In this document: positions 1 to 64,000 of the stretch, piece after piece
How positions within the stretch are numbered: position 1 is the first letter of the stretch
Layout of the letters: each line of letters begins with the position of its first letter
Source of the DNA: an uncultured Clostridia bacterium
Lineage (GTDB): Bacteria > Bacillota > Clostridia > Christensenellales > UBA1242
Assembly: GCA_930971385.1 (NCBI GenBank)
Contig: CAKNGB010000005.1
Span: 24,228-88,227, forward strand
Length of the DNA stretch: 64,000 bases
Direction: 5' to 3'
The notes under the pieces: generated by a model
The model's input: the letters and a program-made list of their open reading frames with translations, nothing else
The model's database searches: none
What the model was told of the DNA's origin: nothing
Translations under genes and position numbers: made by a program

Positions 1-410
1 GCCTGGTGAAATTCTATGAAGCACATGACGAAAATCCTCCTATGGAAAGCGTGAGGTACCGCGATATGCTAAAGCGAGTTGGCATCACGATTTTTGATAT
101 TAAAAGCGAGTTCAAAATTTTGGAAGAATATGATTATAACCTCCTTGAAAAAATGAATATTCAAATTAAATATGAGGGCTACATCAAACAGCAGGAAGAG
201 GACATTGAAAAAGCGCTGGCGAATGAAAAAGTGAAAATTCCAGACGATTTCGATTACGACAGTGTGAAAGGTATTCGCATGGAGGCCATTGAAAAATTGA
301 AGGAAATTAAACCGCTCAACCTTGGGCAAGCGTCGCGTATTTCTGGCGTGTCGCCTGCGGATATCTCCGTCCTCTCAATTTTGGTTAAAAGGAATAAGCA
401 TGGAAATTAA
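1..410 (+). CDS. mnmG: tRNA uridine-5-carboxymethylaminomethyl(34) synthesis enzyme MnmG (GidA), C-terminal part only; truncated by window start
   Basis: Frame open from the window edge; C-terminal sequence [51 protein letters not shown] is characteristic of MnmG; followed by rsmG with an 11-nt overlap. Confidence 0.93.
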
Positions 411-1092
411 AGAAATTTTCAAAAAGTATGGAATCGAGTTAAACGAAAATCAAATCTGGCAATTTGAGGAATATCACAAATTTCTTGTTTCGGAAAACGA
501 GAAATATAACCTCACTGCAATCACAGAAAAAGAGGAGGTCTATTTTAAGCATTTTTTAGACTCCGCACTCGGCGAAAAGTTTATTGATAAAAACGCCTTG
601 GTGATTGACATTGGCTCGGGTGCAGGTTTTCCAGCAATACCACTTAAAATTGTTAGACCTGACCTAAAATTTGTTTTGGTTGACAGTTTAAATAAAAGAG
701 TTAACTTTTTGAATATGCTAATTGAAAAATTAAAGCTTAAGGATGTTGTTGCTGTTCATGCGCGAGCAGAGGATTATATAAAAGATAAAAGAGAAAGTTT
801 TGATTATGCCATCGCCCGTGCAGTTGCGCCTTTAAACACGCTTTTGGAATATCTATCCCCATATGTTAAAGTCGGTGGAAAATGTTTAATTTATAAAGCG
901 CAAAAATTAGAGGAAGAAATTCAACAATCAAAAAATGCGCTTTCCATATTAAATCTGAAAATAGAAAAAGTGGAAAGCTTTAAAATTGAAGAAATCGATG
1001 CCGAAAGGAAAATTTTATTAGTGGAAAAAATTTCTAAAACTCCACCTAAATATCCTCGCGGAAAAAATTTGCCAAAATTAAAACCGCTATAA
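400..1092 (+). CDS. rsmG: 16S rRNA (guanine(527)-N7)-methyltransferase RsmG (GidB); start refined to ATG at 400
   Basis: [18 protein letters not shown]..., [38 protein letters not shown] motifs; mnmG-rsmG-parA-parB order. Confidence 0.93.
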
Positions 1093-1220
1093 AAATAAAT
1101 TGAAAAATTATAATAAAATCGCGAAAATTATCGAATTTATTGCAATTAATTTATGAATTTGTATGTTTTTTCTTTATTTTTTTGAAAATTTCATGTATAA
1201 TTAGATAAAAGGAAGATACT

Positions 1221-2021
1221 ATGGGAAAAATTATTGCTTTTGCTAACCAAAAAGGCGGAGTTGGAAAAACCACAACTTGCGTCAATGTTGCCGCATATAT
1301 GGCAATGATGGGAAAGAAAATTTTGATTGTTGACCTTGACCCTCAAGGAAATGCCACAAGCGGAGTAGGTATCAAAAAATCAAAAGGCTTAAAAACCATC
1401 TATGATCTTATCGACGGCGAAAGTTCTTTCGACGAGGCAATTCAACCAACGATTGTGGAAAATCTTTTTATCATTCCATCCACTGTTGATTTGGCTGGTG
1501 CTGAGGTAGAATTGATTCAAATACCTCAACGCGAAAAAGTGGTAAAAAAACTTCTTGATGAAATCAAGGATAGTTATGATTTCATTTTGATAGACTGCCC
1601 TCCATCGCTTGGACTTATCACTGTCAACGCATTAACTGCATCCGACAGTGTGATTATTCCTATGCAATGCGAATTTTATGCAATGGAAGGTATCACACAG
1701 CTCATGAACACCATAAGGCTTATCAAATATCATCTCAACCCAAACATCGACATTGAAGGTGTTGTTATGACTATGAAGGAAAAAAGGTTCAATTTAACCA
1801 ATCAGGTAAGCAATGAAATCATCAAAGTGTTTAATAAAAAAGTGTATGTGACAACCATTCCAAGAAATGTCAGATTGGCAGAAGCGCCAAGCCATGGGCT
1901 TCCAGTTGCGCTATATGATTCCAACTCAAAAGGCGCAGAAGCATATTTAAGTTTGGCGGAAGAAATTTTAAAGCGTAGTGGAACGCCATATAAGAAGATA
2001 AGTAAGAAGAGGAAATTTTAA
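1221..2021 (+). CDS. parA: chromosome partitioning ATPase ParA/Soj
   Basis: Deviant Walker A KGGVGKTTT, LIVDLDPQGNATSG, DFILIDCPPSLGLIT; adjacent to parB. Confidence 0.96.
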   Translation: MGKIIAFANQKGGVGKTTTCVNVAAYMAMMGKKILIVDLDPQGNATSGVGIKKSKGLKTIYDLIDGESSFDEAIQPTIVENLFIIPSTVDLAGAEVELIQIPQREKVVKKLLDEIKDSYDFILIDCPPSLGLITVNALTASDSVIIPMQCEFYAMEGITQLMNTIRLIKYHLNPNIDIEGVVMTMKEKRFNLTNQVSNEIIKVFNKKVYVTTIPRNVRLAEAPSHGLPVALYDSNSKGAEAYLSLAEEILKRSGTPYKKISKKRKF

Positions 2022-2035
2022 TTCGGAGGGAGGAT

Positions 2036-2998
2036 ATGATTAACAATAATAAGAGAGGTTTGGGAAGAGGTTTAGACGCATTATTTGGTGTGTTTAACGA
2101 GGATGATAGTTATAAAAACATAACCAAATCAGAAACACTAAAAAAGCCAGTTGTGAATGGTGTAAGTGAAATTGAAATCGATAAAATTAAGCCAAATCCA
2201 AACCAGCCAAGAAAGAACTTTGATATAGATGCTTTAAACGAACTTGCATCTTCAATTAAAACTCATGGCATTGTGCAACCTATCGTTGTTAACGACCTTG
2301 GCGATGGAACATACATGATTATTGCTGGAGAAAGAAGATGGCGTGCTGCAAATATATGTGGGCTTAAAACTGTTCCTGCTGTTGTTCGCAACTACACTGA
2401 AAAGCAAGTTAAAGAAATAAGTATCATCGAGAACTTGCAAAGAGAGGATTTAAACCCTATTGAAGCTGCAAAGGCAATCAAGGAACTTATGGATGAGTAT
2501 GGTTTGACTCAGGAAACGGTTTCTGAAAGAATAGGTAAAAGCAGGTCAAGTATTGCCAACACTCTTCGTCTTTTAAGTTTGTATCCTGATGTAATGAAAT
2601 TGGTGGAAGACGGCAAGTTGTCAGCAGGCCATGCAAGATGTTTGGTTGTTGTGGAAGATAAAAATGCACAAATTAAACTTGCACAAGCAGTAATCAGCAA
2701 AAACCTTAGTGTGAGAGATCTTGAAAAAGCGGTCAAAAATATTGGTAATCCTCCTCCAAAGAAAATAATTGTTCCTGAACAATCGTTAGAACTTAAAGAA
2801 CTAATAACTCAAATGCAAAAGACTTTCGCAACCAAGGTTTCAGCGATAGGAAATGATCATAAAGGAAGAATATATATAGATTACTACACAAGAGATGATC
2901 TAGACAGAATTGCAGAATTGCTCGAACTATTAAACAAAAAGGAAATGACACTGCAAGATTTACAAAACTATAATCGTAGAAGAAGTGAGAATAAATAA
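2036..2998 (+). CDS. parB: chromosome partitioning CTPase/DNA-binding protein ParB/Spo0J
   Basis: RGLGRGLDALFG, IKPNPNQPRKNFD, IAGERRWRAA, ENLQREDLNPIEAA, HTH RIGKSRSSIANTLRLL; RBS ggagggagg at about 2025. Confidence 0.96.
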   Translation: MINNNKRGLGRGLDALFGVFNEDDSYKNITKSETLKKPVVNGVSEIEIDKIKPNPNQPRKNFDIDALNELASSIKTHGIVQPIVVNDLGDGTYMIIAGERRWRAANICGLKTVPAVVRNYTEKQVKEISIIENLQREDLNPIEAAKAIKELMDEYGLTQETVSERIGKSRSSIANTLRLLSLYPDVMKLVEDGKLSAGHARCLVVVEDKNAQIKLAQAVISKNLSVRDLEKAVKNIGNPPPKKIIVPEQSLELKELITQMQKTFATKVSAIGNDHKGRIYIDYYTRDDLDRIAELLELLNKKEMTLQDLQNYNRRRSENK

Positions 2999-3011
2999 TC
3001 TCACTTTTTTT
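2983..3011 (+). terminator. intrinsic terminator after parB
   Basis: AAGTGAGA (2983-2990) / TCTCACTT (2999-3006) followed by a T run; overlaps the parB stop region. Confidence 0.75.
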
Positions 3012-3141
3012 AATATGTTAAAATGCTATATTAATCAGAATATTTAATTCTAATACAAATAGTTGTAAGAAAAAGCAACGGCTTTATTTTAAATTTAAAA
3101 ATCTAGGGTTATGAGTGCGGAAAATACAGCATTATAGTTAT

Positions 3142-3157
3142 TGTTTCACGTGAAACA
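3142..3157. promoter_or_regulatory. parS site 1
   Basis: Exact TGTTTCACGTGAAACA palindrome. Confidence 0.96.
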
Positions 3158-3313
3158 TTGGGACGATTGATAATTAACATAAACAAGGTAAATAAAATAA
3201 TTAATTAAGGACTACCCACATACTGCAAAGCAAGGCTAAGATATCAACCCCAGACATTGTTACAAATTATCATGCAGAAGTACATTTCAATAATGACAGC
3301 AGAAATATTAAAA

Positions 3314-3329
3314 TGTTTCACGTGAAACA
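3314..3329. promoter_or_regulatory. parS site 2
   Basis: Exact TGTTTCACGTGAAACA palindrome. Confidence 0.96.
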
Positions 3330-3433
3330 ACGCTTAAATAGCCCAAAATAAGTTAGATTGATATTACTTTGATTTGAAAATAAAAAACAAATACAAATAG
3401 CATATGTAAAACCATTATATGTTCTATATAAAA

Positions 3434-3449
3434 TGTTTCACGTGAAACA
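3434..3449. promoter_or_regulatory. parS site 3 (core of a 32-bp perfect palindrome, 3426-3457)
   Basis: Exact TGTTTCACGTGAAACA within atataaaaTGTTTCACGTGAAACAttttatat. Confidence 0.96.
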
Positions 3450-3558
3450 TTTTATATTGTCGGGTGAAGATGTTTTATTGTGTGTAAAGTATATATTTTG
3501 AATTGGTTATCTTTAAACGTTTTAATAATTAGTTTTATATTGAACAATCAACTTAAAT

Positions 3559-3574
3559 TGTTTCACGTGAAACA
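3559..3574. promoter_or_regulatory. parS site 4
   Basis: Exact TGTTTCACGTGAAACA palindrome; dyad extends to 22 bp. Confidence 0.96.
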
Positions 3575-3735
3575 ATTAATAAGATATAGAAATAAACTAA
3601 ACAATAGTTATTTAGTTGTGTGTGAAGTATATTTACTTAAAAGCAAAAAATGATTATAATATATTTGTGTACTCGACATCTTGTGTATTATATGAAATGT
3701 GTAGTAATAAGCATTAGATATATACTTATTTAAAA

Positions 3736-3751
3736 TGTTTCACGTGAAACA
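3736..3751. promoter_or_regulatory. parS site 5
   Basis: Exact TGTTTCACGTGAAACA palindrome. Confidence 0.96.
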
Positions 3752-3929
3752 TTGAGTAATTAGGCATTGTGATTACAAATTTGCTTATTAAATAAAATAT
3801 ACAAATCAAATAGACTGATTGTAAATCGTTATAAAGAATAGTATAGGATAACTGTAAATATAATTAATCAATTGCAAATTAATCTTTAAAGGGCTTTGTT
3901 ACTTTTATATTATAATATTAAAAAGGAAT

Positions 3930-3945
3930 TGTTTCACGTGAAACA
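3930..3945. promoter_or_regulatory. parS site 6
   Basis: Exact TGTTTCACGTGAAACA palindrome. Confidence 0.96.
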
Positions 3946-4054
3946 ATCTATATTTGGTTCAAATTAATTAAATTACTATAATATAAGACTAAAAATGGCT
4001 TATATAATCTATTTGTTCGACCTATAATTTTAAAAAATTAATGTTTAATTTCCT

Positions 4055-4084
4055 TTGACAAAGGATAGATAAAAATGGTAAAAT
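4055..4084 (+). promoter_or_regulatory. sigma-A-type promoter for rubrerythrin
   Basis: TTGACA (4055-4060), 18-nt spacer, TAAAAT (4079-4084); RBS cggagg at 4095. Confidence 0.6.
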
Positions 4085-4107
4085 ATAAGTGTATCGGAGG
4101 TATAAAT

Positions 4108-4650
4108 ATGAAAGAATTAAAAGGTTCAAAAACCGAAAAAAACTTAATGGAAGCATTTGCTGGAGAAAGCCAAGCAAGAAACAAATACACCTTCTATGCT
4201 TCAAAGGCTAAAAAGGAAGGCTATGAGCAAATTGCTGCAATCTTCACAGAAACTGCAGATAATGAAAAAGAACACGCTAAAATGTGGTTCAAAGAACTTC
4301 ATGGTGGAGAAGTGCCATCAACAATGGAAAATCTTATTGATGCTGCCGCTGGTGAGCGTGGCGAATGGACTGAGATGTATAAGAGAATGGCAGAAGAGGC
4401 TCGCGAAGAAGGTTTTATTTCAATTGCTATGAAATTTGAAGGCGTTGCTGCAATTGAAAAGCGTCATGAAGAAAGATATAATAAACTTCTTGAGATTGTT
4501 AAGAAAAAGACAGTGTTTAAGAAGACCTCTAAAAAGATTTGGGTTTGCAGGAATTGTGGCCATGTTCATGTTGGAAATGAAGCTCCAAAGGTTTGCCCAG
4601 TTTGCAATCACCCACAAGCGTACTTTGAGATTTTGACAGAAGAATTTTAA
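4108..4650 (+). CDS. rubrerythrin (start refined to ATG 4108)
   Basis: EAFAGESQARNKYTFYA, ETADNEKEHAKMW, E..HEERY ferritin-like ligands plus C-terminal rubredoxin-like WVCRNCGHVHVG..AP..CPVCNHPQAYFE. Confidence 0.95.
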   Translation: MKELKGSKTEKNLMEAFAGESQARNKYTFYASKAKKEGYEQIAAIFTETADNEKEHAKMWFKELHGGEVPSTMENLIDAAAGERGEWTEMYKRMAEEAREEGFISIAMKFEGVAAIEKRHEERYNKLLEIVKKKTVFKKTSKKIWVCRNCGHVHVGNEAPKVCPVCNHPQAYFEILTEEF

Positions 4651-4862
4651 AATTATAAATGCAACATAAAAATGCATATATAGTTATGATTTTATAATTA
4701 TATGCACAGTGTTTATGTTTATTTGAGTTGTCAGGACTAAATATAATAGTTATGTTTTAATAACTAAATCATAATATTAAATTTGAATAATTTAACCGAT
4801 ATTGCAAGGTTTTAATCAGCAAGTTAAATTAAATTTTAAATTTAAAAATTATGGATATAATC

Positions 4863-4891
4863 TTGACATAGATTTAAAATGATGTTATAAT
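4863..4891 (+). promoter_or_regulatory. consensus promoter for tRNA-Ser
   Basis: Exact TTGACA (4863-4868), 17-nt spacer, TATAAT (4886-4891). Confidence 0.8.
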
Positions 4892-4920
4892 AGAAACACA
4901 GTTTGACTGTGTTTCTTTAT

Positions 4921-5011
4921 GGAGAGATACTCAAGAGGTCGAAGAGGCTCCCCTGCTAAGGGAGTAGTGTTGTAAAAGGCAGCGAGGGTTCGAATCCCTC
5001 TCTCTCCGCCA
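4921..5011 (+). tRNA. tRNA-Ser (anticodon GCU, 4955-4957), long variable arm, encoded CCA
   Basis: Acceptor GGAGAGA/TCTCTCC, anticodon stem CTCCC/GGGAG with loop containing GCT, T-arm GAGGGTTCGAATCCCTC, terminal GCCA. Confidence 0.95.
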
Positions 5012-5017
5012 TTATGT

Positions 5018-5052
5018 ACCCAACTGAACACCCTAGTTTAGTTGGGTGTTTT
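5018..5052 (+). terminator. intrinsic terminator after tRNA-Ser
   Basis: ACCCAACT (5018-5025) / AGTTGGGT (5040-5047), then gtttt; alternative pairing AACACCC/GGGTGTT. Confidence 0.7.
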
Positions 5053-5133
5053 GTATTATAAGTTAGCATAATCAATTATTATACATATATTTAAGCCATT
5101 CTACACTAATTTTTCAAGGTTTTAGGAGGATTT

Positions 5134-5664
5134 ATGATAGAAACAAACAGATTGATAATAAGACCATTTAAGCAATCAGATGCTGGAAAAATTTATGAAG
5201 CATGTAATGACGTTGAAATAACAAAAACCACATTAGGGATCCCTTTTCCATACACCTTAGAAGATGCAAAAAATTTTATAGAATATACCAATGATGCTAT
5301 GAGTGATCAAAAGTCATATGAATTAGCAATAACATTAAAAGAAAATGCTGATAAAGTAGTTGGTTGCATATCTTTAATGGGTATTAAAAGACCTTCTAAT
5401 AAAGCAGAGTTGGCATATTGGGTTGCAAAAAAATACTGGAATCACGGAATTGCAACGGAAGCTGCAAGAGCTATTATAGAATATGGTTTTAATACATTGA
5501 ATTTAAATAGTATATTTGCAAGATTTTTAGATAATAATCCTGCAAGTGGCAAAGTAATGCAAAAAATAGGAATGAAATATGTTGGCAAGATGAGAGAACA
5601 TGAGTATAAATCGGGTCAATATTATGATGTGTTTTATTACGAAATATTAAAATCAGATTTATAA
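5134..5664 (+). CDS. GNAT family N-acetyltransferase, RimJ/RimL type
   Basis: IETNRLIIRPFKQSDA, ELAYWVAKKYWNHGIATEAARAIIEYGF, NPASGKVMQKIGMKYVG; RBS aggagg. Confidence 0.9.
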   Translation: MIETNRLIIRPFKQSDAGKIYEACNDVEITKTTLGIPFPYTLEDAKNFIEYTNDAMSDQKSYELAITLKENADKVVGCISLMGIKRPSNKAELAYWVAKKYWNHGIATEAARAIIEYGFNTLNLNSIFARFLDNNPASGKVMQKIGMKYVGKMREHEYKSGQYYDVFYYEILKSDL

Positions 5665-5843
5665 TATCTTATACTAAAACATTTTTTAAATTCATCAATC
5701 TCTATCTTTGGTCATTCAACACCTTCTTTGAAATTATATCAATCACAATCACATTGTTTAAATTTTGTTCATCCATAATTATTCTCCTCATCACAATTAG
5801 AGAGACAATGAGTTAAAAAAAAGAAATACAAAAATTACACTTT

Positions 5844-6245
5844 ATGCGCACTGCACAAGAAATATGGGAGAGTAAAAAAGCAAGCGGTTGCACTGATTAC
5901 GCAATTTTGTACGCAACTTTTGCCAGAACACTTGGCGTGCCTACAACCCTTTTGCACACCGCAGAATATGACTGGTTGCAAAAACTGAAAAATGGCGAAG
6001 ATAGCACAATGCATTTTGGACATAGTTTTTGTGAATGCTATTTTGGTGACAAATGGGTTTTAGTGGATCCAACTTGCAAACATATAGAAAGAAACTACAA
6101 TCCTAAAAAATTAGAATTGTCGTATAAAGTGGGTGGAAAAAGCGTTTTTATCCCTTACTTTCGAGGACTTGATTTAGGGGAAAAACAAAATGTTGAAACT
6201 CATAATAAAAAAATGGACGAGTTGTGTAATACATTAGAAATATAA
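5844..6245 (+). CDS. transglutaminase-like domain protein, possibly N-terminally truncated
   Basis: Candidate Cys-His-Asp triad in SGCTDYAILYATFARTLGVPT, FGHSFCECYF, WVLVDPTC; starts very close to the catalytic Cys. Confidence 0.65.
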   Translation: MRTAQEIWESKKASGCTDYAILYATFARTLGVPTTLLHTAEYDWLQKLKNGEDSTMHFGHSFCECYFGDKWVLVDPTCKHIERNYNPKKLELSYKVGGKSVFIPYFRGLDLGEKQNVETHNKKMDELCNTLEI

Positions 6246-6289
6246 ATTGGTTGTACGCTTCGACAATTTAACGCTCCGCCAGAATTTGG

Positions 6290-6315
6290 AGGATAGGCAA
6301 AACCTATCCTTTTTT
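6290..6315 (+). terminator. intrinsic terminator
   Basis: AGGATAGG-caaaa-CCTATCCT-TTTTT. Confidence 0.85.
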
Positions 6316-6344
6316 ATTATTTTTGAGATGTTTGTGTATAGAAC

Positions 6345-7160
6345 TTGAAAATATTATCTAAATTTGATATAATGTTTGTTATGATTGAGATTACATGGTA
6401 TGGGACGGCAACAATACTTATGAATATAGACGGTGAAAAGTTGCTTTTTGACCCGTTTTTTAGGATGAATAAGAAGTTGGAACAGCCACAAATCAAGGAG
6501 TTTTGTGATGTGGACTATATTTTTAATACTCACTCTCATTTTGACCATTTGTGCGATGTGCCAAAGATATTAAATAAGAGTAAAGCAAAGTTATATGGCT
6601 CGAAAACCGCCTATTTACGCCTAAAAAAGCGGGGTGTGGATGTGGCTAAGAAAGTGGTGATACTCCATAATTATGAGACTAGGAATCTAAAAAATGCATC
6701 GCTAAAAGTTTATCCAAGCCGTCATGTTAAAAATGATTTGGGAATAGTTTTGCTCACTGCAATGAAAATAATATTTATCTTCCAAATACACAAGGCTTAT
6801 AAATTGCTGGAGATGCATCATAAATACCTTATGGGTGGCGAAATTATGGCGTTTGAGATTAAAGCGGAGAATAAAAATATTTTAATTTTTGGCTCTGCTG
6901 GAATTGATAAAAATGCAAAAATGCCAGAAAATGTGGATGTGCTTATTTGGCCGTTTCAGGGAAGAATAAACATGAGTAAATATTCGCTTCCAATCATTGA
7001 AAGAATAAGACCAAAAATGATTATATTGGATCATTTTGACGATGCATTTCCGCCAGTCACTAGAAAAGTTAATACGGATAAATTTGTTAAACTTTTAAAT
7101 AAGAAACATCCTGAGATTAAAATCATAGTTCCAAAATATAAAGAAAAAATCATAATTTAA
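6345..7160 (+). CDS. MBL-fold (UlaG/YtnP-like) metal-dependent hydrolase; true start may be 6372 or 6381
   Basis: ITWYGTATILMNIDGEKLLFDPFF, NTHSHFDHLCD, MGGEIMAFEI, LDHFDDAFPP. Confidence 0.8.
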   Translation: MKILSKFDIMFVMIEITWYGTATILMNIDGEKLLFDPFFRMNKKLEQPQIKEFCDVDYIFNTHSHFDHLCDVPKILNKSKAKLYGSKTAYLRLKKRGVDVAKKVVILHNYETRNLKNASLKVYPSRHVKNDLGIVLLTAMKIIFIFQIHKAYKLLEMHHKYLMGGEIMAFEIKAENKNILIFGSAGIDKNAKMPENVDVLIWPFQGRINMSKYSLPIIERIRPKMIILDHFDDAFPPVTRKVNTDKFVKLLNKKHPEIKIIVPKYKEKIII

Positions 7161-7186
7161 AATCAATTAATTATGATTTTTATTTT
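7146..7186 (+). terminator. intrinsic terminator overlapping the MBL stop codon
   Basis: AAAATCATAATT (7146-7157) / AATTATGATTTT (7169-7180), then T-rich tract. Confidence 0.7.
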
Positions 7187-7427
7187 TTACAATTATAATT
7201 TAAAAGTTAAAATAAAAATGATAAAAAAAATATTTTAAAATTGATTTTATTTTGATTTTATTAAATATTTTTCTGCGATAAATTTTAAATCAAAACCTAA
7301 TTTTTATTAGTTATAATTTAATTAAAAATAAAAAAATACAAATAAAATGCGAAAAATAAGCAGAAAAGCAATTAAAAAATATTATTTTTTATTTTTTTAA
7401 TAATTTTTAATTAATTTTTTTAGGTTT

Positions 7428-8183
7428 TTATAAGCATAAATCTAGCACCATCATAATGACAAAACCAAACATGAATGCCCATGTGCCAACTGTGATTTTT
7501 TCATTAATGTGAAGTTCTGGGAGAAGTTCCTCGACAACCACATAAATCATAGCCCCAGCGGAAAAGGAAAGAAGCCAAGGCATAAGAAAAATTAACTTAC
7601 TTGCCAAGAAAAAGCCGACAATGGCAAATATGGGTTCAACAACTCCACTTAGCGCGCCAAACAAAAATGCTTTGTGTTTGTTTTGCAGTGTTTTATTCAT
7701 GGGAAGGGCGACGGCTAAACCTTCTGGAAAGTTTTGGAGGGCGATTCCAAGTGCTATTAAAAAAGCCCCAAAATAATCGCCAGTTAACGCATAAGCGGAG
7801 CCGAAAGCGAATCCAACAGACAGCCCTTCAGGAATATTATGCACGGTGACAGCGGTAAAAAGTTTGAAGGCCTTATTCTTATTCTTTAAATTTGAAAAGT
7901 GGCCTGTTAATTTGTCTAGTAGCACCATAAAAATTCCGCCTAAAAGAAAGCCGATTGCAACAGGAAGGATAAAAATATTATTATATTCTTGCTCTGCGTA
8001 TTCTATTGATGGCAAGAGGAGTGACCAAATTGATGCGGAAAGCATTATGCTAGACGCAAAACCAATGGTAACCATATTGACAAAATTGGATGGTTTTTTA
8101 AGAAAATAAACGCACAAAGCGCCAAGCAAGGTCATAATAAATATTATCGAAAAGCCAAAAATTATAAATAAAGTTCCGCTCAT
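7428..8183 (-). CDS. ZIP family metal transporter
   Basis: Multi-TM protein with HNIPEGLSVGFAFG and QNFPEGLAVALPM, E.....E metal-site motifs of ZIP/ZupT transporters. Confidence 0.92.
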   Translation of the reverse strand: MSGTLFIIFGFSIIFIMTLLGALCVYFLKKPSNFVNMVTIGFASSIMLSASIWSLLLPSIEYAEQEYNNIFILPVAIGFLLGGIFMVLLDKLTGHFSNLKNKNKAFKLFTAVTVHNIPEGLSVGFAFGSAYALTGDYFGAFLIALGIALQNFPEGLAVALPMNKTLQNKHKAFLFGALSGVVEPIFAIVGFFLASKLIFLMPWLLSFSAGAMIYVVVEELLPELHINEKITVGTWAFMFGFVIMMVLDLCL

Positions 8184-8625
8184 AGTTCCTCTTTTGTGTG
8201 AAATGAATACAATATCAGTTTATGACGGATAAGTTTTTTTGATATAACTTTCGTTTTCTTGTTGACTAACCCGATTGAAAGCGCGTGGCGCAAAATTAAC
8301 TTTTTAACACTGTTTTTTCAAAAATTACATAAAAATTGCGAAAAAATCAAGAAAAATCGCATAAAAATTGCGTTTTTTGCTTAAATTAACAAAAATAAAC
8401 TCAAAATTAATTATTTTTAAATGGGATTTATAAAAAATATAAAAAATTGATTTAAAAAATGCAAAAAAAGCTTTAAAAAGTGATTTTTTAAAATTTTTAT
8501 ATCTTTTCTTCAAATCTTTTTTCGTGCGTAAATAACGGACTTTTGGGGGTTTTCAAATATTTTTTATTTTGTAAATTAATTTTAAAATATAAATAAAAAA
8601 TTTTTATTATTTTATCGCGATTAAT

Positions 8626-8655
8626 TTGACTTTGTTTGCACATATATATTATAAT
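8626..8655 (+). promoter_or_regulatory. predicted promoter of the giant gene
   Basis: TTGACT (8626-8631), 18-nt spacer, TATAAT (8650-8655); implies a 5' UTR of about 180 nt. Confidence 0.6.
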
Positions 8656-8671
8656 TAAATCGTAAGAAAAA

Positions 8672-8780
8672 GGCGACGCGATTTTTAATAATTTAAAAAG
8701 CGAAGCCATTCTTCACAAAAGAAAACTTGAATAGAAAAAAGGTCTCTCGGCTGGTGAGTTGTGCTTTTGAGAGTTTTTTC
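8672..8780 (+). promoter_or_regulatory. structured 5' leader of the giant gene (two hairpins)
   Basis: Hairpin 1: GGC-ga-CGC..TTTTT / AAAAA-GCG-aa-GCC (8672-8707). Hairpin 2: GAAAAAA..CTCTC / GAGAG-TTTTTT-C (8734-8780), ending in a T run. Confidence 0.5.
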
Positions 8781-8840
8781 TATAAGTAGAGTTTTCTGAA
8801 TTAAAATTACAAATGAATATATAATTTTAAGGAGTTTGTC

Positions 8841-11800
8841 ATGGACAGATTAAAACGCAAAATCAATTTGATTATGATGGTGGGGCTTTGCCTGTTTGCC
8901 ACAACGTTTGGTGTTGGCGCTTCCACACTCATAAACTCGGTCGCAACCTATGCGAATGCGCAAACGATCGAGGAGGAGTCAGATGTCAGCGCGTCTGATG
9001 TTAACTCTGATTTAGATGCGGGGGTTTCTGCAAACGCCACTGTGGAAATTGACGGGGCGTATTATAAAAATGCCACTGCAGAGTTAGGTGTGGGAACGAC
9101 TGCAGCCATAGGTGGAACAAATTTGCAGAATAACACTGTTCGCATAACGAACTCGTTGTTTGAGTTTTCTTCTTCCAATCCTCTAGGAAGTTTATCCGGA
9201 GCGAATGTGGAGATCTCCAACTCAATATTTGTTTATACTGGAACTGGCACAGGGACGGTGTTTTCTAATACTCCAACCTCTTTAGTTTTGGAAAATGTGG
9301 TGGTTTTTGCCACGCAAGGCTCTGTTAATGTTTCTAACATGACGGATTCAAATGTGACTAAAAGAGGTTTTTATTATAGTAATGCCACCGGCGATACGAC
9401 GGGATATCTCAGTACTGGTGGAAAAGAAACAAGCACAATCAACTTAAACACGCTTGTGAAAAGACTGCAATTCTTTGCGGGGAATGCTTATGATGTCAAT
9501 GGTGACGGCTCTAATGATTCGCTTTGGACGGGTGCATGGAACTTCAATGAGGACTGGGCTTATGCATCTCGAACAGAGGTAAATGGATCTACAGTCAGCA
9601 CAAATCAAAACACAGGGCAAGCGTTATATCCTTATCCGAGACAATACATAGCAAAACTGGTCACAAATTCTGCAACTTCAAGAATTGTGACTTTATATGC
9701 AAACACGGATGTTGACGAGGCAACATACTCTAAGATTGTTATTGGACTTTCTGGTTCTGCAAACACGATAAATATTTCAGACTCTAAATATATATTGACT
9801 ATACCTGGATATCAACAGACTGAGTGGAAGGTGTTGCCAGATTCCTTGACTGGTGGAACTTCTGTGACGCCAACTTCAGATGTAAATGCTCTATATGGAA
9901 TTTTCTCTGAAAGAGCGTATAAGATAACTTATCAATCAGCCGGCTCTAATAACGGGCAAGTGGCTTATTACACCATGGACGGCGGAACAGGTACGGGAAG
10001 ATATTACACAAGCTATAATCAATCCACAGAAGTCACCTTGACAAACATATTGCTTTCTTCCTCCCAAGCTGGATATGTTTTTCAAGGCTGGAGGCCAAAC
10101 ACCAATTCTGGAAACTGGAGCACAGGCACAAACTACACAGGTTCAACTTCTGGTATGTATGGCGATGTGACGCTTACGGCTCAGTTTAGAGGCGAACGAT
10201 ATCTTATCGACTTCAATGCCAATGAAGGAACGTTCTCTGACGGTTCAGGGGTAAAAATACTCGGCGAAGATGACGAAAATGATCGAATAGAATATGGTTC
10301 AACAAAAAATAATAATGTTTCCAGCACAATCGGCACACCAACACGCACTGGCTACACTTTTTATGGCTGGTATGATAAGGCAGATTGGACGGAAGGAGTG
10401 CAAGTTTATGCAAACAATGGACAATTTGTTGCAGGGACAGGGTATTGGAATTCTTCAGGACAATGGGTGAATGATCTTGGCGCTGACGGCACCCCACGGA
10501 CGTTATATGCACGCTGGGAGCCATTAGAGTATACTGTTGTTTTCTATGGAAATGGAAGCACTGGCGGAACAATGGCTAATCAAACAATGGAATATGGTAT
10601 AGAAGAGAAGTTAAACGCTAACGCGTTCACACGCACTGGCTACACCTTTTATGGCTGGGCAACAAGTAAGACCGAGGCTGATGCAGGTAACAGAAAATAT
10701 TTTGATGGACACCCAATCACAATTAACGAAGAAACGCAAAATCCAAATCGTCAACTTGAATTATGGGCTATTTGGTGCGCAAACAGAATTCAAGTGACGC
10801 TGGATGGTAATGGTGGAACAGTGAATGGTGCAACAGACAGCAGAGTTTATCCTCTTTATGGCACAACCACGCTTTACGCGACATCTTCTGGCACAACCAC
10901 AGCAACACCAACGGCAACGCGCACGGGTTACACTTTCTTAGGTTGGTATACATCTGCGTCTGGCGGAACTGAACTTATTAATGAAAATGGTCAATTAACA
11001 GGAGATTGGATATACTCAGCAAGCGCTACAACGCTTTTTGCTCAGTGGCAAGGAAATCCTTACACTGTCACACTTGATAAAAATGCAGACGATGCAATTG
11101 CTGGAACAGCGCAAGTGACGGCAACTTATGGTTCGGCAATGCCAACGGCCACCATGCCAACGCGAACTGGCTACACATTCATGGGCTTTTATGACACACA
11201 AGCACAAACAGGTGGAACACAATACTACACCGAAACAGGTGCAAGTGCAACAGCATGGAATAAAACCTCTAACACAACTCTTTATGCAAGATGGGACCCA
11301 AATCCAATTACTTTGAATATTACATATTATAGATATAATGGAAGTTCGACGATTACATCGGCGCCAAGCCTTTCTTATACAATTTCAGTGGGGAATGTCA
11401 GTGGAACATTGTCAGGTTCAAACGCTTCCGATTCTGCAACAATCGACGCTGGCACAAGTTTCACATTAACCGTGACTGCACCAACTGGATACTATGTTTC
11501 TAATTCAGAACCATCATCTAATCCAAGCAATTTAACCACGACCTCACATTCAGAACTTGAGATAACACGAAGTATGTCGTCAACAACTTTGACCATTAAC
11601 ATATATGTATATAATGTTTACACAATTGATTATAATGTAAATAATGGAACGGGTTCGGCACCTGCTGCAACTTATAAATTGCATGGAATTAATACAACGC
11701 TTAGAGCCAACAATTTAACTCGCGTGGGATACACCGCAAATGGTTGGAACACTGCATCAAACGGATCGGGCACTCACTATGCAAGCAGTGCATCTTACAC

Positions 11801-14800
11801 TGGAAATGCAAACGCCACATTGTATGCGGATTGGAACGCACGCTCTTTCACATTGACATTTAATAAAAATGCAGACGATGCAACTGGAACAATGAATAAT
11901 CAAACTCTTTATTATGGTGCTGGCACAAGAGTGACTGCAAACGCGTTTGTGCGCAATGGTTATGCTTTCACTGGTTGGGCAACAAGTGCAAACGGCAGTG
12001 TTGTGCTTGAAAATAATGCACCTGTCACAACGCAGTTTGCAATCAACTCTGCAAATCAAACAATCGAACTTTTCGCTCAATGGAGTAGAAATACATATAC
12101 TATTGCTTTTGATGGCAATGGTGGGTCAACACCTTCCAATTTAACGGGAATTACAATTGACAGCAACATTTCTTTACCAACACCAACGCGTGCTGGATAT
12201 ATCTTTAACGGTTGGAGACCAGTGGCAAGCGCTGGAAACTGGAGTTCAAGCACGAACTACAGCGGACAAGTTAGCGGTATGTATGCTCCAAACGGCTCAA
12301 CTGTGACACTTGAAGCACAATGGACTGGAAATACATATTACGTGAAATTTGACGGAAATGGCGCAACAAATGTGGAAACATATAGTCAAGAGTTCCAATA
12401 TGGCACAAATCAAAACTTGACGCCTAATCGTTATGAATGGGACGGCTATACCTTTGCAGGTTGGAACACGAACCAAGAGGGCACTGGAACACCTTATGCA
12501 GATCAAGCAAATGTGGGCAATTTGACCACTGAAAATGGCGGAACTTTCACACTTTACGCTCAATGGACGCCTGTTACATACAGAATTTCTTTCGATGCTA
12601 ATGGTGCACCAACGGCGCTTAGCCCGATTTACTATAACATCAGAGGCACAACAGGAAGTGGCACTTATAATGGTTCAACGGCTGTTACCTTAACAAATGT
12701 TCTTCCAGCGGGTCCAGATTATCCTGGCTACACCTTTGACGGATGGACACCAACACAAACCACTGGAAGTTGGAGCACAAGCGAAACTCTTGCAGGAAAC
12801 ACCTCTCTTGTTGGAAGATACGGCGACATCACGCTTGAAGCACAATGGACTGGAAACACATATTATGTGGAATTCGACGCTAACGGCGGTTCGGGAGACA
12901 TGGGCAGACAAACTTTCCAATATGGAGTTTCTCAAGCACTTACCACAAACTCATTCACGAGAGCTGGATATGATTTCTTGGGTTGGAGCACAAGCGATAG
13001 TGCAACCACTGCAACTTATCAAGACGGTGCAAGCGTAAGCAATTTGACAACCGAAAGAGACGGAACTGTCACACTCTATGCGGTTTGGTCGGCACAAAGT
13101 TATACTGTCACATACAACGCTAACGGCGGAACACTTGTTGGATTAAACTATTTGGTTGGATTAGAAGATTCCTCTGTAACCTCAGATGGTATTACAGCAG
13201 TTTATGATGCAGAAACTGGTATTGTGACATTGAACGGCTCTGCTTCAACAACTACTTCTGATGTGAACATCACTTTCTTTGAATATGCATCCTCTTTCAC
13301 AGCAGGATCATATAATGTTGGTTGGGATGTTGTTTCTGGTTCTGCAACTGGAATAGGCAGATTTACCTTTGAATTTTTGGCAAATTCAGGAACTTTGACT
13401 GGTGGAAGAACATATAGAACTTTAACCTTTACTGAAGATAATAACGCAAGTGCATTGCATACCTTAACATTATCTGCTGAAGGTGCAACTGGCGCAAATC
13501 ATGCAACAAGAATCAATATTCAATTAAACAAACGGTCAACAGACACTTTAACATTTGACAATTTGCAAGTTCGTTTCTTTGCATATCTAAATACTCCTGT
13601 TTACGACACGCAAACCATTACTCATGATGTGAACACAGCCATGACTTATGCAATTCGCCCAGGATACTATTTTGTTGGCTGGAACACAAATGAACAAGGC
13701 ACTGGAACAACTTACACAGCGGCTAATATTGGCTCTATTACTTCTCCTGTCACACTGTATGCTCAATGGGAGGCTAAGAGAATTCCAGTGGCTATCAATC
13801 TTAACCAAGGCACTGGCTCGACAACTCCAACTTTTGACCATAGCACTGTTTATGTTAAATATGGCACAACCGAGGTTTATGCTGGTCAATACGACACTAA
13901 CACTATAACATCATTTATTCCAACTCGTGTGGGATATGATTTTGCTGGTTGGTACACCACAGCGTCTGACGACGGAACTCAACTTAGTGGTAGTGACGGA
14001 ATTCTTGACAACAACTGGGCTTACACAACTGAATATAATGCTTCTACTGGCTATATGAATGAATATCAAATCTACGCTCGCTGGACACCAAAACGCGTGC
14101 AAGTGACACTCAATCCTAATGGCGGACAGATTGCCGGCGCTGAAGGAACTACTGATATTTGGGTGGAATTTGACAGTAATCGCGTTTATTCCTCTGCAAG
14201 TGGCGGAACAACCTCTATTCCTGTTGCAACTTGGACGGAAGGGGTTTATGATTTCACAGGTTATTGGACGCTAGAAGAAGGCGGTGTTCAACTTATTACC
14301 TACACAACTTCTGAAAGTGGTGGGTCATGCTCTATCTCTGGCACTTGGACTTATTCAGAAAATCCAACCACTTTGCATGCTCACTGGACTGAGCACGCAT
14401 TCACAATCGGGTTTAATACCAACGGCGGAACATTTGCTTCGTCAATCTCAACAACACAGGGTATTGCTTATAAAAACATCTCCATTGAAATGGAAGAAGA
14501 TTTCACAATGTTTGGCACGGCGGATATTTCTCGCCCTGGCTATGTGCTTGCTGGTTGGTCGCTTACAGCACCTGAAAATCTTGACGAGCCAGACGACACA
14601 TTAACAGCAGACTTCACTCCTGGGCAAGTTATCGACCCAACAACAAATTATGACAAGTTTATTGAGATTATCAACACTCAGGCTCTTTATGCAGTTTGGA
14701 CGCCTGACACATTCACAATCACCTATTCTAATGGTGGCAACGCCGCTGTTACACTTCCATCGCCAACGACTGTGGATTATAACATAACACAAGCTATCTC

Positions 14801-17800
14801 ACTTGGCTCAGCAAGCAAAACTGGTTATACCTTCACTGGCTGGAGAGCGGAAACTAACGCTGGACAACACACCAACGAAGAGGGCGAAGTTACATATGCT
14901 TGGGTTCAAGACCAAGTTTACAGCGGACAACTTTCTGGAAAGTTTGGCGATGTCACACTTATTGCCACCTTTGATGAAAACTCCTACACTGTTGTTTTCA
15001 ACAAAAACGACGGTTCTTCCGATTCTTACACACAAGACTTTGCCTATGATGAAAGTAAAGCCTTAACTGCAAACACCTTCTCGCGCACTGGATATGTGTT
15101 TATGGGCTGGGCAGAATCGACTAATGGCGATGTTGAGTATACTGACGGACAGGTTGTCAAAGGGCTTGCAACTGAAGATGAGGCACAAGTTAACTTATAT
15201 GCTGTTTGGAAGGCTAAGACCTACACAATCACGCTTGACACGAACGCAACTGGACTTATCGGCACTCCAACTGTCAGCGCGATTAACGGCGACAATGCTG
15301 TGACAATTTCAGAAAACACTGTTTACTTTGTTTATAATTCAAGAAATATCTATGGCGGACGCACTGGCGACAGCCAAGAAACCTATGTGCAAGAAAATCA
15401 AATCACCGTGCTAACCGCTTCTCTTGCTGGCTACACCTTTGCTGGCTGGTTCACAGATGCAACTGGCGGAACGCAAGTGATTTCTGCAGACGGCACAATG
15501 CTTAACAACTGGACCACTGATGCAGACGATATTTTGTATGCTCAATGGAACATTCAAACCCGTAATATTCAAGTGATTTACTCTGGCGCAAGCGTTTCAA
15601 ACGCCACAACTTTAACTGTTTCCATGGGAGAGGAAAACTTCGCTTTAAGCACGACAACTGACAGTGGCACATTCACAACGAACTACAGCGATCAAGCAAT
15701 TCAAATCACAATTCAAACACAAGCGGGATATAACTATCGCATTAAAAATGGCTCCAACGTGACATCAGTCACCGACGGCAGTTTGAACACGCTCACTTAT
15801 TCCTGGACTCCATCCGACAATGCCACACTTAACATTTATGTAAGTCAGGTTTACGCTGTGACATTCGACCTTGCAGGCGGAAACCCTGGAACAAGCGGAA
15901 CAACGGCCACCAAACTTCACAATGCACCTCTTAGCGTTTCAACATATAGGCCGACGCGTTATGGCTACACCTTCACTGGCTGGATGAATGGCGACACACT
16001 TATTCAACCAACAGGAACCTACACTGGCAACGCTGATGCAACACTTGTTGCTCAATGGGAGTTAACTCCTTACACAATTCACTATTCGTTAGGAAATTTT
16101 GCGGGTGCAGAATTTGTTAACGATTCGATTTTAGCAAACTTTAATTATAACTATTCAACAGATCTAACACTTTATGGCAACAATGAAGTGGTTAGACCTG
16201 GCTACACACTCGCTGGTTGGACCTTTGACCATGCAGACAATGAATACAACGCAAACTGGAGCACAACCACATTAAGTGCTGGATATCACTTCGGTCAAGG
16301 ACTTTATGGTGATGTTTATCTTGTGGCTAACTGGTCGCTTGAAACTTACACAATTACCTATGTTGACGAAAGTGGTAATAACGAAACTGCCACTAGGCAA
16401 TACACAATAAACGACACATTCAACCTTCTTGGAAGCGCTGGTATGTCACGAATTGGTTACACTCTTGCAGGTTGGAATGTTGACACTGTTGACTCAACCG
16501 ACACAAGAAGAAATAACTGGCAAGTTAACAATGGTGCAACTCGCGACTACACACAAGGCGTGGAAGTTTCTGGCAAACACGGCAATGTGACACTTGTGGC
16601 TGACTGGTCACTTGTGGAATACCATATCACATACAATCTTGCAGGCGGAAACTTTATCAATTCAAACGAGGAAAATCCTCAATCATATGTTTATACTGAC
16701 GCTGTCGCACTTAAGGGCAGAGCTAACATTCAACGAGCAGGCTATGAGCTTGTTGGATACTCTATCAGCGCAACTGGCACAAATAACTGGACAACAACCT
16801 ATCCAGACGGCATCACTCTCAACGAAGACGGAAGCTTTACAACTCCAATCAATATGTATGGCGACATCACTTTAACTGCAAAATGGAATGCAGTTCAAAC
16901 AACTTATTATGTTGAAGTGAGAATACAGACAATGGAAGGAAATGTGTATACTCCTCTTGGAAATTATTCCGATACCTCACTTACAACAGGCTCAACTGTT
17001 TCTATTGAGGATGTTGTTGAATACATCAACAGCGCAAGTTCTGGGCTTAATGTCAACGGCTTTGTTTATGCTGGTAGATATGAAACAAATCAAGAGGGGA
17101 ACGGACTTGTTGTTTCTGGCAATCCACTACTTCAAATCGTTGTTTACTATAACACAGTTCAATACACCGTGACCTATTCTGCAAACAACGGAACTTTTGC
17201 AGAAGGCGTGCAAACGGTTATCGAATATGATGTTTATGACACCATTTCTGTTCTCACGCGTGAACAACTCACAAGAACAGGATATAGACTTATGAACTTC
17301 ACTGTTTCTGGTGCAGGAAATGGCTCAAGTTGGCCATCAACTGTTACCCCTGAAACTTCAATTTCTTCTGATTTTGGCAATAATCAAAGAATCTTTGGTG
17401 ACGTGACACTTATCGCTCAATGGAATGCAAGTGCTTACCAAATCACCTTTAATGAAGACGGCGGACAAACTGTTTCAGACGCTTACTATAACATTGAAGG
17501 CACAAATTCTGGCGTTTTGGATAATGGCTCGGTTGTGACCTGCATAACCTCTCTTCCATCCACAACACGCACGGGCTACACCTTCCGTGCTTGGCAACCA
17601 ACTGCCAATGTTGGACCATTGACCGCTGGCGGTTATGCTTGGGATATGAACACTGAGTATGACACTTCAACAAGTTTAGTTGGAAAATATGGCAATGTCA
17701 CCTTGACGGCAAAATGGACCAGCAACCTATATAGCATCATCCTTGACCTTAACGATGATGACGGCGGTTCAACTTCGGCAACAGCGCCAACTGACCTTGA

Positions 17801-20800
17801 AATTTATGTTAAATACGGCACAACAGAACTTTATGCAGATGCTGAAGATTTGACCACACCAACTGGCGAACAAATTCATCCTATCGGCGTTAGAAGCGGT
17901 TACACCTTCCTTGGTTGGTCGCTAAATCCTGGCGCATCCTCAAGTTCAGAATGTGTTATTAACGCAGAAGGTAATTTAACTTCTGCTTGGGAAGAAAGCG
18001 CCACAGACGGCACCACTTTGTATGCAGTTTGGGCGGCTAACACCTACACTGTTGTTTTCCATTCAAATGGCGGAACAGGCACAATGGAAAATCAAATTTT
18101 CACATTCGATGCTCCTGCAACTCCACTCATTCCAAACGAATTTGAAATGGAAGGCTTCGTTTTCTCACACTGGACATACACAGACGACAACGACCAACAA
18201 CAAACCCTTGCTGACCAAGCAAGCGTTCGCAACTTAACAAGCGAGCCAAACGGTCAAGTTGACCTTTTGGCTGTGTTTGAAGCAAGAACGGTTATCGTCA
18301 CATTCCTGCTTAACAAAGGCACAGGCTCAACCGACGGCGAATTTGTGACAGGTCAAACAGAAATGAGAGTGGCTTTTGACGGCACCTTTGCCGACCTATA
18401 TATCACCGATCCAAACTCTGCAATCGGGCTTCCTTCTGTTAGAAGAGTGGGCTACACCTTTAACGGCTGGTTCACAGAGGCAGAAAACGGAACACTAGTT
18501 TCTGCAATAACAAATGTCGACACTGTTGTGGACGGCGATGTGCCACTTAATGAGCAACTCACACTCACCCTCTATGCTCACTGGAGCCAAAACGGGCTTT
18601 CTGTTACCTACGACGGCAATTCTGGCGTGATTTCTGGCACAGAACAATCAACCTATAATGGCGAAGAAGCATTCTTTGATTCTTCTTACACAATTTTGAA
18701 TAATACCTCAATCAACTTCGTTAGAACTGGCTATACCTTTGCTGGCTGGTCGCTCAGTCGTGACGGAGATCCTCTCTTCACGCTTGAACAACTTTCGCCA
18801 GACGGCTATGAAATCACTTTCACCTATGCTGAAGGTTTGTATCTATACGCAGTTTGGACTGAGCATGAATATACCTTTGTGTTCGACGCAAACGACACAA
18901 GATTCCCAGGTAGTGACTCCACACTTATCGCTGGGCAATCGGCTGAAGTTGTTATTCCTTATGCAACACCATACATTTTCACACAGGTTTATAACAAAGC
19001 AGGCTATGAATTTGTGGGTTGGTCCACCGATCCAAACGCAGTTGTACCAGAACATGAAGTTGGCGACGATGTGACAAGTTACACAGCCGTAAATGGTGCA
19101 AGAATAACTTTCTACGCAATTTGGCGTGCTGTTGGCGTTGGATACTCAATTAACTATTACTATCAAAACATCGCAAGCGCAAGAAATAACTCAACTTCAA
19201 GTTTAACAGACGATTTCACTCTTCATTCTTCAGAAAAAGTTGCTCCTGAAAACGCTTATGCAGGCACAGAAATTAATTATCAAACAATCGCAAAGGCGTT
19301 TATTTCAAAAAATTCCGCATTAAAGGCAACATTAGTTAATCAAACCACCTCAACTGGCGAATTTATCGTGGCTGGTGACGGAAACTTAGAACTTAACCTT
19401 TACTTCACACGCGGAACTTATGAAGTTGCAGTCACAATCGGCACTGGAATTAACACAATTTCCATGACAAGCTCTGCAACAAGCACAGCAATCACACCAA
19501 GCGTGGTTGGAAGCATCAGCACCTTTGTGGTTTACTATGACGAAACTGTTAACCTTTCCGCAACCACACTTGCTGGCTATCACACACCAGTCTTCCGTGA
19601 AGGGCAAAGTGTGATTGCCACAAACAGTTTGCAAGTGCAATCGGATAGATATTTGACTGTTTCTGCAACAGCAGGAAATGCAAACTTCACTGTTCAAGTT
19701 TACTTGCAAGAACTTGACAAAACTTATTTAACAACACCATCGAGAACGGAAACTTTAACTGGAATCACCGGTTCTCCACTTACCGTGGAAATGTTGAGTG
19801 GCGGGGTTTCCATTAATGGAACATCCTTCTCAGAACCAGGCTTTAATTTCGATAACGACAAAACAACAGAGGAAAATGGTTCAGCGCTTAGCACAATCAC
19901 CATTAACGGCGATAACTCCTTGGTTGTTGAACTTTACTTTGCAAGAGCATCTTACACCGTCACATTAAACACCTCAACTGGCATTTCCAGTGTTAGTGGT
20001 GCTGACACCTATCTCTTTGGCGAGCAAGTGACAATCGACGCCACAACTGCTGAAGGATATACTTTCACTGGCTGGGAATTAAATAACGGAACAAAACCTG
20101 ATGATTTGGTTGTTGGAGCAAACAGCCCTGCAAATCAAACTTTCACAATGACAAACTCTAACTTAACACTCACAGCAACCGCTTCAATCAACGCTCACAC
20201 CTTGACGATTGATGCAAACGGCGGAACGTATCCAGGCTCATCCTCGATCAATCAAAACTATGGCACGACCTATGACCTTCTCGTTCCAACCTATCGCGGA
20301 TATACTTTCGCTGGTTGGGAATTGACCTCTGGCGAAGGCGAAATTGCTGGAAGTGTGGAAGAAGGTTTCACATTCACTTTTACAGACTCCGATGCCACAC
20401 TCGAGGCACAATGGACAGAAAATTCATACACAATTGAATTTACTGATGTGTATAACTCTTTCAATGTCATTCGTGCAAACAAAGACGGCGTGGTTTACGA
20501 GGACGGCATTATCACAATCACATCCGAAAACAACACCGTTGAACTTCTCTTCACAGATATTCTTGTGGCTTCTTCACAAGCGGTTTCCACCATAGTTGAC
20601 GGAACTGAAATCATTGGCGGAATTACAGGCGGAAGTGACCCAACAAGAACAGGATATGTTTGGGGAGTTAATTCAGTTGCAAACGACGCTGCTGTTAAAC
20701 ACCTTTATGTGCTTAACAATGTGACAGGTGGTTATAGACACTCAACAGGTTGGCTCGAAACTTCAAATATTAATATTTTAACAACAGAATGTTTTGCCTT

Positions 20801-23800
20801 TTCCGAACTTAATGGCGATAATGGTGCAACCGTTTCCATTGAGGTTCAATGGTCGCCAGTGGTTTATGATATAACACTTAACGGCAACCAAGGCACAGGC
20901 TCAACATCTGTTTCTGTCAGCCCTGCAACCACCGTTTACATTGCATATAACGACAACGCCTTCTATGGCGCAGTTTCCACAGATTTACCAGTTGAAGAAG
21001 TGACTGGAAGTGCTGTTGTTCCAACGGCAACTCGCGATGGCTACTCCTTCCTTGGCTGGTTTGTTGGAGACATTCAAATCACAAACAACGAGGGCGCGCT
21101 TCTTGCAAATGTTAGTGGCTACACCGACACAAACTCTCGCTGGATACACACAGAAAATGTCACCTTCGACGCTCATTGGTCGCAAGATAGATTTGCTATC
21201 CATTTGAACCTTAACGAAGGAACGCTCACAAACGAAAATATTTCAAACAACACCGTTTATGCACTCTTTGACTCTCAAACTCTCTATGTTGACCAAACTT
21301 CTTCCACCACGGTTAACCCTGTTGCAGAACGCACTGGCTATACCTTCCTTGGATGGAGCACAACACAAGACGATGAGGAAACAATCATCATTGATGCAAG
21401 CGGAAACTTAATTAATAACTTCACTTCCACAAGTGCCACAACTGAGGTTTATGCTTGCTGGCAAGTGAACACCTATGGCGTTATCCTTGACCTTAACACC
21501 GAGGATGCAAGCGCTGAAATTGAAAGTGATGTTCAAATTTCTGACAACACCATTTACATCACTTATGGCACACAAAACATCTATAACGCTCGCGAAAACG
21601 GCACGGCTGTTCATCCAACTGCAACACGCACTGGCTACACCTTTGTTGGTTGGTCACAAAACCCTGATGCAACTGTGCTTGCAGATTGCTTAATCGACCA
21701 AGACGGCAATATGCGTGGCAACTCCTCAATTGCAACTGAGGGAACAACTCTATATGCAGTTTGGGCAGTGCAATCTTTCTACATCACAATCGACCTCACA
21801 AACGGACACATCGACACTGAAAGTTTAACAATCACAGGTTCTGACCTTGAAGCCACACAAACCAATGTTTATCGCGTGGCATATGAGTCAAACGTGAGAA
21901 TTTCCTTCAACACTCTTGCAGGCTACACCTTTGACCACTTCACAGTTTTAGATGAAGACGGCACAGAGATTAACGACCTTACAATCAACACCGTTTCAAA
22001 TGGTTATGAATTTGTTATGCCAGCATATAACTTCACTTTGGTGTTCAATTCTAAGGCTAACCTTATAGGCGCAACCTTGAACCTTAATGATGAAGTTGGC
22101 GACACTAAGGCTGACGCGTTAACAACAGAACTATCTGACGGAATTTACATTGAATATGCAAGCGCAAACATCTATGCAGATAGAACAGACATCACAACCC
22201 CTGTTGGCGAGGCTATCACTGTTGTTGCAACGCGCGATGGATATAACTTCCTCGGCTGGTCGCTCAGCGGAAGCGCAACCACAGCGGACGAATGCATAAT
22301 CGGCGCAGACGGAGCGCTTAAACAAAACTTCACTTCTTCCACAACCGACGGCGTCATCCTCTATGCAATTTGGGAGAAAACTGAGGTTTCCTATGAAATT
22401 AATTACTACTTTGAAAACATCTTAGACTCCAATTTCACACACGACACCGCAAGACAACCTGATGTTGTTGAAACTGGCGAGGTTGACACAGCGGTTAACT
22501 ACTTAACATACGCTGTTGATATTGCTGGCTTTACATATTCAAGATACGAAACCAACAACACCAATAATCAATCAACAAATATCCGCGGAGACGGAAACCT
22601 TGTTATCAATCTTTACTACACAAGAGATCTTTTTGACCTCACAATTAACAACAATAATGGCGATGAACTCATTGTGGTTCCTGACCAAAAATTTGAAAGC
22701 ACTTACACTTTAACTGAGCCAATAAACACTGGCTATAACTTCAACGGCTGGCAACTAGAAAACGGCGTGGGACAAATTGACGGCGACGAATTTACTTTCG
22801 GCGACGGAAATGCCCTTGTTTACGCTCAATGGGAGGCAAAAATCATCCTCATTAACCTCAGCGCTGGTGCTGGCGACAGTGTAAGTCGCGCCTTGTTCTA
22901 TGTTCGTTATAACACAACTGAAATTTTTGAAGATGCAGAGGGGCTTACTCCAATAAGCGAACCTTTAACAGCATCAAGAGTTGGTTATAACTTCACAGGC
23001 TTCACATATAACAAAAATTTAATTATCAACCAAGCAGGTAATTTGGTGGCAAATTGGACTGTTTCTGACACAACAATCACACTTATTGCTGGGTTTACTC
23101 CTGCTAATTACACCATAACTCTTGACCAAAACTATGGAAGCGCAGAAAGCAGTGAAATTGATTACACAATTTTAACTCCAATCGACCTTCCAACATTAAC
23201 TCGCGACGGCTACACCTTTAATGGTTGGAGAGTTTCTGCAAATGCAGGCGAGAATTTGGACGGAACATTCGCTTGGACATTAAATGAAACCTTTAGCGTT
23301 TCCGACGGCGTAATTCCTCAAATTCCAGCAGGTAGACATGGCAATGTGACCTTAGAGGCAATTTGGCAACTTAACGAATACACTGCCACATTCTCAACAC
23401 AAACAAGCGAAGTGATAAACCCTATCACTTATGATATTACCAACCCTCTTGAACTTCCATTTGTGGAAAGAGACGGCTATAACTTCTTAGGCTGGGTGGT
23501 TGACGAAGGCGCAGAGGGCAACTGGAGCGAAGGCGACACCTATCAAATCGGCGCTTCTCCAGCAAATATGTGGGGAGATGTTTCCTTCACAGCAACTTGG
23601 GAAACTGTTGGCTACACAGCATCCTTTAACGCAGGCGAAGGTAGCGCGGTTGAGGACATTCCATTCACAATCGAATCTTCCTTCAATATGCCATCATCAA
23701 CACGTTCAGGTTATGATTTAACTCTTTGGACGGTTGACGAGGGCGCAGAAGGCAACTGGGTGGCTGGCGAAACTTACACGGTCGGCGAACTTATCAGTGC

Positions 23801-26800
23801 TGGCAAGTGGGGAGATGTTTCCTTCACAGCAACTTGGACGGCTCAAACCTACACCGTGACCTTTGACGCACCAAACTTTATAACATATCCTTATAGCGTG
23901 ACAGCAAACGGCGGAAATATAACAAGCGAGGTTGTTGCAAACGAACTTGTTGCAACCTACACTGCAAATGCTGGCGGAACAGGATTTACTGCTACCACCT
24001 CAGCAATGGAAGCAGGCGAATACGCTTGGACAATTCAAGTTCGTGCTAGTCGTGAAATATCTGGCATTTCTCTTGGCGTGGGAAGTGAAGGTGTGATGAG
24101 CGATATAACGCTTTCAACTGATTGGCAAACTTTTACATTTAACTTCACCTTAACAAGTGGAAATAATTTCACATTAACATCTTCTGCACTCGGCGAAGGC
24201 GACAATATTGAATTCAAGTGCCTTTCTATCCAACAAATTTCTGAAATGACAGCGGACAATGCGATTGGAAATATAACTGTCACATATAATGAGGCGTATG
24301 GCACTCTTCCAACTCCAACACGCACTGGATATACCTTTGCAGGTTGGTATTTGGAGGAAACTTATGGCACACCTATCACAGCAACTTCAACCGTCACAAC
24401 AACTGGCGATCACACCTTGTATTCTCGCTGGACGGCAACACCATACACAATCACCTATGTTGACGGCGACAGCGAAACAGAAGAAGGCTATGACATCACA
24501 ACTCCTGTTCAACTTGAAGCACCAGAAAAAGTGGGCTACACATTCATGGGCTGGCAAGTTGAGGCAAATGCAGGTCAATACGCAGACGGAACATATGCTT
24601 GGAATGCTGGCGATGTTCTTAATGGCTCGCTTGGCACAGGCTTAATTGGCGATGTTAGATTAATTGCCGAATGGCAAGCAAACACAGTTCGCGTCACCTT
24701 GAACACCAACGACTCCACCGGCACGCGTGACGATGAAACAGTCCTTCCAAACGGCGGAATTGTTTACATCACATATGACGAAACAACAATCTATTCAAAT
24801 AGAACTGGCGAGACTTATCCATACACACCAGCTGGCGAAAAATTGAACCCAACCTTAACACGCTTTGGTTATAACTTCATGGGCTGGAGCACAACTCAAG
24901 ACGGTGCAAACATTGTGATTAACTCGGCAGGCGAACTCACTGCTCCTTGGACGGCAAGCGGAACAGACGGACAGACCTTATATGCTGTTTGGGAAGCAAA
25001 GGTTATCACTCTTAACTTAACAGGCGATGCAAGCACAACTGTTAACGACAGTGAAGTGTTCATCGAATTTGACGGCACAACTTTCTATGCTGACTATGAC
25101 GGCGAAAACTTGACCAACGAAATTGTGCCAATGGCAAATAAAGACGGCTATATTTTCAGCGGATTTATAATGGCGGGTGGCACACTTGTTATCAACAACC
25201 ACGGCGCAGTGGTAAATCGTTGGAACTATACCGACACTGAAACAGATTTAACCGCAACCTTTAATGCCGACACCTACACAATCACTTTTGTTGACGATGA
25301 TGATGACTCCACTGAGCTTGGCTCTGTTAACTACATCACCGACAGCACTGTTAACTTACTGCAACCAACTCGCGACGGCTACACCTTAAGTGGCTGGAGA
25401 GTTGTTGCAAGTGTTGGACAAATAGACGAAGAAACATACGCATGGACTGCGGATGAGTTTATCCAAACCTTCTTAAACTTCTCAACTGTTGGAAGATTTG
25501 GCGATGTCACCTTGGAAGCAGTTTGGGCTAATAATGAATACACCATTATTTACGATGCAAATGTTTCTGGGCTTATCAATCCTGAAACTCTTGGCGGTTC
25601 AACACCTTCCACTCTTGCACACTTCGACCAACAAGTGACAATCGCAAACAACGGCTATACGATTGACGGATATAAATTCCTTTCATGGAACACACAACGC
25701 GATGGACTTGGAACACCACTCGAAGAAGGGAAACAAGGAGTGTTCAACTTCACAAATGAAGTGAATGGAACTTACACACTTTATGCTCAATGGCAAATTC
25801 AATCCTACACCTTAACTCTTGAAATTGAAACGGCTGGAATTGACAGCGTTTCTGCAAGAGGCGAAGGCGTGACAGATAACAAAGATGGCACATACACTGT
25901 GGTTTATGGCTCTCAAGTGACATTAACGGCGAATGTGAAAAAAGGCTACACCTTCTCAATGTGGCGTGCAACCAGTGGAACGATTGCTGGAAGTGTTCTC
26001 ACAATGCCAGCAGTTAGCACCACCGTTTATGCAAGTGCAACTCCACAACAATTTGCAGTTTCCTATCAAGGCAACGAAGGAACAATCTATAACGGAACAA
26101 ATTGGGTTTCCACTTACAGTGTTAGCGTGGACTTTAACGCAACAATCACATTATTAGATGAAACAAGCGTTCAAAGAACAGGCTACACCTTCACTGGCTG
26201 GAACACAGAAGTAAACGGCACAGGAACTTTCTATGCTGGTGGTGCAACTTACACACATCAAACAACAGGAGTGCAAAACCTTTACGCTCAATGGACGCCA
26301 AATACCTATGTTGTCAACTTTGACGCACCTAACTATATCACTTACCCATATGTTGTGACAGCAAACGGCGGAAATGTGACAAGCAAGGTTGTTGCAAACG
26401 AACTTGTTGCAACCTACACCGCTGGCGACAATGCAACAGGTTTCACAATTTCCACCACATCACTTGACGCTGGTAGATATGCTTGGACAGTGGAAATTCG
26501 TGCAAGCAAGGAGTTAACTTTAACCACACTTGGCATTGCAAGTGAAGGAACTTTAAAAATTTCAACAGACTGGCAAACCTTTGTTCTTACATTTGATTTA
26601 ACAAGTGGAAATAACTTCGAATTAACCACAAGCGAACTTGCAAGTGGCGACTATGTTGAATTTAAAAATCTTGCCGTTCAGAAAGTTTCGGAAATCAACT
26701 CCGACACCGCTCTTGGCAATTTAACAGTCACATACGCGGGAACTTATGAAAATCTTCCAACTCCAACGCGCACTGGCTACACCTTCCTTGGCTGGAACAC

Positions 26801-29800
26801 CCTTCCACAAGAGGAAGTTGTGCTTGGAGAGTGGCAAGGAAGTGACACTCAAATCAACTCCAACTCCACAGTTTCAATTGCACAAAATCACACGCTATAC
26901 TCATGGTGGAGTTATAATCAATACACAATTAACTATGATTCAAACGATGCTAACTACTATGGCACAGCAACAGGTTCAACTGCAAGCACAAGCGCATACT
27001 ATGATAACTCTGTTCAATTAAGTGCTTGTGGCTTTAACCGTGACGGCTACACCTTTAGAGGTTGGACGCTTGACGCAGAGGGCAAAGGCACACTTTACAC
27101 CGCGGGACAACAAGATGTGTTCAACTTTGTGGCTTCTGGTTCTGTCACACTCTACGCTCAATGGACACCAATCACATACCACATCATTGTTAGAGACTCC
27201 GACACAGAGAGCCCTGCAACTGAAATTCAAATTGATGCTCCATTTGCAAGCACTTTAAGCGAACACATTTTAACCGATGTTTCAGCCTACACCAAAGACG
27301 GCTGGACGCTTAACGGTTTCTTTGTGACAAATGATAGCGTGATTTCAGGCACAAGTTTGATAACGGCACAAGGCTATCTTAATATGGATGTTGCTGGAAT
27401 TACTGATAACGGAATGTTCATTCATGTTGGCGATGTTGTTGTGACGGCAGTTTACACACCAAATCCATACACAGTTGTGTTCAACGGCAACGCTCGTCCT
27501 GACGACACAAGCACACCTGCCCCACTGTTTGACAACGGCACAAGCACCGAAACAAAAACTGTATATCACGACTCCACTTACGGACAAGACGGCTTCTGGC
27601 CAACACCATCTTACAGCGGTTATTACTTCTATGGCTATTCAGTTAGAAATGATTACACAATCATCGCTGTTGAAGTGTTCCTTAAAGAATATAGAAATTT
27701 CCAAGCGGAAGATATTACTGATGAATATATCTTAAACTATGAAACGGGTGGCGAAGGCGAAGATTCAGTTTTGAAATTTGTTTATCTAAAGAATGAGGCA
27801 GACACCAATGCAACAGAAATATCCGATGTTCTTTACACAACAGCAGAAAGAGAAAATGACTTCATTGAAGCCACCGACATTGTTGACGACTCATATGTGG
27901 GCGAGGATGAAACCATCAACCTCTATGCTATGTGGCTTGGAAGAAATGATATCGAGTATACAGTTTACTACTTACTTGAAGATATCACTTTGGATAGTGA
28001 AGCGACAGTCTTCCCAGAAAGACCAGCGGACGGCGGTTATCCAACAGTTGAGGAACTTCCAAAAGAGGGCGAGAACCTTCAATACACTTACACCGATGAA
28101 ACAGAAATTACTTCTTCTTTCACAGTGGAAAGAATTGAACATTTTGACAACGCACTCACGGCTGACTTTGTTATCAACTATTTGCAAAAATATCCATACA
28201 CAGGTTTCGACTATGTGACTTACGAATATGTTGATGATGTGATGAGCGGTGATAATAACACAATCATCTTCGCGTTCTACACTCGTCAAGCATACACGCT
28301 TAACCTTGAAATGCAAACAGGAATTGAAAGCGTTTCAGCAAGTGGCGAGGGCGTGACAGGTTCTAACGGCGTTTACAGCGTGAAATACGGCTCTTCTGTC
28401 ACACTTAACGCTGTTGCAGAAATTGGTTATAACTTTGGAAATGACGCAGTTAACTCTTGGGTTCAAAATTCTTCCGACTTAGGCACGGTTTCCATTTCCA
28501 ACAATGTTTATGGCACATCTGACAATCTTAACACCATCACCAACACTTTCAATATGAATGTGACAAGCGAGGTTAACTTGTCGATTAAGGCAATTCCTGA
28601 CACTGACACGGCTTATGTTGTTCAATACTTCTTTGAAGATGTCAATCACGCAGGCTCATTCGTTCAAAGACTAGAACATCCAGATGTGGACGAAACTGGC
28701 ACAACCGATGAGGATATCGCGCTTAGCACATATTCAATCTCTATCGCAGGCTTTAGTTATGCTTACTACACATCCTCTTCCACAACCGACACCGATGTTC
28801 GCGACGGTTCACTTAACATCGACGGCGACGGCTCAAGAGTGATTAAACTTTACTACACTCTTGCCACCAACATCACCTTCGGTTTTGCAACCGACTGGCC
28901 AAACGGACAAAGCACAATGAGCGTGACCGTGGCTGGAGATGTTTCTGAAAGCCTTATGAATGTTGGTGTGAAGTTTGAACAAACTGTTCAAGTTTCCATA
29001 ACAATTAAAGAGGGCTACACCTTAACTGGCTTAACTTCCTCTAACCCATCCATTATGGCAAATGTTGCGGTTGGTGATATGGGAGAAAATAACGGAACTT
29101 ACACCTATTCTTTCTTAATGCCAAGCGAATCCTTCACATACACTGCAAACATCACAAGAAACACCGACACATCGTTTAATGTGGTTTACCTATTTGAAAA
29201 CCTTGAAAACGACGAGGGAACTCTTGGAAATGATAAATACTCCACAATGCCAAATCATCCTGGTGTAACTGGTGAAGGCACAACCGAAGCGGAAATCACA
29301 AGAGAACTTCTTGAAAGCCAAGCCTTAATTCCAACTGAACCTGGTTTTGCCATCTCCAATGTGGGTGCAATCACAGTTTCGGACGGCACAGAAAACTTTA
29401 ACCCAGTTTACATCGACGGTGCTGGAAATTCCACGGTTTATGTTTACTTCACTCGCCTTGAATATACCGTCACAATCAACTATGTTTACGGCGATAATTC
29501 CGACTTTGCTGGAACCACAAGAGAAAGCAAAGTGTTTGAAAATGTTCGCCACGGCGCAAGCGTGAACGATGTTGCAAGCCCAAAATATAACGGTTATGCA
29601 CTTGTTGAATCTAACCAAAACACAATCTCCGTCACAGTTAACGCAGACGATGTTGTGGTTAATGTGGCATATAACCCAATTTCCTACATCATCACCTATG
29701 AATACGACGGCGGGAGCGTAACCACAGAGGGAACAACATCATATAACATTGAAGATGTCATCACTCTTCCAAAATTAGAGAAAGAGGGCTGGAACTTCTT

Positions 29801-32800
29801 ATACTTTGAAGTTTCTGAAATCGACGAAACCACCAACTTTGTTATGAACGAACACTTCCAAGAAGCAACAATTCCTGCTGGAAAATACGGCGATGTTGAA
29901 TTCACTGCAATTTGGAGTGCAAACGAATTTGGCGTTTCCTTCAACCTCACACACTTAACATATTCGGCAGACTCCTTAACAGCAACAAGCGGTGTGCCAT
30001 ACACGGCAACCTTGATTGCAGATGAGGGATATGCTCTTCCAACTTCCGTTCAAGTTTCCATTAACGGAGAAATTGTGGAAAGTGGATATAGCTACACCGA
30101 CGGCGTTATCACAATCTCTGGCAATGCAGTTGTTGGCAACATCATAATAACTGCATCTGGCACGCCAGAACGCTTTATGGTGACCTTGAACCTTAACGAT
30201 GCAAGACTTACCCATGGTTCAACAAATGCAAGCGTTAGCCTTGAGGGTGTTCAAGTTAACGAAAACGGCGAAATTGAACTTTGGGCTGTTTATGACGGTA
30301 ACTATTCCACGCTTTACACAACAGAGGATGGAAACACAAGCGTTAGCCTTGCAGACTTCACCTCTGAAAATGTGACAAGAATGGGATATAACTTCAGTGC
30401 AAGATGGTTCATGACAGACCTCTATGCTGATGCAAGCACAGCAACAGCACAAGAAGTGACTGCAAACACCACCTTTGCAAATGCCAATAACTCGACAAAT
30501 CTTTATGCTTATTGGACAACAAAGATCATCACTGTTAACTTAACGCTCGACTCTAGTCATACGGACGGAGAGTTAACACATCAAACTGTTTACGTTAAAT
30601 TTGACCAAACAGGAATTTACTCCGATGAAAGTGCCACACTCACTTGCGCACCAAGTGCAAGAGACTATGGCTACACATTTGAAGGCTTCTATCTTGGCGA
30701 TGAAGAAGTGATTTCTGAAAATGGAGCACTTGTAAGCGCTTGGACAAGAGGCGACACAACGGAAACTTTAACAACAAGTTTCACTGCAACTCCATACACA
30801 ATCACTTATTCAGCAGGTGGAATTAGCGGTGTCACACTTCCAACTCCAAACGAAGTGGAATACACCATCGAGTCTAACTTCACACTTCAAAGTGCAACTC
30901 GCGACGGACGCACCTTTGCTGGTTGGACAACAAGTGAAAATGTTGGCGAACTTGCTGACAGATACAGTTGGGTGGCAGGCGAAACTTACACAACCGACAC
31001 CAATGTTAATGGCAAGTATGGCAATGTCACACTTGTGGCAACTTGGACGGCAACTTCATACTATATAACCTATGACCTTGACGGCGGAGAATTTACTGGC
31101 GAAGAGACCTTAACTCAAGAATACAACATCGACTCAACCTCCACAATCTATCCATCCACTTCTATGCAAAAACAAGGATACATCTTTGTTAACTTTGTTG
31201 TGACAAGTGAAACGGATGGCTCATGGACGCAAAATGCCACTATCGACGCAGGCTCAACCTTGAATGGCAAGTGGGGAAATGCCACACTTAGAGCAGTTTG
31301 GCAGGCTCTTCCAAACAATGTCACAATTAATGTGGCAAATACAACTCCAACCTATGACCAAGGTCAAACCGTGCTTAGCGGAAACGCATATTCAGCAACA
31401 ATCACTGCAAACGCTGGATATACTCTACCTACGGCCATCACAGTTCAAGTGGGCGAACAAACACTCACTGAGGGTGATGAGGGCACAGGGCAATATTCTT
31501 ATAACGAAACAACAGGCGAAATTGAAATTTATGAAGGCGTAATCAACGGCGCAGTTTCCATCACAGGAAGCGCAACGCCAAACACCTATAACGCAAACAT
31601 CACTGGTGTTAACGCAACTGTCAGTGTTGACAACTTATCCTTCACAACTTCAATCACACATCCAGTCACAACTGGCGTATCCTTCACAGTTTATGCAAGA
31701 CCAAACGCTGGCTATGGCGAAAATGACCAAATCTCCTTCCAAGCAAATGGCGCAAGCGTCAGTGCAACGGAAGAGGATAATGGAACTTACTATGTGACAG
31801 TTTCTAACTTCACCGATGAGTTCTCATTAACAGTGACTGCAACACCTAACCAAAACGATGTTATCTTCGATTTAACCAACCTTAAACAAGACAGCGGAAG
31901 TTTGACGGTTAATAGTGGCGCTTCTTACACGGCAAGAATTAGTGCAGAGGATGGCTACTCCATTCCAACCACAATTGAAGTGTATAACGGCGAAACCTTG
32001 CTCACAGCGGGCGAAGGCGGACAATACACATATAACTCTGCAACTGGCGAAATCACCATCAACGCAGGTGTTATCACTGATGATGTTACAGTTGTGGCAA
32101 GTGGCGTTGCTTTAAGATTCAGCGTCAACTTCAACATTAACGACAGCACAAGCGGAAACGGCACAACCGAGGTTCTCAGCGTTGTTGTTAATGGCAGCAA
32201 CTTGACAATTCAAAATGATGTTATCACACTTTGGATAACCTATGGCACAAACTATGGCACACTTTACTTAGCACAATCTGGCGACACCTCCTTCTCGCTC
32301 AGTGCTTTGACAAGTGCTATAACTCGCCTTGGCTACACACTTGACGGCTGGTATCTTAACCCATTCAGCCTTGGAACAACTCCAAGTGGCGAGGAAATCA
32401 CAGACAGCACAACCTTTGCAAATGCTAACAATTCAACAATTCTTTATGCTTACTGGACAAGAAATCCGAGAACTCAATATGTTGTTAACCACTATCAAAT
32501 GAATTTGGATGGCAACTATGATGATGATCCAACTGAAACCGAAACTCTTTACGGCGAAACCGACAGCGAAATCTCGCCAGAAAGAAAAGTTTATGAAGGT
32601 TTCACAGCACCAGTTGCCCAAACCGAAACAATTAATGCAGACGGCACAACAGTTATCGACTACTACTACACAAGAAACTATCACATCTTAACTTTAACAG
32701 GTGAAACAGGCGTGGCAACAGTTTCTGCAAATGTTGCTCACACTGTTCAAGGCGACTTTGAAGATGATGTTCTAAGTCAAGGACAATATCGCGTTTACTA

Positions 32801-35800
32801 TGGCGACACTGTCACAATCGACGCAACTGCAAGCATTGGCTATGTGTTTAAAGGACAGTGGCAAAAGACAAGTGAATATTCTCCTAACTTAACCGACAGC
32901 ACAGGAACAGCAAAGACCTTTACAATGGTTGATTATGCAGTTTCCTATGAAGCACTTGTTGATGAAGACACCGTGACAATCACACTTAACGGAAACGGCG
33001 GAACATTCACAAATAGTGAGGAAACCACAACCGTTGAAATCACATACCTATCTAACTATGGCACACTTGAAACACCAACTCGTCAAGGCTTCACCTTTGG
33101 CGGATGGTTCACACAAGACCTTGAGGATGATGCAGACATTTCCACACTTACACCTGTCACATCGCAAACTCAAGTGACAAATCCAGAAGCACACACCTTA
33201 TTTGCTTATTGGACAACAAATGTTCACACCTTCACGGTTAGATACTTATATGCTGACGGACAAACAGCAAGTGAAGAATATTCTGAAAATATCAATTTTG
33301 GCGAAACTTGGACTGTTCCTGAAAGACCACTTACTGGCTATAACTACACAGTTAACTCGGGCGACTACGGCAATGCAACAACAGGTTCAATGCCAGATGA
33401 CGACTTACTTGTTATTGTCACATACACAGCAAAGACATATAACATCATTCTTCACTCCAACTATCCAGAAGGATATGACGATGAAGAAAATGTGACCTTA
33501 ACTGCAACATATAACCAGCCATTCTCAGTCACCACAATCTCGAACTTAGGTTGGGGTGTTGATGGATATGGCTTCAGCGGTTGGTATCAATCAGCAGAAG
33601 GAACTGGCGATGACGGCTGGCGCGACGGCTACACAATCGACAGATGGACAAATGATTTAACAGAGGATATGAACCTCTATGCAAGATGGAGTGCAAACAC
33701 TGGGCTATCCTATCATGTTGACATCTATCTTATGGACACCGACGGGCAATACAGCTCATCTTACTCAGATTCATTCCCACGCGCAGATGCAACCACAGAT
33801 GTTCCATTGACATTCACTTATAATGCAACTTCTGCAACTGTTAATGGCACACCATATAACTACACAGGCTTCACATTCGACACTTCTCGTTTGCCAGCAG
33901 ATGAAATCATCGTGGCAACAGACGGCTCAACAAGAGTTGCTCTCTATTTTGCTAGAATTGAGTTTACATTGACCATTAATGCAGGTGAAGGAATAACCTC
34001 TGTTTCTCCAACAGGAACAAAAACCTACTATTATGGCGAAGAAGTGGAAATCAGCGCAGTTGTTGCAAGCGGATATAGATGGACAGGTTTTGTTGTGGCT
34101 GACTCCTCAACAACTCCTGGTGGCTTAACACAAGGCGCACTTGGCGAAACCACTCAAACAATCACAATGGGCAATGGCAACACCATTCTTAATGCCACCG
34201 CTGTTAAAGATACCTTCACTCTTTACTTCGAGTTAAATGGCGGAACCTATCCAGGCTCTGTTCAAACAGACGAACAAGGCAGAATTTATGTGACAGGCGA
34301 ATATCAATCGACCTATACATTGCTCACGCCAACTAAGACAGGCTATAACTTCCTTGGTTGGACTCTTCAAGAGGGTAGTGTTGGTTCGCTTAGTGACACC
34401 ACTTTCACCTTTGGCGCAGGAAATGCTACCGCAGTTGCTAACTGGGAAGCAGATAGATATCAAGTGACACTTAACCTTAACGATTTCTATAATGAAAACG
34501 GCTCAACAACAGCAAGAACAATTGTCACAACAAGAAACGATAATCCAGAAGGCACAAGTGGAACAAGCCTAACCTTAGATAATGGCACAATCACACTTTA
34601 CATCGACTTTAATTCTAATTATTCACATCTCTACATCTCAGAAGATAGCGATGAATATGTTTCTATCAACGACTTTAGCAATGTCACCTTACTTAGAAAT
34701 GGCTACACATTTGTTAACTTCACTCTTGGCGAAGATGTTATCACAAACGGCACAACCTTTAACACCGACGGTAATGTGGAACTTGTTGCTAATTGGACGG
34801 CTACCTCTTACACCTTAACAGTGAATGCAAGTGTTGCTGGAAAGGCAACGATTGAAGTTAGTGGTTTAGGCGTGACCGACAACGAAAACGGCACCTATAG
34901 TGTTGTGTTCGACAGCGCCGTTACAGTTAACACCATAGTTTCCGATGGCTACACATTCATAAGATACGCAAATGGAGATGTTCAACTTTCCACAAACAAT
35001 CCATACACATTTAACTACACAACTCCATCGGCACTCACCGTCACAAGCGTGATTTCAGCAAATGTATACACAATTCACTATAACGCTAACGGCGGTAGCG
35101 GTCCATCCGACACCACAACAGCGCGCTATGACGAAAAAACAACAATTTCAAACGGCTCAGGCTTCACACGCACAGGCTATGACTTTGCTGGTTGGACAAT
35201 CACAATTGGCGAACAAGTTTACACCACAACAAGTGTAGAAAACGAAAATGCCATCACCGAAACAGGACTTTATGTTCTTCCAGACGGCACTCACAGAGCG
35301 TTCAATCTTGCAACCACTGGCAATGTCACCTTGAACGCGGTTTGGACGGCAAGAACCTATAACGTCACCTTTGATGAACGCGACGGAAGCGAAATCACAG
35401 ATATCTCTGGTGCAACTTACGACACAGCAGCTGCCATCAGCGGAACATCCACAAAACAAGGCTACACCTTTGGTGGATTTGCTTTAGCTGAAGGCGCAAC
35501 TTCCTCAATTGTGGAAGAAATCACAGATATCACAGGCTATGACACATTAAGCGAATATCTTGTTGCAAACAGAACAAGAGGAATTTACCTATATGCAGGC
35601 ACTTACTATGTGTTCAACCTTTCTTCAGAAAATAACGCAACAGTTCCTGTTTATGTGATTTGGACTCCAGCATCCTCTTCCTACACAGTAAATTACTACC
35701 TTGAAACTGTGGACGGAAGATTCGTGCTTGACACAAGCGAGGAAATCACCACCGAATTTGGCGAAGAATTCGCAACGTATTCTAGGACAATAAGCGAAGG

Positions 35801-38800
35801 AATTCTTTCCGATCAATTTGTCACCATCGATCAGTCTGTTTCTTACACAGGATTTAGACTTAACCTTCTTCATGAGGGAACGGTGACAAATGGCAATGTT
35901 TTAGGCGACGGCTCGTTAACGCTTAGCCTCTACTATGAAAGACTTACCTATTCAATCGATATGCTCTATAACGAAGCAGGTGTTCAAAATGTTGAAATTA
36001 CACAAGAATATGCCACCGACAATGTTATGAAGTATAACGAAGAAATCACAATTTCAACCACCATGAACGCTGGGTATACTTTCACAAATTACGCAGTGAC
36101 CGCCGGCGAAGCAGTGGCTTCTAACCCATGGATATTTAACATCACAGAAAACATGGAAATCACAATTAACTATTCCGCAGGCGAATTTAGTTATCAAGTT
36201 CTCTTCAGATTTGAAACGCTTGAAGGCGGAAGCTATGTGGAAGATGAAAATTATAAAAATGTCACACTTTATGGCGAAGTTGGACACACGATTGATTACA
36301 GCGACTTACAAGCAACCATAAACGGCAACACGCCTGCTGGCTTTACCTATGCTTCCTTTGAAGAAGGCAAAGTTATCACTGCAGACAACAAGCAAACCGT
36401 GACAGTTAACTTTGATAGACGCGACGACATCAAACTTACCTTATCACTCACAACTGGCGTGGCATCAATCTCGGCAGTGGCAGGAGACACGGCAGGAAGT
36501 GCGGTTCAACTTTCCACCACTTCAGAAAATATGTTTGTTTACAATGTTCGTTTTGGAAGCGAAGTGACAATTTCTTACACACTTAGCGAAGGATATCAAT
36601 TTGCTGAATTTGAAACTAACATTGAAGACTTGCTTTCAAACATCACTGGCGGAGGCGTTGGTGAATTGTCTGGCGGAGCAACAATTGCCGAAATGCCAGC
36701 AGAAAATGTTGACATTCAAGTTAATGTCACTCCACTTCTTGTGAACTTCGACATCACATATATGTTTGAAACCTTTGTGGACGGCAAATTCACAATCACT
36801 GGCTCAACTGTTCAACGCAAAGGCTATGCTGGAAGCACAATCTTCGATTTAACAGACTACAGCCTCGACCAATTCCCAGGATTCACTTTCACAGACTTCA
36901 CAAATGCTGACGGAACAAATGCAGTTGTCATTGCAGGCGACGGCTCAACCGATGTTATTGCTCGCTTTGAAAGAAACGATGTATTAGTTCAAGTTGTTCG
37001 CGCAGAGGGAGTTGAAAGTGTGACACTTACAGCAAGTGAATACACCTTCACACAAACCTTTGATGCAAACAGTGAAAATAATTCAGTTAACATCAAGTAT
37101 GGCGCAAAAGTTATCATCACATCCACTCCAGCAAATGGCTATGACAGCGTTTCCTATTCTGGAATTAGCACTGATGTTGACGAAAACAGCGCAACTTACT
37201 TCACAGTTCCAGCTGATAACTTCACTTTGACGGCAACTGGCAATCCTCACACATATATAATCACTTTCAACGGCAACGGCGGAACAACAGATGGCACAAC
37301 AAACTCTTACACACAGAATGCTGTTTTCAACACAAATGTTGTGCTTGAAAACAACAGATTCAACAACCCTGGATATTACTTCCGTGGATGGGCAACAGAT
37401 GAAACCCTTGGTGCAGAAAGCGTGGAAGACAGAGTTGTTTACGCAGACGGCGACACAATCAGCCCTTATGCATTCACAGAGGATTTAACCTTGTATGCAG
37501 TTTGGCTCAACAACACCTACACCATCACTTATAATGGTAACGGCGGTGCTATCCCACAAGAAGAGGGCGACGATTTAACAACCTATCCTCATGGCACAAA
37601 TGTTGAATATGACGAAACAGTCACACTTCTTGCCATCGACGAAATCGGCTTTGTTCGCACTGGCTACACCTTTGTTGGTTGGGCAAGAAATGCCGAGGGA
37701 ACAGACACCACAGGCTTAACAAGAGGCGATGATGGCACATGGACTGCAACACGCTTAACCACAACAGCAGGTCAAAATGTTCCTATCTATGCAATTTGGG
37801 AAGAGCACACCTACACACTTATCTACAACAGTAACTACACTTCCTATAACGGCACTGAAGATGTCACCTACACCTACTCCACAGAAGTTGGATATGACGA
37901 CCTTATCACAGCACTTTATCATGACGACGAAAATCTTAACTTCGCTCTTGCTGGCTACACCTTCCACAGCTGGAACACAGCACCAACTGGCGATTTAAGA
38001 GAAATTGCAGAAAATGAACAAATGCAATACTTAACAGAACAAGACGGTGGAACAGTCACACTCTATGCAATCTGGACGGCTAACACCTACACTGTTGTGT
38101 TTAACAATAACGGCGGAAATGGTCAGATGAATAATTTGGAAGTTAAATATGACGAAGCGAAAGCGCTTCCAAACAATTCGTTTGAACGCACAAACTATAA
38201 CTTTGCTGGCTGGACAACACAAAATGGTGGCACAGTAAGCGAAGCGCAAGTGGTTTCCAGCACGGATGAAATCACCGAAAGAGGAATCTATCTTGTTGGT
38301 TCAACTTACTATGTTTATAACCTCACAACAGAAAGTGAAAACATCACTCTCTATGCTGTATGGTCGGCTCAAGAATTCACAATTTCCTATAACGCTAATG
38401 GCGGAACTTTCCGTGAAGACTTGTCGCTTTCGCCAGAAGGCTTATATCTCTTCTCCTACACAGTTGAAGATGAGGTGACCTTCTTAACAGGCGCTGACAT
38501 CACTTACTACGGAAGAACACTTGTTGGCTTCACAATCACAGGCACCAACCACAACTGGCACACCTATATTTCAGGCGACATCACTTTGAGTGATACCACA
38601 GGAATTGGACCTGGCGCATATGGCAATGTGACGCTCACAGCGCAATGGCAAGCAAATCCATACACCTTAACAATCAAATATGTTTATGGCAAAAATGGCA
38701 CGGAACTCGACGGCACTGAGGCTTATGAAACTCACACAGAACAAGTTATTTTTGGCGAAACCTTCAATGTTCAATCTCCATCAATCACTGGCTATCAAGC

Positions 38801-41800
38801 AGGCCAAATCAGCGTTTCTGGAACAATGAACAGTGAGGACGGAATCACTGTGACTGTTACCTACACCGCTCGCACATTCACTCTTACCTACGACTATATG
38901 GATGAGGGTGGCTCGTCAACAGCAGTTAAGTTTGACTATGACAATGTGACCGTCACCTACGACTTAACTTATGGCAACGCAACGGCTGAGGATGTTGGAG
39001 AGGTTGGTTTAGGCAAACCAAATCGCCAGGGTTATACCTTTGCTGGCTGGTGGACAAGCGAAACTTATCAAAACGGCACAGAGATAACAAACTCCGACAC
39101 CGTGAAGATAACTTCAAACATCACAATCTATGCTCGTTGGACGCCAAATCAAACGGCATACACAATAACCTATCTCTTTGAAAGCCTTGATTCATCAACC
39201 ATATATGAACCAAATGCGACCTATGGAAACATCACAGATGTGACAGCAGAAACAGACTCGCAAATCACTGATGAAATGGTTAGAGCAATCACTGCTGAGC
39301 GTTATCCAAACATCGTTGGCTTCACATATAGTTATGCTGAAACGGCAACTGTAAACGCTGACGGCTCCACAGTTATCACTGTTTACATGACAAGAGATTA
39401 CAACACCTTAACCTTAACATTTGATGAAGGTATCGACTCCTTCACCGCAAGCATTGCAAGCGAAAACATCGCTGAAGGGCAACAAGCAACCTTCTATTTG
39501 AGGTCAACTGGCGATAACACATACAGCGTACGTTTCGGCGCAGTTGTCACACTCGACTATGAGATTTCAAATGCTGGTTATGAATTTGGCGAATATTCAA
39601 CAACAAGCGCAATATCCATCGACGCTGACACCTTCACAATGATTGATGAAAATGTTTCCATTAGGGCAACTGTGAATGCAAGAGAGTTCACAATCACATA
39701 TCACAGAAACTATGATGCTGACGACATAGAAACCACAACACAAACAGGCTTCTACAACACAACTCTTAACCTTCTTGGAGATGACACTTTCACTCGCGAA
39801 GGATATGACTTCTTAGGCTGGGCAACAACAAGAGAACAAGCAGAAGAGGGTAAATATTCGTATGCTGGAAACGCACCTTACACAATGACTGAATATGCTC
39901 CTGGCTTTGACCTTTATGCAGTTTGGTCAGCAGACGCACTCACATTTGTTGTTCATTATGACAGAGGTATCAATGGCGACGAAATCGTGCTTAGAGTTAA
40001 CGGCTCTGTTAGAGATGTTGACACAATTTCAAGGCTTAACTATGACGACGCGATTGAAATCGACCTCACAAATGCTGTTATGCCTGGCTATAATTTTGCA
40101 GGTGTTACAAGCACTGGCACAGCAGTGACAAACGACACTGGAACACTTATCTATCGCATAGACGCACTTAATGAAAACACCGAGATTAACATCACAACAA
40201 CTCCAAAGACTGATGCTCAAATCTTAGTGATTTACGCACAAAGAAATGTTGAGGACACAGCCTATGTGGAAGTTGAAAGAACAATTTTAGACGGCGCAGA
40301 AACTGGACACATCATCGACCCTGACTACATCATTCAACTTGAGCGCGCAAATGACGGAGTTGTTTCCTATAACGGTTTCCAACGCTCTTCCATTTCCGAC
40401 AGTTTAACTGGTGGCTCTGCAACCTTTGAAGTTATCTACAACAACAATATTGCAGAAAGCGAAGAGGGCACCTATTCCACAGTTTATGTGCTTTACAACA
40501 GATTCCACTATAACTTAACACTTCAATCTGCTGGCGACACAGAAGGACTTGACGGCGAACTCACAGCAAACGGTGTTGTTGAAGGAAGCGTTATCAATCT
40601 TGGCACATACTACTCAGTTCTTTATGGCGCTGAGGTAAGGCTTAACATCACGCTTCAAGAAGGTTATCATATTGAATCCTTCACAATCACAGCAACACGC
40701 ACAACCAACACTGGCATTGCAAATGCCTATGCTGGACTTGATGGCGATTCAATTGAACTCACCTTTAACAGTGAAGATAACGGCTATTATATCGGCGATG
40801 TTAGATTGTTCACCTTGACGGCTGATGCCGAAAACGGCGGATATCTTCTGACCTCTATGCCAGACTTTGACTTAGACATCACAGTGAACATTGAAGTTAA
40901 CACCTTTGAAGTTTACTACTATAACTTCTATAATGACGAAGTTCAAGCAACAAGTGGGCCAGAAACGGCAACTTATGGGCAAGAATACACAATTAAATAT
41001 ATTAGCAATTTCGATGGCTGGAACCTTGAGGGATATGAGTTCTTAGGTTGGGCAACAAGCGAAGAAGATGCACTAATTAAGCGCGTAACTTATAGCTATG
41101 CTGATGAAAACGACATCACAATCACCTTTGGTAATGCTCCACTTAACCTCTATGCAGTTTGGTCGGCAGGCAATTCAACCTACACCGTTCAATACTACAC
41201 ACAATCAATTGTTGACGGCGAGCTCACATACTCGCTCAGCGAAACCGATGAAGATCTATCTTACACAACCGACGCAGTTGTCACAATCGATGGCAATAAG
41301 TATCTTGAAACTGGATATGTTCTTAACACAGGAGCTTCCACTCTTTCAGGTCAAGTGACAGCAGACGGCACGCTTGTTTTGAAAGTTTACTATGACCTTA
41401 ACTACTTCACACTCACAATAATCGGCGACACACACTTCTCACAAATCAGTGCAACTGGCGCGTTTATGAGAAGCGGAAACTTTGAAGACAATACTTTCAC
41501 AGCCGAAGTGCTTTACACCTCATCGGTGACAATCGGCACTCCACAAATGGTTATCGGCTATGAATTCGACTCTTGGACATCGTCAGATGTGACATTAACG
41601 GCTAACTCCTTCACAATGCCTGCTGGCAATGTGACCGTGAACGGCACTTCAAAGGCTAGGACTTTCACAATCACATTTGAAGGCAATGGCGGAACAGCTG
41701 AAGGCGACGGAGCAACAACATCCTACACTCAAACCTTTGAGTATCTTGAGACAGCAAACCTTACGGCTAACAGATTTATCAATGCTGGCTACACCTTCTC

Positions 41801-44800
41801 TAACTGGACAATAACAATAAATGAAGTTCCAGAAGAATTTGATAATGGCGATTCGTTCACCTTTAACTATCTTGAAAATCTGACCGCAGTTGCAAACTGG
41901 ACTGCAAACACCAACACAGAGTTCACAATTGTTGTTAGCGTTCAAGATAAAGACGGCACAACAAACGAAAAAGAAATCACTTTGACTGGCACAACTGGCG
42001 AAGAGATAACCGAAGAGGATGCACTTGACGCTTTGATTGAAGCGCTTCAAGACACCTCAATCGGCGACCAAATTGAAAACGAACATCTTGGCTTCACCTT
42101 TGGTGGATTTGGTGAACAAGACCTCACAATCAACGGAGACGGCTCAACAGAAATCACCGTGTCCTTCACAAGAAACACAATTTCATATAACTTTGAAATT
42201 GGCACAGGGGTAGATAGAATTGAAGTTTCCTACACTTCAGCTGACGACTTCTCAACGCAACAATTCACATATTCTGGCGAAGGCGAAAACAGTATTGAAA
42301 CCGTGTTTGGCACAGATATCACAATCACTGCTTACTTTGCAGATGGCTATGTGTTCGGTGCGTTCACAGAAGAAGATAGCGATTCTATCATTAACACTTG
42401 GACAGAGGAAGATATTGACGCAAACACCTTAACCACCAATAGTGGCACAGAAAGCGGACATACCTTCACTGTGGAAAGTGAAACAGATGTTTATAAGGTT
42501 ATCTATCACGACAACTTCAAAGAAACAGATGCAACAAACGACTCGCAAGAAGTTCATTATCTTGCATCCTTCTCGCTCACAGCAGTTTCAAGGCTCTTCA
42601 CACACACTGGCTACACCTTCACTGGCTGGGCATTAGAGGCAGAAGGCGAAGTTGAATATGCGGATATGGCAGACATTCCTGCATACACTTGGACAGAGGA
42701 CCTCAACCTCTATGCAGTTTGGTCGGCTAATTCCTACACCATCAACTTCTCTTCACCAAACTCTCCAGAAAGCGAGTCTATGGACCCAATTCCAACAAGA
42801 TATGATGTTCTCACAGAGCTTACCGAAAACATCTTCACTCGCGAGGGATATTACTTTGTTGGCTGGGCATTATCGTCTGGTGGCGAGAGTGTTGTTCAAA
42901 CCGTGGCAACAGTAAGCGAAATCAATCTCGACACAGACAGCGGAGTCTTCTATGTTGAAGATGAACAAACCTATTATGCTTATAACCTTACAAGTGATGT
43001 TGACGGAAACGAAACACTCTATCCTGTTTGGGAAACCGTTTACTATAACATCGTGCTTCACGCAAACGAAGACGACACAATAACTCCTGTTAGACTTGAA
43101 CATATTGCATACGAAGAGATATACACAATTCCAGCATTCACCGATTCAAGATTCACCGACTTTGTTAACAAGGGCTTCGTGTTCGCTGGTTGGTATAGAG
43201 AGATTGAAAGCGTAGAGGGAGAACCAACTCGTCAAGATTATCCACTCGACGAAACCGAAACGCTGGAAGTTTCAAAATTGACCTTGAATAACAACGAGGA
43301 TGTTCACTTCTATGTGATTTGGTCAGCAGGCGAAGTTGACGTTCAAGTTAAGATTGTTCTTCAATCAACCAAGGGCGAATACGATGAAGAAATTGTGAAA
43401 AATGTTATCGATGTTGACGACATTGAAACCACTGCTGAAACTGGCACAGTGATCAATTCTCAATATATTTACGATAACTTCATTTCAGGCTCGCGTTACG
43501 ACAGCATGGAAGGCTTCCACTATGATTCTTCCGAGCAAGACTCTCAAACCGTTTCCTATGACGGCACAACTGAAATTAGAGTTTACTTTGCAAGAGAAAG
43601 ATATAACATCTACATCTCAATTGGAACAGGAATTGAAAGCGCAGAAATAACGACTGACGCTTTCCACCTTGAAGAAGAACTTGAAGAGGGCGAAGAAGGC
43701 TACTTGAAATATAGTGCATACTTTGGCGACAGCGTCACCTTCACAGCAACACCTATTGCTGGATACAACACACCAGTGTTCATGTATAGTGGCTCGCCAA
43801 TTGAAGGCGGAGTGCTTGCAAGTATGCCAGCAGAAGATGTTTATGTGACAGTGACCGCTCAACCTAACACCAACACACCATTCAACATTGAAATCTACCT
43901 TGCAGACGAAAATGGCGAATATGTTGAGACTGGAGAAACAACATACAAAACAACTGGCACTGGCACAACAGACGCTCCAATCGACACAGCAAGTGCAAGA
44001 AGAATTGTTGAAGCTTACTTACAAGGTCAAAGTGTTGACTTGTCGCTTTATGTCACCGACGGAGAAGATTATGGTGACGACGACAACATCATCTCTGCCG
44101 ACGGCTCAACCACAATTAGATTCTACTATGACAGACAAACCTATCTTGTTTCCTTTGCTTCTAATTCTCCTGCAGGTTTAGAGCAAGTTCCTGAAAACAC
44201 TTCATATAGGTGGGGAAGTGAGGTTTCCGTGGAAGTTGAAGTTTCTCTTGGCTACTCGCTTAACTCCTTCACTGCAACCGACGAAGAAGGCGAACCAATT
44301 GAAGACTTAATTCACCAAAGCGGAACAAATCCATACACAATTTCGTTCACAATGCCAACTAATGCGTTCACAATCAACATCAACATCTCTGCAAACACCA
44401 ACACTTCCTACACTGTTGTTTACAGATTTAGAACGGCAGACGGCTCTGGCTTTGAAGAAGGAATGGATATTCCAATCACAAAACAAGGCACAACCGATGC
44501 ACTACTTACTGAGGATATGATTGGCTATGTTGAGGGTATGACCGTTTCCGACCGTCCAGGCTACTTTGCAGTTGGCACATCCTTAACAGAAACTCCTGCT
44601 TACATTGCAGGCGACGGCTCAACTGTGGTTTACATCTACTTTGCTCGTCAAGACCATAAATTAACCTTATCACTTGTTGATGCGAATAGTGGTATCTTAA
44701 CCGACACAATTGAAGTTCGCTTAGACGGCACATACACTCAACCAATTTCTTCCTACACCTATAACATCTATCAAGGGCAACAAGTTCAAATCTCCTTTGA

Positions 44801-46511
44801 AATGATGGAAGGCTTCACCTTTGTTGGCTTTGAAATCGACAACACCAATGTGACAGATGAACTCGTTGATGGTCAAACCTTAACTTTCACAGCAATTAAC
44901 GATGATGTTGAAGTCACAATCACAGTTATACCTCGTCTTGTTAACTATTCTGTTAACTACTACCTTGAAACAGAAGATGGCTCTTACACAAGATTGCCAT
45001 GGGATGCAAACAGCATAGATGGCGAACGCCTACAAGCAGAAGCAAACGAATATATGACTGAACTTGGCAAATACAACGCTGAAACACAAGAATGGGAAAT
45101 CAAGAGCCTTAAAGATATGTTCATAACAAACATCAAGCAACTTTCAGGCTACACAACATTCGAACAACAATTCCAAGGCTACAATATGCAAGACTATAAC
45201 TTCTATGCTTTGGAAGGTGGAGAAAAAATCTTGCCAGACGGTGATGGCGGTTTGCATATCAATGGAAATGGCTCAACCATCATCGTGTTTGAAATCAACA
45301 GAGTGAGAGTGGATATCTCAATCGACATCGATGACGGCGACAGAATTGACGACACAACTGGTGAGGATGAGTATGTCTATGGTCAAGAGGTTGAACTTAC
45401 CATGACAACCAACCCAGGCTTTGTTGTGGACAGACTTGAACTTGTGATTGGCGATGAAATTCTCGACACAATTTCTGGCGAAGAACTTTATGTTGTGGAA
45501 AATCTTGATAACTCGCAAACGGCATCCTACAGCTTCACAATCACACTTGATTTAATTAACCGAATCACCGCAATCATTGAAGAAAATGGCGGAGAGGCTT
45601 ATCCACTCACAGCTAAGTGGTATAGCGCTGTTGGCGAAGCGGAATACACAATCCTGATTTACCGACAAACTTTGGGTGTCACAAGCGATAATGGCTACAC
45701 CTTATATGGCGAACCTATTGTGCTTACAGGTCAAACAAATTCTGTTATCGATTATGCTGAATACACCGTTTCAGCCGACTTAGGCTACAGATTAGACCAT
45801 GTTGTTAACGGCGATAACCCAACAATCAACGGTGACGAATCCACTGTGATTGAAATTTACTTCAACTTGAACCAAGTTTCCTTCACAATCGAACTTGGCG
45901 AAGGAATAGAGCGCTTTGAAGTTAACTCTGCATACGGCACTGTTCTTGGCGGAGAAAATGAGGGCGTATATGAATATAGAGGTCTTTACACCGATGTTAT
46001 CACCTTCACTGTTGATATGCAAGAAGGTTACATCTTCGACGGAATTAGATATGCAACCGAAGGTTCAACAATCATCGATGGCTCGTCGAGTCCAGAGTTT
46101 AGCATCACGCTTCCATCCGAACAATTCGGTCTTATTGTGGAAACCAGCCAACTCTTAGTTTGGATTTACTATAACCCAAACGGCGCAGACGGCGAAGTTA
46201 TTCCATCAACCCCTTACTCCTTCGGCGAAGAAGTGACACTTAGACTTAACACCTTCACCCGTGATGGCTATGAGTTCTTAGGCTGGGCAACTTCTCCAAA
46301 CGGCGAAGTGGTTTACACTGATGGCGCAACTGTTGTTATGGGTAATAATAACTTACAACTCTATGCTGTATGGCAATCAACAGGCGGTGGCATCGGCTGG
46401 TGGCTATGGATAATCATTGCTCTTATCATCTTACTCATAATCATAATAATCATCATTATCATTGTGAAAAAGAAAAAGGATAAGGATAAGGAAAAAATAG
46501 CAACTAAATAA
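8841..46511 (+). CDS. giant (12,556 aa) secreted, membrane-anchored repeat protein; InlB B-repeats (Listeria-Bacteroides/Flg_new type) with MucBP-like and divergent InlB-type repeats
   Basis: Single open frame of 37,671 nt; RBS aaggag; signal peptide-like MDRLKRKINLIMMVGLCLFATTFGVGAST..ANA; dozens of GYTFxGWxxxxxGGT...LYAQW units; C-terminal GGGIGWWLWIIIALIILLIIIIIIIIIVKKKKDKDKEK transmembrane anchor. Confidence 0.95.
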   Translation: MDRLKRKINLIMMVGLCLFATTFGVGASTLINSVATYANAQTIEEESDVSASDVNSDLDAGVSANATVEIDGAYYKNATAELGVGTTAAIGGTNLQNNTVRITNSLFEFSSSNPLGSLSGANVEISNSIFVYTGTGTGTVFSNTPTSLVLENVVVFATQGSVNVSNMTDSNVTKRGFYYSNATGDTTGYLSTGGKETSTINLNTLVKRLQFFAGNAYDVNGDGSNDSLWTGAWNFNEDWAYASRTEVNGSTVSTNQNTGQALYPYPRQYIAKLVTNSATSRIVTLYANTDVDEATYSKIVIGLSGSANTINISDSKYILTIPGYQQTEWKVLPDSLTGGTSVTPTSDVNALYGIFSERAYKITYQSAGSNNGQVAYYTMDGGTGTGRYYTSYNQSTEVTLTNILLSSSQAGYVFQGWRPNTNSGNWSTGTNYTGSTSGMYGDVTLTAQFRGERYLIDFNANEGTFSDGSGVKILGEDDENDRIEYGSTKNNNVSSTIGTPTRTGYTFYGWYDKADWTEGVQVYANNGQFVAGTGYWNSSGQWVNDLGADGTPRTLYARWEPLEYTVVFYGNGSTGGTMANQTMEYGIEEKLNANAFTRTGYTFYGWATSKTEADAGNRKYFDGHPITINEETQNPNRQLELWAIWCANRIQVTLDGNGGTVNGATDSRVYPLYGTTTLYATSSGTTTATPTATRTGYTFLGWYTSASGGTELINENGQLTGDWIYSASATTLFAQWQGNPYTVTLDKNADDAIAGTAQVTATYGSAMPTATMPTRTGYTFMGFYDTQAQTGGTQYYTETGASATAWNKTSNTTLYARWDPNPITLNITYYRYNGSSTITSAPSLSYTISVGNVSGTLSGSNASDSATIDAGTSFTLTVTAPTGYYVSNSEPSSNPSNLTTTSHSELEITRSMSSTTLTINIYVYNVYTIDYNVNNGTGSAPAATYKLHGINTTLRANNLTRVGYTANGWNTASNGSGTHYASSASYTGNANATLYADWNARSFTLTFNKNADDATGTMNNQTLYYGAGTRVTANAFVRNGYAFTGWATSANGSVVLENNAPVTTQFAINSANQTIELFAQWSRNTYTIAFDGNGGSTPSNLTGITIDSNISLPTPTRAGYIFNGWRPVASAGNWSSSTNYSGQVSGMYAPNGSTVTLEAQWTGNTYYVKFDGNGATNVETYSQEFQYGTNQNLTPNRYEWDGYTFAGWNTNQEGTGTPYADQANVGNLTTENGGTFTLYAQWTPVTYRISFDANGAPTALSPIYYNIRGTTGSGTYNGSTAVTLTNVLPAGPDYPGYTFDGWTPTQTTGSWSTSETLAGNTSLVGRYGDITLEAQWTGNTYYVEFDANGGSGDMGRQTFQYGVSQALTTNSFTRAGYDFLGWSTSDSATTATYQDGASVSNLTTERDGTVTLYAVWSAQSYTVTYNANGGTLVGLNYLVGLEDSSVTSDGITAVYDAETGIVTLNGSASTTTSDVNITFFEYASSFTAGSYNVGWDVVSGSATGIGRFTFEFLANSGTLTGGRTYRTLTFTEDNNASALHTLTLSAEGATGANHATRINIQLNKRSTDTLTFDNLQVRFFAYLNTPVYDTQTITHDVNTAMTYAIRPGYYFVGWNTNEQGTGTTYTAANIGSITSPVTLYAQWEAKRIPVAINLNQGTGSTTPTFDHSTVYVKYGTTEVYAGQYDTNTITSFIPTRVGYDFAGWYTTASDDGTQLSGSDGILDNNWAYTTEYNASTGYMNEYQIYARWTPKRVQVTLNPNGGQIAGAEGTTDIWVEFDSNRVYSSASGGTTSIPVATWTEGVYDFTGYWTLEEGGVQLITYTTSESGGSCSISGTWTYSENPTTLHAHWTEHAFTIGFNTNGGTFASSISTTQGIAYKNISIEMEEDFTMFGTADISRPGYVLAGWSLTAPENLDEPDDTLTADFTPGQVIDPTTNYDKFIEIINTQALYAVWTPDTFTITYSNGGNAAVTLPSPTTVDYNITQAISLGSASKTGYTFTGWRAETNAGQHTNEEGEVTYAWVQDQVYSGQLSGKFGDVTLIATFDENSYTVVFNKNDGSSDSYTQDFAYDESKALTANTFSRTGYVFMGWAESTNGDVEYTDGQVVKGLATEDEAQVNLYAVWKAKTYTITLDTNATGLIGTPTVSAINGDNAVTISENTVYFVYNSRNIYGGRTGDSQETYVQENQITVLTASLAGYTFAGWFTDATGGTQVISADGTMLNNWTTDADDILYAQWNIQTRNIQVIYSGASVSNATTLTVSMGEENFALSTTTDSGTFTTNYSDQAIQITIQTQAGYNYRIKNGSNVTSVTDGSLNTLTYSWTPSDNATLNIYVSQVYAVTFDLAGGNPGTSGTTATKLHNAPLSVSTYRPTRYGYTFTGWMNGDTLIQPTGTYTGNADATLVAQWELTPYTIHYSLGNFAGAEFVNDSILANFNYNYSTDLTLYGNNEVVRPGYTLAGWTFDHADNEYNANWSTTTLSAGYHFGQGLYGDVYLVANWSLETYTITYVDESGNNETATRQYTINDTFNLLGSAGMSRIGYTLAGWNVDTVDSTDTRRNNWQVNNGATRDYTQGVEVSGKHGNVTLVADWSLVEYHITYNLAGGNFINSNEENPQSYVYTDAVALKGRANIQRAGYELVGYSISATGTNNWTTTYPDGITLNEDGSFTTPINMYGDITLTAKWNAVQTTYYVEVRIQTMEGNVYTPLGNYSDTSLTTGSTVSIEDVVEYINSASSGLNVNGFVYAGRYETNQEGNGLVVSGNPLLQIVVYYNTVQYTVTYSANNGTFAEGVQTVIEYDVYDTISVLTREQLTRTGYRLMNFTVSGAGNGSSWPSTVTPETSISSDFGNNQRIFGDVTLIAQWNASAYQITFNEDGGQTVSDAYYNIEGTNSGVLDNGSVVTCITSLPSTTRTGYTFRAWQPTANVGPLTAGGYAWDMNTEYDTSTSLVGKYGNVTLTAKWTSNLYSIILDLNDDDGGSTSATAPTDLEIYVKYGTTELYADAEDLTTPTGEQIHPIGVRSGYTFLGWSLNPGASSSSECVINAEGNLTSAWEESATDGTTLYAVWAANTYTVVFHSNGGTGTMENQIFTFDAPATPLIPNEFEMEGFVFSHWTYTDDNDQQQTLADQASVRNLTSEPNGQVDLLAVFEARTVIVTFLLNKGTGSTDGEFVTGQTEMRVAFDGTFADLYITDPNSAIGLPSVRRVGYTFNGWFTEAENGTLVSAITNVDTVVDGDVPLNEQLTLTLYAHWSQNGLSVTYDGNSGVISGTEQSTYNGEEAFFDSSYTILNNTSINFVRTGYTFAGWSLSRDGDPLFTLEQLSPDGYEITFTYAEGLYLYAVWTEHEYTFVFDANDTRFPGSDSTLIAGQSAEVVIPYATPYIFTQVYNKAGYEFVGWSTDPNAVVPEHEVGDDVTSYTAVNGARITFYAIWRAVGVGYSINYYYQNIASARNNSTSSLTDDFTLHSSEKVAPENAYAGTEINYQTIAKAFISKNSALKATLVNQTTSTGEFIVAGDGNLELNLYFTRGTYEVAVTIGTGINTISMTSSATSTAITPSVVGSISTFVVYYDETVNLSATTLAGYHTPVFREGQSVIATNSLQVQSDRYLTVSATAGNANFTVQVYLQELDKTYLTTPSRTETLTGITGSPLTVEMLSGGVSINGTSFSEPGFNFDNDKTTEENGSALSTITINGDNSLVVELYFARASYTVTLNTSTGISSVSGADTYLFGEQVTIDATTAEGYTFTGWELNNGTKPDDLVVGANSPANQTFTMTNSNLTLTATASINAHTLTIDANGGTYPGSSSINQNYGTTYDLLVPTYRGYTFAGWELTSGEGEIAGSVEEGFTFTFTDSDATLEAQWTENSYTIEFTDVYNSFNVIRANKDGVVYEDGIITITSENNTVELLFTDILVASSQAVSTIVDGTEIIGGITGGSDPTRTGYVWGVNSVANDAAVKHLYVLNNVTGGYRHSTGWLETSNINILTTECFAFSELNGDNGATVSIEVQWSPVVYDITLNGNQGTGSTSVSVSPATTVYIAYNDNAFYGAVSTDLPVEEVTGSAVVPTATRDGYSFLGWFVGDIQITNNEGALLANVSGYTDTNSRWIHTENVTFDAHWSQDRFAIHLNLNEGTLTNENISNNTVYALFDSQTLYVDQTSSTTVNPVAERTGYTFLGWSTTQDDEETIIIDASGNLINNFTSTSATTEVYACWQVNTYGVILDLNTEDASAEIESDVQISDNTIYITYGTQNIYNARENGTAVHPTATRTGYTFVGWSQNPDATVLADCLIDQDGNMRGNSSIATEGTTLYAVWAVQSFYITIDLTNGHIDTESLTITGSDLEATQTNVYRVAYESNVRISFNTLAGYTFDHFTVLDEDGTEINDLTINTVSNGYEFVMPAYNFTLVFNSKANLIGATLNLNDEVGDTKADALTTELSDGIYIEYASANIYADRTDITTPVGEAITVVATRDGYNFLGWSLSGSATTADECIIGADGALKQNFTSSTTDGVILYAIWEKTEVSYEINYYFENILDSNFTHDTARQPDVVETGEVDTAVNYLTYAVDIAGFTYSRYETNNTNNQSTNIRGDGNLVINLYYTRDLFDLTINNNNGDELIVVPDQKFESTYTLTEPINTGYNFNGWQLENGVGQIDGDEFTFGDGNALVYAQWEAKIILINLSAGAGDSVSRALFYVRYNTTEIFEDAEGLTPISEPLTASRVGYNFTGFTYNKNLIINQAGNLVANWTVSDTTITLIAGFTPANYTITLDQNYGSAESSEIDYTILTPIDLPTLTRDGYTFNGWRVSANAGENLDGTFAWTLNETFSVSDGVIPQIPAGRHGNVTLEAIWQLNEYTATFSTQTSEVINPITYDITNPLELPFVERDGYNFLGWVVDEGAEGNWSEGDTYQIGASPANMWGDVSFTATWETVGYTASFNAGEGSAVEDIPFTIESSFNMPSSTRSGYDLTLWTVDEGAEGNWVAGETYTVGELISAGKWGDVSFTATWTAQTYTVTFDAPNFITYPYSVTANGGNITSEVVANELVATYTANAGGTGFTATTSAMEAGEYAWTIQVRASREISGISLGVGSEGVMSDITLSTDWQTFTFNFTLTSGNNFTLTSSALGEGDNIEFKCLSIQQISEMTADNAIGNITVTYNEAYGTLPTPTRTGYTFAGWYLEETYGTPITATSTVTTTGDHTLYSRWTATPYTITYVDGDSETEEGYDITTPVQLEAPEKVGYTFMGWQVEANAGQYADGTYAWNAGDVLNGSLGTGLIGDVRLIAEWQANTVRVTLNTNDSTGTRDDETVLPNGGIVYITYDETTIYSNRTGETYPYTPAGEKLNPTLTRFGYNFMGWSTTQDGANIVINSAGELTAPWTASGTDGQTLYAVWEAKVITLNLTGDASTTVNDSEVFIEFDGTTFYADYDGENLTNEIVPMANKDGYIFSGFIMAGGTLVINNHGAVVNRWNYTDTETDLTATFNADTYTITFVDDDDDSTELGSVNYITDSTVNLLQPTRDGYTLSGWRVVASVGQIDEETYAWTADEFIQTFLNFSTVGRFGDVTLEAVWANNEYTIIYDANVSGLINPETLGGSTPSTLAHFDQQVTIANNGYTIDGYKFLSWNTQRDGLGTPLEEGKQGVFNFTNEVNGTYTLYAQWQIQSYTLTLEIETAGIDSVSARGEGVTDNKDGTYTVVYGSQVTLTANVKKGYTFSMWRATSGTIAGSVLTMPAVSTTVYASATPQQFAVSYQGNEGTIYNGTNWVSTYSVSVDFNATITLLDETSVQRTGYTFTGWNTEVNGTGTFYAGGATYTHQTTGVQNLYAQWTPNTYVVNFDAPNYITYPYVVTANGGNVTSKVVANELVATYTAGDNATGFTISTTSLDAGRYAWTVEIRASKELTLTTLGIASEGTLKISTDWQTFVLTFDLTSGNNFELTTSELASGDYVEFKNLAVQKVSEINSDTALGNLTVTYAGTYENLPTPTRTGYTFLGWNTLPQEEVVLGEWQGSDTQINSNSTVSIAQNHTLYSWWSYNQYTINYDSNDANYYGTATGSTASTSAYYDNSVQLSACGFNRDGYTFRGWTLDAEGKGTLYTAGQQDVFNFVASGSVTLYAQWTPITYHIIVRDSDTESPATEIQIDAPFASTLSEHILTDVSAYTKDGWTLNGFFVTNDSVISGTSLITAQGYLNMDVAGITDNGMFIHVGDVVVTAVYTPNPYTVVFNGNARPDDTSTPAPLFDNGTSTETKTVYHDSTYGQDGFWPTPSYSGYYFYGYSVRNDYTIIAVEVFLKEYRNFQAEDITDEYILNYETGGEGEDSVLKFVYLKNEADTNATEISDVLYTTAERENDFIEATDIVDDSYVGEDETINLYAMWLGRNDIEYTVYYLLEDITLDSEATVFPERPADGGYPTVEELPKEGENLQYTYTDETEITSSFTVERIEHFDNALTADFVINYLQKYPYTGFDYVTYEYVDDVMSGDNNTIIFAFYTRQAYTLNLEMQTGIESVSASGEGVTGSNGVYSVKYGSSVTLNAVAEIGYNFGNDAVNSWVQNSSDLGTVSISNNVYGTSDNLNTITNTFNMNVTSEVNLSIKAIPDTDTAYVVQYFFEDVNHAGSFVQRLEHPDVDETGTTDEDIALSTYSISIAGFSYAYYTSSSTTDTDVRDGSLNIDGDGSRVIKLYYTLATNITFGFATDWPNGQSTMSVTVAGDVSESLMNVGVKFEQTVQVSITIKEGYTLTGLTSSNPSIMANVAVGDMGENNGTYTYSFLMPSESFTYTANITRNTDTSFNVVYLFENLENDEGTLGNDKYSTMPNHPGVTGEGTTEAEITRELLESQALIPTEPGFAISNVGAITVSDGTENFNPVYIDGAGNSTVYVYFTRLEYTVTINYVYGDNSDFAGTTRESKVFENVRHGASVNDVASPKYNGYALVESNQNTISVTVNADDVVVNVAYNPISYIITYEYDGGSVTTEGTTSYNIEDVITLPKLEKEGWNFLYFEVSEIDETTNFVMNEHFQEATIPAGKYGDVEFTAIWSANEFGVSFNLTHLTYSADSLTATSGVPYTATLIADEGYALPTSVQVSINGEIVESGYSYTDGVITISGNAVVGNIIITASGTPERFMVTLNLNDARLTHGSTNASVSLEGVQVNENGEIELWAVYDGNYSTLYTTEDGNTSVSLADFTSENVTRMGYNFSARWFMTDLYADASTATAQEVTANTTFANANNSTNLYAYWTTKIITVNLTLDSSHTDGELTHQTVYVKFDQTGIYSDESATLTCAPSARDYGYTFEGFYLGDEEVISENGALVSAWTRGDTTETLTTSFTATPYTITYSAGGISGVTLPTPNEVEYTIESNFTLQSATRDGRTFAGWTTSENVGELADRYSWVAGETYTTDTNVNGKYGNVTLVATWTATSYYITYDLDGGEFTGEETLTQEYNIDSTSTIYPSTSMQKQGYIFVNFVVTSETDGSWTQNATIDAGSTLNGKWGNATLRAVWQALPNNVTINVANTTPTYDQGQTVLSGNAYSATITANAGYTLPTAITVQVGEQTLTEGDEGTGQYSYNETTGEIEIYEGVINGAVSITGSATPNTYNANITGVNATVSVDNLSFTTSITHPVTTGVSFTVYARPNAGYGENDQISFQANGASVSATEEDNGTYYVTVSNFTDEFSLTVTATPNQNDVIFDLTNLKQDSGSLTVNSGASYTARISAEDGYSIPTTIEVYNGETLLTAGEGGQYTYNSATGEITINAGVITDDVTVVASGVALRFSVNFNINDSTSGNGTTEVLSVVVNGSNLTIQNDVITLWITYGTNYGTLYLAQSGDTSFSLSALTSAITRLGYTLDGWYLNPFSLGTTPSGEEITDSTTFANANNSTILYAYWTRNPRTQYVVNHYQMNLDGNYDDDPTETETLYGETDSEISPERKVYEGFTAPVAQTETINADGTTVIDYYYTRNYHILTLTGETGVATVSANVAHTVQGDFEDDVLSQGQYRVYYGDTVTIDATASIGYVFKGQWQKTSEYSPNLTDSTGTAKTFTMVDYAVSYEALVDEDTVTITLNGNGGTFTNSEETTTVEITYLSNYGTLETPTRQGFTFGGWFTQDLEDDADISTLTPVTSQTQVTNPEAHTLFAYWTTNVHTFTVRYLYADGQTASEEYSENINFGETWTVPERPLTGYNYTVNSGDYGNATTGSMPDDDLLVIVTYTAKTYNIILHSNYPEGYDDEENVTLTATYNQPFSVTTISNLGWGVDGYGFSGWYQSAEGTGDDGWRDGYTIDRWTNDLTEDMNLYARWSANTGLSYHVDIYLMDTDGQYSSSYSDSFPRADATTDVPLTFTYNATSATVNGTPYNYTGFTFDTSRLPADEIIVATDGSTRVALYFARIEFTLTINAGEGITSVSPTGTKTYYYGEEVEISAVVASGYRWTGFVVADSSTTPGGLTQGALGETTQTITMGNGNTILNATAVKDTFTLYFELNGGTYPGSVQTDEQGRIYVTGEYQSTYTLLTPTKTGYNFLGWTLQEGSVGSLSDTTFTFGAGNATAVANWEADRYQVTLNLNDFYNENGSTTARTIVTTRNDNPEGTSGTSLTLDNGTITLYIDFNSNYSHLYISEDSDEYVSINDFSNVTLLRNGYTFVNFTLGEDVITNGTTFNTDGNVELVANWTATSYTLTVNASVAGKATIEVSGLGVTDNENGTYSVVFDSAVTVNTIVSDGYTFIRYANGDVQLSTNNPYTFNYTTPSALTVTSVISANVYTIHYNANGGSGPSDTTTARYDEKTTISNGSGFTRTGYDFAGWTITIGEQVYTTTSVENENAITETGLYVLPDGTHRAFNLATTGNVTLNAVWTARTYNVTFDERDGSEITDISGATYDTAAAISGTSTKQGYTFGGFALAEGATSSIVEEITDITGYDTLSEYLVANRTRGIYLYAGTYYVFNLSSENNATVPVYVIWTPASSSYTVNYYLETVDGRFVLDTSEEITTEFGEEFATYSRTISEGILSDQFVTIDQSVSYTGFRLNLLHEGTVTNGNVLGDGSLTLSLYYERLTYSIDMLYNEAGVQNVEITQEYATDNVMKYNEEITISTTMNAGYTFTNYAVTAGEAVASNPWIFNITENMEITINYSAGEFSYQVLFRFETLEGGSYVEDENYKNVTLYGEVGHTIDYSDLQATINGNTPAGFTYASFEEGKVITADNKQTVTVNFDRRDDIKLTLSLTTGVASISAVAGDTAGSAVQLSTTSENMFVYNVRFGSEVTISYTLSEGYQFAEFETNIEDLLSNITGGGVGELSGGATIAEMPAENVDIQVNVTPLLVNFDITYMFETFVDGKFTITGSTVQRKGYAGSTIFDLTDYSLDQFPGFTFTDFTNADGTNAVVIAGDGSTDVIARFERNDVLVQVVRAEGVESVTLTASEYTFTQTFDANSENNSVNIKYGAKVIITSTPANGYDSVSYSGISTDVDENSATYFTVPADNFTLTATGNPHTYIITFNGNGGTTDGTTNSYTQNAVFNTNVVLENNRFNNPGYYFRGWATDETLGAESVEDRVVYADGDTISPYAFTEDLTLYAVWLNNTYTITYNGNGGAIPQEEGDDLTTYPHGTNVEYDETVTLLAIDEIGFVRTGYTFVGWARNAEGTDTTGLTRGDDGTWTATRLTTTAGQNVPIYAIWEEHTYTLIYNSNYTSYNGTEDVTYTYSTEVGYDDLITALYHDDENLNFALAGYTFHSWNTAPTGDLREIAENEQMQYLTEQDGGTVTLYAIWTANTYTVVFNNNGGNGQMNNLEVKYDEAKALPNNSFERTNYNFAGWTTQNGGTVSEAQVVSSTDEITERGIYLVGSTYYVYNLTTESENITLYAVWSAQEFTISYNANGGTFREDLSLSPEGLYLFSYTVEDEVTFLTGADITYYGRTLVGFTITGTNHNWHTYISGDITLSDTTGIGPGAYGNVTLTAQWQANPYTLTIKYVYGKNGTELDGTEAYETHTEQVIFGETFNVQSPSITGYQAGQISVSGTMNSEDGITVTVTYTARTFTLTYDYMDEGGSSTAVKFDYDNVTVTYDLTYGNATAEDVGEVGLGKPNRQGYTFAGWWTSETYQNGTEITNSDTVKITSNITIYARWTPNQTAYTITYLFESLDSSTIYEPNATYGNITDVTAETDSQITDEMVRAITAERYPNIVGFTYSYAETATVNADGSTVITVYMTRDYNTLTLTFDEGIDSFTASIASENIAEGQQATFYLRSTGDNTYSVRFGAVVTLDYEISNAGYEFGEYSTTSAISIDADTFTMIDENVSIRATVNAREFTITYHRNYDADDIETTTQTGFYNTTLNLLGDDTFTREGYDFLGWATTREQAEEGKYSYAGNAPYTMTEYAPGFDLYAVWSADALTFVVHYDRGINGDEIVLRVNGSVRDVDTISRLNYDDAIEIDLTNAVMPGYNFAGVTSTGTAVTNDTGTLIYRIDALNENTEINITTTPKTDAQILVIYAQRNVEDTAYVEVERTILDGAETGHIIDPDYIIQLERANDGVVSYNGFQRSSISDSLTGGSATFEVIYNNNIAESEEGTYSTVYVLYNRFHYNLTLQSAGDTEGLDGELTANGVVEGSVINLGTYYSVLYGAEVRLNITLQEGYHIESFTITATRTTNTGIANAYAGLDGDSIELTFNSEDNGYYIGDVRLFTLTADAENGGYLLTSMPDFDLDITVNIEVNTFEVYYYNFYNDEVQATSGPETATYGQEYTIKYISNFDGWNLEGYEFLGWATSEEDALIKRVTYSYADENDITITFGNAPLNLYAVWSAGNSTYTVQYYTQSIVDGELTYSLSETDEDLSYTTDAVVTIDGNKYLETGYVLNTGASTLSGQVTADGTLVLKVYYDLNYFTLTIIGDTHFSQISATGAFMRSGNFEDNTFTAEVLYTSSVTIGTPQMVIGYEFDSWTSSDVTLTANSFTMPAGNVTVNGTSKARTFTITFEGNGGTAEGDGATTSYTQTFEYLETANLTANRFINAGYTFSNWTITINEVPEEFDNGDSFTFNYLENLTAVANWTANTNTEFTIVVSVQDKDGTTNEKEITLTGTTGEEITEEDALDALIEALQDTSIGDQIENEHLGFTFGGFGEQDLTINGDGSTEITVSFTRNTISYNFEIGTGVDRIEVSYTSADDFSTQQFTYSGEGENSIETVFGTDITITAYFADGYVFGAFTEEDSDSIINTWTEEDIDANTLTTNSGTESGHTFTVESETDVYKVIYHDNFKETDATNDSQEVHYLASFSLTAVSRLFTHTGYTFTGWALEAEGEVEYADMADIPAYTWTEDLNLYAVWSANSYTINFSSPNSPESESMDPIPTRYDVLTELTENIFTREGYYFVGWALSSGGESVVQTVATVSEINLDTDSGVFYVEDEQTYYAYNLTSDVDGNETLYPVWETVYYNIVLHANEDDTITPVRLEHIAYEEIYTIPAFTDSRFTDFVNKGFVFAGWYREIESVEGEPTRQDYPLDETETLEVSKLTLNNNEDVHFYVIWSAGEVDVQVKIVLQSTKGEYDEEIVKNVIDVDDIETTAETGTVINSQYIYDNFISGSRYDSMEGFHYDSSEQDSQTVSYDGTTEIRVYFARERYNIYISIGTGIESAEITTDAFHLEEELEEGEEGYLKYSAYFGDSVTFTATPIAGYNTPVFMYSGSPIEGGVLASMPAEDVYVTVTAQPNTNTPFNIEIYLADENGEYVETGETTYKTTGTGTTDAPIDTASARRIVEAYLQGQSVDLSLYVTDGEDYGDDDNIISADGSTTIRFYYDRQTYLVSFASNSPAGLEQVPENTSYRWGSEVSVEVEVSLGYSLNSFTATDEEGEPIEDLIHQSGTNPYTISFTMPTNAFTININISANTNTSYTVVYRFRTADGSGFEEGMDIPITKQGTTDALLTEDMIGYVEGMTVSDRPGYFAVGTSLTETPAYIAGDGSTVVYIYFARQDHKLTLSLVDANSGILTDTIEVRLDGTYTQPISSYTYNIYQGQQVQISFEMMEGFTFVGFEIDNTNVTDELVDGQTLTFTAINDDVEVTITVIPRLVNYSVNYYLETEDGSYTRLPWDANSIDGERLQAEANEYMTELGKYNAETQEWEIKSLKDMFITNIKQLSGYTTFEQQFQGYNMQDYNFYALEGGEKILPDGDGGLHINGNGSTIIVFEINRVRVDISIDIDDGDRIDDTTGEDEYVYGQEVELTMTTNPGFVVDRLELVIGDEILDTISGEELYVVENLDNSQTASYSFTITLDLINRITAIIEENGGEAYPLTAKWYSAVGEAEYTILIYRQTLGVTSDNGYTLYGEPIVLTGQTNSVIDYAEYTVSADLGYRLDHVVNGDNPTINGDESTVIEIYFNLNQVSFTIELGEGIERFEVNSAYGTVLGGENEGVYEYRGLYTDVITFTVDMQEGYIFDGIRYATEGSTIIDGSSSPEFSITLPSEQFGLIVETSQLLVWIYYNPNGADGEVIPSTPYSFGEEVTLRLNTFTRDGYEFLGWATSPNGEVVYTDGATVVMGNNNLQLYAVWQSTGGGIGWWLWIIIALIILLIIIIIIIIIVKKKKDKDKEKIATK
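23571..23837 (+). repeat. recently duplicated 79-codon repeat unit within the giant gene
   Basis: Exact 30-bp copy tggggagatgtttccttcacagcaacttgg at 23571-23600 and 23808-23837 (237-bp offset); VDEGAEGNW shared upstream of each. Confidence 0.85.
23848..24345 (+). other. non-repeat carbohydrate-binding-like insert domain, copy 1 (within the giant CDS)
   Basis: VTFDAPNFITYPYSVTANGGNITSEVVANELVATYTA....AGEYAWTIQVRAS...STDWQTFTFNFTLTSGNNF.LTSSALGEGDNIEFK; paralogous to 26302-26790. Confidence 0.6.
26302..26790 (+). other. non-repeat carbohydrate-binding-like insert domain, copy 2 (within the giant CDS)
   Basis: VNFDAPNYITYPYVVTANGGNVTSKVVANELVATYTA....AGRYAWTVEIRAS...STDWQTFVLTFDLTSGNNFELTTSELASGDYVEFK; clear paralogue of 23848-24345. 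Confidence 0.6.
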
Positions 46512-46515
46512 TCAA

Positions 46516-46552
46516 AAAGGGCTTAGCAAAAAAATGCTAAGTCTTTTTTATT
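46516..46552 (+). terminator. intrinsic terminator after the giant gene
   Basis: CTTAGCA (46522-46528) / TGCTAAG (46535-46541), then ctttttt. Confidence 0.8.
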
Positions 46553-46613
46553 TTCTTTTGAATTTGTTTGATATTTTTTTAAAATTATATTAAAATAAAT
46601 TTGGAGGTTATGT

Positions 46614-47741
46614 ATGAGTAAAATTAGAGTTGTTCAATACGGCTGTGGCAAAATGAGCAAATACACCATGCGCTATGTTTTTGAAAAGGGCGCAATGATT
46701 GTTGGCGCTTTTGACTGCGACAGTGAAAAATTTGGCAAAGATATCGGCGAGATAATCGGCGACGGAAAGGAGTATAAGGTAAAAATTCAAGATTCCAAAA
46801 ATTTTGAAAAATACCTTAAATCACATTCGGTTGACATCGTTATTGTCACCACAATGAGTTTGCTTTCTGATGTTGGAGAGGCGCTACTCATTTGCGCAAA
46901 ATGCGGAGTTAACGCAATCACAACTTGTGAGGAGGCTTTCTTCCCACAAAACAGCAATCCAAAACTCTTTAAGCAAATCGATGAACTTGCCATGGAAAAT
47001 GGTTGCACAATTTGCGGAAGTGGCTATCAAGATGTTTTCTGGGGAAATTTAATCAGCGTGCTTGCGGGTGCAACACACAAAATCACCAAAATTGTTGGTT
47101 CAAGTTCCTATAATGTGGAAGACTATGGCATTGCACTGGCAAGGGCACATGGTGCAGGGCTTAGTTTGAAGGAATTTGACGAGCAAGTGGCATCAGCAGA
47201 CAGAATTTCTGACGAAGAGAGAAAGAAAATCATAAACAAAGGAAAATATTCTCCAAGTTATATGTGGAATGTCAACGGTTGGCTTTGCAGTAAACTTGGG
47301 CTTCATGTGACAAGACAATATCAAAAATGTGTGCCACAGGTAGCTAAAAAGGAAATCTATAGTTCCACACTTAAAATGACCATTCCAAAAGGTCACGCAA
47401 CGGGCATGAGCGCTGTTGTGACAACCGAAACAAAAGAGGGAATTGTTATTGAAAGCCAGTGCATCGGCAAGGTTTATGATAAGGACGAGTTCGACAGAAA
47501 CGATTGGACAATCGAGGGCGAACCAAGCACAAGAGTGGTTATCGACAGGCCAAACACTGTGGAACTGACTTGCGCATCGGTTGTCAACAGAATTCCAGAA
47601 GTTTTAATGGCTCCAGCGGGATATTTCACCACTGAACTTATGCCAGAGAATTTCTATAAGCAAGAGCGTTTGGATAAATATCTATACGAAATTGTGGACG
47701 ACTGCGGTTGCGAACACGACGATTGCAATTGCAATAAGTAA
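46614..47741 (+). CDS. NAD(P)-dependent dihydrodipicolinate-reductase-fold protein, 2,4-diaminopentanoate dehydrogenase-like
   Basis: N-terminal Rossmann IRVVQYGCGKMSKYTMRYVFEKGAMIVGAFD, ITTCEEAFFP, GSGYQDVFWGNL; RBS ggagg; unusual CGCEHDDCNCNK tail. Confidence 0.7.
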   Translation: MSKIRVVQYGCGKMSKYTMRYVFEKGAMIVGAFDCDSEKFGKDIGEIIGDGKEYKVKIQDSKNFEKYLKSHSVDIVIVTTMSLLSDVGEALLICAKCGVNAITTCEEAFFPQNSNPKLFKQIDELAMENGCTICGSGYQDVFWGNLISVLAGATHKITKIVGSSSYNVEDYGIALARAHGAGLSLKEFDEQVASADRISDEERKKIINKGKYSPSYMWNVNGWLCSKLGLHVTRQYQKCVPQVAKKEIYSSTLKMTIPKGHATGMSAVVTTETKEGIVIESQCIGKVYDKDEFDRNDWTIEGEPSTRVVIDRPNTVELTCASVVNRIPEVLMAPAGYFTTELMPENFYKQERLDKYLYEIVDDCGCEHDDCNCNK

Positions 47742-47757
47742 TTAGATTTTAAGCATG

Positions 47758-47785
47758 AAAAGGCAAATTTATTTTGCCTTTTTGT
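47758..47785 (+). terminator. intrinsic terminator between the dehydrogenase and tmk
   Basis: AAAAGGCAAA / TTTGCCTTTT with T run. Confidence 0.7.
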
Positions 47786-47800
47786 TTCCCAAGGAGAGAT

Positions 47801-48487
47801 ATGAACAAAGGATTTTTAGTCACCTTTGAAGGAGGTGAAGGGTGCGGTAAAAGCACGCAGATAAAACTCTTCACCGAATTTTTGAAGAAAAATAAATTTA
47901 GGTTTGTGGTTTCACGCGAGCCAGGAGGAACGCCAGTTTGTGAAGAGATAAGAAAGGTGCTATTAAGCTCTAAAAGCGAAATAACTTCAAAGGCGGAGTT
48001 TTTGTTGTTTAGTAGTGCACGCGCTCAGCACGTTGCCGAAGTTGTTAAACCAAGTTTGGAACAAGGCAAAGTGGTGATACTTGACAGATTTTATGATTCC
48101 TCTTTTGCTTATCAAGGCTATGCTGGAAACTTGGAGGTTAAAGAAATTGAAGAAATAACCAAGTTTGCAATTGATGGTTGCGTGCCAGATTTGACCATTA
48201 TTTTTGACATAAGTTATGAAGACGGCATTAAGCGAAAAAATGCAGATGTTAACTTAAAAACGCTTGACCGAATTGAAAGCAAAGGTGAAAGCTATCACAA
48301 CAAGGTTCGTGCAGGATATCTTCAAATTGCCCATGATAATCCTGACCGCGTGGTTGTGCTGGATGCAACAAAAACTAAGGAAGAGATTTTTGAAGAAGTG
48401 CAAGATATTTTTCTTGAACGCTTTAATTTAAAAATTCAAAAGATAAGAAAAAATCTAAACGAGAAAATTAGAAATAAAAATATTTAA
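47801..48487 (+). CDS. tmk: thymidylate kinase; start refined to ATG 47801
   Basis: FVTFEGGEGCGKSTQ P-loop, SREPGGTPVCEEIR, DRFYDSSFAYQG; RBS aaggagag. Confidence 0.95.
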   Translation: MNKGFLVTFEGGEGCGKSTQIKLFTEFLKKNKFRFVVSREPGGTPVCEEIRKVLLSSKSEITSKAEFLLFSSARAQHVAEVVKPSLEQGKVVILDRFYDSSFAYQGYAGNLEVKEIEEITKFAIDGCVPDLTIIFDISYEDGIKRKNADVNLKTLDRIESKGESYHNKVRAGYLQIAHDNPDRVVVLDATKTKEEIFEEVQDIFLERFNLKIQKIRKNLNEKIRNKNI

Positions 48488-48500
48488 ATAATAATTAAAA

Positions 48501-48535
48501 AAAATCACTAAAAAATTAATTTTAGTGATTTTTTT
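48501..48535 (+). terminator. intrinsic terminator after tmk
   Basis: AAATCACTAAAA / TTTTAGTGATTT followed by T run. Confidence 0.8.
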
Positions 48536-48620
48536 GCATTATAAAACCGATTTTTTGTGTTTTTTAATTATTTATGATTTTAATTAAAATTTATTTTATA
48601 AAATAGTTTAAAAATTAATT

Positions 48621-48761
48621 TATATTATCGGAGGTCGAACCAAGCACGAAGTATTTGAGTGAGACCGATGTTTATACAAACAGTGATGGCGAGCAAAGCG
48701 CGCAAATTCGTCAGAATTTATTAAAAATTTATGCCAATAAATTTTTTAACATCACATAGTT
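48621..48761. repeat. structured tandem element, unit 1
   Basis: Starts TATATTATCGGA; hairpin GGTC..CAAGCAC-gaa-GTATTTG..GACC (48633-48666); GTGATG (48683-48688)/CATCAC (48750-48755) enclosing AAATTC-gtca-GAATTT and AAAAATTTAT-gcca-ATAAATTTTT. Confidence 0.75.
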
Positions 48762-48911
48762 TATATTATCGGAAGCCGAGTCAAGCACAACTTTAGTTGT
48801 ATTTGAGCGAGGCTGATGTTCATACATACTATGTGATGAACACAATTTATTGTGTGTTTTGCGTTTAGCAAAATTAAAACTTAACTTGTTTAAGTTTTAA
48901 CATCACATAGT
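48762..48911. repeat. structured tandem element, unit 2
   Basis: Starts TATATTATCGGA (141-bp offset); hairpin AGCC..CAAGCACAAC-ttta-GTTGTATTTG..GGCT (48774-48814); 11-bp closing stem ACTATGTGATG (48828-48838)/CATCACATAGT (48901-48911) enclosing three perfect hairpins. Confidence 0.8.
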
Positions 48912-48921
48912 TTATAATATA

Positions 48922-49440
48922 TTATTTATTTTTAATGTTGAATTCTTTTGGATATTCAAGGGTGGCATCTAAATATTCTTCACTGTCGTCTAAGCTTAGC
49001 GCCATAAAGTTTTTATCTTCAACTTCAAAAGGTGGATAGATTTTCCAAAAACTTGCTTTTTTAAAACCAAAGCGAGAATAGTATTCGCTATCTCCCAAAA
49101 CACACACAAAATTGAAACCCATGGTTTTGGCAATTTGAAGCCCGCGCTTAATAAGAAGCCTGCCCAATCCTCTTTTTTGAAGTTTAGGCTCAACTGCAAC
49201 AGGCGCAAGAGTTAAGCCAATCTCGCTTCCAATTCTGTTTTTGGTGAAAAGGATATATCCGCAAATTCTTCCATTATCTTCACAAACCAAAGAAAGTTGT
49301 TCCACAAAAGCCGAACTTTTTCTTAACTTTTTCACTAAATCTTGCTCATTACCGTCGCTGTGTTTTGCGTTAAGAAATGCCCGTTTAACAAGGCTTTGAA
49401 CCTCTTGAAAGTCATCTTCGCGTTCTTGTCTTATTTTCAT
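48922..49440 (-). CDS. GNAT family N-acetyltransferase (YhbS-like); start refined to 49440
   Basis: MKIRQEREDDFQEVQSLVKRAF, LTLAPVAVEPKLQKRGLGRLLIKRGLQIAKTMGF, VLGDSEYYSRFGFKKAS. Confidence 0.9.
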   Translation of the reverse strand: MKIRQEREDDFQEVQSLVKRAFLNAKHSDGNEQDLVKKLRKSSAFVEQLSLVCEDNGRICGYILFTKNRIGSEIGLTLAPVAVEPKLQKRGLGRLLIKRGLQIAKTMGFNFVCVLGDSEYYSRFGFKKASFWKIYPPFEVEDKNFMALSLDDSEEYLDATLEYPKEFNIKNK

Positions 49441-49442
49441 AA

Positions 49443-50144
49443 TTAAAGCCCAAACAACATGAATAGTGCAAACATACATTGAGCAAGATAGTAAAGTATG
49501 TGGTTGATGTAGATGAAAATCTTTTGGTCTTTTCCGCCAAAGTATTGCATGGAAAGCACAAGGTCGGAAAGTAAGAACACAAGCATACCAGCAGCAAAAA
49601 TCCAAAACATAGTGTTAAAGATTGCCACAAAGCAAGAGAAGAAGAACATAAACGACAACACAACGCTATACGAAACAACTGCCCATTTAACCTTGCCAAA
49701 ATCCATGCCCATTTTTTTGGATGAAAGCATGATGCCAAGGGTTAAAACACCTGCAAGCACAAGCGCAACTGGAATTGCCCAGCTAAGTGCGATGGCATTT
49801 CCGCTGTCAAGCATTGTTAAAAGCCCTGCAATGAAGTAGAAAACATGTCCAACTGCAAAGGAACCTGTGCCAATCAAAAAGTAGGTGTCGTTTTTCTCTG
49901 GATACATAATTTTAAGGTCAAGCACAATGTCGCCAATAAGCCCAAACACCATGCCCACAATAATCATTATGCCAACCGTTCCCCAGCCAACAACAGTGAG
50001 TGCTAAGATGCCAGCAAAAATGAAGCACAGCGATGCCAAGATTTTCAGCGTAAGTGAATAGAAGGTTGCTTTGCTTGCGCGAAGCACACAAAACGCCACG
50101 CAGATAACCATCGACAGCACCACAAAAATAATACTTCCAATCAT
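49443..50144 (-). CDS. YhhN/TMEM86-family membrane protein (putative lysoplasmalogenase)
   Basis: Multi-TM; GMVFGLIGDIVLDL, GTGSFAVGHVFYF, LVFLLSDLVLSM motifs of the YhhN family; overlapping/adjacent to the GNAT gene. Confidence 0.75.
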   Translation of the reverse strand: MIGSIIFVVLSMVICVAFCVLRASKATFYSLTLKILASLCFIFAGILALTVVGWGTVGIMIIVGMVFGLIGDIVLDLKIMYPEKNDTYFLIGTGSFAVGHVFYFIAGLLTMLDSGNAIALSWAIPVALVLAGVLTLGIMLSSKKMGMDFGKVKWAVVSYSVVLSFMFFFSCFVAIFNTMFWIFAAGMLVFLLSDLVLSMQYFGGKDQKIFIYINHILYYLAQCMFALFMLFGL

Positions 50145-50196
50145 ATTTCCTCCTTAATTAAATTTGTTATTTCTCGCCTTTTAGGCGTAATAACCA

Positions 50197-51336
50197 TTAG
50201 TTGTTATAAAAATCTAAAACATCCTTATAAACTTCGTCTTTATTTAATTCATTTAAAAGTTCATGACGGCACTCTGGATAGATTTTGCAACGCGAGTCGA
50301 TGTTGTTTTTAAGATAAAGTTTGTTAAGGTTTGTCACTTGCTTGCCATTCGAGCCAACAGGGTCTTTCTCACCAGCAATTAAAAACACTTTTTTCTTGCC
50401 AATCTTGTTGATGCCGTGGTTGACTTTTTTCATGTTTGTTAGCATACTTTTATAGAAACTGAAGGGGAAAGAGCCACCGCACATCTCATCTTCAACATAT
50501 TTCTTAAACACCTCTTCATCGCGCGATAGCCAGTTGCCATTTTCAAATTTTTTGCCATAATTTTTGATGCACATTTTTTCAATCAAACCACCACCAGCAT
50601 TTTCGCCTTTAAACATGCCAAGAAACTTTGCTGTTGTTCCGCCAAGTTTCATAATGCCACTTGAACCATTTGCCGTTCCGCAAAGCACACATTTTTCCAC
50701 AACATCAGTATTTTGAATGATTGCTTGGCTGAGCATGGAGCCGTAGGAGTGACCAAAAAGATAAATTGGAAGTTCGTAGGCGTCTTTAAGTTTTTCCAAG
50801 ATGATGATTTCGTCTTGCACAGTTTCAGCATAGATGTCTTTTTCGCCCACACCGTATTTTTTGTCGATAGCACTGTGGCCATGCCCGCGAAGGTCGTTGG
50901 CAACAACTATGTAGCCATTGTCATTTAAGAATTTGGCAAAATCGTAGTATCTTCCTGCGTGTTCCATCATTCCATGAATGATAAGCACAACGGCCTTAGG
51001 ATTTTTGATTTTGTCGTAAACATAGGTGTAAAGTTTTAGGTGATGATAGCCCTCAACTTCCAACACATCATAAATTTCCTGCTTTGTTTTTTTCTCTTTA
51101 ACCGCATTTGCTTGCACGGTTGCAACTTTTTCAGCACTTTCCTTTTTAACTTTTTTTGCTGTTGTTTTTGTGCTTTTTGTTGTTTTCGTGCTTTCTTTTT
51201 TTGTTTCTTTCTTTGCAACTTTTTCTGTTGCTTTTGTTGTTTTGTTTTTTGCCACTTTTGCTTTTTTAGCCTTTTTTTCTTTCACTTCTTCCTTTACTTC
51301 ATTTTCTTGTGTTTCAATTTTTGTTTCTTCTGCCAT
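50197..51336 (-). CDS. alpha/beta hydrolase (monoacylglycerol lipase/lysophospholipase type) with a long Lys-rich N-terminal extension; start refined to 51336
   Basis: VVLIIHGMMEHAGRYYDFAKFLNDNGYIVVANDLRGHGHS, nucleophile elbow GHSYGSM, late D and H in AGEKDPVG and CRHELLNE; about 90-aa K/A/T/E-rich N-terminus; RBS on minus strand at 51341-51346. Confidence 0.88.
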   Translation of the reverse strand: MAEETKIETQENEVKEEVKEKKAKKAKVAKNKTTKATEKVAKKETKKESTKTTKSTKTTAKKVKKESAEKVATVQANAVKEKKTKQEIYDVLEVEGYHHLKLYTYVYDKIKNPKAVVLIIHGMMEHAGRYYDFAKFLNDNGYIVVANDLRGHGHSAIDKKYGVGEKDIYAETVQDEIIILEKLKDAYELPIYLFGHSYGSMLSQAIIQNTDVVEKCVLCGTANGSSGIMKLGGTTAKFLGMFKGENAGGGLIEKMCIKNYGKKFENGNWLSRDEEVFKKYVEDEMCGGSFPFSFYKSMLTNMKKVNHGINKIGKKKVFLIAGEKDPVGSNGKQVTNLNKLYLKNNIDSRCKIYPECRHELLNELNKDEVYKDVLDFYNN

Positions 51337-51346
51337 TTTTTCCTCC

Positions 51347-52801
51347 TTAAACTTTTTTAACAGCTTTAATCCAGCCGTCATAAAACATATTTCTTTGTGC
51401 TTCTGTCATCTTAGGAACAAAAACCTCTTTTCCGCTTGTTAATTTCAAAATTGTTTCTTTGTCGATGATTTTAAGCGACAACATTGCCACAAAAATTGCG
51501 CCCATAACAGTTGCTTCTGAGTTCTTGCTTCTGACCACATCATGATTTAACATATCTGCAAGAAACTGCAACAAAAAGTCGTTATTGCTTCCACCACCGT
51601 CCACAGAGATAAGTGAAAATTTAAGTTTATTTTTTCTCATCTCGTCAAAGACCGCCTTGGTGTTGTATGCCATGCTCTCAAGCATCGCTCTCACAATGTG
51701 TGCCTTTTGAGTGGCAAAAGTGATGCCAGAAATCTCTCCGCGTGCATCGTTATTCCAATATGGCGCGCCAAGCCCTGTGAACGCTGGCACAAAATAGACC
51801 CCTTCATTATCTTTTAAGGAAAACGCCATATCGCTGGTCTTTCGAACATCGTCGAAAAGATTTAAGTTGTGCTTCAAAAAGTTAAGCCCACTGCACGCGC
51901 TATATATGCTTCCTTCCACGGCGTATTCCGTTACGCCACCAAGGGTGGAGGCGACAGTTAAAAGCAGTTTGTCGTATCCTTTATTTAAATTTTGCCCAAT
52001 ATTAGTTAAAATGAAACCTCCAGTGCCGTAGGTCACTTTAGTGCTTCCATACGAAATTGAACCCTGACCAATCATGCTTGACTGCTGGTCACCAATCATG
52101 GCACAAAGTGGAGCGTCAAAAAACTTTTTCACTCTTCCAAACACGCTGTCGCAAGGCAGGATTTTTGGAAGGGTGGAGCGTGGAATTTTGAAGAATTCAA
52201 GAAGTTCCTCGTCCCAATCTAAAGTTTTCAAGTTCATAAGCATGGTGCGTGAGGCATTTGTTGTGTCGGTAACAAAGTTTCCAGTTAAGGCGGTGGCTAT
52301 GTAAGCATCAATCGTGCCGAAACACAAATTATCTTCTTTCGCCAGTTTTTTTGCCTCTTTCACATTATCCATAATCCACTTCATTTTCGAGGCAGAAAAA
52401 TATGGGTCAGCAATCAGCCCTGTTTTTTCCTTTATCATATTTTTTATGCGAAGCGGAAGCGATTTGATATATTTCGTCGTGCGTCTACACTGCCAAACAA
52501 TCGCATTATAAATTGGTTTTAAGGTGGTTTTGTTCCAAGCCACAATCGTTTCACGCTGATTTGTTAAGCCAACGCCCAAAAGTTCCTCTTTCTGCACCTT
52601 ACACCTTGTTAAAACAGTTTTCGAGGTGGAAAGAATGGCGTTTAGAATTTCTGTGGCATCTTGCTCCACATATCCACTTTCTGGATAGTATTGATGAAAG
52701 GTTTTGCTTTGAATGTCCACAATTTGATGCTTATCAACATCATAAAGAACACTTCTTGCGCTTGTTGTGCCTTCGTCGAGGCCTAAGATGAATTTTCTCA
52801 T
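51347..52801 (-). CDS. glpK: glycerol kinase
   Basis: FILGLDEGTTSARSVLYD, GVGLTNQRETIVAWNK, TYGTGGFILTNIG, FVPAFTGLGAPYWNNDARG, SVDGGGSNNDFLLQFLADML. Confidence 0.95.
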   Translation of the reverse strand: MRKFILGLDEGTTSARSVLYDVDKHQIVDIQSKTFHQYYPESGYVEQDATEILNAILSTSKTVLTRCKVQKEELLGVGLTNQRETIVAWNKTTLKPIYNAIVWQCRRTTKYIKSLPLRIKNMIKEKTGLIADPYFSASKMKWIMDNVKEAKKLAKEDNLCFGTIDAYIATALTGNFVTDTTNASRTMLMNLKTLDWDEELLEFFKIPRSTLPKILPCDSVFGRVKKFFDAPLCAMIGDQQSSMIGQGSISYGSTKVTYGTGGFILTNIGQNLNKGYDKLLLTVASTLGGVTEYAVEGSIYSACSGLNFLKHNLNLFDDVRKTSDMAFSLKDNEGVYFVPAFTGLGAPYWNNDARGEISGITFATQKAHIVRAMLESMAYNTKAVFDEMRKNKLKFSLISVDGGGSNNDFLLQFLADMLNHDVVRSKNSEATVMGAIFVAMLSLKIIDKETILKLTSGKEVFVPKMTEAQRNMFYDGWIKAVKKV

Positions 52802-52874
52802 ATTCTCCTCATATCACTTATTTTATCATAATTTCAAAAAAATAGGAAACATTTTTCTATCTTTTTTTATTTGT

Positions 52875-52903
52875 TTGACAAAGATTTTTTAAAAAGTTAA
52901 AAT
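52875..52903 (+). promoter_or_regulatory. promoter of the glpA-like operon in the divergent glpK/glpA-like intergenic region
   Basis: TTGACA (52875-52880), 17-nt spacer, TAAAAT (52898-52903); RBS aaggag upstream of 52924. Confidence 0.65.
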
Positions 52904-52923
52904 TATGCTTATAAGGAGAAGAT

Positions 52924-54348
52924 ATGAAAACTTACGATTGTGTTGTCATCGGCGGTGGTGTTGTTGGTGCATCAATTTTCAATAAACTTGTCCGCCTCGG
53001 CAAAAGCGTGGCACTTCTTGATAAGGCAAGCGATGTTGCAACTGGAGCAAGCAAGGCAAACAGCGGAATTGTGCACGCGGGCTATGACCCAATGCCGAAC
53101 ACGCTGAAAGCGAAACTCAATGTGGAGGGAAGTGAGCTTTTTCCAAAACTATGCAGGCGCCTTAATGTGCCTATTAAAAACTGTGGTGCACTTGTTGTTG
53201 GCGACGACATCGAAAAAATTAGAACTCTCTACGAGCGCGGAAAACAAAACGGTGTTAAGAAATTGGAGATTTTAAATAGAGATAAAATTAAACAACTTGT
53301 GCCTGATATTTCGGATAGTATATCTTGCGCGCTCTACGCCAAAATCTCGTGCATAGTTAGCCCGTATTTACTCACCATTAACCTTTGCGAAGAAGGGATA
53401 ATAAATGGCGGAGAAGTGTTTTTGGAGGAAGATATTGAAAGCGTTAAAAAGGTTAAAGGCGAATTTATCATAAAAACAAAGAAAAACACTTTCCATGCTT
53501 TAAACATTGTTAATTCTGCAGGCGCGGGATACAACGACATCGCAAAAATTTTGGGAAGTGAGGAATATGAAATTCAGTTTAGGCGAGGCGAATATTTTGT
53601 TTTTTCCAAGACTGCAAACCTAAATGTGCCTTGCACAATTTTCCCTCTTCCAACCAAGAAAGGTAAAGGCGTTTTAATCACGCCAACAGTCGACGGCAAT
53701 TTTCTTGTTGGTCCAACCAGCGAAAGAAGTAAAAATGAAACTGTCACAACTGACTTAGGCCTAAACGACATTAAGGAAAAGGCAAAAAACATCATTCCAA
53801 ACATCAACTTCAAAAATGCAATACGCGAATTTTCTGGCATACGCATAATTTGCGGAGAAGATTTTATCATTGAAAAAAGCAAAAAAGTGAAAAATGTTAT
53901 CAACATAGCGGGAATTTGCTCGCCTGGGTTATCAAGTGCGCCAGCCATTGCAAACATGGTGGCAACGCTTCTTGGCTTCAATCTTGAAGAGAAGAAAAAT
54001 TTGAAAAGATTAAAGGAAATCAAACTTTTAAAAGACTATGACGAAGAAACGCAAAACGAAATGATTAAGCAAAACAAAGACTATGGCGAAATTGTTTGCA
54101 AGTGCGAAAAGATAACTAAGGGCGACGTGATAAACACGCTTAATAGACCTCTTAAAATTCGCTCGGTCGACGGCGTGAAACGAAGAACAAACGCGGGTAT
54201 GGGTATTTGTCAAGGCGGTTTTTGTTTCACAAAAGTGGTAAACTTAATTAAAGATGTTCGTAACATTAAGTATGAAGAGGTGCTTAAAGAAAACAGGGGA
54301 AGCGAAGTGGCTTATGGCAACATCAGGGAGGTGAAAAATGAAAACTGA
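52924..54348 (+). CDS. FAD-dependent glycerol-3-phosphate dehydrogenase-type oxidoreductase (GlpA-like) with C-terminal BFD-like [2Fe-2S] domain
   Basis: YDCVVIGGGVVGASIFNKL FAD-binding, KANSGIVHAGYD, and C-terminal VCKCEKITKGDV..RRTNAGMGICQGGFC. Confidence 0.9.
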   Translation: MKTYDCVVIGGGVVGASIFNKLVRLGKSVALLDKASDVATGASKANSGIVHAGYDPMPNTLKAKLNVEGSELFPKLCRRLNVPIKNCGALVVGDDIEKIRTLYERGKQNGVKKLEILNRDKIKQLVPDISDSISCALYAKISCIVSPYLLTINLCEEGIINGGEVFLEEDIESVKKVKGEFIIKTKKNTFHALNIVNSAGAGYNDIAKILGSEEYEIQFRRGEYFVFSKTANLNVPCTIFPLPTKKGKGVLITPTVDGNFLVGPTSERSKNETVTTDLGLNDIKEKAKNIIPNINFKNAIREFSGIRIICGEDFIIEKSKKVKNVINIAGICSPGLSSAPAIANMVATLLGFNLEEKKNLKRLKEIKLLKDYDEETQNEMIKQNKDYGEIVCKCEKITKGDVINTLNRPLKIRSVDGVKRRTNAGMGICQGGFCFTKVVNLIKDVRNIKYEEVLKENRGSEVAYGNIREVKNEN

Positions 54349-55555
54349 CGTTTTGGTGATTGGCGGTGGCCCTGCTGGCATGAGCGCCGCACTTTCTGCT
54401 TCACAGAATAACAGCAAGGTGGTTTTGGTGGAACGCGACCATGTGCTTGGAGGAATTTTAAATCAGTGCATCCACAACGGCTTTGGGCTTCACTATTTTA
54501 AAGAGGAACTAACTGGTCCAGAGTTTGCGCATCGCTTTCGCGAAATGGTGGAAAAGGATAAGAACATCAAAGTTTTAACCAACACCCTTGTTACAACTTT
54601 TGGCGAGAAAAAAGTTTCGGTAATCGGCGAGAAAGGCGCGTTTGACATCTCATTTAAAGCGTGCATAGTCGCCATGGGTTGCAGGGAGCGAACGGCTGGA
54701 AACATCAACCTCAACGGCACAAGGCCAATGGGTGTGATAACAGCAGGCACGGCGCAGAAAATGGTTAACATCGACGGCAAAATGGTGGGAAAAGATGTTG
54801 TCATTTTAGGCAGTGGCGACATTGGGCTTATCATGGCAAGAAGGTTAACTTTGGAAGGTGCACGCGTGCACGCGGTGTTTGAAATCAATTCCACATCAAG
54901 CGGGCTTAGGCGCAACATTTTGCAATGCCTTGACGACTTCAACATTCCATTATACTATAACACCACCATTTTTGAAGTGGTTGGGAAAGATAGAGTGGAA
55001 GGCGTCTATTATGGTGAAGTGGACGAACATTTTAACAAAAAAGAAGAAACAAAAAAGTTTTTAAAGTGCGACACCGTTATCTTGTCGGTTGGTTTGATTC
55101 CCGAAATGCAAAATTTGACGGACATCAAAGTGAACCCAAAAACCAATGGCGCGTTTGTCAATGAACACTATCAAACAAACAAACCTTGGATGTTTTCTTG
55201 TGGCAACATCTTGCATGTTCATGACCTTGTTGATAATGTGGCACTGGAAGGAAAGCAAGTTGGGCTTTTTGCCAGCCTTTATGCTCAAAACAAATTAAAC
55301 GATGGCAATTTAATTGAAGTTAAACATTCTTCTGACTTTGCCTATGTTTTGCCTTACACACTTTTCGAGGGCGATGAGGATGTGGAAATGAAATTCCGCC
55401 TTAAAAATAAGATTGTCAGGAAGTGGATAAAGGTTGTAAGCGAAGGGAAAGAGGTGGCAAAAAAATTTGTGCTTGCTGGCGTTCCGGGCGAGATGATGAC
55501 AATTTCTTTTTCCAAAAAAGGCGTGAAGAAAGAAGTTGTTTTGGAGGTGGAGTGA
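54338..55555 (+). CDS. NAD(P)/FAD-dependent oxidoreductase (GlpB-analogue partner of the GlpA-like protein)
   Basis: TDVLVIGGGPAGMSAALSASQN, ILNQCIHNGFGL, AMGCRERTAGNINLNGTRPMGVITAGTAQKM; 11-nt overlap with the upstream gene. Confidence 0.9.
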   Translation: MKTDVLVIGGGPAGMSAALSASQNNSKVVLVERDHVLGGILNQCIHNGFGLHYFKEELTGPEFAHRFREMVEKDKNIKVLTNTLVTTFGEKKVSVIGEKGAFDISFKACIVAMGCRERTAGNINLNGTRPMGVITAGTAQKMVNIDGKMVGKDVVILGSGDIGLIMARRLTLEGARVHAVFEINSTSSGLRRNILQCLDDFNIPLYYNTTIFEVVGKDRVEGVYYGEVDEHFNKKEETKKFLKCDTVILSVGLIPEMQNLTDIKVNPKTNGAFVNEHYQTNKPWMFSCGNILHVHDLVDNVALEGKQVGLFASLYAQNKLNDGNLIEVKHSSDFAYVLPYTLFEGDEDVEMKFRLKNKIVRKWIKVVSEGKEVAKKFVLAGVPGEMMTISFSKKGVKKEVVLEVE

Positions 55556-55556
55556 T

Positions 55557-55898
55557 ATGGAAACAAGAGAGTTGACCTGCATAATGTGCCCTCTTGGTTG
55601 CAGTTTGCGCGTCACAAAGGACGGCGACAAGATAACGGTCACAGGAAACAATTGCCAACGCGGAGTGGTGTTTGCAAACGAGGAACTCACATGTCCAAAG
55701 CGAATTGTGACAAGTTCTGTTAAAACTGAGAAAGGTGTTAAGTCATGCAAAACCACGGTGGCAGTGCCAAAAAGCATGATTTTTGATGTTATGAAAGAAA
55801 TAGAAAAACTCCGCCTAAAAGATGCGAAATTCGGCGAAGTTGTGATTAAAAATGTGCTAAACACTGGCGCGGACATTGTGATAACCGCAAACGACTAA
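55557..55898 (+). CDS. DUF1667 family protein; start refined to 55557
   Basis: ELTCIMCPLGCSLRV CxxCPxGC motif, CQRGVVFANEELTCPKRIVTSSV; follows the two oxidoreductases as in GlpABC-like anaerobic clusters. Confidence 0.9.
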   Translation: METRELTCIMCPLGCSLRVTKDGDKITVTGNNCQRGVVFANEELTCPKRIVTSSVKTEKGVKSCKTTVAVPKSMIFDVMKEIEKLRLKDAKFGEVVIKNVLNTGADIVITAND

Positions 55899-55901
55899 AA
55901 C

Positions 55902-56189
55902 TTAGTTTTTATAATTCATTGTGCTTTGTTTAGTAAACTCGTTTAAGCCTTTTTCAAAAAATTCTTTGCTTGCAGGGTCCAACATAAACAAAAGTCCAAA
56001 AAGTTGACCGACGTGCACTTTTTCTTCATTAACGATGTCTTGAAGAGTGCTTCGATAAACTGGGTCAACACTGCTATTTATGTGCGTTTCATATTGAATT
56101 ATGGCGTCAAGTTCGCCAATGATGTCAAGGCGTGTGTTTTGTGCCATGGTGTTGACGTTGCCTTCCATAAGGGTGTATGCATTTCTCAT
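55902..56189 (-). CDS. small ferritin-like protein resembling encapsulin-associated ferritin-like domains
   Basis: RLDIIGELDAIIQYETHIN..DPVYRSTLQDIVNEEKVHVGQLFGLLFMLDP; E, ExxH-type ligands; RBS aaggagat. Confidence 0.65.
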   Translation of the reverse strand: MRNAYTLMEGNVNTMAQNTRLDIIGELDAIIQYETHINSSVDPVYRSTLQDIVNEEKVHVGQLFGLLFMLDPASKEFFEKGLNEFTKQSTMNYKN

Positions 56190-56285
56190 AAAATCTCCTT
56201 TCTTTTTTACTTATGTTTCAAGAAAATTTTATGTGAAACACAATTTCAATAGAAACAAACTTATCTTTGTGTTTTAAATTTTATT

Positions 56286-57074
56286 CTAAGATGTTTTAAA
56301 GTTCTCATCGCGGATGGTTTCCATGATAATGTCGAAACTTGTCCGCTTTTTCTTTTTTATATGCTCATAGATAACAAACGGCGTGATTGCCACAACTGAG
56401 CAGACGAGAATAAGCACGAAATAGGTGAAGTAAAAATGCCAACCAAACAGGGTGAAAGGAAGCCCGTTTTCTTTTAGATATAAGAAGTTTGCGCCTTCAA
56501 CAAGTGCATTTCCAAGCGACGACCAAAGAGCGATAAGGGCAATGCCGATGTATGCCTGCCAAAAATCTTTCACGCGAACTTTAAAATATCCACTTGCCAC
56601 ACAGGCAATAACCACCGTTGGCATAACAAAGTGGAGAAGTAAACTTTCATAGTGCAAAAAAGAAAGAGTGGAAAGGTAATAATAATCTCCAAACAAAAAT
56701 GTTAAAATTCCGCCAAAGAAGGTGACAACTAAAACTGGCAAGAAAAACTTTTTGATTTTAAAGAGGTAAAAGATGGGAAAGACAAACGCCATAAGATGAC
56801 ACAAATGCCATGGCAAAACCTCCACAAAACTCTGCTTGCCACTGACAAGAAGAAGCGTCATTCTGAAAATTCGGAAGAAAAGCATAACAAAACAAAGCCA
56901 AAAGGTGAATTTTAAAGCGAATTTTTTATATTTTCTAAACAAAAAGAAAGCACAAACAAGCCATGCAAAAAGTGCCACAATCAAAATGATGTGAAGCGGA
57001 CACCACAGCCCTGGACCTGTTCCTAAAACTTGTTCATTTTCAATTAGCCAATCGTAAAAAGTGAAATTTAGCAT
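56286..57074 (-). CDS. YwaF/TIGR02206-like multi-pass membrane protein
   Basis: Hydrophobic multi-TM; EVLPWHLCHLMAFVFPIFYLF, FGWHFYFTYFVLILVCS. Confidence 0.65.
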   Translation of the reverse strand: MLNFTFYDWLIENEQVLGTGPGLWCPLHIILIVALFAWLVCAFFLFRKYKKFALKFTFWLCFVMLFFRIFRMTLLLVSGKQSFVEVLPWHLCHLMAFVFPIFYLFKIKKFFLPVLVVTFFGGILTFLFGDYYYLSTLSFLHYESLLLHFVMPTVVIACVASGYFKVRVKDFWQAYIGIALIALWSSLGNALVEGANFLYLKENGLPFTLFGWHFYFTYFVLILVCSVVAITPFVIYEHIKKKKRTSFDIIMETIRDENFKTS

Positions 57075-57198
57075 ATTTTCTCCAAAGTATCATATTAATT
57101 ATTAAATTCATAATATCAAAAACGACAAAAAAAGTAAAGAAATATTGAAAATCATTTTCGCAAAATTTAAAAACATGATATAATCAAGTTGAGGATTT

Positions 57199-57762
57199 AT
57201 GTTAAACGAAGATGTCAATAAACTCAAAAAAGAGATTAAGATAAAAAAAGACTTTGGCGATATTGAAACAATCAATGTGAAGGCTGAGTCGCCAAAGGAA
57301 ATCTTTTCAGATTATAACTACGAAACCAACGAAATTTTAAATGAAGAGTTGGAAAGTTTTATCGTTAAAAAAGCGGAAAATATTCCTTTAAGAAGTAAAC
57401 TTAGAATTAAAATTTTCGTCAACGAAAAGGATAAGATAGACGAAAAAGAAGTGGATGACGCCATTAAACTTCGCTTTAGGCGAGAGTTTGAAGACTATGA
57501 AAGAAAACTTAAAAGAAATGCACAACTATCTTTCATTCTTCTTTTGATTGGCATTTTATTCTTAGGATTTTTGGTGCTGGAAACTGCACTTCTTGATAAC
57601 TACATTATTTCCATCATTTTAGAAATCGCTTCATGGGTTTTCATTTGGGAAGCGGTGGATAAATTTTTCTTTGAGCGGACAGAAATTCGAGAAAAGCGAC
57701 ATCAGTTCGCAAGGCTATACTATTCTCAAGTGGAAGTTGTGCCACTTGAATTTAAAAATTAA
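57199..57762 (+). CDS. hypothetical membrane protein with two central TM segments
   Basis: Open frame with LSFILLLIGILFLGFLVLE and YIISIILEIASWVFIWEAVDKFFFER. Confidence 0.7.
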   Translation: MLNEDVNKLKKEIKIKKDFGDIETINVKAESPKEIFSDYNYETNEILNEELESFIVKKAENIPLRSKLRIKIFVNEKDKIDEKEVDDAIKLRFRREFEDYERKLKRNAQLSFILLLIGILFLGFLVLETALLDNYIISIILEIASWVFIWEAVDKFFFERTEIREKRHQFARLYYSQVEVVPLEFKN

Positions 57763-57816
57763 TAAATGAGCGTTTTGAAAATTATTTATATAACATATTA
57801 AAATTTTGGAGGAAAA

Positions 57817-58647
57817 ATGAAATATCAAATAATTGTGGATAGTTGCTCAGACATCGACGCAGACTATCTTGACGGCTCAGAGATTGGGCTTAGAATTGTG
57901 CCACTTAAAATCAATGTGGGGGATAAAGAATATGTGGATGAACAGGGTGTTGACATTGAAGAAATGCTTAAAAACTTGAAAACACCAAAAATTAAAAGTT
58001 CCAGTGCTTGTCCTGCACCAGAATCATTCTTAAAAGAATTTGATAAAGCAGAATACACCTTTGTTGTCACGATAACACAAAAGCTTTCTGGGTGCTATAA
58101 CAGCGCAATGCTTGCAAAAAACGAATATAAAAGTTCGTCGCACGTGCATGTTATTGACTCTATGGCAGTTTCTGGCACGGAAATTCTTATTGTTGATAAA
58201 CTTGTGGAATTAATAAATTCTAAGTTAGACTTTGAAACAATAGTTTCAGAAATTGAAAAATTTAGAGATAATTGCACGCTCTTTTTTGTGCTTCAAAAAT
58301 TCGATAATCTTGTAAACAACGGCAGAATGAGTAAGATTGCTGGGCTTATTGCGTCCACAATTTCACTTAAACCAATTTGTAAGGCTGTGGACGGAGAAAT
58401 TAAAATCATCAAAAAAATCATCGGCTCGAAACAACTCTTTCCAAAACTTGCCATGATGATTAAAGATGTTTTAAAGGGCGATAAGGAAAGAAAGATTATA
58501 ATTTCCCATTGCAACGGCGAAAAAGAGGCAGAGGAACTCAAAATTAATCTTGAAAAAATTTGCGATGCGAAAAATATAAAAATCATACCAATGAAAGCAT
58601 TAACAAGTTATTACGCCTTGGAAAAAGGAATTATTGTTTGTTTTTAA
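57817..58647 (+). CDS. DegV family fatty-acid-binding protein
   Basis: IIVDSCSDIDADY, RIVPLKINVGDKEYVD, KIKSSSACPAPESFLKEF, ITQKLSGCYNSAMLA; RBS ggagg. Confidence 0.92.
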   Translation: MKYQIIVDSCSDIDADYLDGSEIGLRIVPLKINVGDKEYVDEQGVDIEEMLKNLKTPKIKSSSACPAPESFLKEFDKAEYTFVVTITQKLSGCYNSAMLAKNEYKSSSHVHVIDSMAVSGTEILIVDKLVELINSKLDFETIVSEIEKFRDNCTLFFVLQKFDNLVNNGRMSKIAGLIASTISLKPICKAVDGEIKIIKKIIGSKQLFPKLAMMIKDVLKGDKERKIIISHCNGEKEAEELKINLEKICDAKNIKIIPMKALTSYYALEKGIIVCF

Positions 58648-58665
58648 TTTTTCTTGCAAAATTCT

Positions 58666-58694
58666 TTGACAAAATTTTCCTCATAGTTTAAAAT
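58666..58694 (+). promoter_or_regulatory. promoter
   Basis: TTGACA (58666-58671), 17-nt spacer, TAAAAT (58689-58694). Confidence 0.65.
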
Positions 58695-58717
58695 AAAAGT
58701 AATTAAAAGGAGGAAAT

Positions 58718-59236
58718 ATGAGTAATAGCATGAAAAATGCTCTTTTAACACTTGGCGCGCTCATTTTTGGCGGACTTGTTTTGGTGTTTATGGCAGTGCC
58801 AAATGTCAGTGCAGGAGGCACTCTTGGTGGCACAAGCGGAACGCTGACAGAATGGTCTGGTTTCAGTTTCTATGAAAACGGCACAGACTTTATGAAAGCG
58901 ATGCTTGTGATCACGGCAATCATTGCCTGCCTTGTTGTTATTTTGGGCGTCGTTAAACTCATCACAGATTCAAAACTTTGCAAAAGCAAGTCGATCGCAA
59001 ACATTGTAAGTCTTCTTTTCAAAGTCATGGCAATCGCACTTCTTGTTTCCAGCGTTCTATACATGATTGCAGTGATCACAATGTGCAATGACGGCAGTTT
59101 TGACTTAGGCGACTTTCTTCCAGTCAGCGGTGGACTCAGCCCAGTTTACTGGTCAATCATCCTGATGGTTGTGTTCGCACTTGTAAGCACTGGTTGCGCT
59201 CTATTTTCTGGCACCACATCAAAGAAAAAGAAGTAA
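58718..59236 (+). CDS. hypothetical membrane protein (about four TM segments)
   Basis: RBS aggagg; hydrophobic segments; KKKK C-terminus. Confidence 0.75.
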   Translation: MSNSMKNALLTLGALIFGGLVLVFMAVPNVSAGGTLGGTSGTLTEWSGFSFYENGTDFMKAMLVITAIIACLVVILGVVKLITDSKLCKSKSIANIVSLLFKVMAIALLVSSVLYMIAVITMCNDGSFDLGDFLPVSGGLSPVYWSIILMVVFALVSTGCALFSGTTSKKKK

Positions 59237-59270
59237 TAATGTTGGCAAGCGATGCCAGGAAATGACGAAT

Positions 59271-59311
59271 AAAAAAGGAACTTTTTCTTTTATAGAAGAA
59301 GTTCTTTTTAT
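59271..59311 (+). terminator. intrinsic terminator
   Basis: AAAAAGGAACTT..AAGTTCTTTTT stem (one G-T) with T run. Confidence 0.6.
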
Positions 59312-59361
59312 ATTATTAAAAACTTAAAGTATAGGTCTACTTTAGATAATTTAAAATGTAT

Positions 59362-59988
59362 TTATAACAATTTTTCTAAATGGTTTTTTAAATCATCAAT
59401 GTCCTTAATTTGAAAACCATGTCCGCCTAAAAGTTCAATGGGTTTGATGTCAACTTGATATCGGTCGCCAAAAACCAGCACGTTTTCACTATGATATTTA
59501 TAATCGTTTAAAATTGATTGATAAATCTCTATCTTTGATTTTGGTGTTTTATCAGTCTTTTTTTGAGCATAAATATCACAAAAACAAGATACGTCAATTC
59601 CAAGTTTTTTTGATTTATAAAGTATGTTTTGAAAAAGTTCTCCTGAGACAATAAATAGTTTATATTTTTTTGACAATGCGCGTAAAAGATTGTTATCCAA
59701 AATTTTAGCATCGTCATAATTTATTTCAAAAAAATGTTTAATTTTATACTTATTCCACCTTTCTTTTTTAACACCAAAATTTTCACAAGTTTTACCAAAA
59801 GAGACTCTGTTTTCTCCTCGTTGGTCGAAACCATATTTTTTTATTATTTCATTTGCTTCCGATTCAGTGTGATTGGAGAGGGCTAAAATTGTTTGTTTAA
59901 TGTATTGAATATATTTCTTAAGTGCAGTTGGGCTGTAATATAAAGTTTCGTCAAAGTCAAAAATAATCGCTTTTAAATTTTTTTCCAT
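59362..59988 (-). CDS. HAD-superfamily hydrolase
   Basis: AIIFDFDETLYYSPTALKKYI motif I, LFIVSGELFQ motif II, ENVLVFGDRYQVDIKPIELLG motif IV. Confidence 0.85.
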   Translation of the reverse strand: MEKNLKAIIFDFDETLYYSPTALKKYIQYIKQTILALSNHTESEANEIIKKYGFDQRGENRVSFGKTCENFGVKKERWNKYKIKHFFEINYDDAKILDNNLLRALSKKYKLFIVSGELFQNILYKSKKLGIDVSCFCDIYAQKKTDKTPKSKIEIYQSILNDYKYHSENVLVFGDRYQVDIKPIELLGGHGFQIKDIDDLKNHLEKLL

Positions 59989-60048
59989 AGTTTTACCTCA
60001 AATTCTTCTTTTTGCATTATACAATAAAAAAAATAGCAAAAGCAAATG

Positions 60049-60078
60049 TTTGACATAGTTTATAAGAATTGATATAAT
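60049..60078 (+). promoter_or_regulatory. promoter of the nucleotidyltransferase-kinase gene
   Basis: TTGACA (60049-60054), 18-nt spacer, TATAAT (60073-60078). Confidence 0.65.
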
Positions 60079-60095
60079 AAGCAAGAGGAGTTTTT

Positions 60096-61754
60096 ATGAA
60101 AAAACAATTGATAATATTAATGGCTGGAAAGGCAACAAGGCTTGCTCCATTATCTTATATCTTACCTAAGGGTTTATTGACAATTAACCAAAAACCTGCA
60201 TGCTTTAATATGGTTGGTGATTTAGTTAAAAATGAAGGAATTGACGATGTCACATTTGTTGTGAGCCCATCAAACGAGTCAATTGTTAAAGAGTTTGCAA
60301 CAAAGAGCTTTAGCGAGATAAATTTACATTTTGTTGTGCAAAACAATCCACAAGGACCACTTCATGCCTTCCAGCTATGTAAAGATTTAATTAATGGTCC
60401 AACATTATTGTTGCTTGGCGACACATTATGCGACACAAAACTCGACTACACTTATGATTGGCTAGGCTATAAAATTATTGATGATAATTCTCATTCCAGG
60501 TGGTGCTTAATTAAAACGAATGCGCAAGAAGATATCATAGAAATTCTTGATAAGCCAGACTACACTCCTGAGACGAATAAAGTTTTGATTGGTATTTATT
60601 ATTTTACTGATCCAAATGTTTTAAAAGAGATGTTATCAAATAGATATGAAAAAGTCAGAGGCGAACTTCAATTAAGTTCATTAATTGAAAAATATAACGA
60701 GAAAGTTCCAATGAAAGGAATTCCAATCGACTCTTGGTATGACACAGGAACCCTTAAAGATTACAATCAAACTTTGGCGAAAAATATTGCAGGAAGAAGT
60801 TTTAACAGATTTAAATTAGATGAATTTGGTGTTCTCACAAAAGAAAGCTCATATCTCAAGTTAAAGTCTGAGATTGAATGGTATGAAAAAATTCGCGAAT
60901 TAAAGCTTGGCTATATGATTCCAAACTATTTTGGCTCACACATCAAAAAGCAAAACGGACAAGAAGTTGTTTCATATCAATTGGAATATGTAAACGGAAG
61001 CACTTTAACAGAATATTTTAATTATTACAAAATTAGTCAAGATAACTGGAAATATATTTTTCAAAAACTACTTACTTTTGCAAACAATCTTTGGAAAAAT
61101 AAAGCTCCGCAAGAATTTGAAATTGAAAAACATTGTCGATATATCTATGTTGATAAAACACTGGAAAGAATCTCCAATTGGGCTAGAAAAGATATTTTGG
61201 AAAAAGACTATATTGTGGCAAATGGAGAGAAATTAATTGGCTTTAACCAGATTTTCAAACTAATAACTCCATTAATTGAAAATTTAATAAAAAATTCAAG
61301 AAACTATGCCACCATTATTCATGGCGACAGCTGTTTCAGCAATATAATTTTCTTTCCTCAAACTGGAACATTTAAGTTTATTGATCCGCGAGGAAATTTT
61401 GGTATAGACACAATTTATGGCGATATGAGATATGACATTGCAAAGTTTAGGCATAACTATCACGGATTATATGATTATATAACATTAAATTTGTTTAGGT
61501 TAAAAGAATTATCCGCGGACGATTTTGAATATTCGTTTTTTACGGATGAAATTCTTCCTCCAACAATATTTGATGAAATTCTCACATCGTGCGGTTGGAA
61601 TATAAACATTGATGAAATCGAGTTAATTGAAGGGCTTCTTTTCATCAGTATGATTTCACTACATAATGATAATCCAGAAGCACAAATTCTCTATTATATA
61701 ATGGGTTTAAAGTGTTTAAATAATCAATATAAAAAATTAAAAGGAAAGGTATGA
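60096..61754 (+). CDS. bifunctional nucleotidyltransferase / APH-like kinase fusion
   Basis: N-terminal sugar-1-P nucleotidyltransferase-like LIILMAGKATRLAPLSYILPKGLLTINQKP; C-terminal aminoglycoside/choline kinase-like IIHGDSCFSNIIF and FKFIDPRGNFG. Confidence 0.8.
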   Translation: MKKQLIILMAGKATRLAPLSYILPKGLLTINQKPACFNMVGDLVKNEGIDDVTFVVSPSNESIVKEFATKSFSEINLHFVVQNNPQGPLHAFQLCKDLINGPTLLLLGDTLCDTKLDYTYDWLGYKIIDDNSHSRWCLIKTNAQEDIIEILDKPDYTPETNKVLIGIYYFTDPNVLKEMLSNRYEKVRGELQLSSLIEKYNEKVPMKGIPIDSWYDTGTLKDYNQTLAKNIAGRSFNRFKLDEFGVLTKESSYLKLKSEIEWYEKIRELKLGYMIPNYFGSHIKKQNGQEVVSYQLEYVNGSTLTEYFNYYKISQDNWKYIFQKLLTFANNLWKNKAPQEFEIEKHCRYIYVDKTLERISNWARKDILEKDYIVANGEKLIGFNQIFKLITPLIENLIKNSRNYATIIHGDSCFSNIIFFPQTGTFKFIDPRGNFGIDTIYGDMRYDIAKFRHNYHGLYDYITLNLFRLKELSADDFEYSFFTDEILPPTIFDEILTSCGWNINIDEIELIEGLLFISMISLHNDNPEAQILYYIMGLKCLNNQYKKLKGKV

Positions 61755-62881
61755 GAGTTTTATTTATAGGGCTAAAAGTTGGCGCAGGATTAATTTCAAT
61801 TTGTCAGTCTGTAAAAAATGAACTAGAAAAAACAGAAGGTGTTGAAACAGACTATGTTGATATATATTCTGAAAACGAAAAGATGGCAAAATTCAGCAGT
61901 GAATTTTATTATAAACTTGTGAAATTGTTTCCAAGATTGGTTGCTTTTGGCCAAAAATTTGCTTATAACAAAAGTTTAAAATCAAAAGAAAAACATGGCT
62001 TTATCAATAACGATGTAAAAGTTTGCAAGGAGGAGGTTTTAAAGTTTATTAACAGATATAAACCAGATGTAATTTACACACCAATGAATTTTGTGGCAAT
62101 TGCTCTTGATAAACTTATTGATGAAGGCAAAACTAATGTAAAATATGTATATCAAGTACCAGATTTCATGCTTGCTTATTATGTGCAACTAATAAGGCAT
62201 TGTTCTTTCTTGGTTTCGTCATGCGAAGAAATAACAAATCTATTGGTGGAACATGGTTTTGATAAAGAAAAAATCAGAACCTTTGGAATTCCAATCAATC
62301 CAAAATTTCACCAAAAAGTTGACAGAGCTCAGGTTTTGAAAAAAATGAATTTTCCTGATAAAAAATTTATTTTAATATCAAATGGCGGTGCTGGCTTTGC
62401 AAATAATTGTAAGATTGTGAAGCATTTTTATGACAAGATAGTAGATTATTATCTCATTGTGGTAAATGGTAAAAATAAAGCAAGTGAGAGTGAAATTAAT
62501 TCCTTTATTAAAGAAAACAACATAAAAAATGTTATTAATTTAGGCTTTGTTGACAATATGAATGAGCTAATGGCGATAAGTGATATTATGATTGGTAAAT
62601 GTGGAAGCAGCACGCTTTGTGAAGCCTCCATCAATCATTTGAAATATATAGCTCTTGATAATAATTTATTTCCAGAAATAAAAAACATTGAATTTTTGAA
62701 AAACCGACAAGCTTCTATTGTGGTTAAAAACACAAAGGAGATGAGTGAAGCTTTGAAGTTATGTATATCTGGTAGTGATAAAATAAAAGCTATTGAAAAG
62801 AATTTCTCTAAAATAAATATTGAAAATAGCACAGAAAAAATTGCTCAATTAATTTTATCTTTAGAAGAAAATAAAAACTAA
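61751..62881 (+). CDS. glycosyltransferase (MurG/MGDG-synthase-like GT28 type)
   Basis: VLFIGLKVGAGLISICQSV, YVYQVPDF, ILISNGGAGFANNCKIV, ISDIMIGKCGSSTLCEA; overlaps upstream stop by 4 nt. Confidence 0.75.
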   Translation: MRVLFIGLKVGAGLISICQSVKNELEKTEGVETDYVDIYSENEKMAKFSSEFYYKLVKLFPRLVAFGQKFAYNKSLKSKEKHGFINNDVKVCKEEVLKFINRYKPDVIYTPMNFVAIALDKLIDEGKTNVKYVYQVPDFMLAYYVQLIRHCSFLVSSCEEITNLLVEHGFDKEKIRTFGIPINPKFHQKVDRAQVLKKMNFPDKKFILISNGGAGFANNCKIVKHFYDKIVDYYLIVVNGKNKASESEINSFIKENNIKNVINLGFVDNMNELMAISDIMIGKCGSSTLCEASINHLKYIALDNNLFPEIKNIEFLKNRQASIVVKNTKEMSEALKLCISGSDKIKAIEKNFSKINIENSTEKIAQLILSLEENKN

Positions 62882-62923
62882 TTTACTATTATATTGATTA
62901 TTTGTTAAAATTTTTAATTTATG

Positions 62924-62962
62924 CAATGGTTGTGAAAATTTTGTTGCAACCATTGTTTTTTT
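62924..62962 (+). terminator. intrinsic terminator
   Basis: CAATGGTTG / CAACCATTG followed by TTTTTTT. Confidence 0.85.
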
Positions 62963-63001
62963 GTTTGGAAAATGGGTGGTGATTTGCTATAATAGGATTG
63001 T

Positions 63002-63769
63002 ATGTTTTCGTGGTCTAGTTCTCAAATTGAGGTTTTGCCAATTGCGCTTGTTGTGGTGATAGCACTTTCTGTTATCATACCCTATTTAACGCGCAACAAA
63101 AGCGAATTAATAAGACGCATACCTCTAATTGTGATTGCTTCCATTATGCTTATCTTGGAAGTGATTAAGCAAATTTACAACATTGTTATCGGCTATAATT
63201 TATGGGCGCTTCCGTTTCACTTTTGCAGTTTGTTTTTATATTTTTATCCTCTTGTGTCTTTCTTTAAAGGCAAGACGGCGGAGTTTGGAAAAACGATGTC
63301 CTATGTTTGCGGAACGCTATTTTTGCTTCTTTTTTACATAGACCCAACTTCAATAATAGGCAACTCGTGCGACGAAATTTTTGCAACATTCAGTTCCTTT
63401 CACACCTTTACATATCATCATCTTATAATTTTGTTTTATCTCATTTTACTCATCTCAAAACTATATCATCCAAGCAAAGTTTCCTTTCTTTATGGTGCGA
63501 TTGGAATTGCCATATATGGAATTGTTGCCGTTCCTCTTGCGCATATATTAAATGTCAACTTCTGCAACATACTTCACAACAGCATTCCGATTTTGGAAAA
63601 CATCCGCCTTTTGCATGGTCAGGTTTTATACACTTTCGTTATGCTTTTCTTGGGGTTTGCAGGAGCAGAACTGGTGGTGGGTGCAAGTTATTTAATTTCT
63701 TTTTTTATCAAAAAACGAAAGGAAGATAACTTTCAAAAAATAATAAAAATCTTAAAGGAAGAGGTGTGA
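63002..63769 (+). CDS. YwaF/TIGR02206-like multi-pass membrane protein
   Basis: Multi-TM; ALPFHFCSLFLYFYPLVSFF resembles PWHLCHLMAFVFPIFYLF in the 56286-57074 paralogue. Confidence 0.65.
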   Translation: MFSWSSSQIEVLPIALVVVIALSVIIPYLTRNKSELIRRIPLIVIASIMLILEVIKQIYNIVIGYNLWALPFHFCSLFLYFYPLVSFFKGKTAEFGKTMSYVCGTLFLLLFYIDPTSIIGNSCDEIFATFSSFHTFTYHHLIILFYLILLISKLYHPSKVSFLYGAIGIAIYGIVAVPLAHILNVNFCNILHNSIPILENIRLLHGQVLYTFVMLFLGFAGAELVVGASYLISFFIKKRKEDNFQKIIKILKEEV

Positions 63770-63770
63770 T

Positions 63771-63980
63771 ATGAACTTTTTTGAAAAAATTTTAGCAGGT
63801 TTAAACGGACAAATGGAAACGCCAACAAGTTATGGTTGGTTTCATTTGATGTTTTTGTTTTTCACTATTCTTGGTTGTGTTTTATTGGCTATGCTTGCCA
63901 TAAAAAACCGCGACAACGAGGAAAAAGCAAAAAAGACAACGCGAATTGAAGTGAACCCAATTTTTGCTCTGCAAAAATAA
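63771..63980 (+). CDS. short membrane ORF, possibly a truncated or frameshifted YwaF/TIGR02206-like N-terminus
   Basis: MNFFEKILAGLNGQMETPTSYGWFHLMFLFFTILGCVLLAMLAIKNRD; RBS gaggtg; ends at 63980 near the window edge. Confidence 0.45.
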   Translation: MNFFEKILAGLNGQMETPTSYGWFHLMFLFFTILGCVLLAMLAIKNRDNEEKAKKTTRIEVNPIFALQK

Positions 63981-64000
63981 AAACCACTTTAATAAAAGTG

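Follow-up and report, generated by a model that had tools for sequence, protein, structure and literature searches.

The bcr repeats of the Bacillus cereus group are gene-less intergenic sequences of 100 to 400 bp that occur in many copies (11 to 130 for bcr1) within one bacterial group, and their movement has been proposed to resemble site-specific recombination and has been linked to the motif TTTAT (PMC6542083). Conserved RNA folds occur in some bcr families, and about half of the copies are transcribed as part of mRNAs (PMC3446304). REPs are palindromes of 20 to 40 bp (PMC3733652). The repeats described here form a pair in a stretch of 64,000 nucleotides from an uncultured Clostridia bacterium, the whole of which is referred to as the window. 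They are best read as nearest in kind to bcr1-bcr18, a likeness drawn from published descriptions. As with the bcr repeats, the unit is gene-less, intergenic and present in many copies, its length (120 to 154 bp) falls within 100 to 400 bp, and TTTAT stands at its ends: the pentamer precedes the fixed ATTATCGG at the left end in 68 of 103 non-redundant clusters (background about 1%) and closes the unit at the right end in 89 of 103. Unlike them, it is hosted by one genus of Clostridia and by other families of the order, and it has a fixed hairpin (P1), a three-hairpin multibranch (P2), interchangeable modules and head-to-tail arrays. In the pair, a non-autonomous mobile DNA repeat, putatively recognised through its fold, is probably present twice in tandem. 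The repeat family is apparently undescribed, and the literature library searched held no publication describing a repeat of this kind from this bacterial group.

The pair lies between a thymidylate kinase gene (tmk, + strand) and a convergent GNAT gene (- strand). Its two units stand head to tail, with TATATTATCGGA at 48621 and again at 48762, the 141-bp offset reported in the initial annotation. Counting the TTTATATT junction that is common to both, the full units measure 144 to 154 bp in the window; family-wide, lengths range from about 120 to 154 bp, with about 140 bp being typical, and no gene lies inside. Each unit consists of the 5' hairpin P1 followed by the stem P2, which encloses three hairpins, so that there are five helices in all:

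48619..48623, + strand: TTTAT pentamer at the left junction, target-like and not fixed across copies
48621..48764, + strand: unit 1, full element, 144 bp (nhmmer model 1-147; covariance model R1, 100.7 bits)
48627..48669, + strand: P1 hairpin of unit 1, with ATC/GAT, GGTC/GACC (48633-48636 pairing with 48663-48666), tandem GA/GA and a long-type apical stem
48683..48755, + strand: P2 multibranch of unit 1, with a GTGATG/CATCAC closing stem and three hairpins of types A3, B2 and C2
48760..48764, + strand: TTTAT at the junction of the units, the end of unit 1 and start of unit 2
48762..48915, + strand: unit 2, full element, 154 bp (nhmmer, 113.5 bits)
48768..48817, + strand: P1 hairpin of unit 2, long type, CAAGCACAAC/GTTGTATTTG, with AGCC (48774-48777) pairing with GGCT (48811-48814)
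48828..48911, + strand: P2 multibranch of unit 2, with an 11-bp closing stem (48828-48838 with 48901-48911)
48840..48855, + strand: hairpin A of unit 2, ACACAA/TTGTGT
48857..48873, + strand: hairpin B of unit 2, TTTTGC/GCAAAA
48876..48898, + strand: hairpin C of unit 2, AAAACTTAA/TTAAGTTTT
48911..48915, + strand: TTTAT closing unit 2, the element's own right end

The architecture originally proposed for the pair is exact in the sequence: the outer P1 pairs of the two units differ by two double-sided changes, the closing stem of unit 2 has 11 bp and encloses three hairpins, and unit 1 repeats this layout with other hairpins. Model R1 also scores 98 bits at G000:C5:72989-73142, which is unit 2 in the window's own genome. 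On the + strand, both units fold better than 200 of 200 dinucleotide shuffles, as RNA (z -3.3 for unit 1 and -5.6 for unit 2) and as DNA (z -4.9 and -7.6, respectively). The - strand also folds well, with z of -2.4 and -6.8 as RNA and of -3.8 and -8.0 as DNA.

Throughout the genus, units start with ATATTATCGGAAG and end with GTTTAT. P1 is built, in order, of ATC/GAT, a variable 4-bp stem, tandem GA/GA, an AC/GT pair and an apical stem that is either long (CAAGC..ATTTG) or short (CTTGCTTGCAAG). The P2 closing stem reaches up to 11 bp (CTATGTGATG/CATCACATAG) and encloses hairpins A, B and C. Two of these, A and B, have versions that are unrelated in sequence, either ACACAA/TTGTGT together with TTTTGC/GCAAAA or GTGTGC/GCACAC together with AAATTC/GAATTT. 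In a set of 184 distinct units, the type of P1 combines freely with that of P2 (53:41 and 33:23) and the types of hairpins B and C are linked (83 and 52 versus 7 and 2). The units are thus mosaics of modules.

This clover-like fold is kept even where almost every letter has changed. Standard pairs fill 96.6% of the cells in an alignment of 103 distinct rows, 28 of its 46 pairs have changed on both sides, and slid controls pair only 34 to 42%. Double-change cells number 454, compared to a shuffled mean of 140, and 0 of 500 shuffles reached this value; such counts lean towards structure, as the alignments were fitted to the model and shuffling overstates covariation among related sequences. The effect size and the slid controls make chance unlikely. 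In a wider set, which includes a few wrong-strand matches, 36 of the 46 pairs have changed on both sides. The claim that shape is conserved while primary sequence diverges therefore holds strongly under covariation tests. G.T (64) and A.C (44) mismatches are both rare and about equal, so that neither strand is singled out, unlike what is seen under ordinary RNA selection. The scarcity of wobble pairs, the near equality of these counts and the wholesale replacement of perfect hairpins would also suit palindromic repeats whose arms are kept complementary by template-switch correction and not by selection on the fold. However, the number and order of helices are kept across families despite sequence replacement, and the unit ends and P1 apex are near-invariant. 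We regard template-switch correction as a very improbable explanation.

The locus is not a unique ncRNA locus, and the unit is a dispersed intergenic repeat. An initial DNA search matched the window's own genome eleven times, at several sites, and showed many more copies in related genomes of the genus. At least 12 units are present in the former, per-genome copy numbers being lower bounds because at most 28 candidates were scored per genome. An iterated profile built from both units gave 68 matches in a first set of loci, and over all loci examined there were 299 units in 221 clusters, with some loci counted twice. Wherever clusters held several units (67 of 67), these were arranged head to tail, 2 to 4 units each. 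The search with a covariance model suggested in the initial annotation did recover further homologues, with R1 matching 63 of the 112 genomes of the genus as well as other families of the order (see below). Candidatus Caccovivens faecavium is among the named records that bear the pattern, as are many uncultured Clostridia MAGs; the window's genus is putatively Caccovivens, in the order Christensenellales. Many contigs terminate within units, as repeats are expected to cause.

No placed cluster lies inside an ORF, and none is encoded by the units themselves. Relative to the coding strand around them, the units show no orientation bias (59:48, p 0.33), and the neighbouring genes are heterogeneous. 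A cis-regulatory RNA of one gene was rejected, since almost every site has different neighbours and the units point either way at random. A broader alternative is a functional ncRNA, in which the unit would be transcribed, its RNA fold would be selected, the copies would act as small RNAs or UTR elements and duplication would have raised their number. The strong conservation of the fold fits this reading, as does the retention of some copies at one tRNA locus in four species. Likewise, several members in other families begin with a TATAAT-like sequence, and a TTGACA-like box is plausible 17 to 18 bp upstream of it (L317, L330, by inspection of the sequence). However, -35 boxes are not enriched upstream in the window's subfamily (3.33 mismatches versus 3.34 in shuffles), G.T barely exceeds A.C although RNA selection tolerates G.U, the genomic neighbourhoods and orientations vary as described, and site occupancy is polymorphic. 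Rfam gave no match above the gathering threshold in the whole window, nor at a permissive threshold, and known Rfam RNAs, ribozymes included, were rejected. Given the low and nearly equal numbers of G.T and A.C mismatches and the lack of -35 boxes, a function as RNA is not favoured, and the ncRNA explanation as a whole appears unlikely.

Occupancy differs between related genomes at several places. Just after yebC (named from sequence), a unit is present in G045 and absent in G071, G048 and G076; at another site G022 carries a unit that G071 apparently lacks, and at one locus G045 carries more tandem units than G074. A base-exact empty site was sought among the genus genomes and none was recovered because the flanks are too diverged between species, so that these comparisons demonstrate presence and absence. 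Dispersed copies, site polymorphism, tandem arrays, target preference and the lack of a tie to neighbouring genes together support a mobile repeat, and the units are very probably mobile. Thus, where the initial annotation had left the choice between a structured ncRNA and a folding-dependent mobile repeat, the latter is supported by dispersal, polymorphism, arrays and target, and the former is not supported for the window's subfamily.

Weighing against mobility, some copies are old and stable. In G016, G021, G042 and G069, units of one subfamily are located at the 3' end of tRNA-Val; the right end of the unit is antisense to the end of the tRNA, and the opposite end has a direct repeat. The surrounding genes are the same in all four species, and these copies therefore mark one old insertion. 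The 3' end of each of the following genes provides one strand of the P2 stem of the adjacent unit:

L298, 1980-2055: tRNA-Val(tac)
L299, 3191-3266: tRNA-Val(tac)
L300, 3550-3625: tRNA-Val(tac)
L301, 8298-8373: tRNA-Val(tac)

No integrase was found among the genes neighbouring the tRNA-Val arrays.

The preference for particular flanks extends to the right side, where the flank begins with ATT in 65 of 103 clusters and ATTAT is preferred. Left and right pentamers were identical slightly more often than in shuffles (63 cases versus 59, p 0.03), and variants of the left pentamer seldom reappear on the right. No terminal inverted repeats were found, ATATTATCGG and CATCACATAGTTTAT not being inverted copies. 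Like the MITEs of DDE transposons, the unit is small, non-autonomous, dispersed and associated with an AT-rich target, but unlike these it has neither terminal inverted repeats nor a clear target duplication, and its arrays run head to tail. The simplest reading of the junction sequences would be conservative insertion into an AT-rich intergenic TTTAT^ATTAT-like site (empty form TTTATATTAT), with no duplication beyond the obligatory AT. The left flank would keep the TTT of the target, the element would begin with ATTATCGG and end with GTTTAT, and the right flank would keep ATT(AT). The junction between units, GTTTATATTATCGG, resembles the target, so that copies could accumulate head to tail, and arrays may then expand, contract and swap P1 and P2 modules. 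The folded single strand formed by P1 and P2 would be the most likely feature recognised by a recombinase or transposase acting in trans, possibly on a circular or single-stranded intermediate.

A screen of 112 genomes for Y1, resolvase and tyrosine recombinase genes identified no mobilising gene, and no recombinase or integrase motif was found beside most copies. One version of the mobile-repeat reading is a satellite of the IS200/IS605 type, comparable to REP/RAYT systems, in which a Y1 transposase would act in trans on single-stranded hairpin ends. Like REPs and REPINs with TnpA-REP (RAYT) and like IS200/IS605 derivatives, the units are small, gene-less, hairpin-forming and intergenic and lie beside a short fixed motif. 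Their structured ends, the insertion 3' of this motif and the lack of a clear target duplication would agree with Y1 activity, and genomes with Y1 genes are richer in copies than those without (mean 10.9 versus 3.6, p 0.001). However, only 13 of 112 genomes have Y1 genes, several of which are fragments, and just 7 of the 20 genomes with 10 or more copies have one. The Y1 genes inspected are plain IS200 elements with the usual terminal hairpins, which are unrelated to P1 and P2; IS200/Y1 ends were therefore rejected as the origin of the unit ends. No inspected Y1 gene is flanked by units as in REP/RAYT systems, and a model search of the Y1 loci found no unit save one neighbour in L266. Moreover, the unit has about 140 bp and five helices and is not a short palindrome with a GTAG or CGTC tag, the right flank too shows a target preference, and orientation relative to the coding strand is unbiased. 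A Y1 satellite is thus quite improbable. The known IS end and the terminator array named as alternative identities in the initial annotation can be set aside, as there is no IS-end match and the pair is not a terminator array. Among the loci L263-L279, several IS200-type Y1 genes are truncated or have internal stops, and the window's own genome has one partial Y1 copy (G000:C4:80211-80447).

Integron attC sites and cassette arrays combine a folded single strand, head-to-tail accretion and a logic of reciprocal recombination. The units share these three traits, although they carry no cassette gene, their two ends are not mutually complementary and most copies have no adjoining integrase. In a second version of the mobile-repeat reading, a circular unit would be the substrate of a serine recombinase or an Xer-like tyrosine recombinase that binds the fold, in the manner of integron cassettes. 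A target preference in both flanks around an obligatory AT is as expected for reciprocal recombination with a 2-bp core, the arrays run head to tail, and the tRNA-Val subfamily ends exactly at the tRNA 3' end, with a direct repeat. In G248, a distance of about 45 bp separates the left end of an array of two units from the start of a gene for a small serine recombinase (Resolvase, PF00239; L308 6265-6876, + strand), a candidate mobiliser, as a lead only. Genes for Xer-like integrases are present in 111 of 112 genomes. However, their number does not clearly track copy number (rho 0.18, p 0.06), most copies have no adjoining recombinase, and the resolvase family, found in 62 of 112 genomes, is absent from G000, G080, G099 and G041, each of which has 10 or more copies. 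This version is at present a tentative possibility. In G050, a unit lies near an integrase gene (L158 7085-7223, L121 259-397); its flanks are 92% identical in G053, though other flanks of both genomes differ, and may mark the boundary of an integrative element. A composite transposon was considered for L027, where a gene lies between two inverted copies, and was rejected, as the encoded protein is a glycosyltransferase of family 28 and adjoins gyrB.

Beyond the genus, an order-wide search with R1 gave full-length matches in three other families (G248, G309, G327). Among 396 genomes of the order, the P1-apex pattern AACTTGCTTGCAAGRGTT matched 14, which belong to families f19, f20, f25 and f32, and its reversed control matched none; a shorter P1-apex pattern had no match in 399 genomes across the phylum. 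Some apex-pattern matches lie in coding sequence or consist of P1 alone (L316, L321, L325) and those in f19 are doubtful, so that at least four further families were counted: f6, f20, f25 and f32. The remaining loci have P1 and a stem enclosing hairpins of completely different sequence. The lower stem of P1 around its invariant 16-mer covaries, with 38 double-change cells versus 11.6 in shuffles, and is 82.9% paired versus 33 to 53% when slid. No copies were found in viral contigs, phages or plasmids, and blastn against all PLSDB plasmids gave nothing; phage, plasmid or viral origin was rejected, as phage matches were confined to the AT-rich flank.

A more far-reaching reading, which we consider doubtful, is a new class of fold-directed, order-wide element, identified by its architecture rather than its sequence and moved, possibly via a folded single-stranded circle or an RNA intermediate, by a recombinase not previously linked to such repeats. 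Natural variants of the fold are numerous and spread over several bacterial families, with almost none of the sequence left unchanged, and the repeat family could therefore be used to test whether mobile elements can be recognised by shape alone. The units also seem to break short-read assemblies of these gut bacteria and mark genome change in uncultured lineages.

Several minor observations were made. Near position 1501 of L325, in G342, the conserved P1 hairpin stands by itself just upstream of dnaN (named from sequence), with P2 apparently missing. In the window, tmk is followed at 48495-48545 by a terminator-like, AT-rich inverted repeat (AATCACTAAAAA...TTTTTAGTGATTTTTT), and similar AT-rich palindromes match several genus genomes without the 140-bp unit. 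A single ORF of 12,556 aa occupies 8841-46511 (+ strand) of the window. Ten Listeria-Bacteroides repeat domains (Flg_new) are located within its first 2,000 aa and its C-terminus resembles a membrane anchor; its predicted product is a giant surface protein, encoded in a genome of 1.05 Mb.
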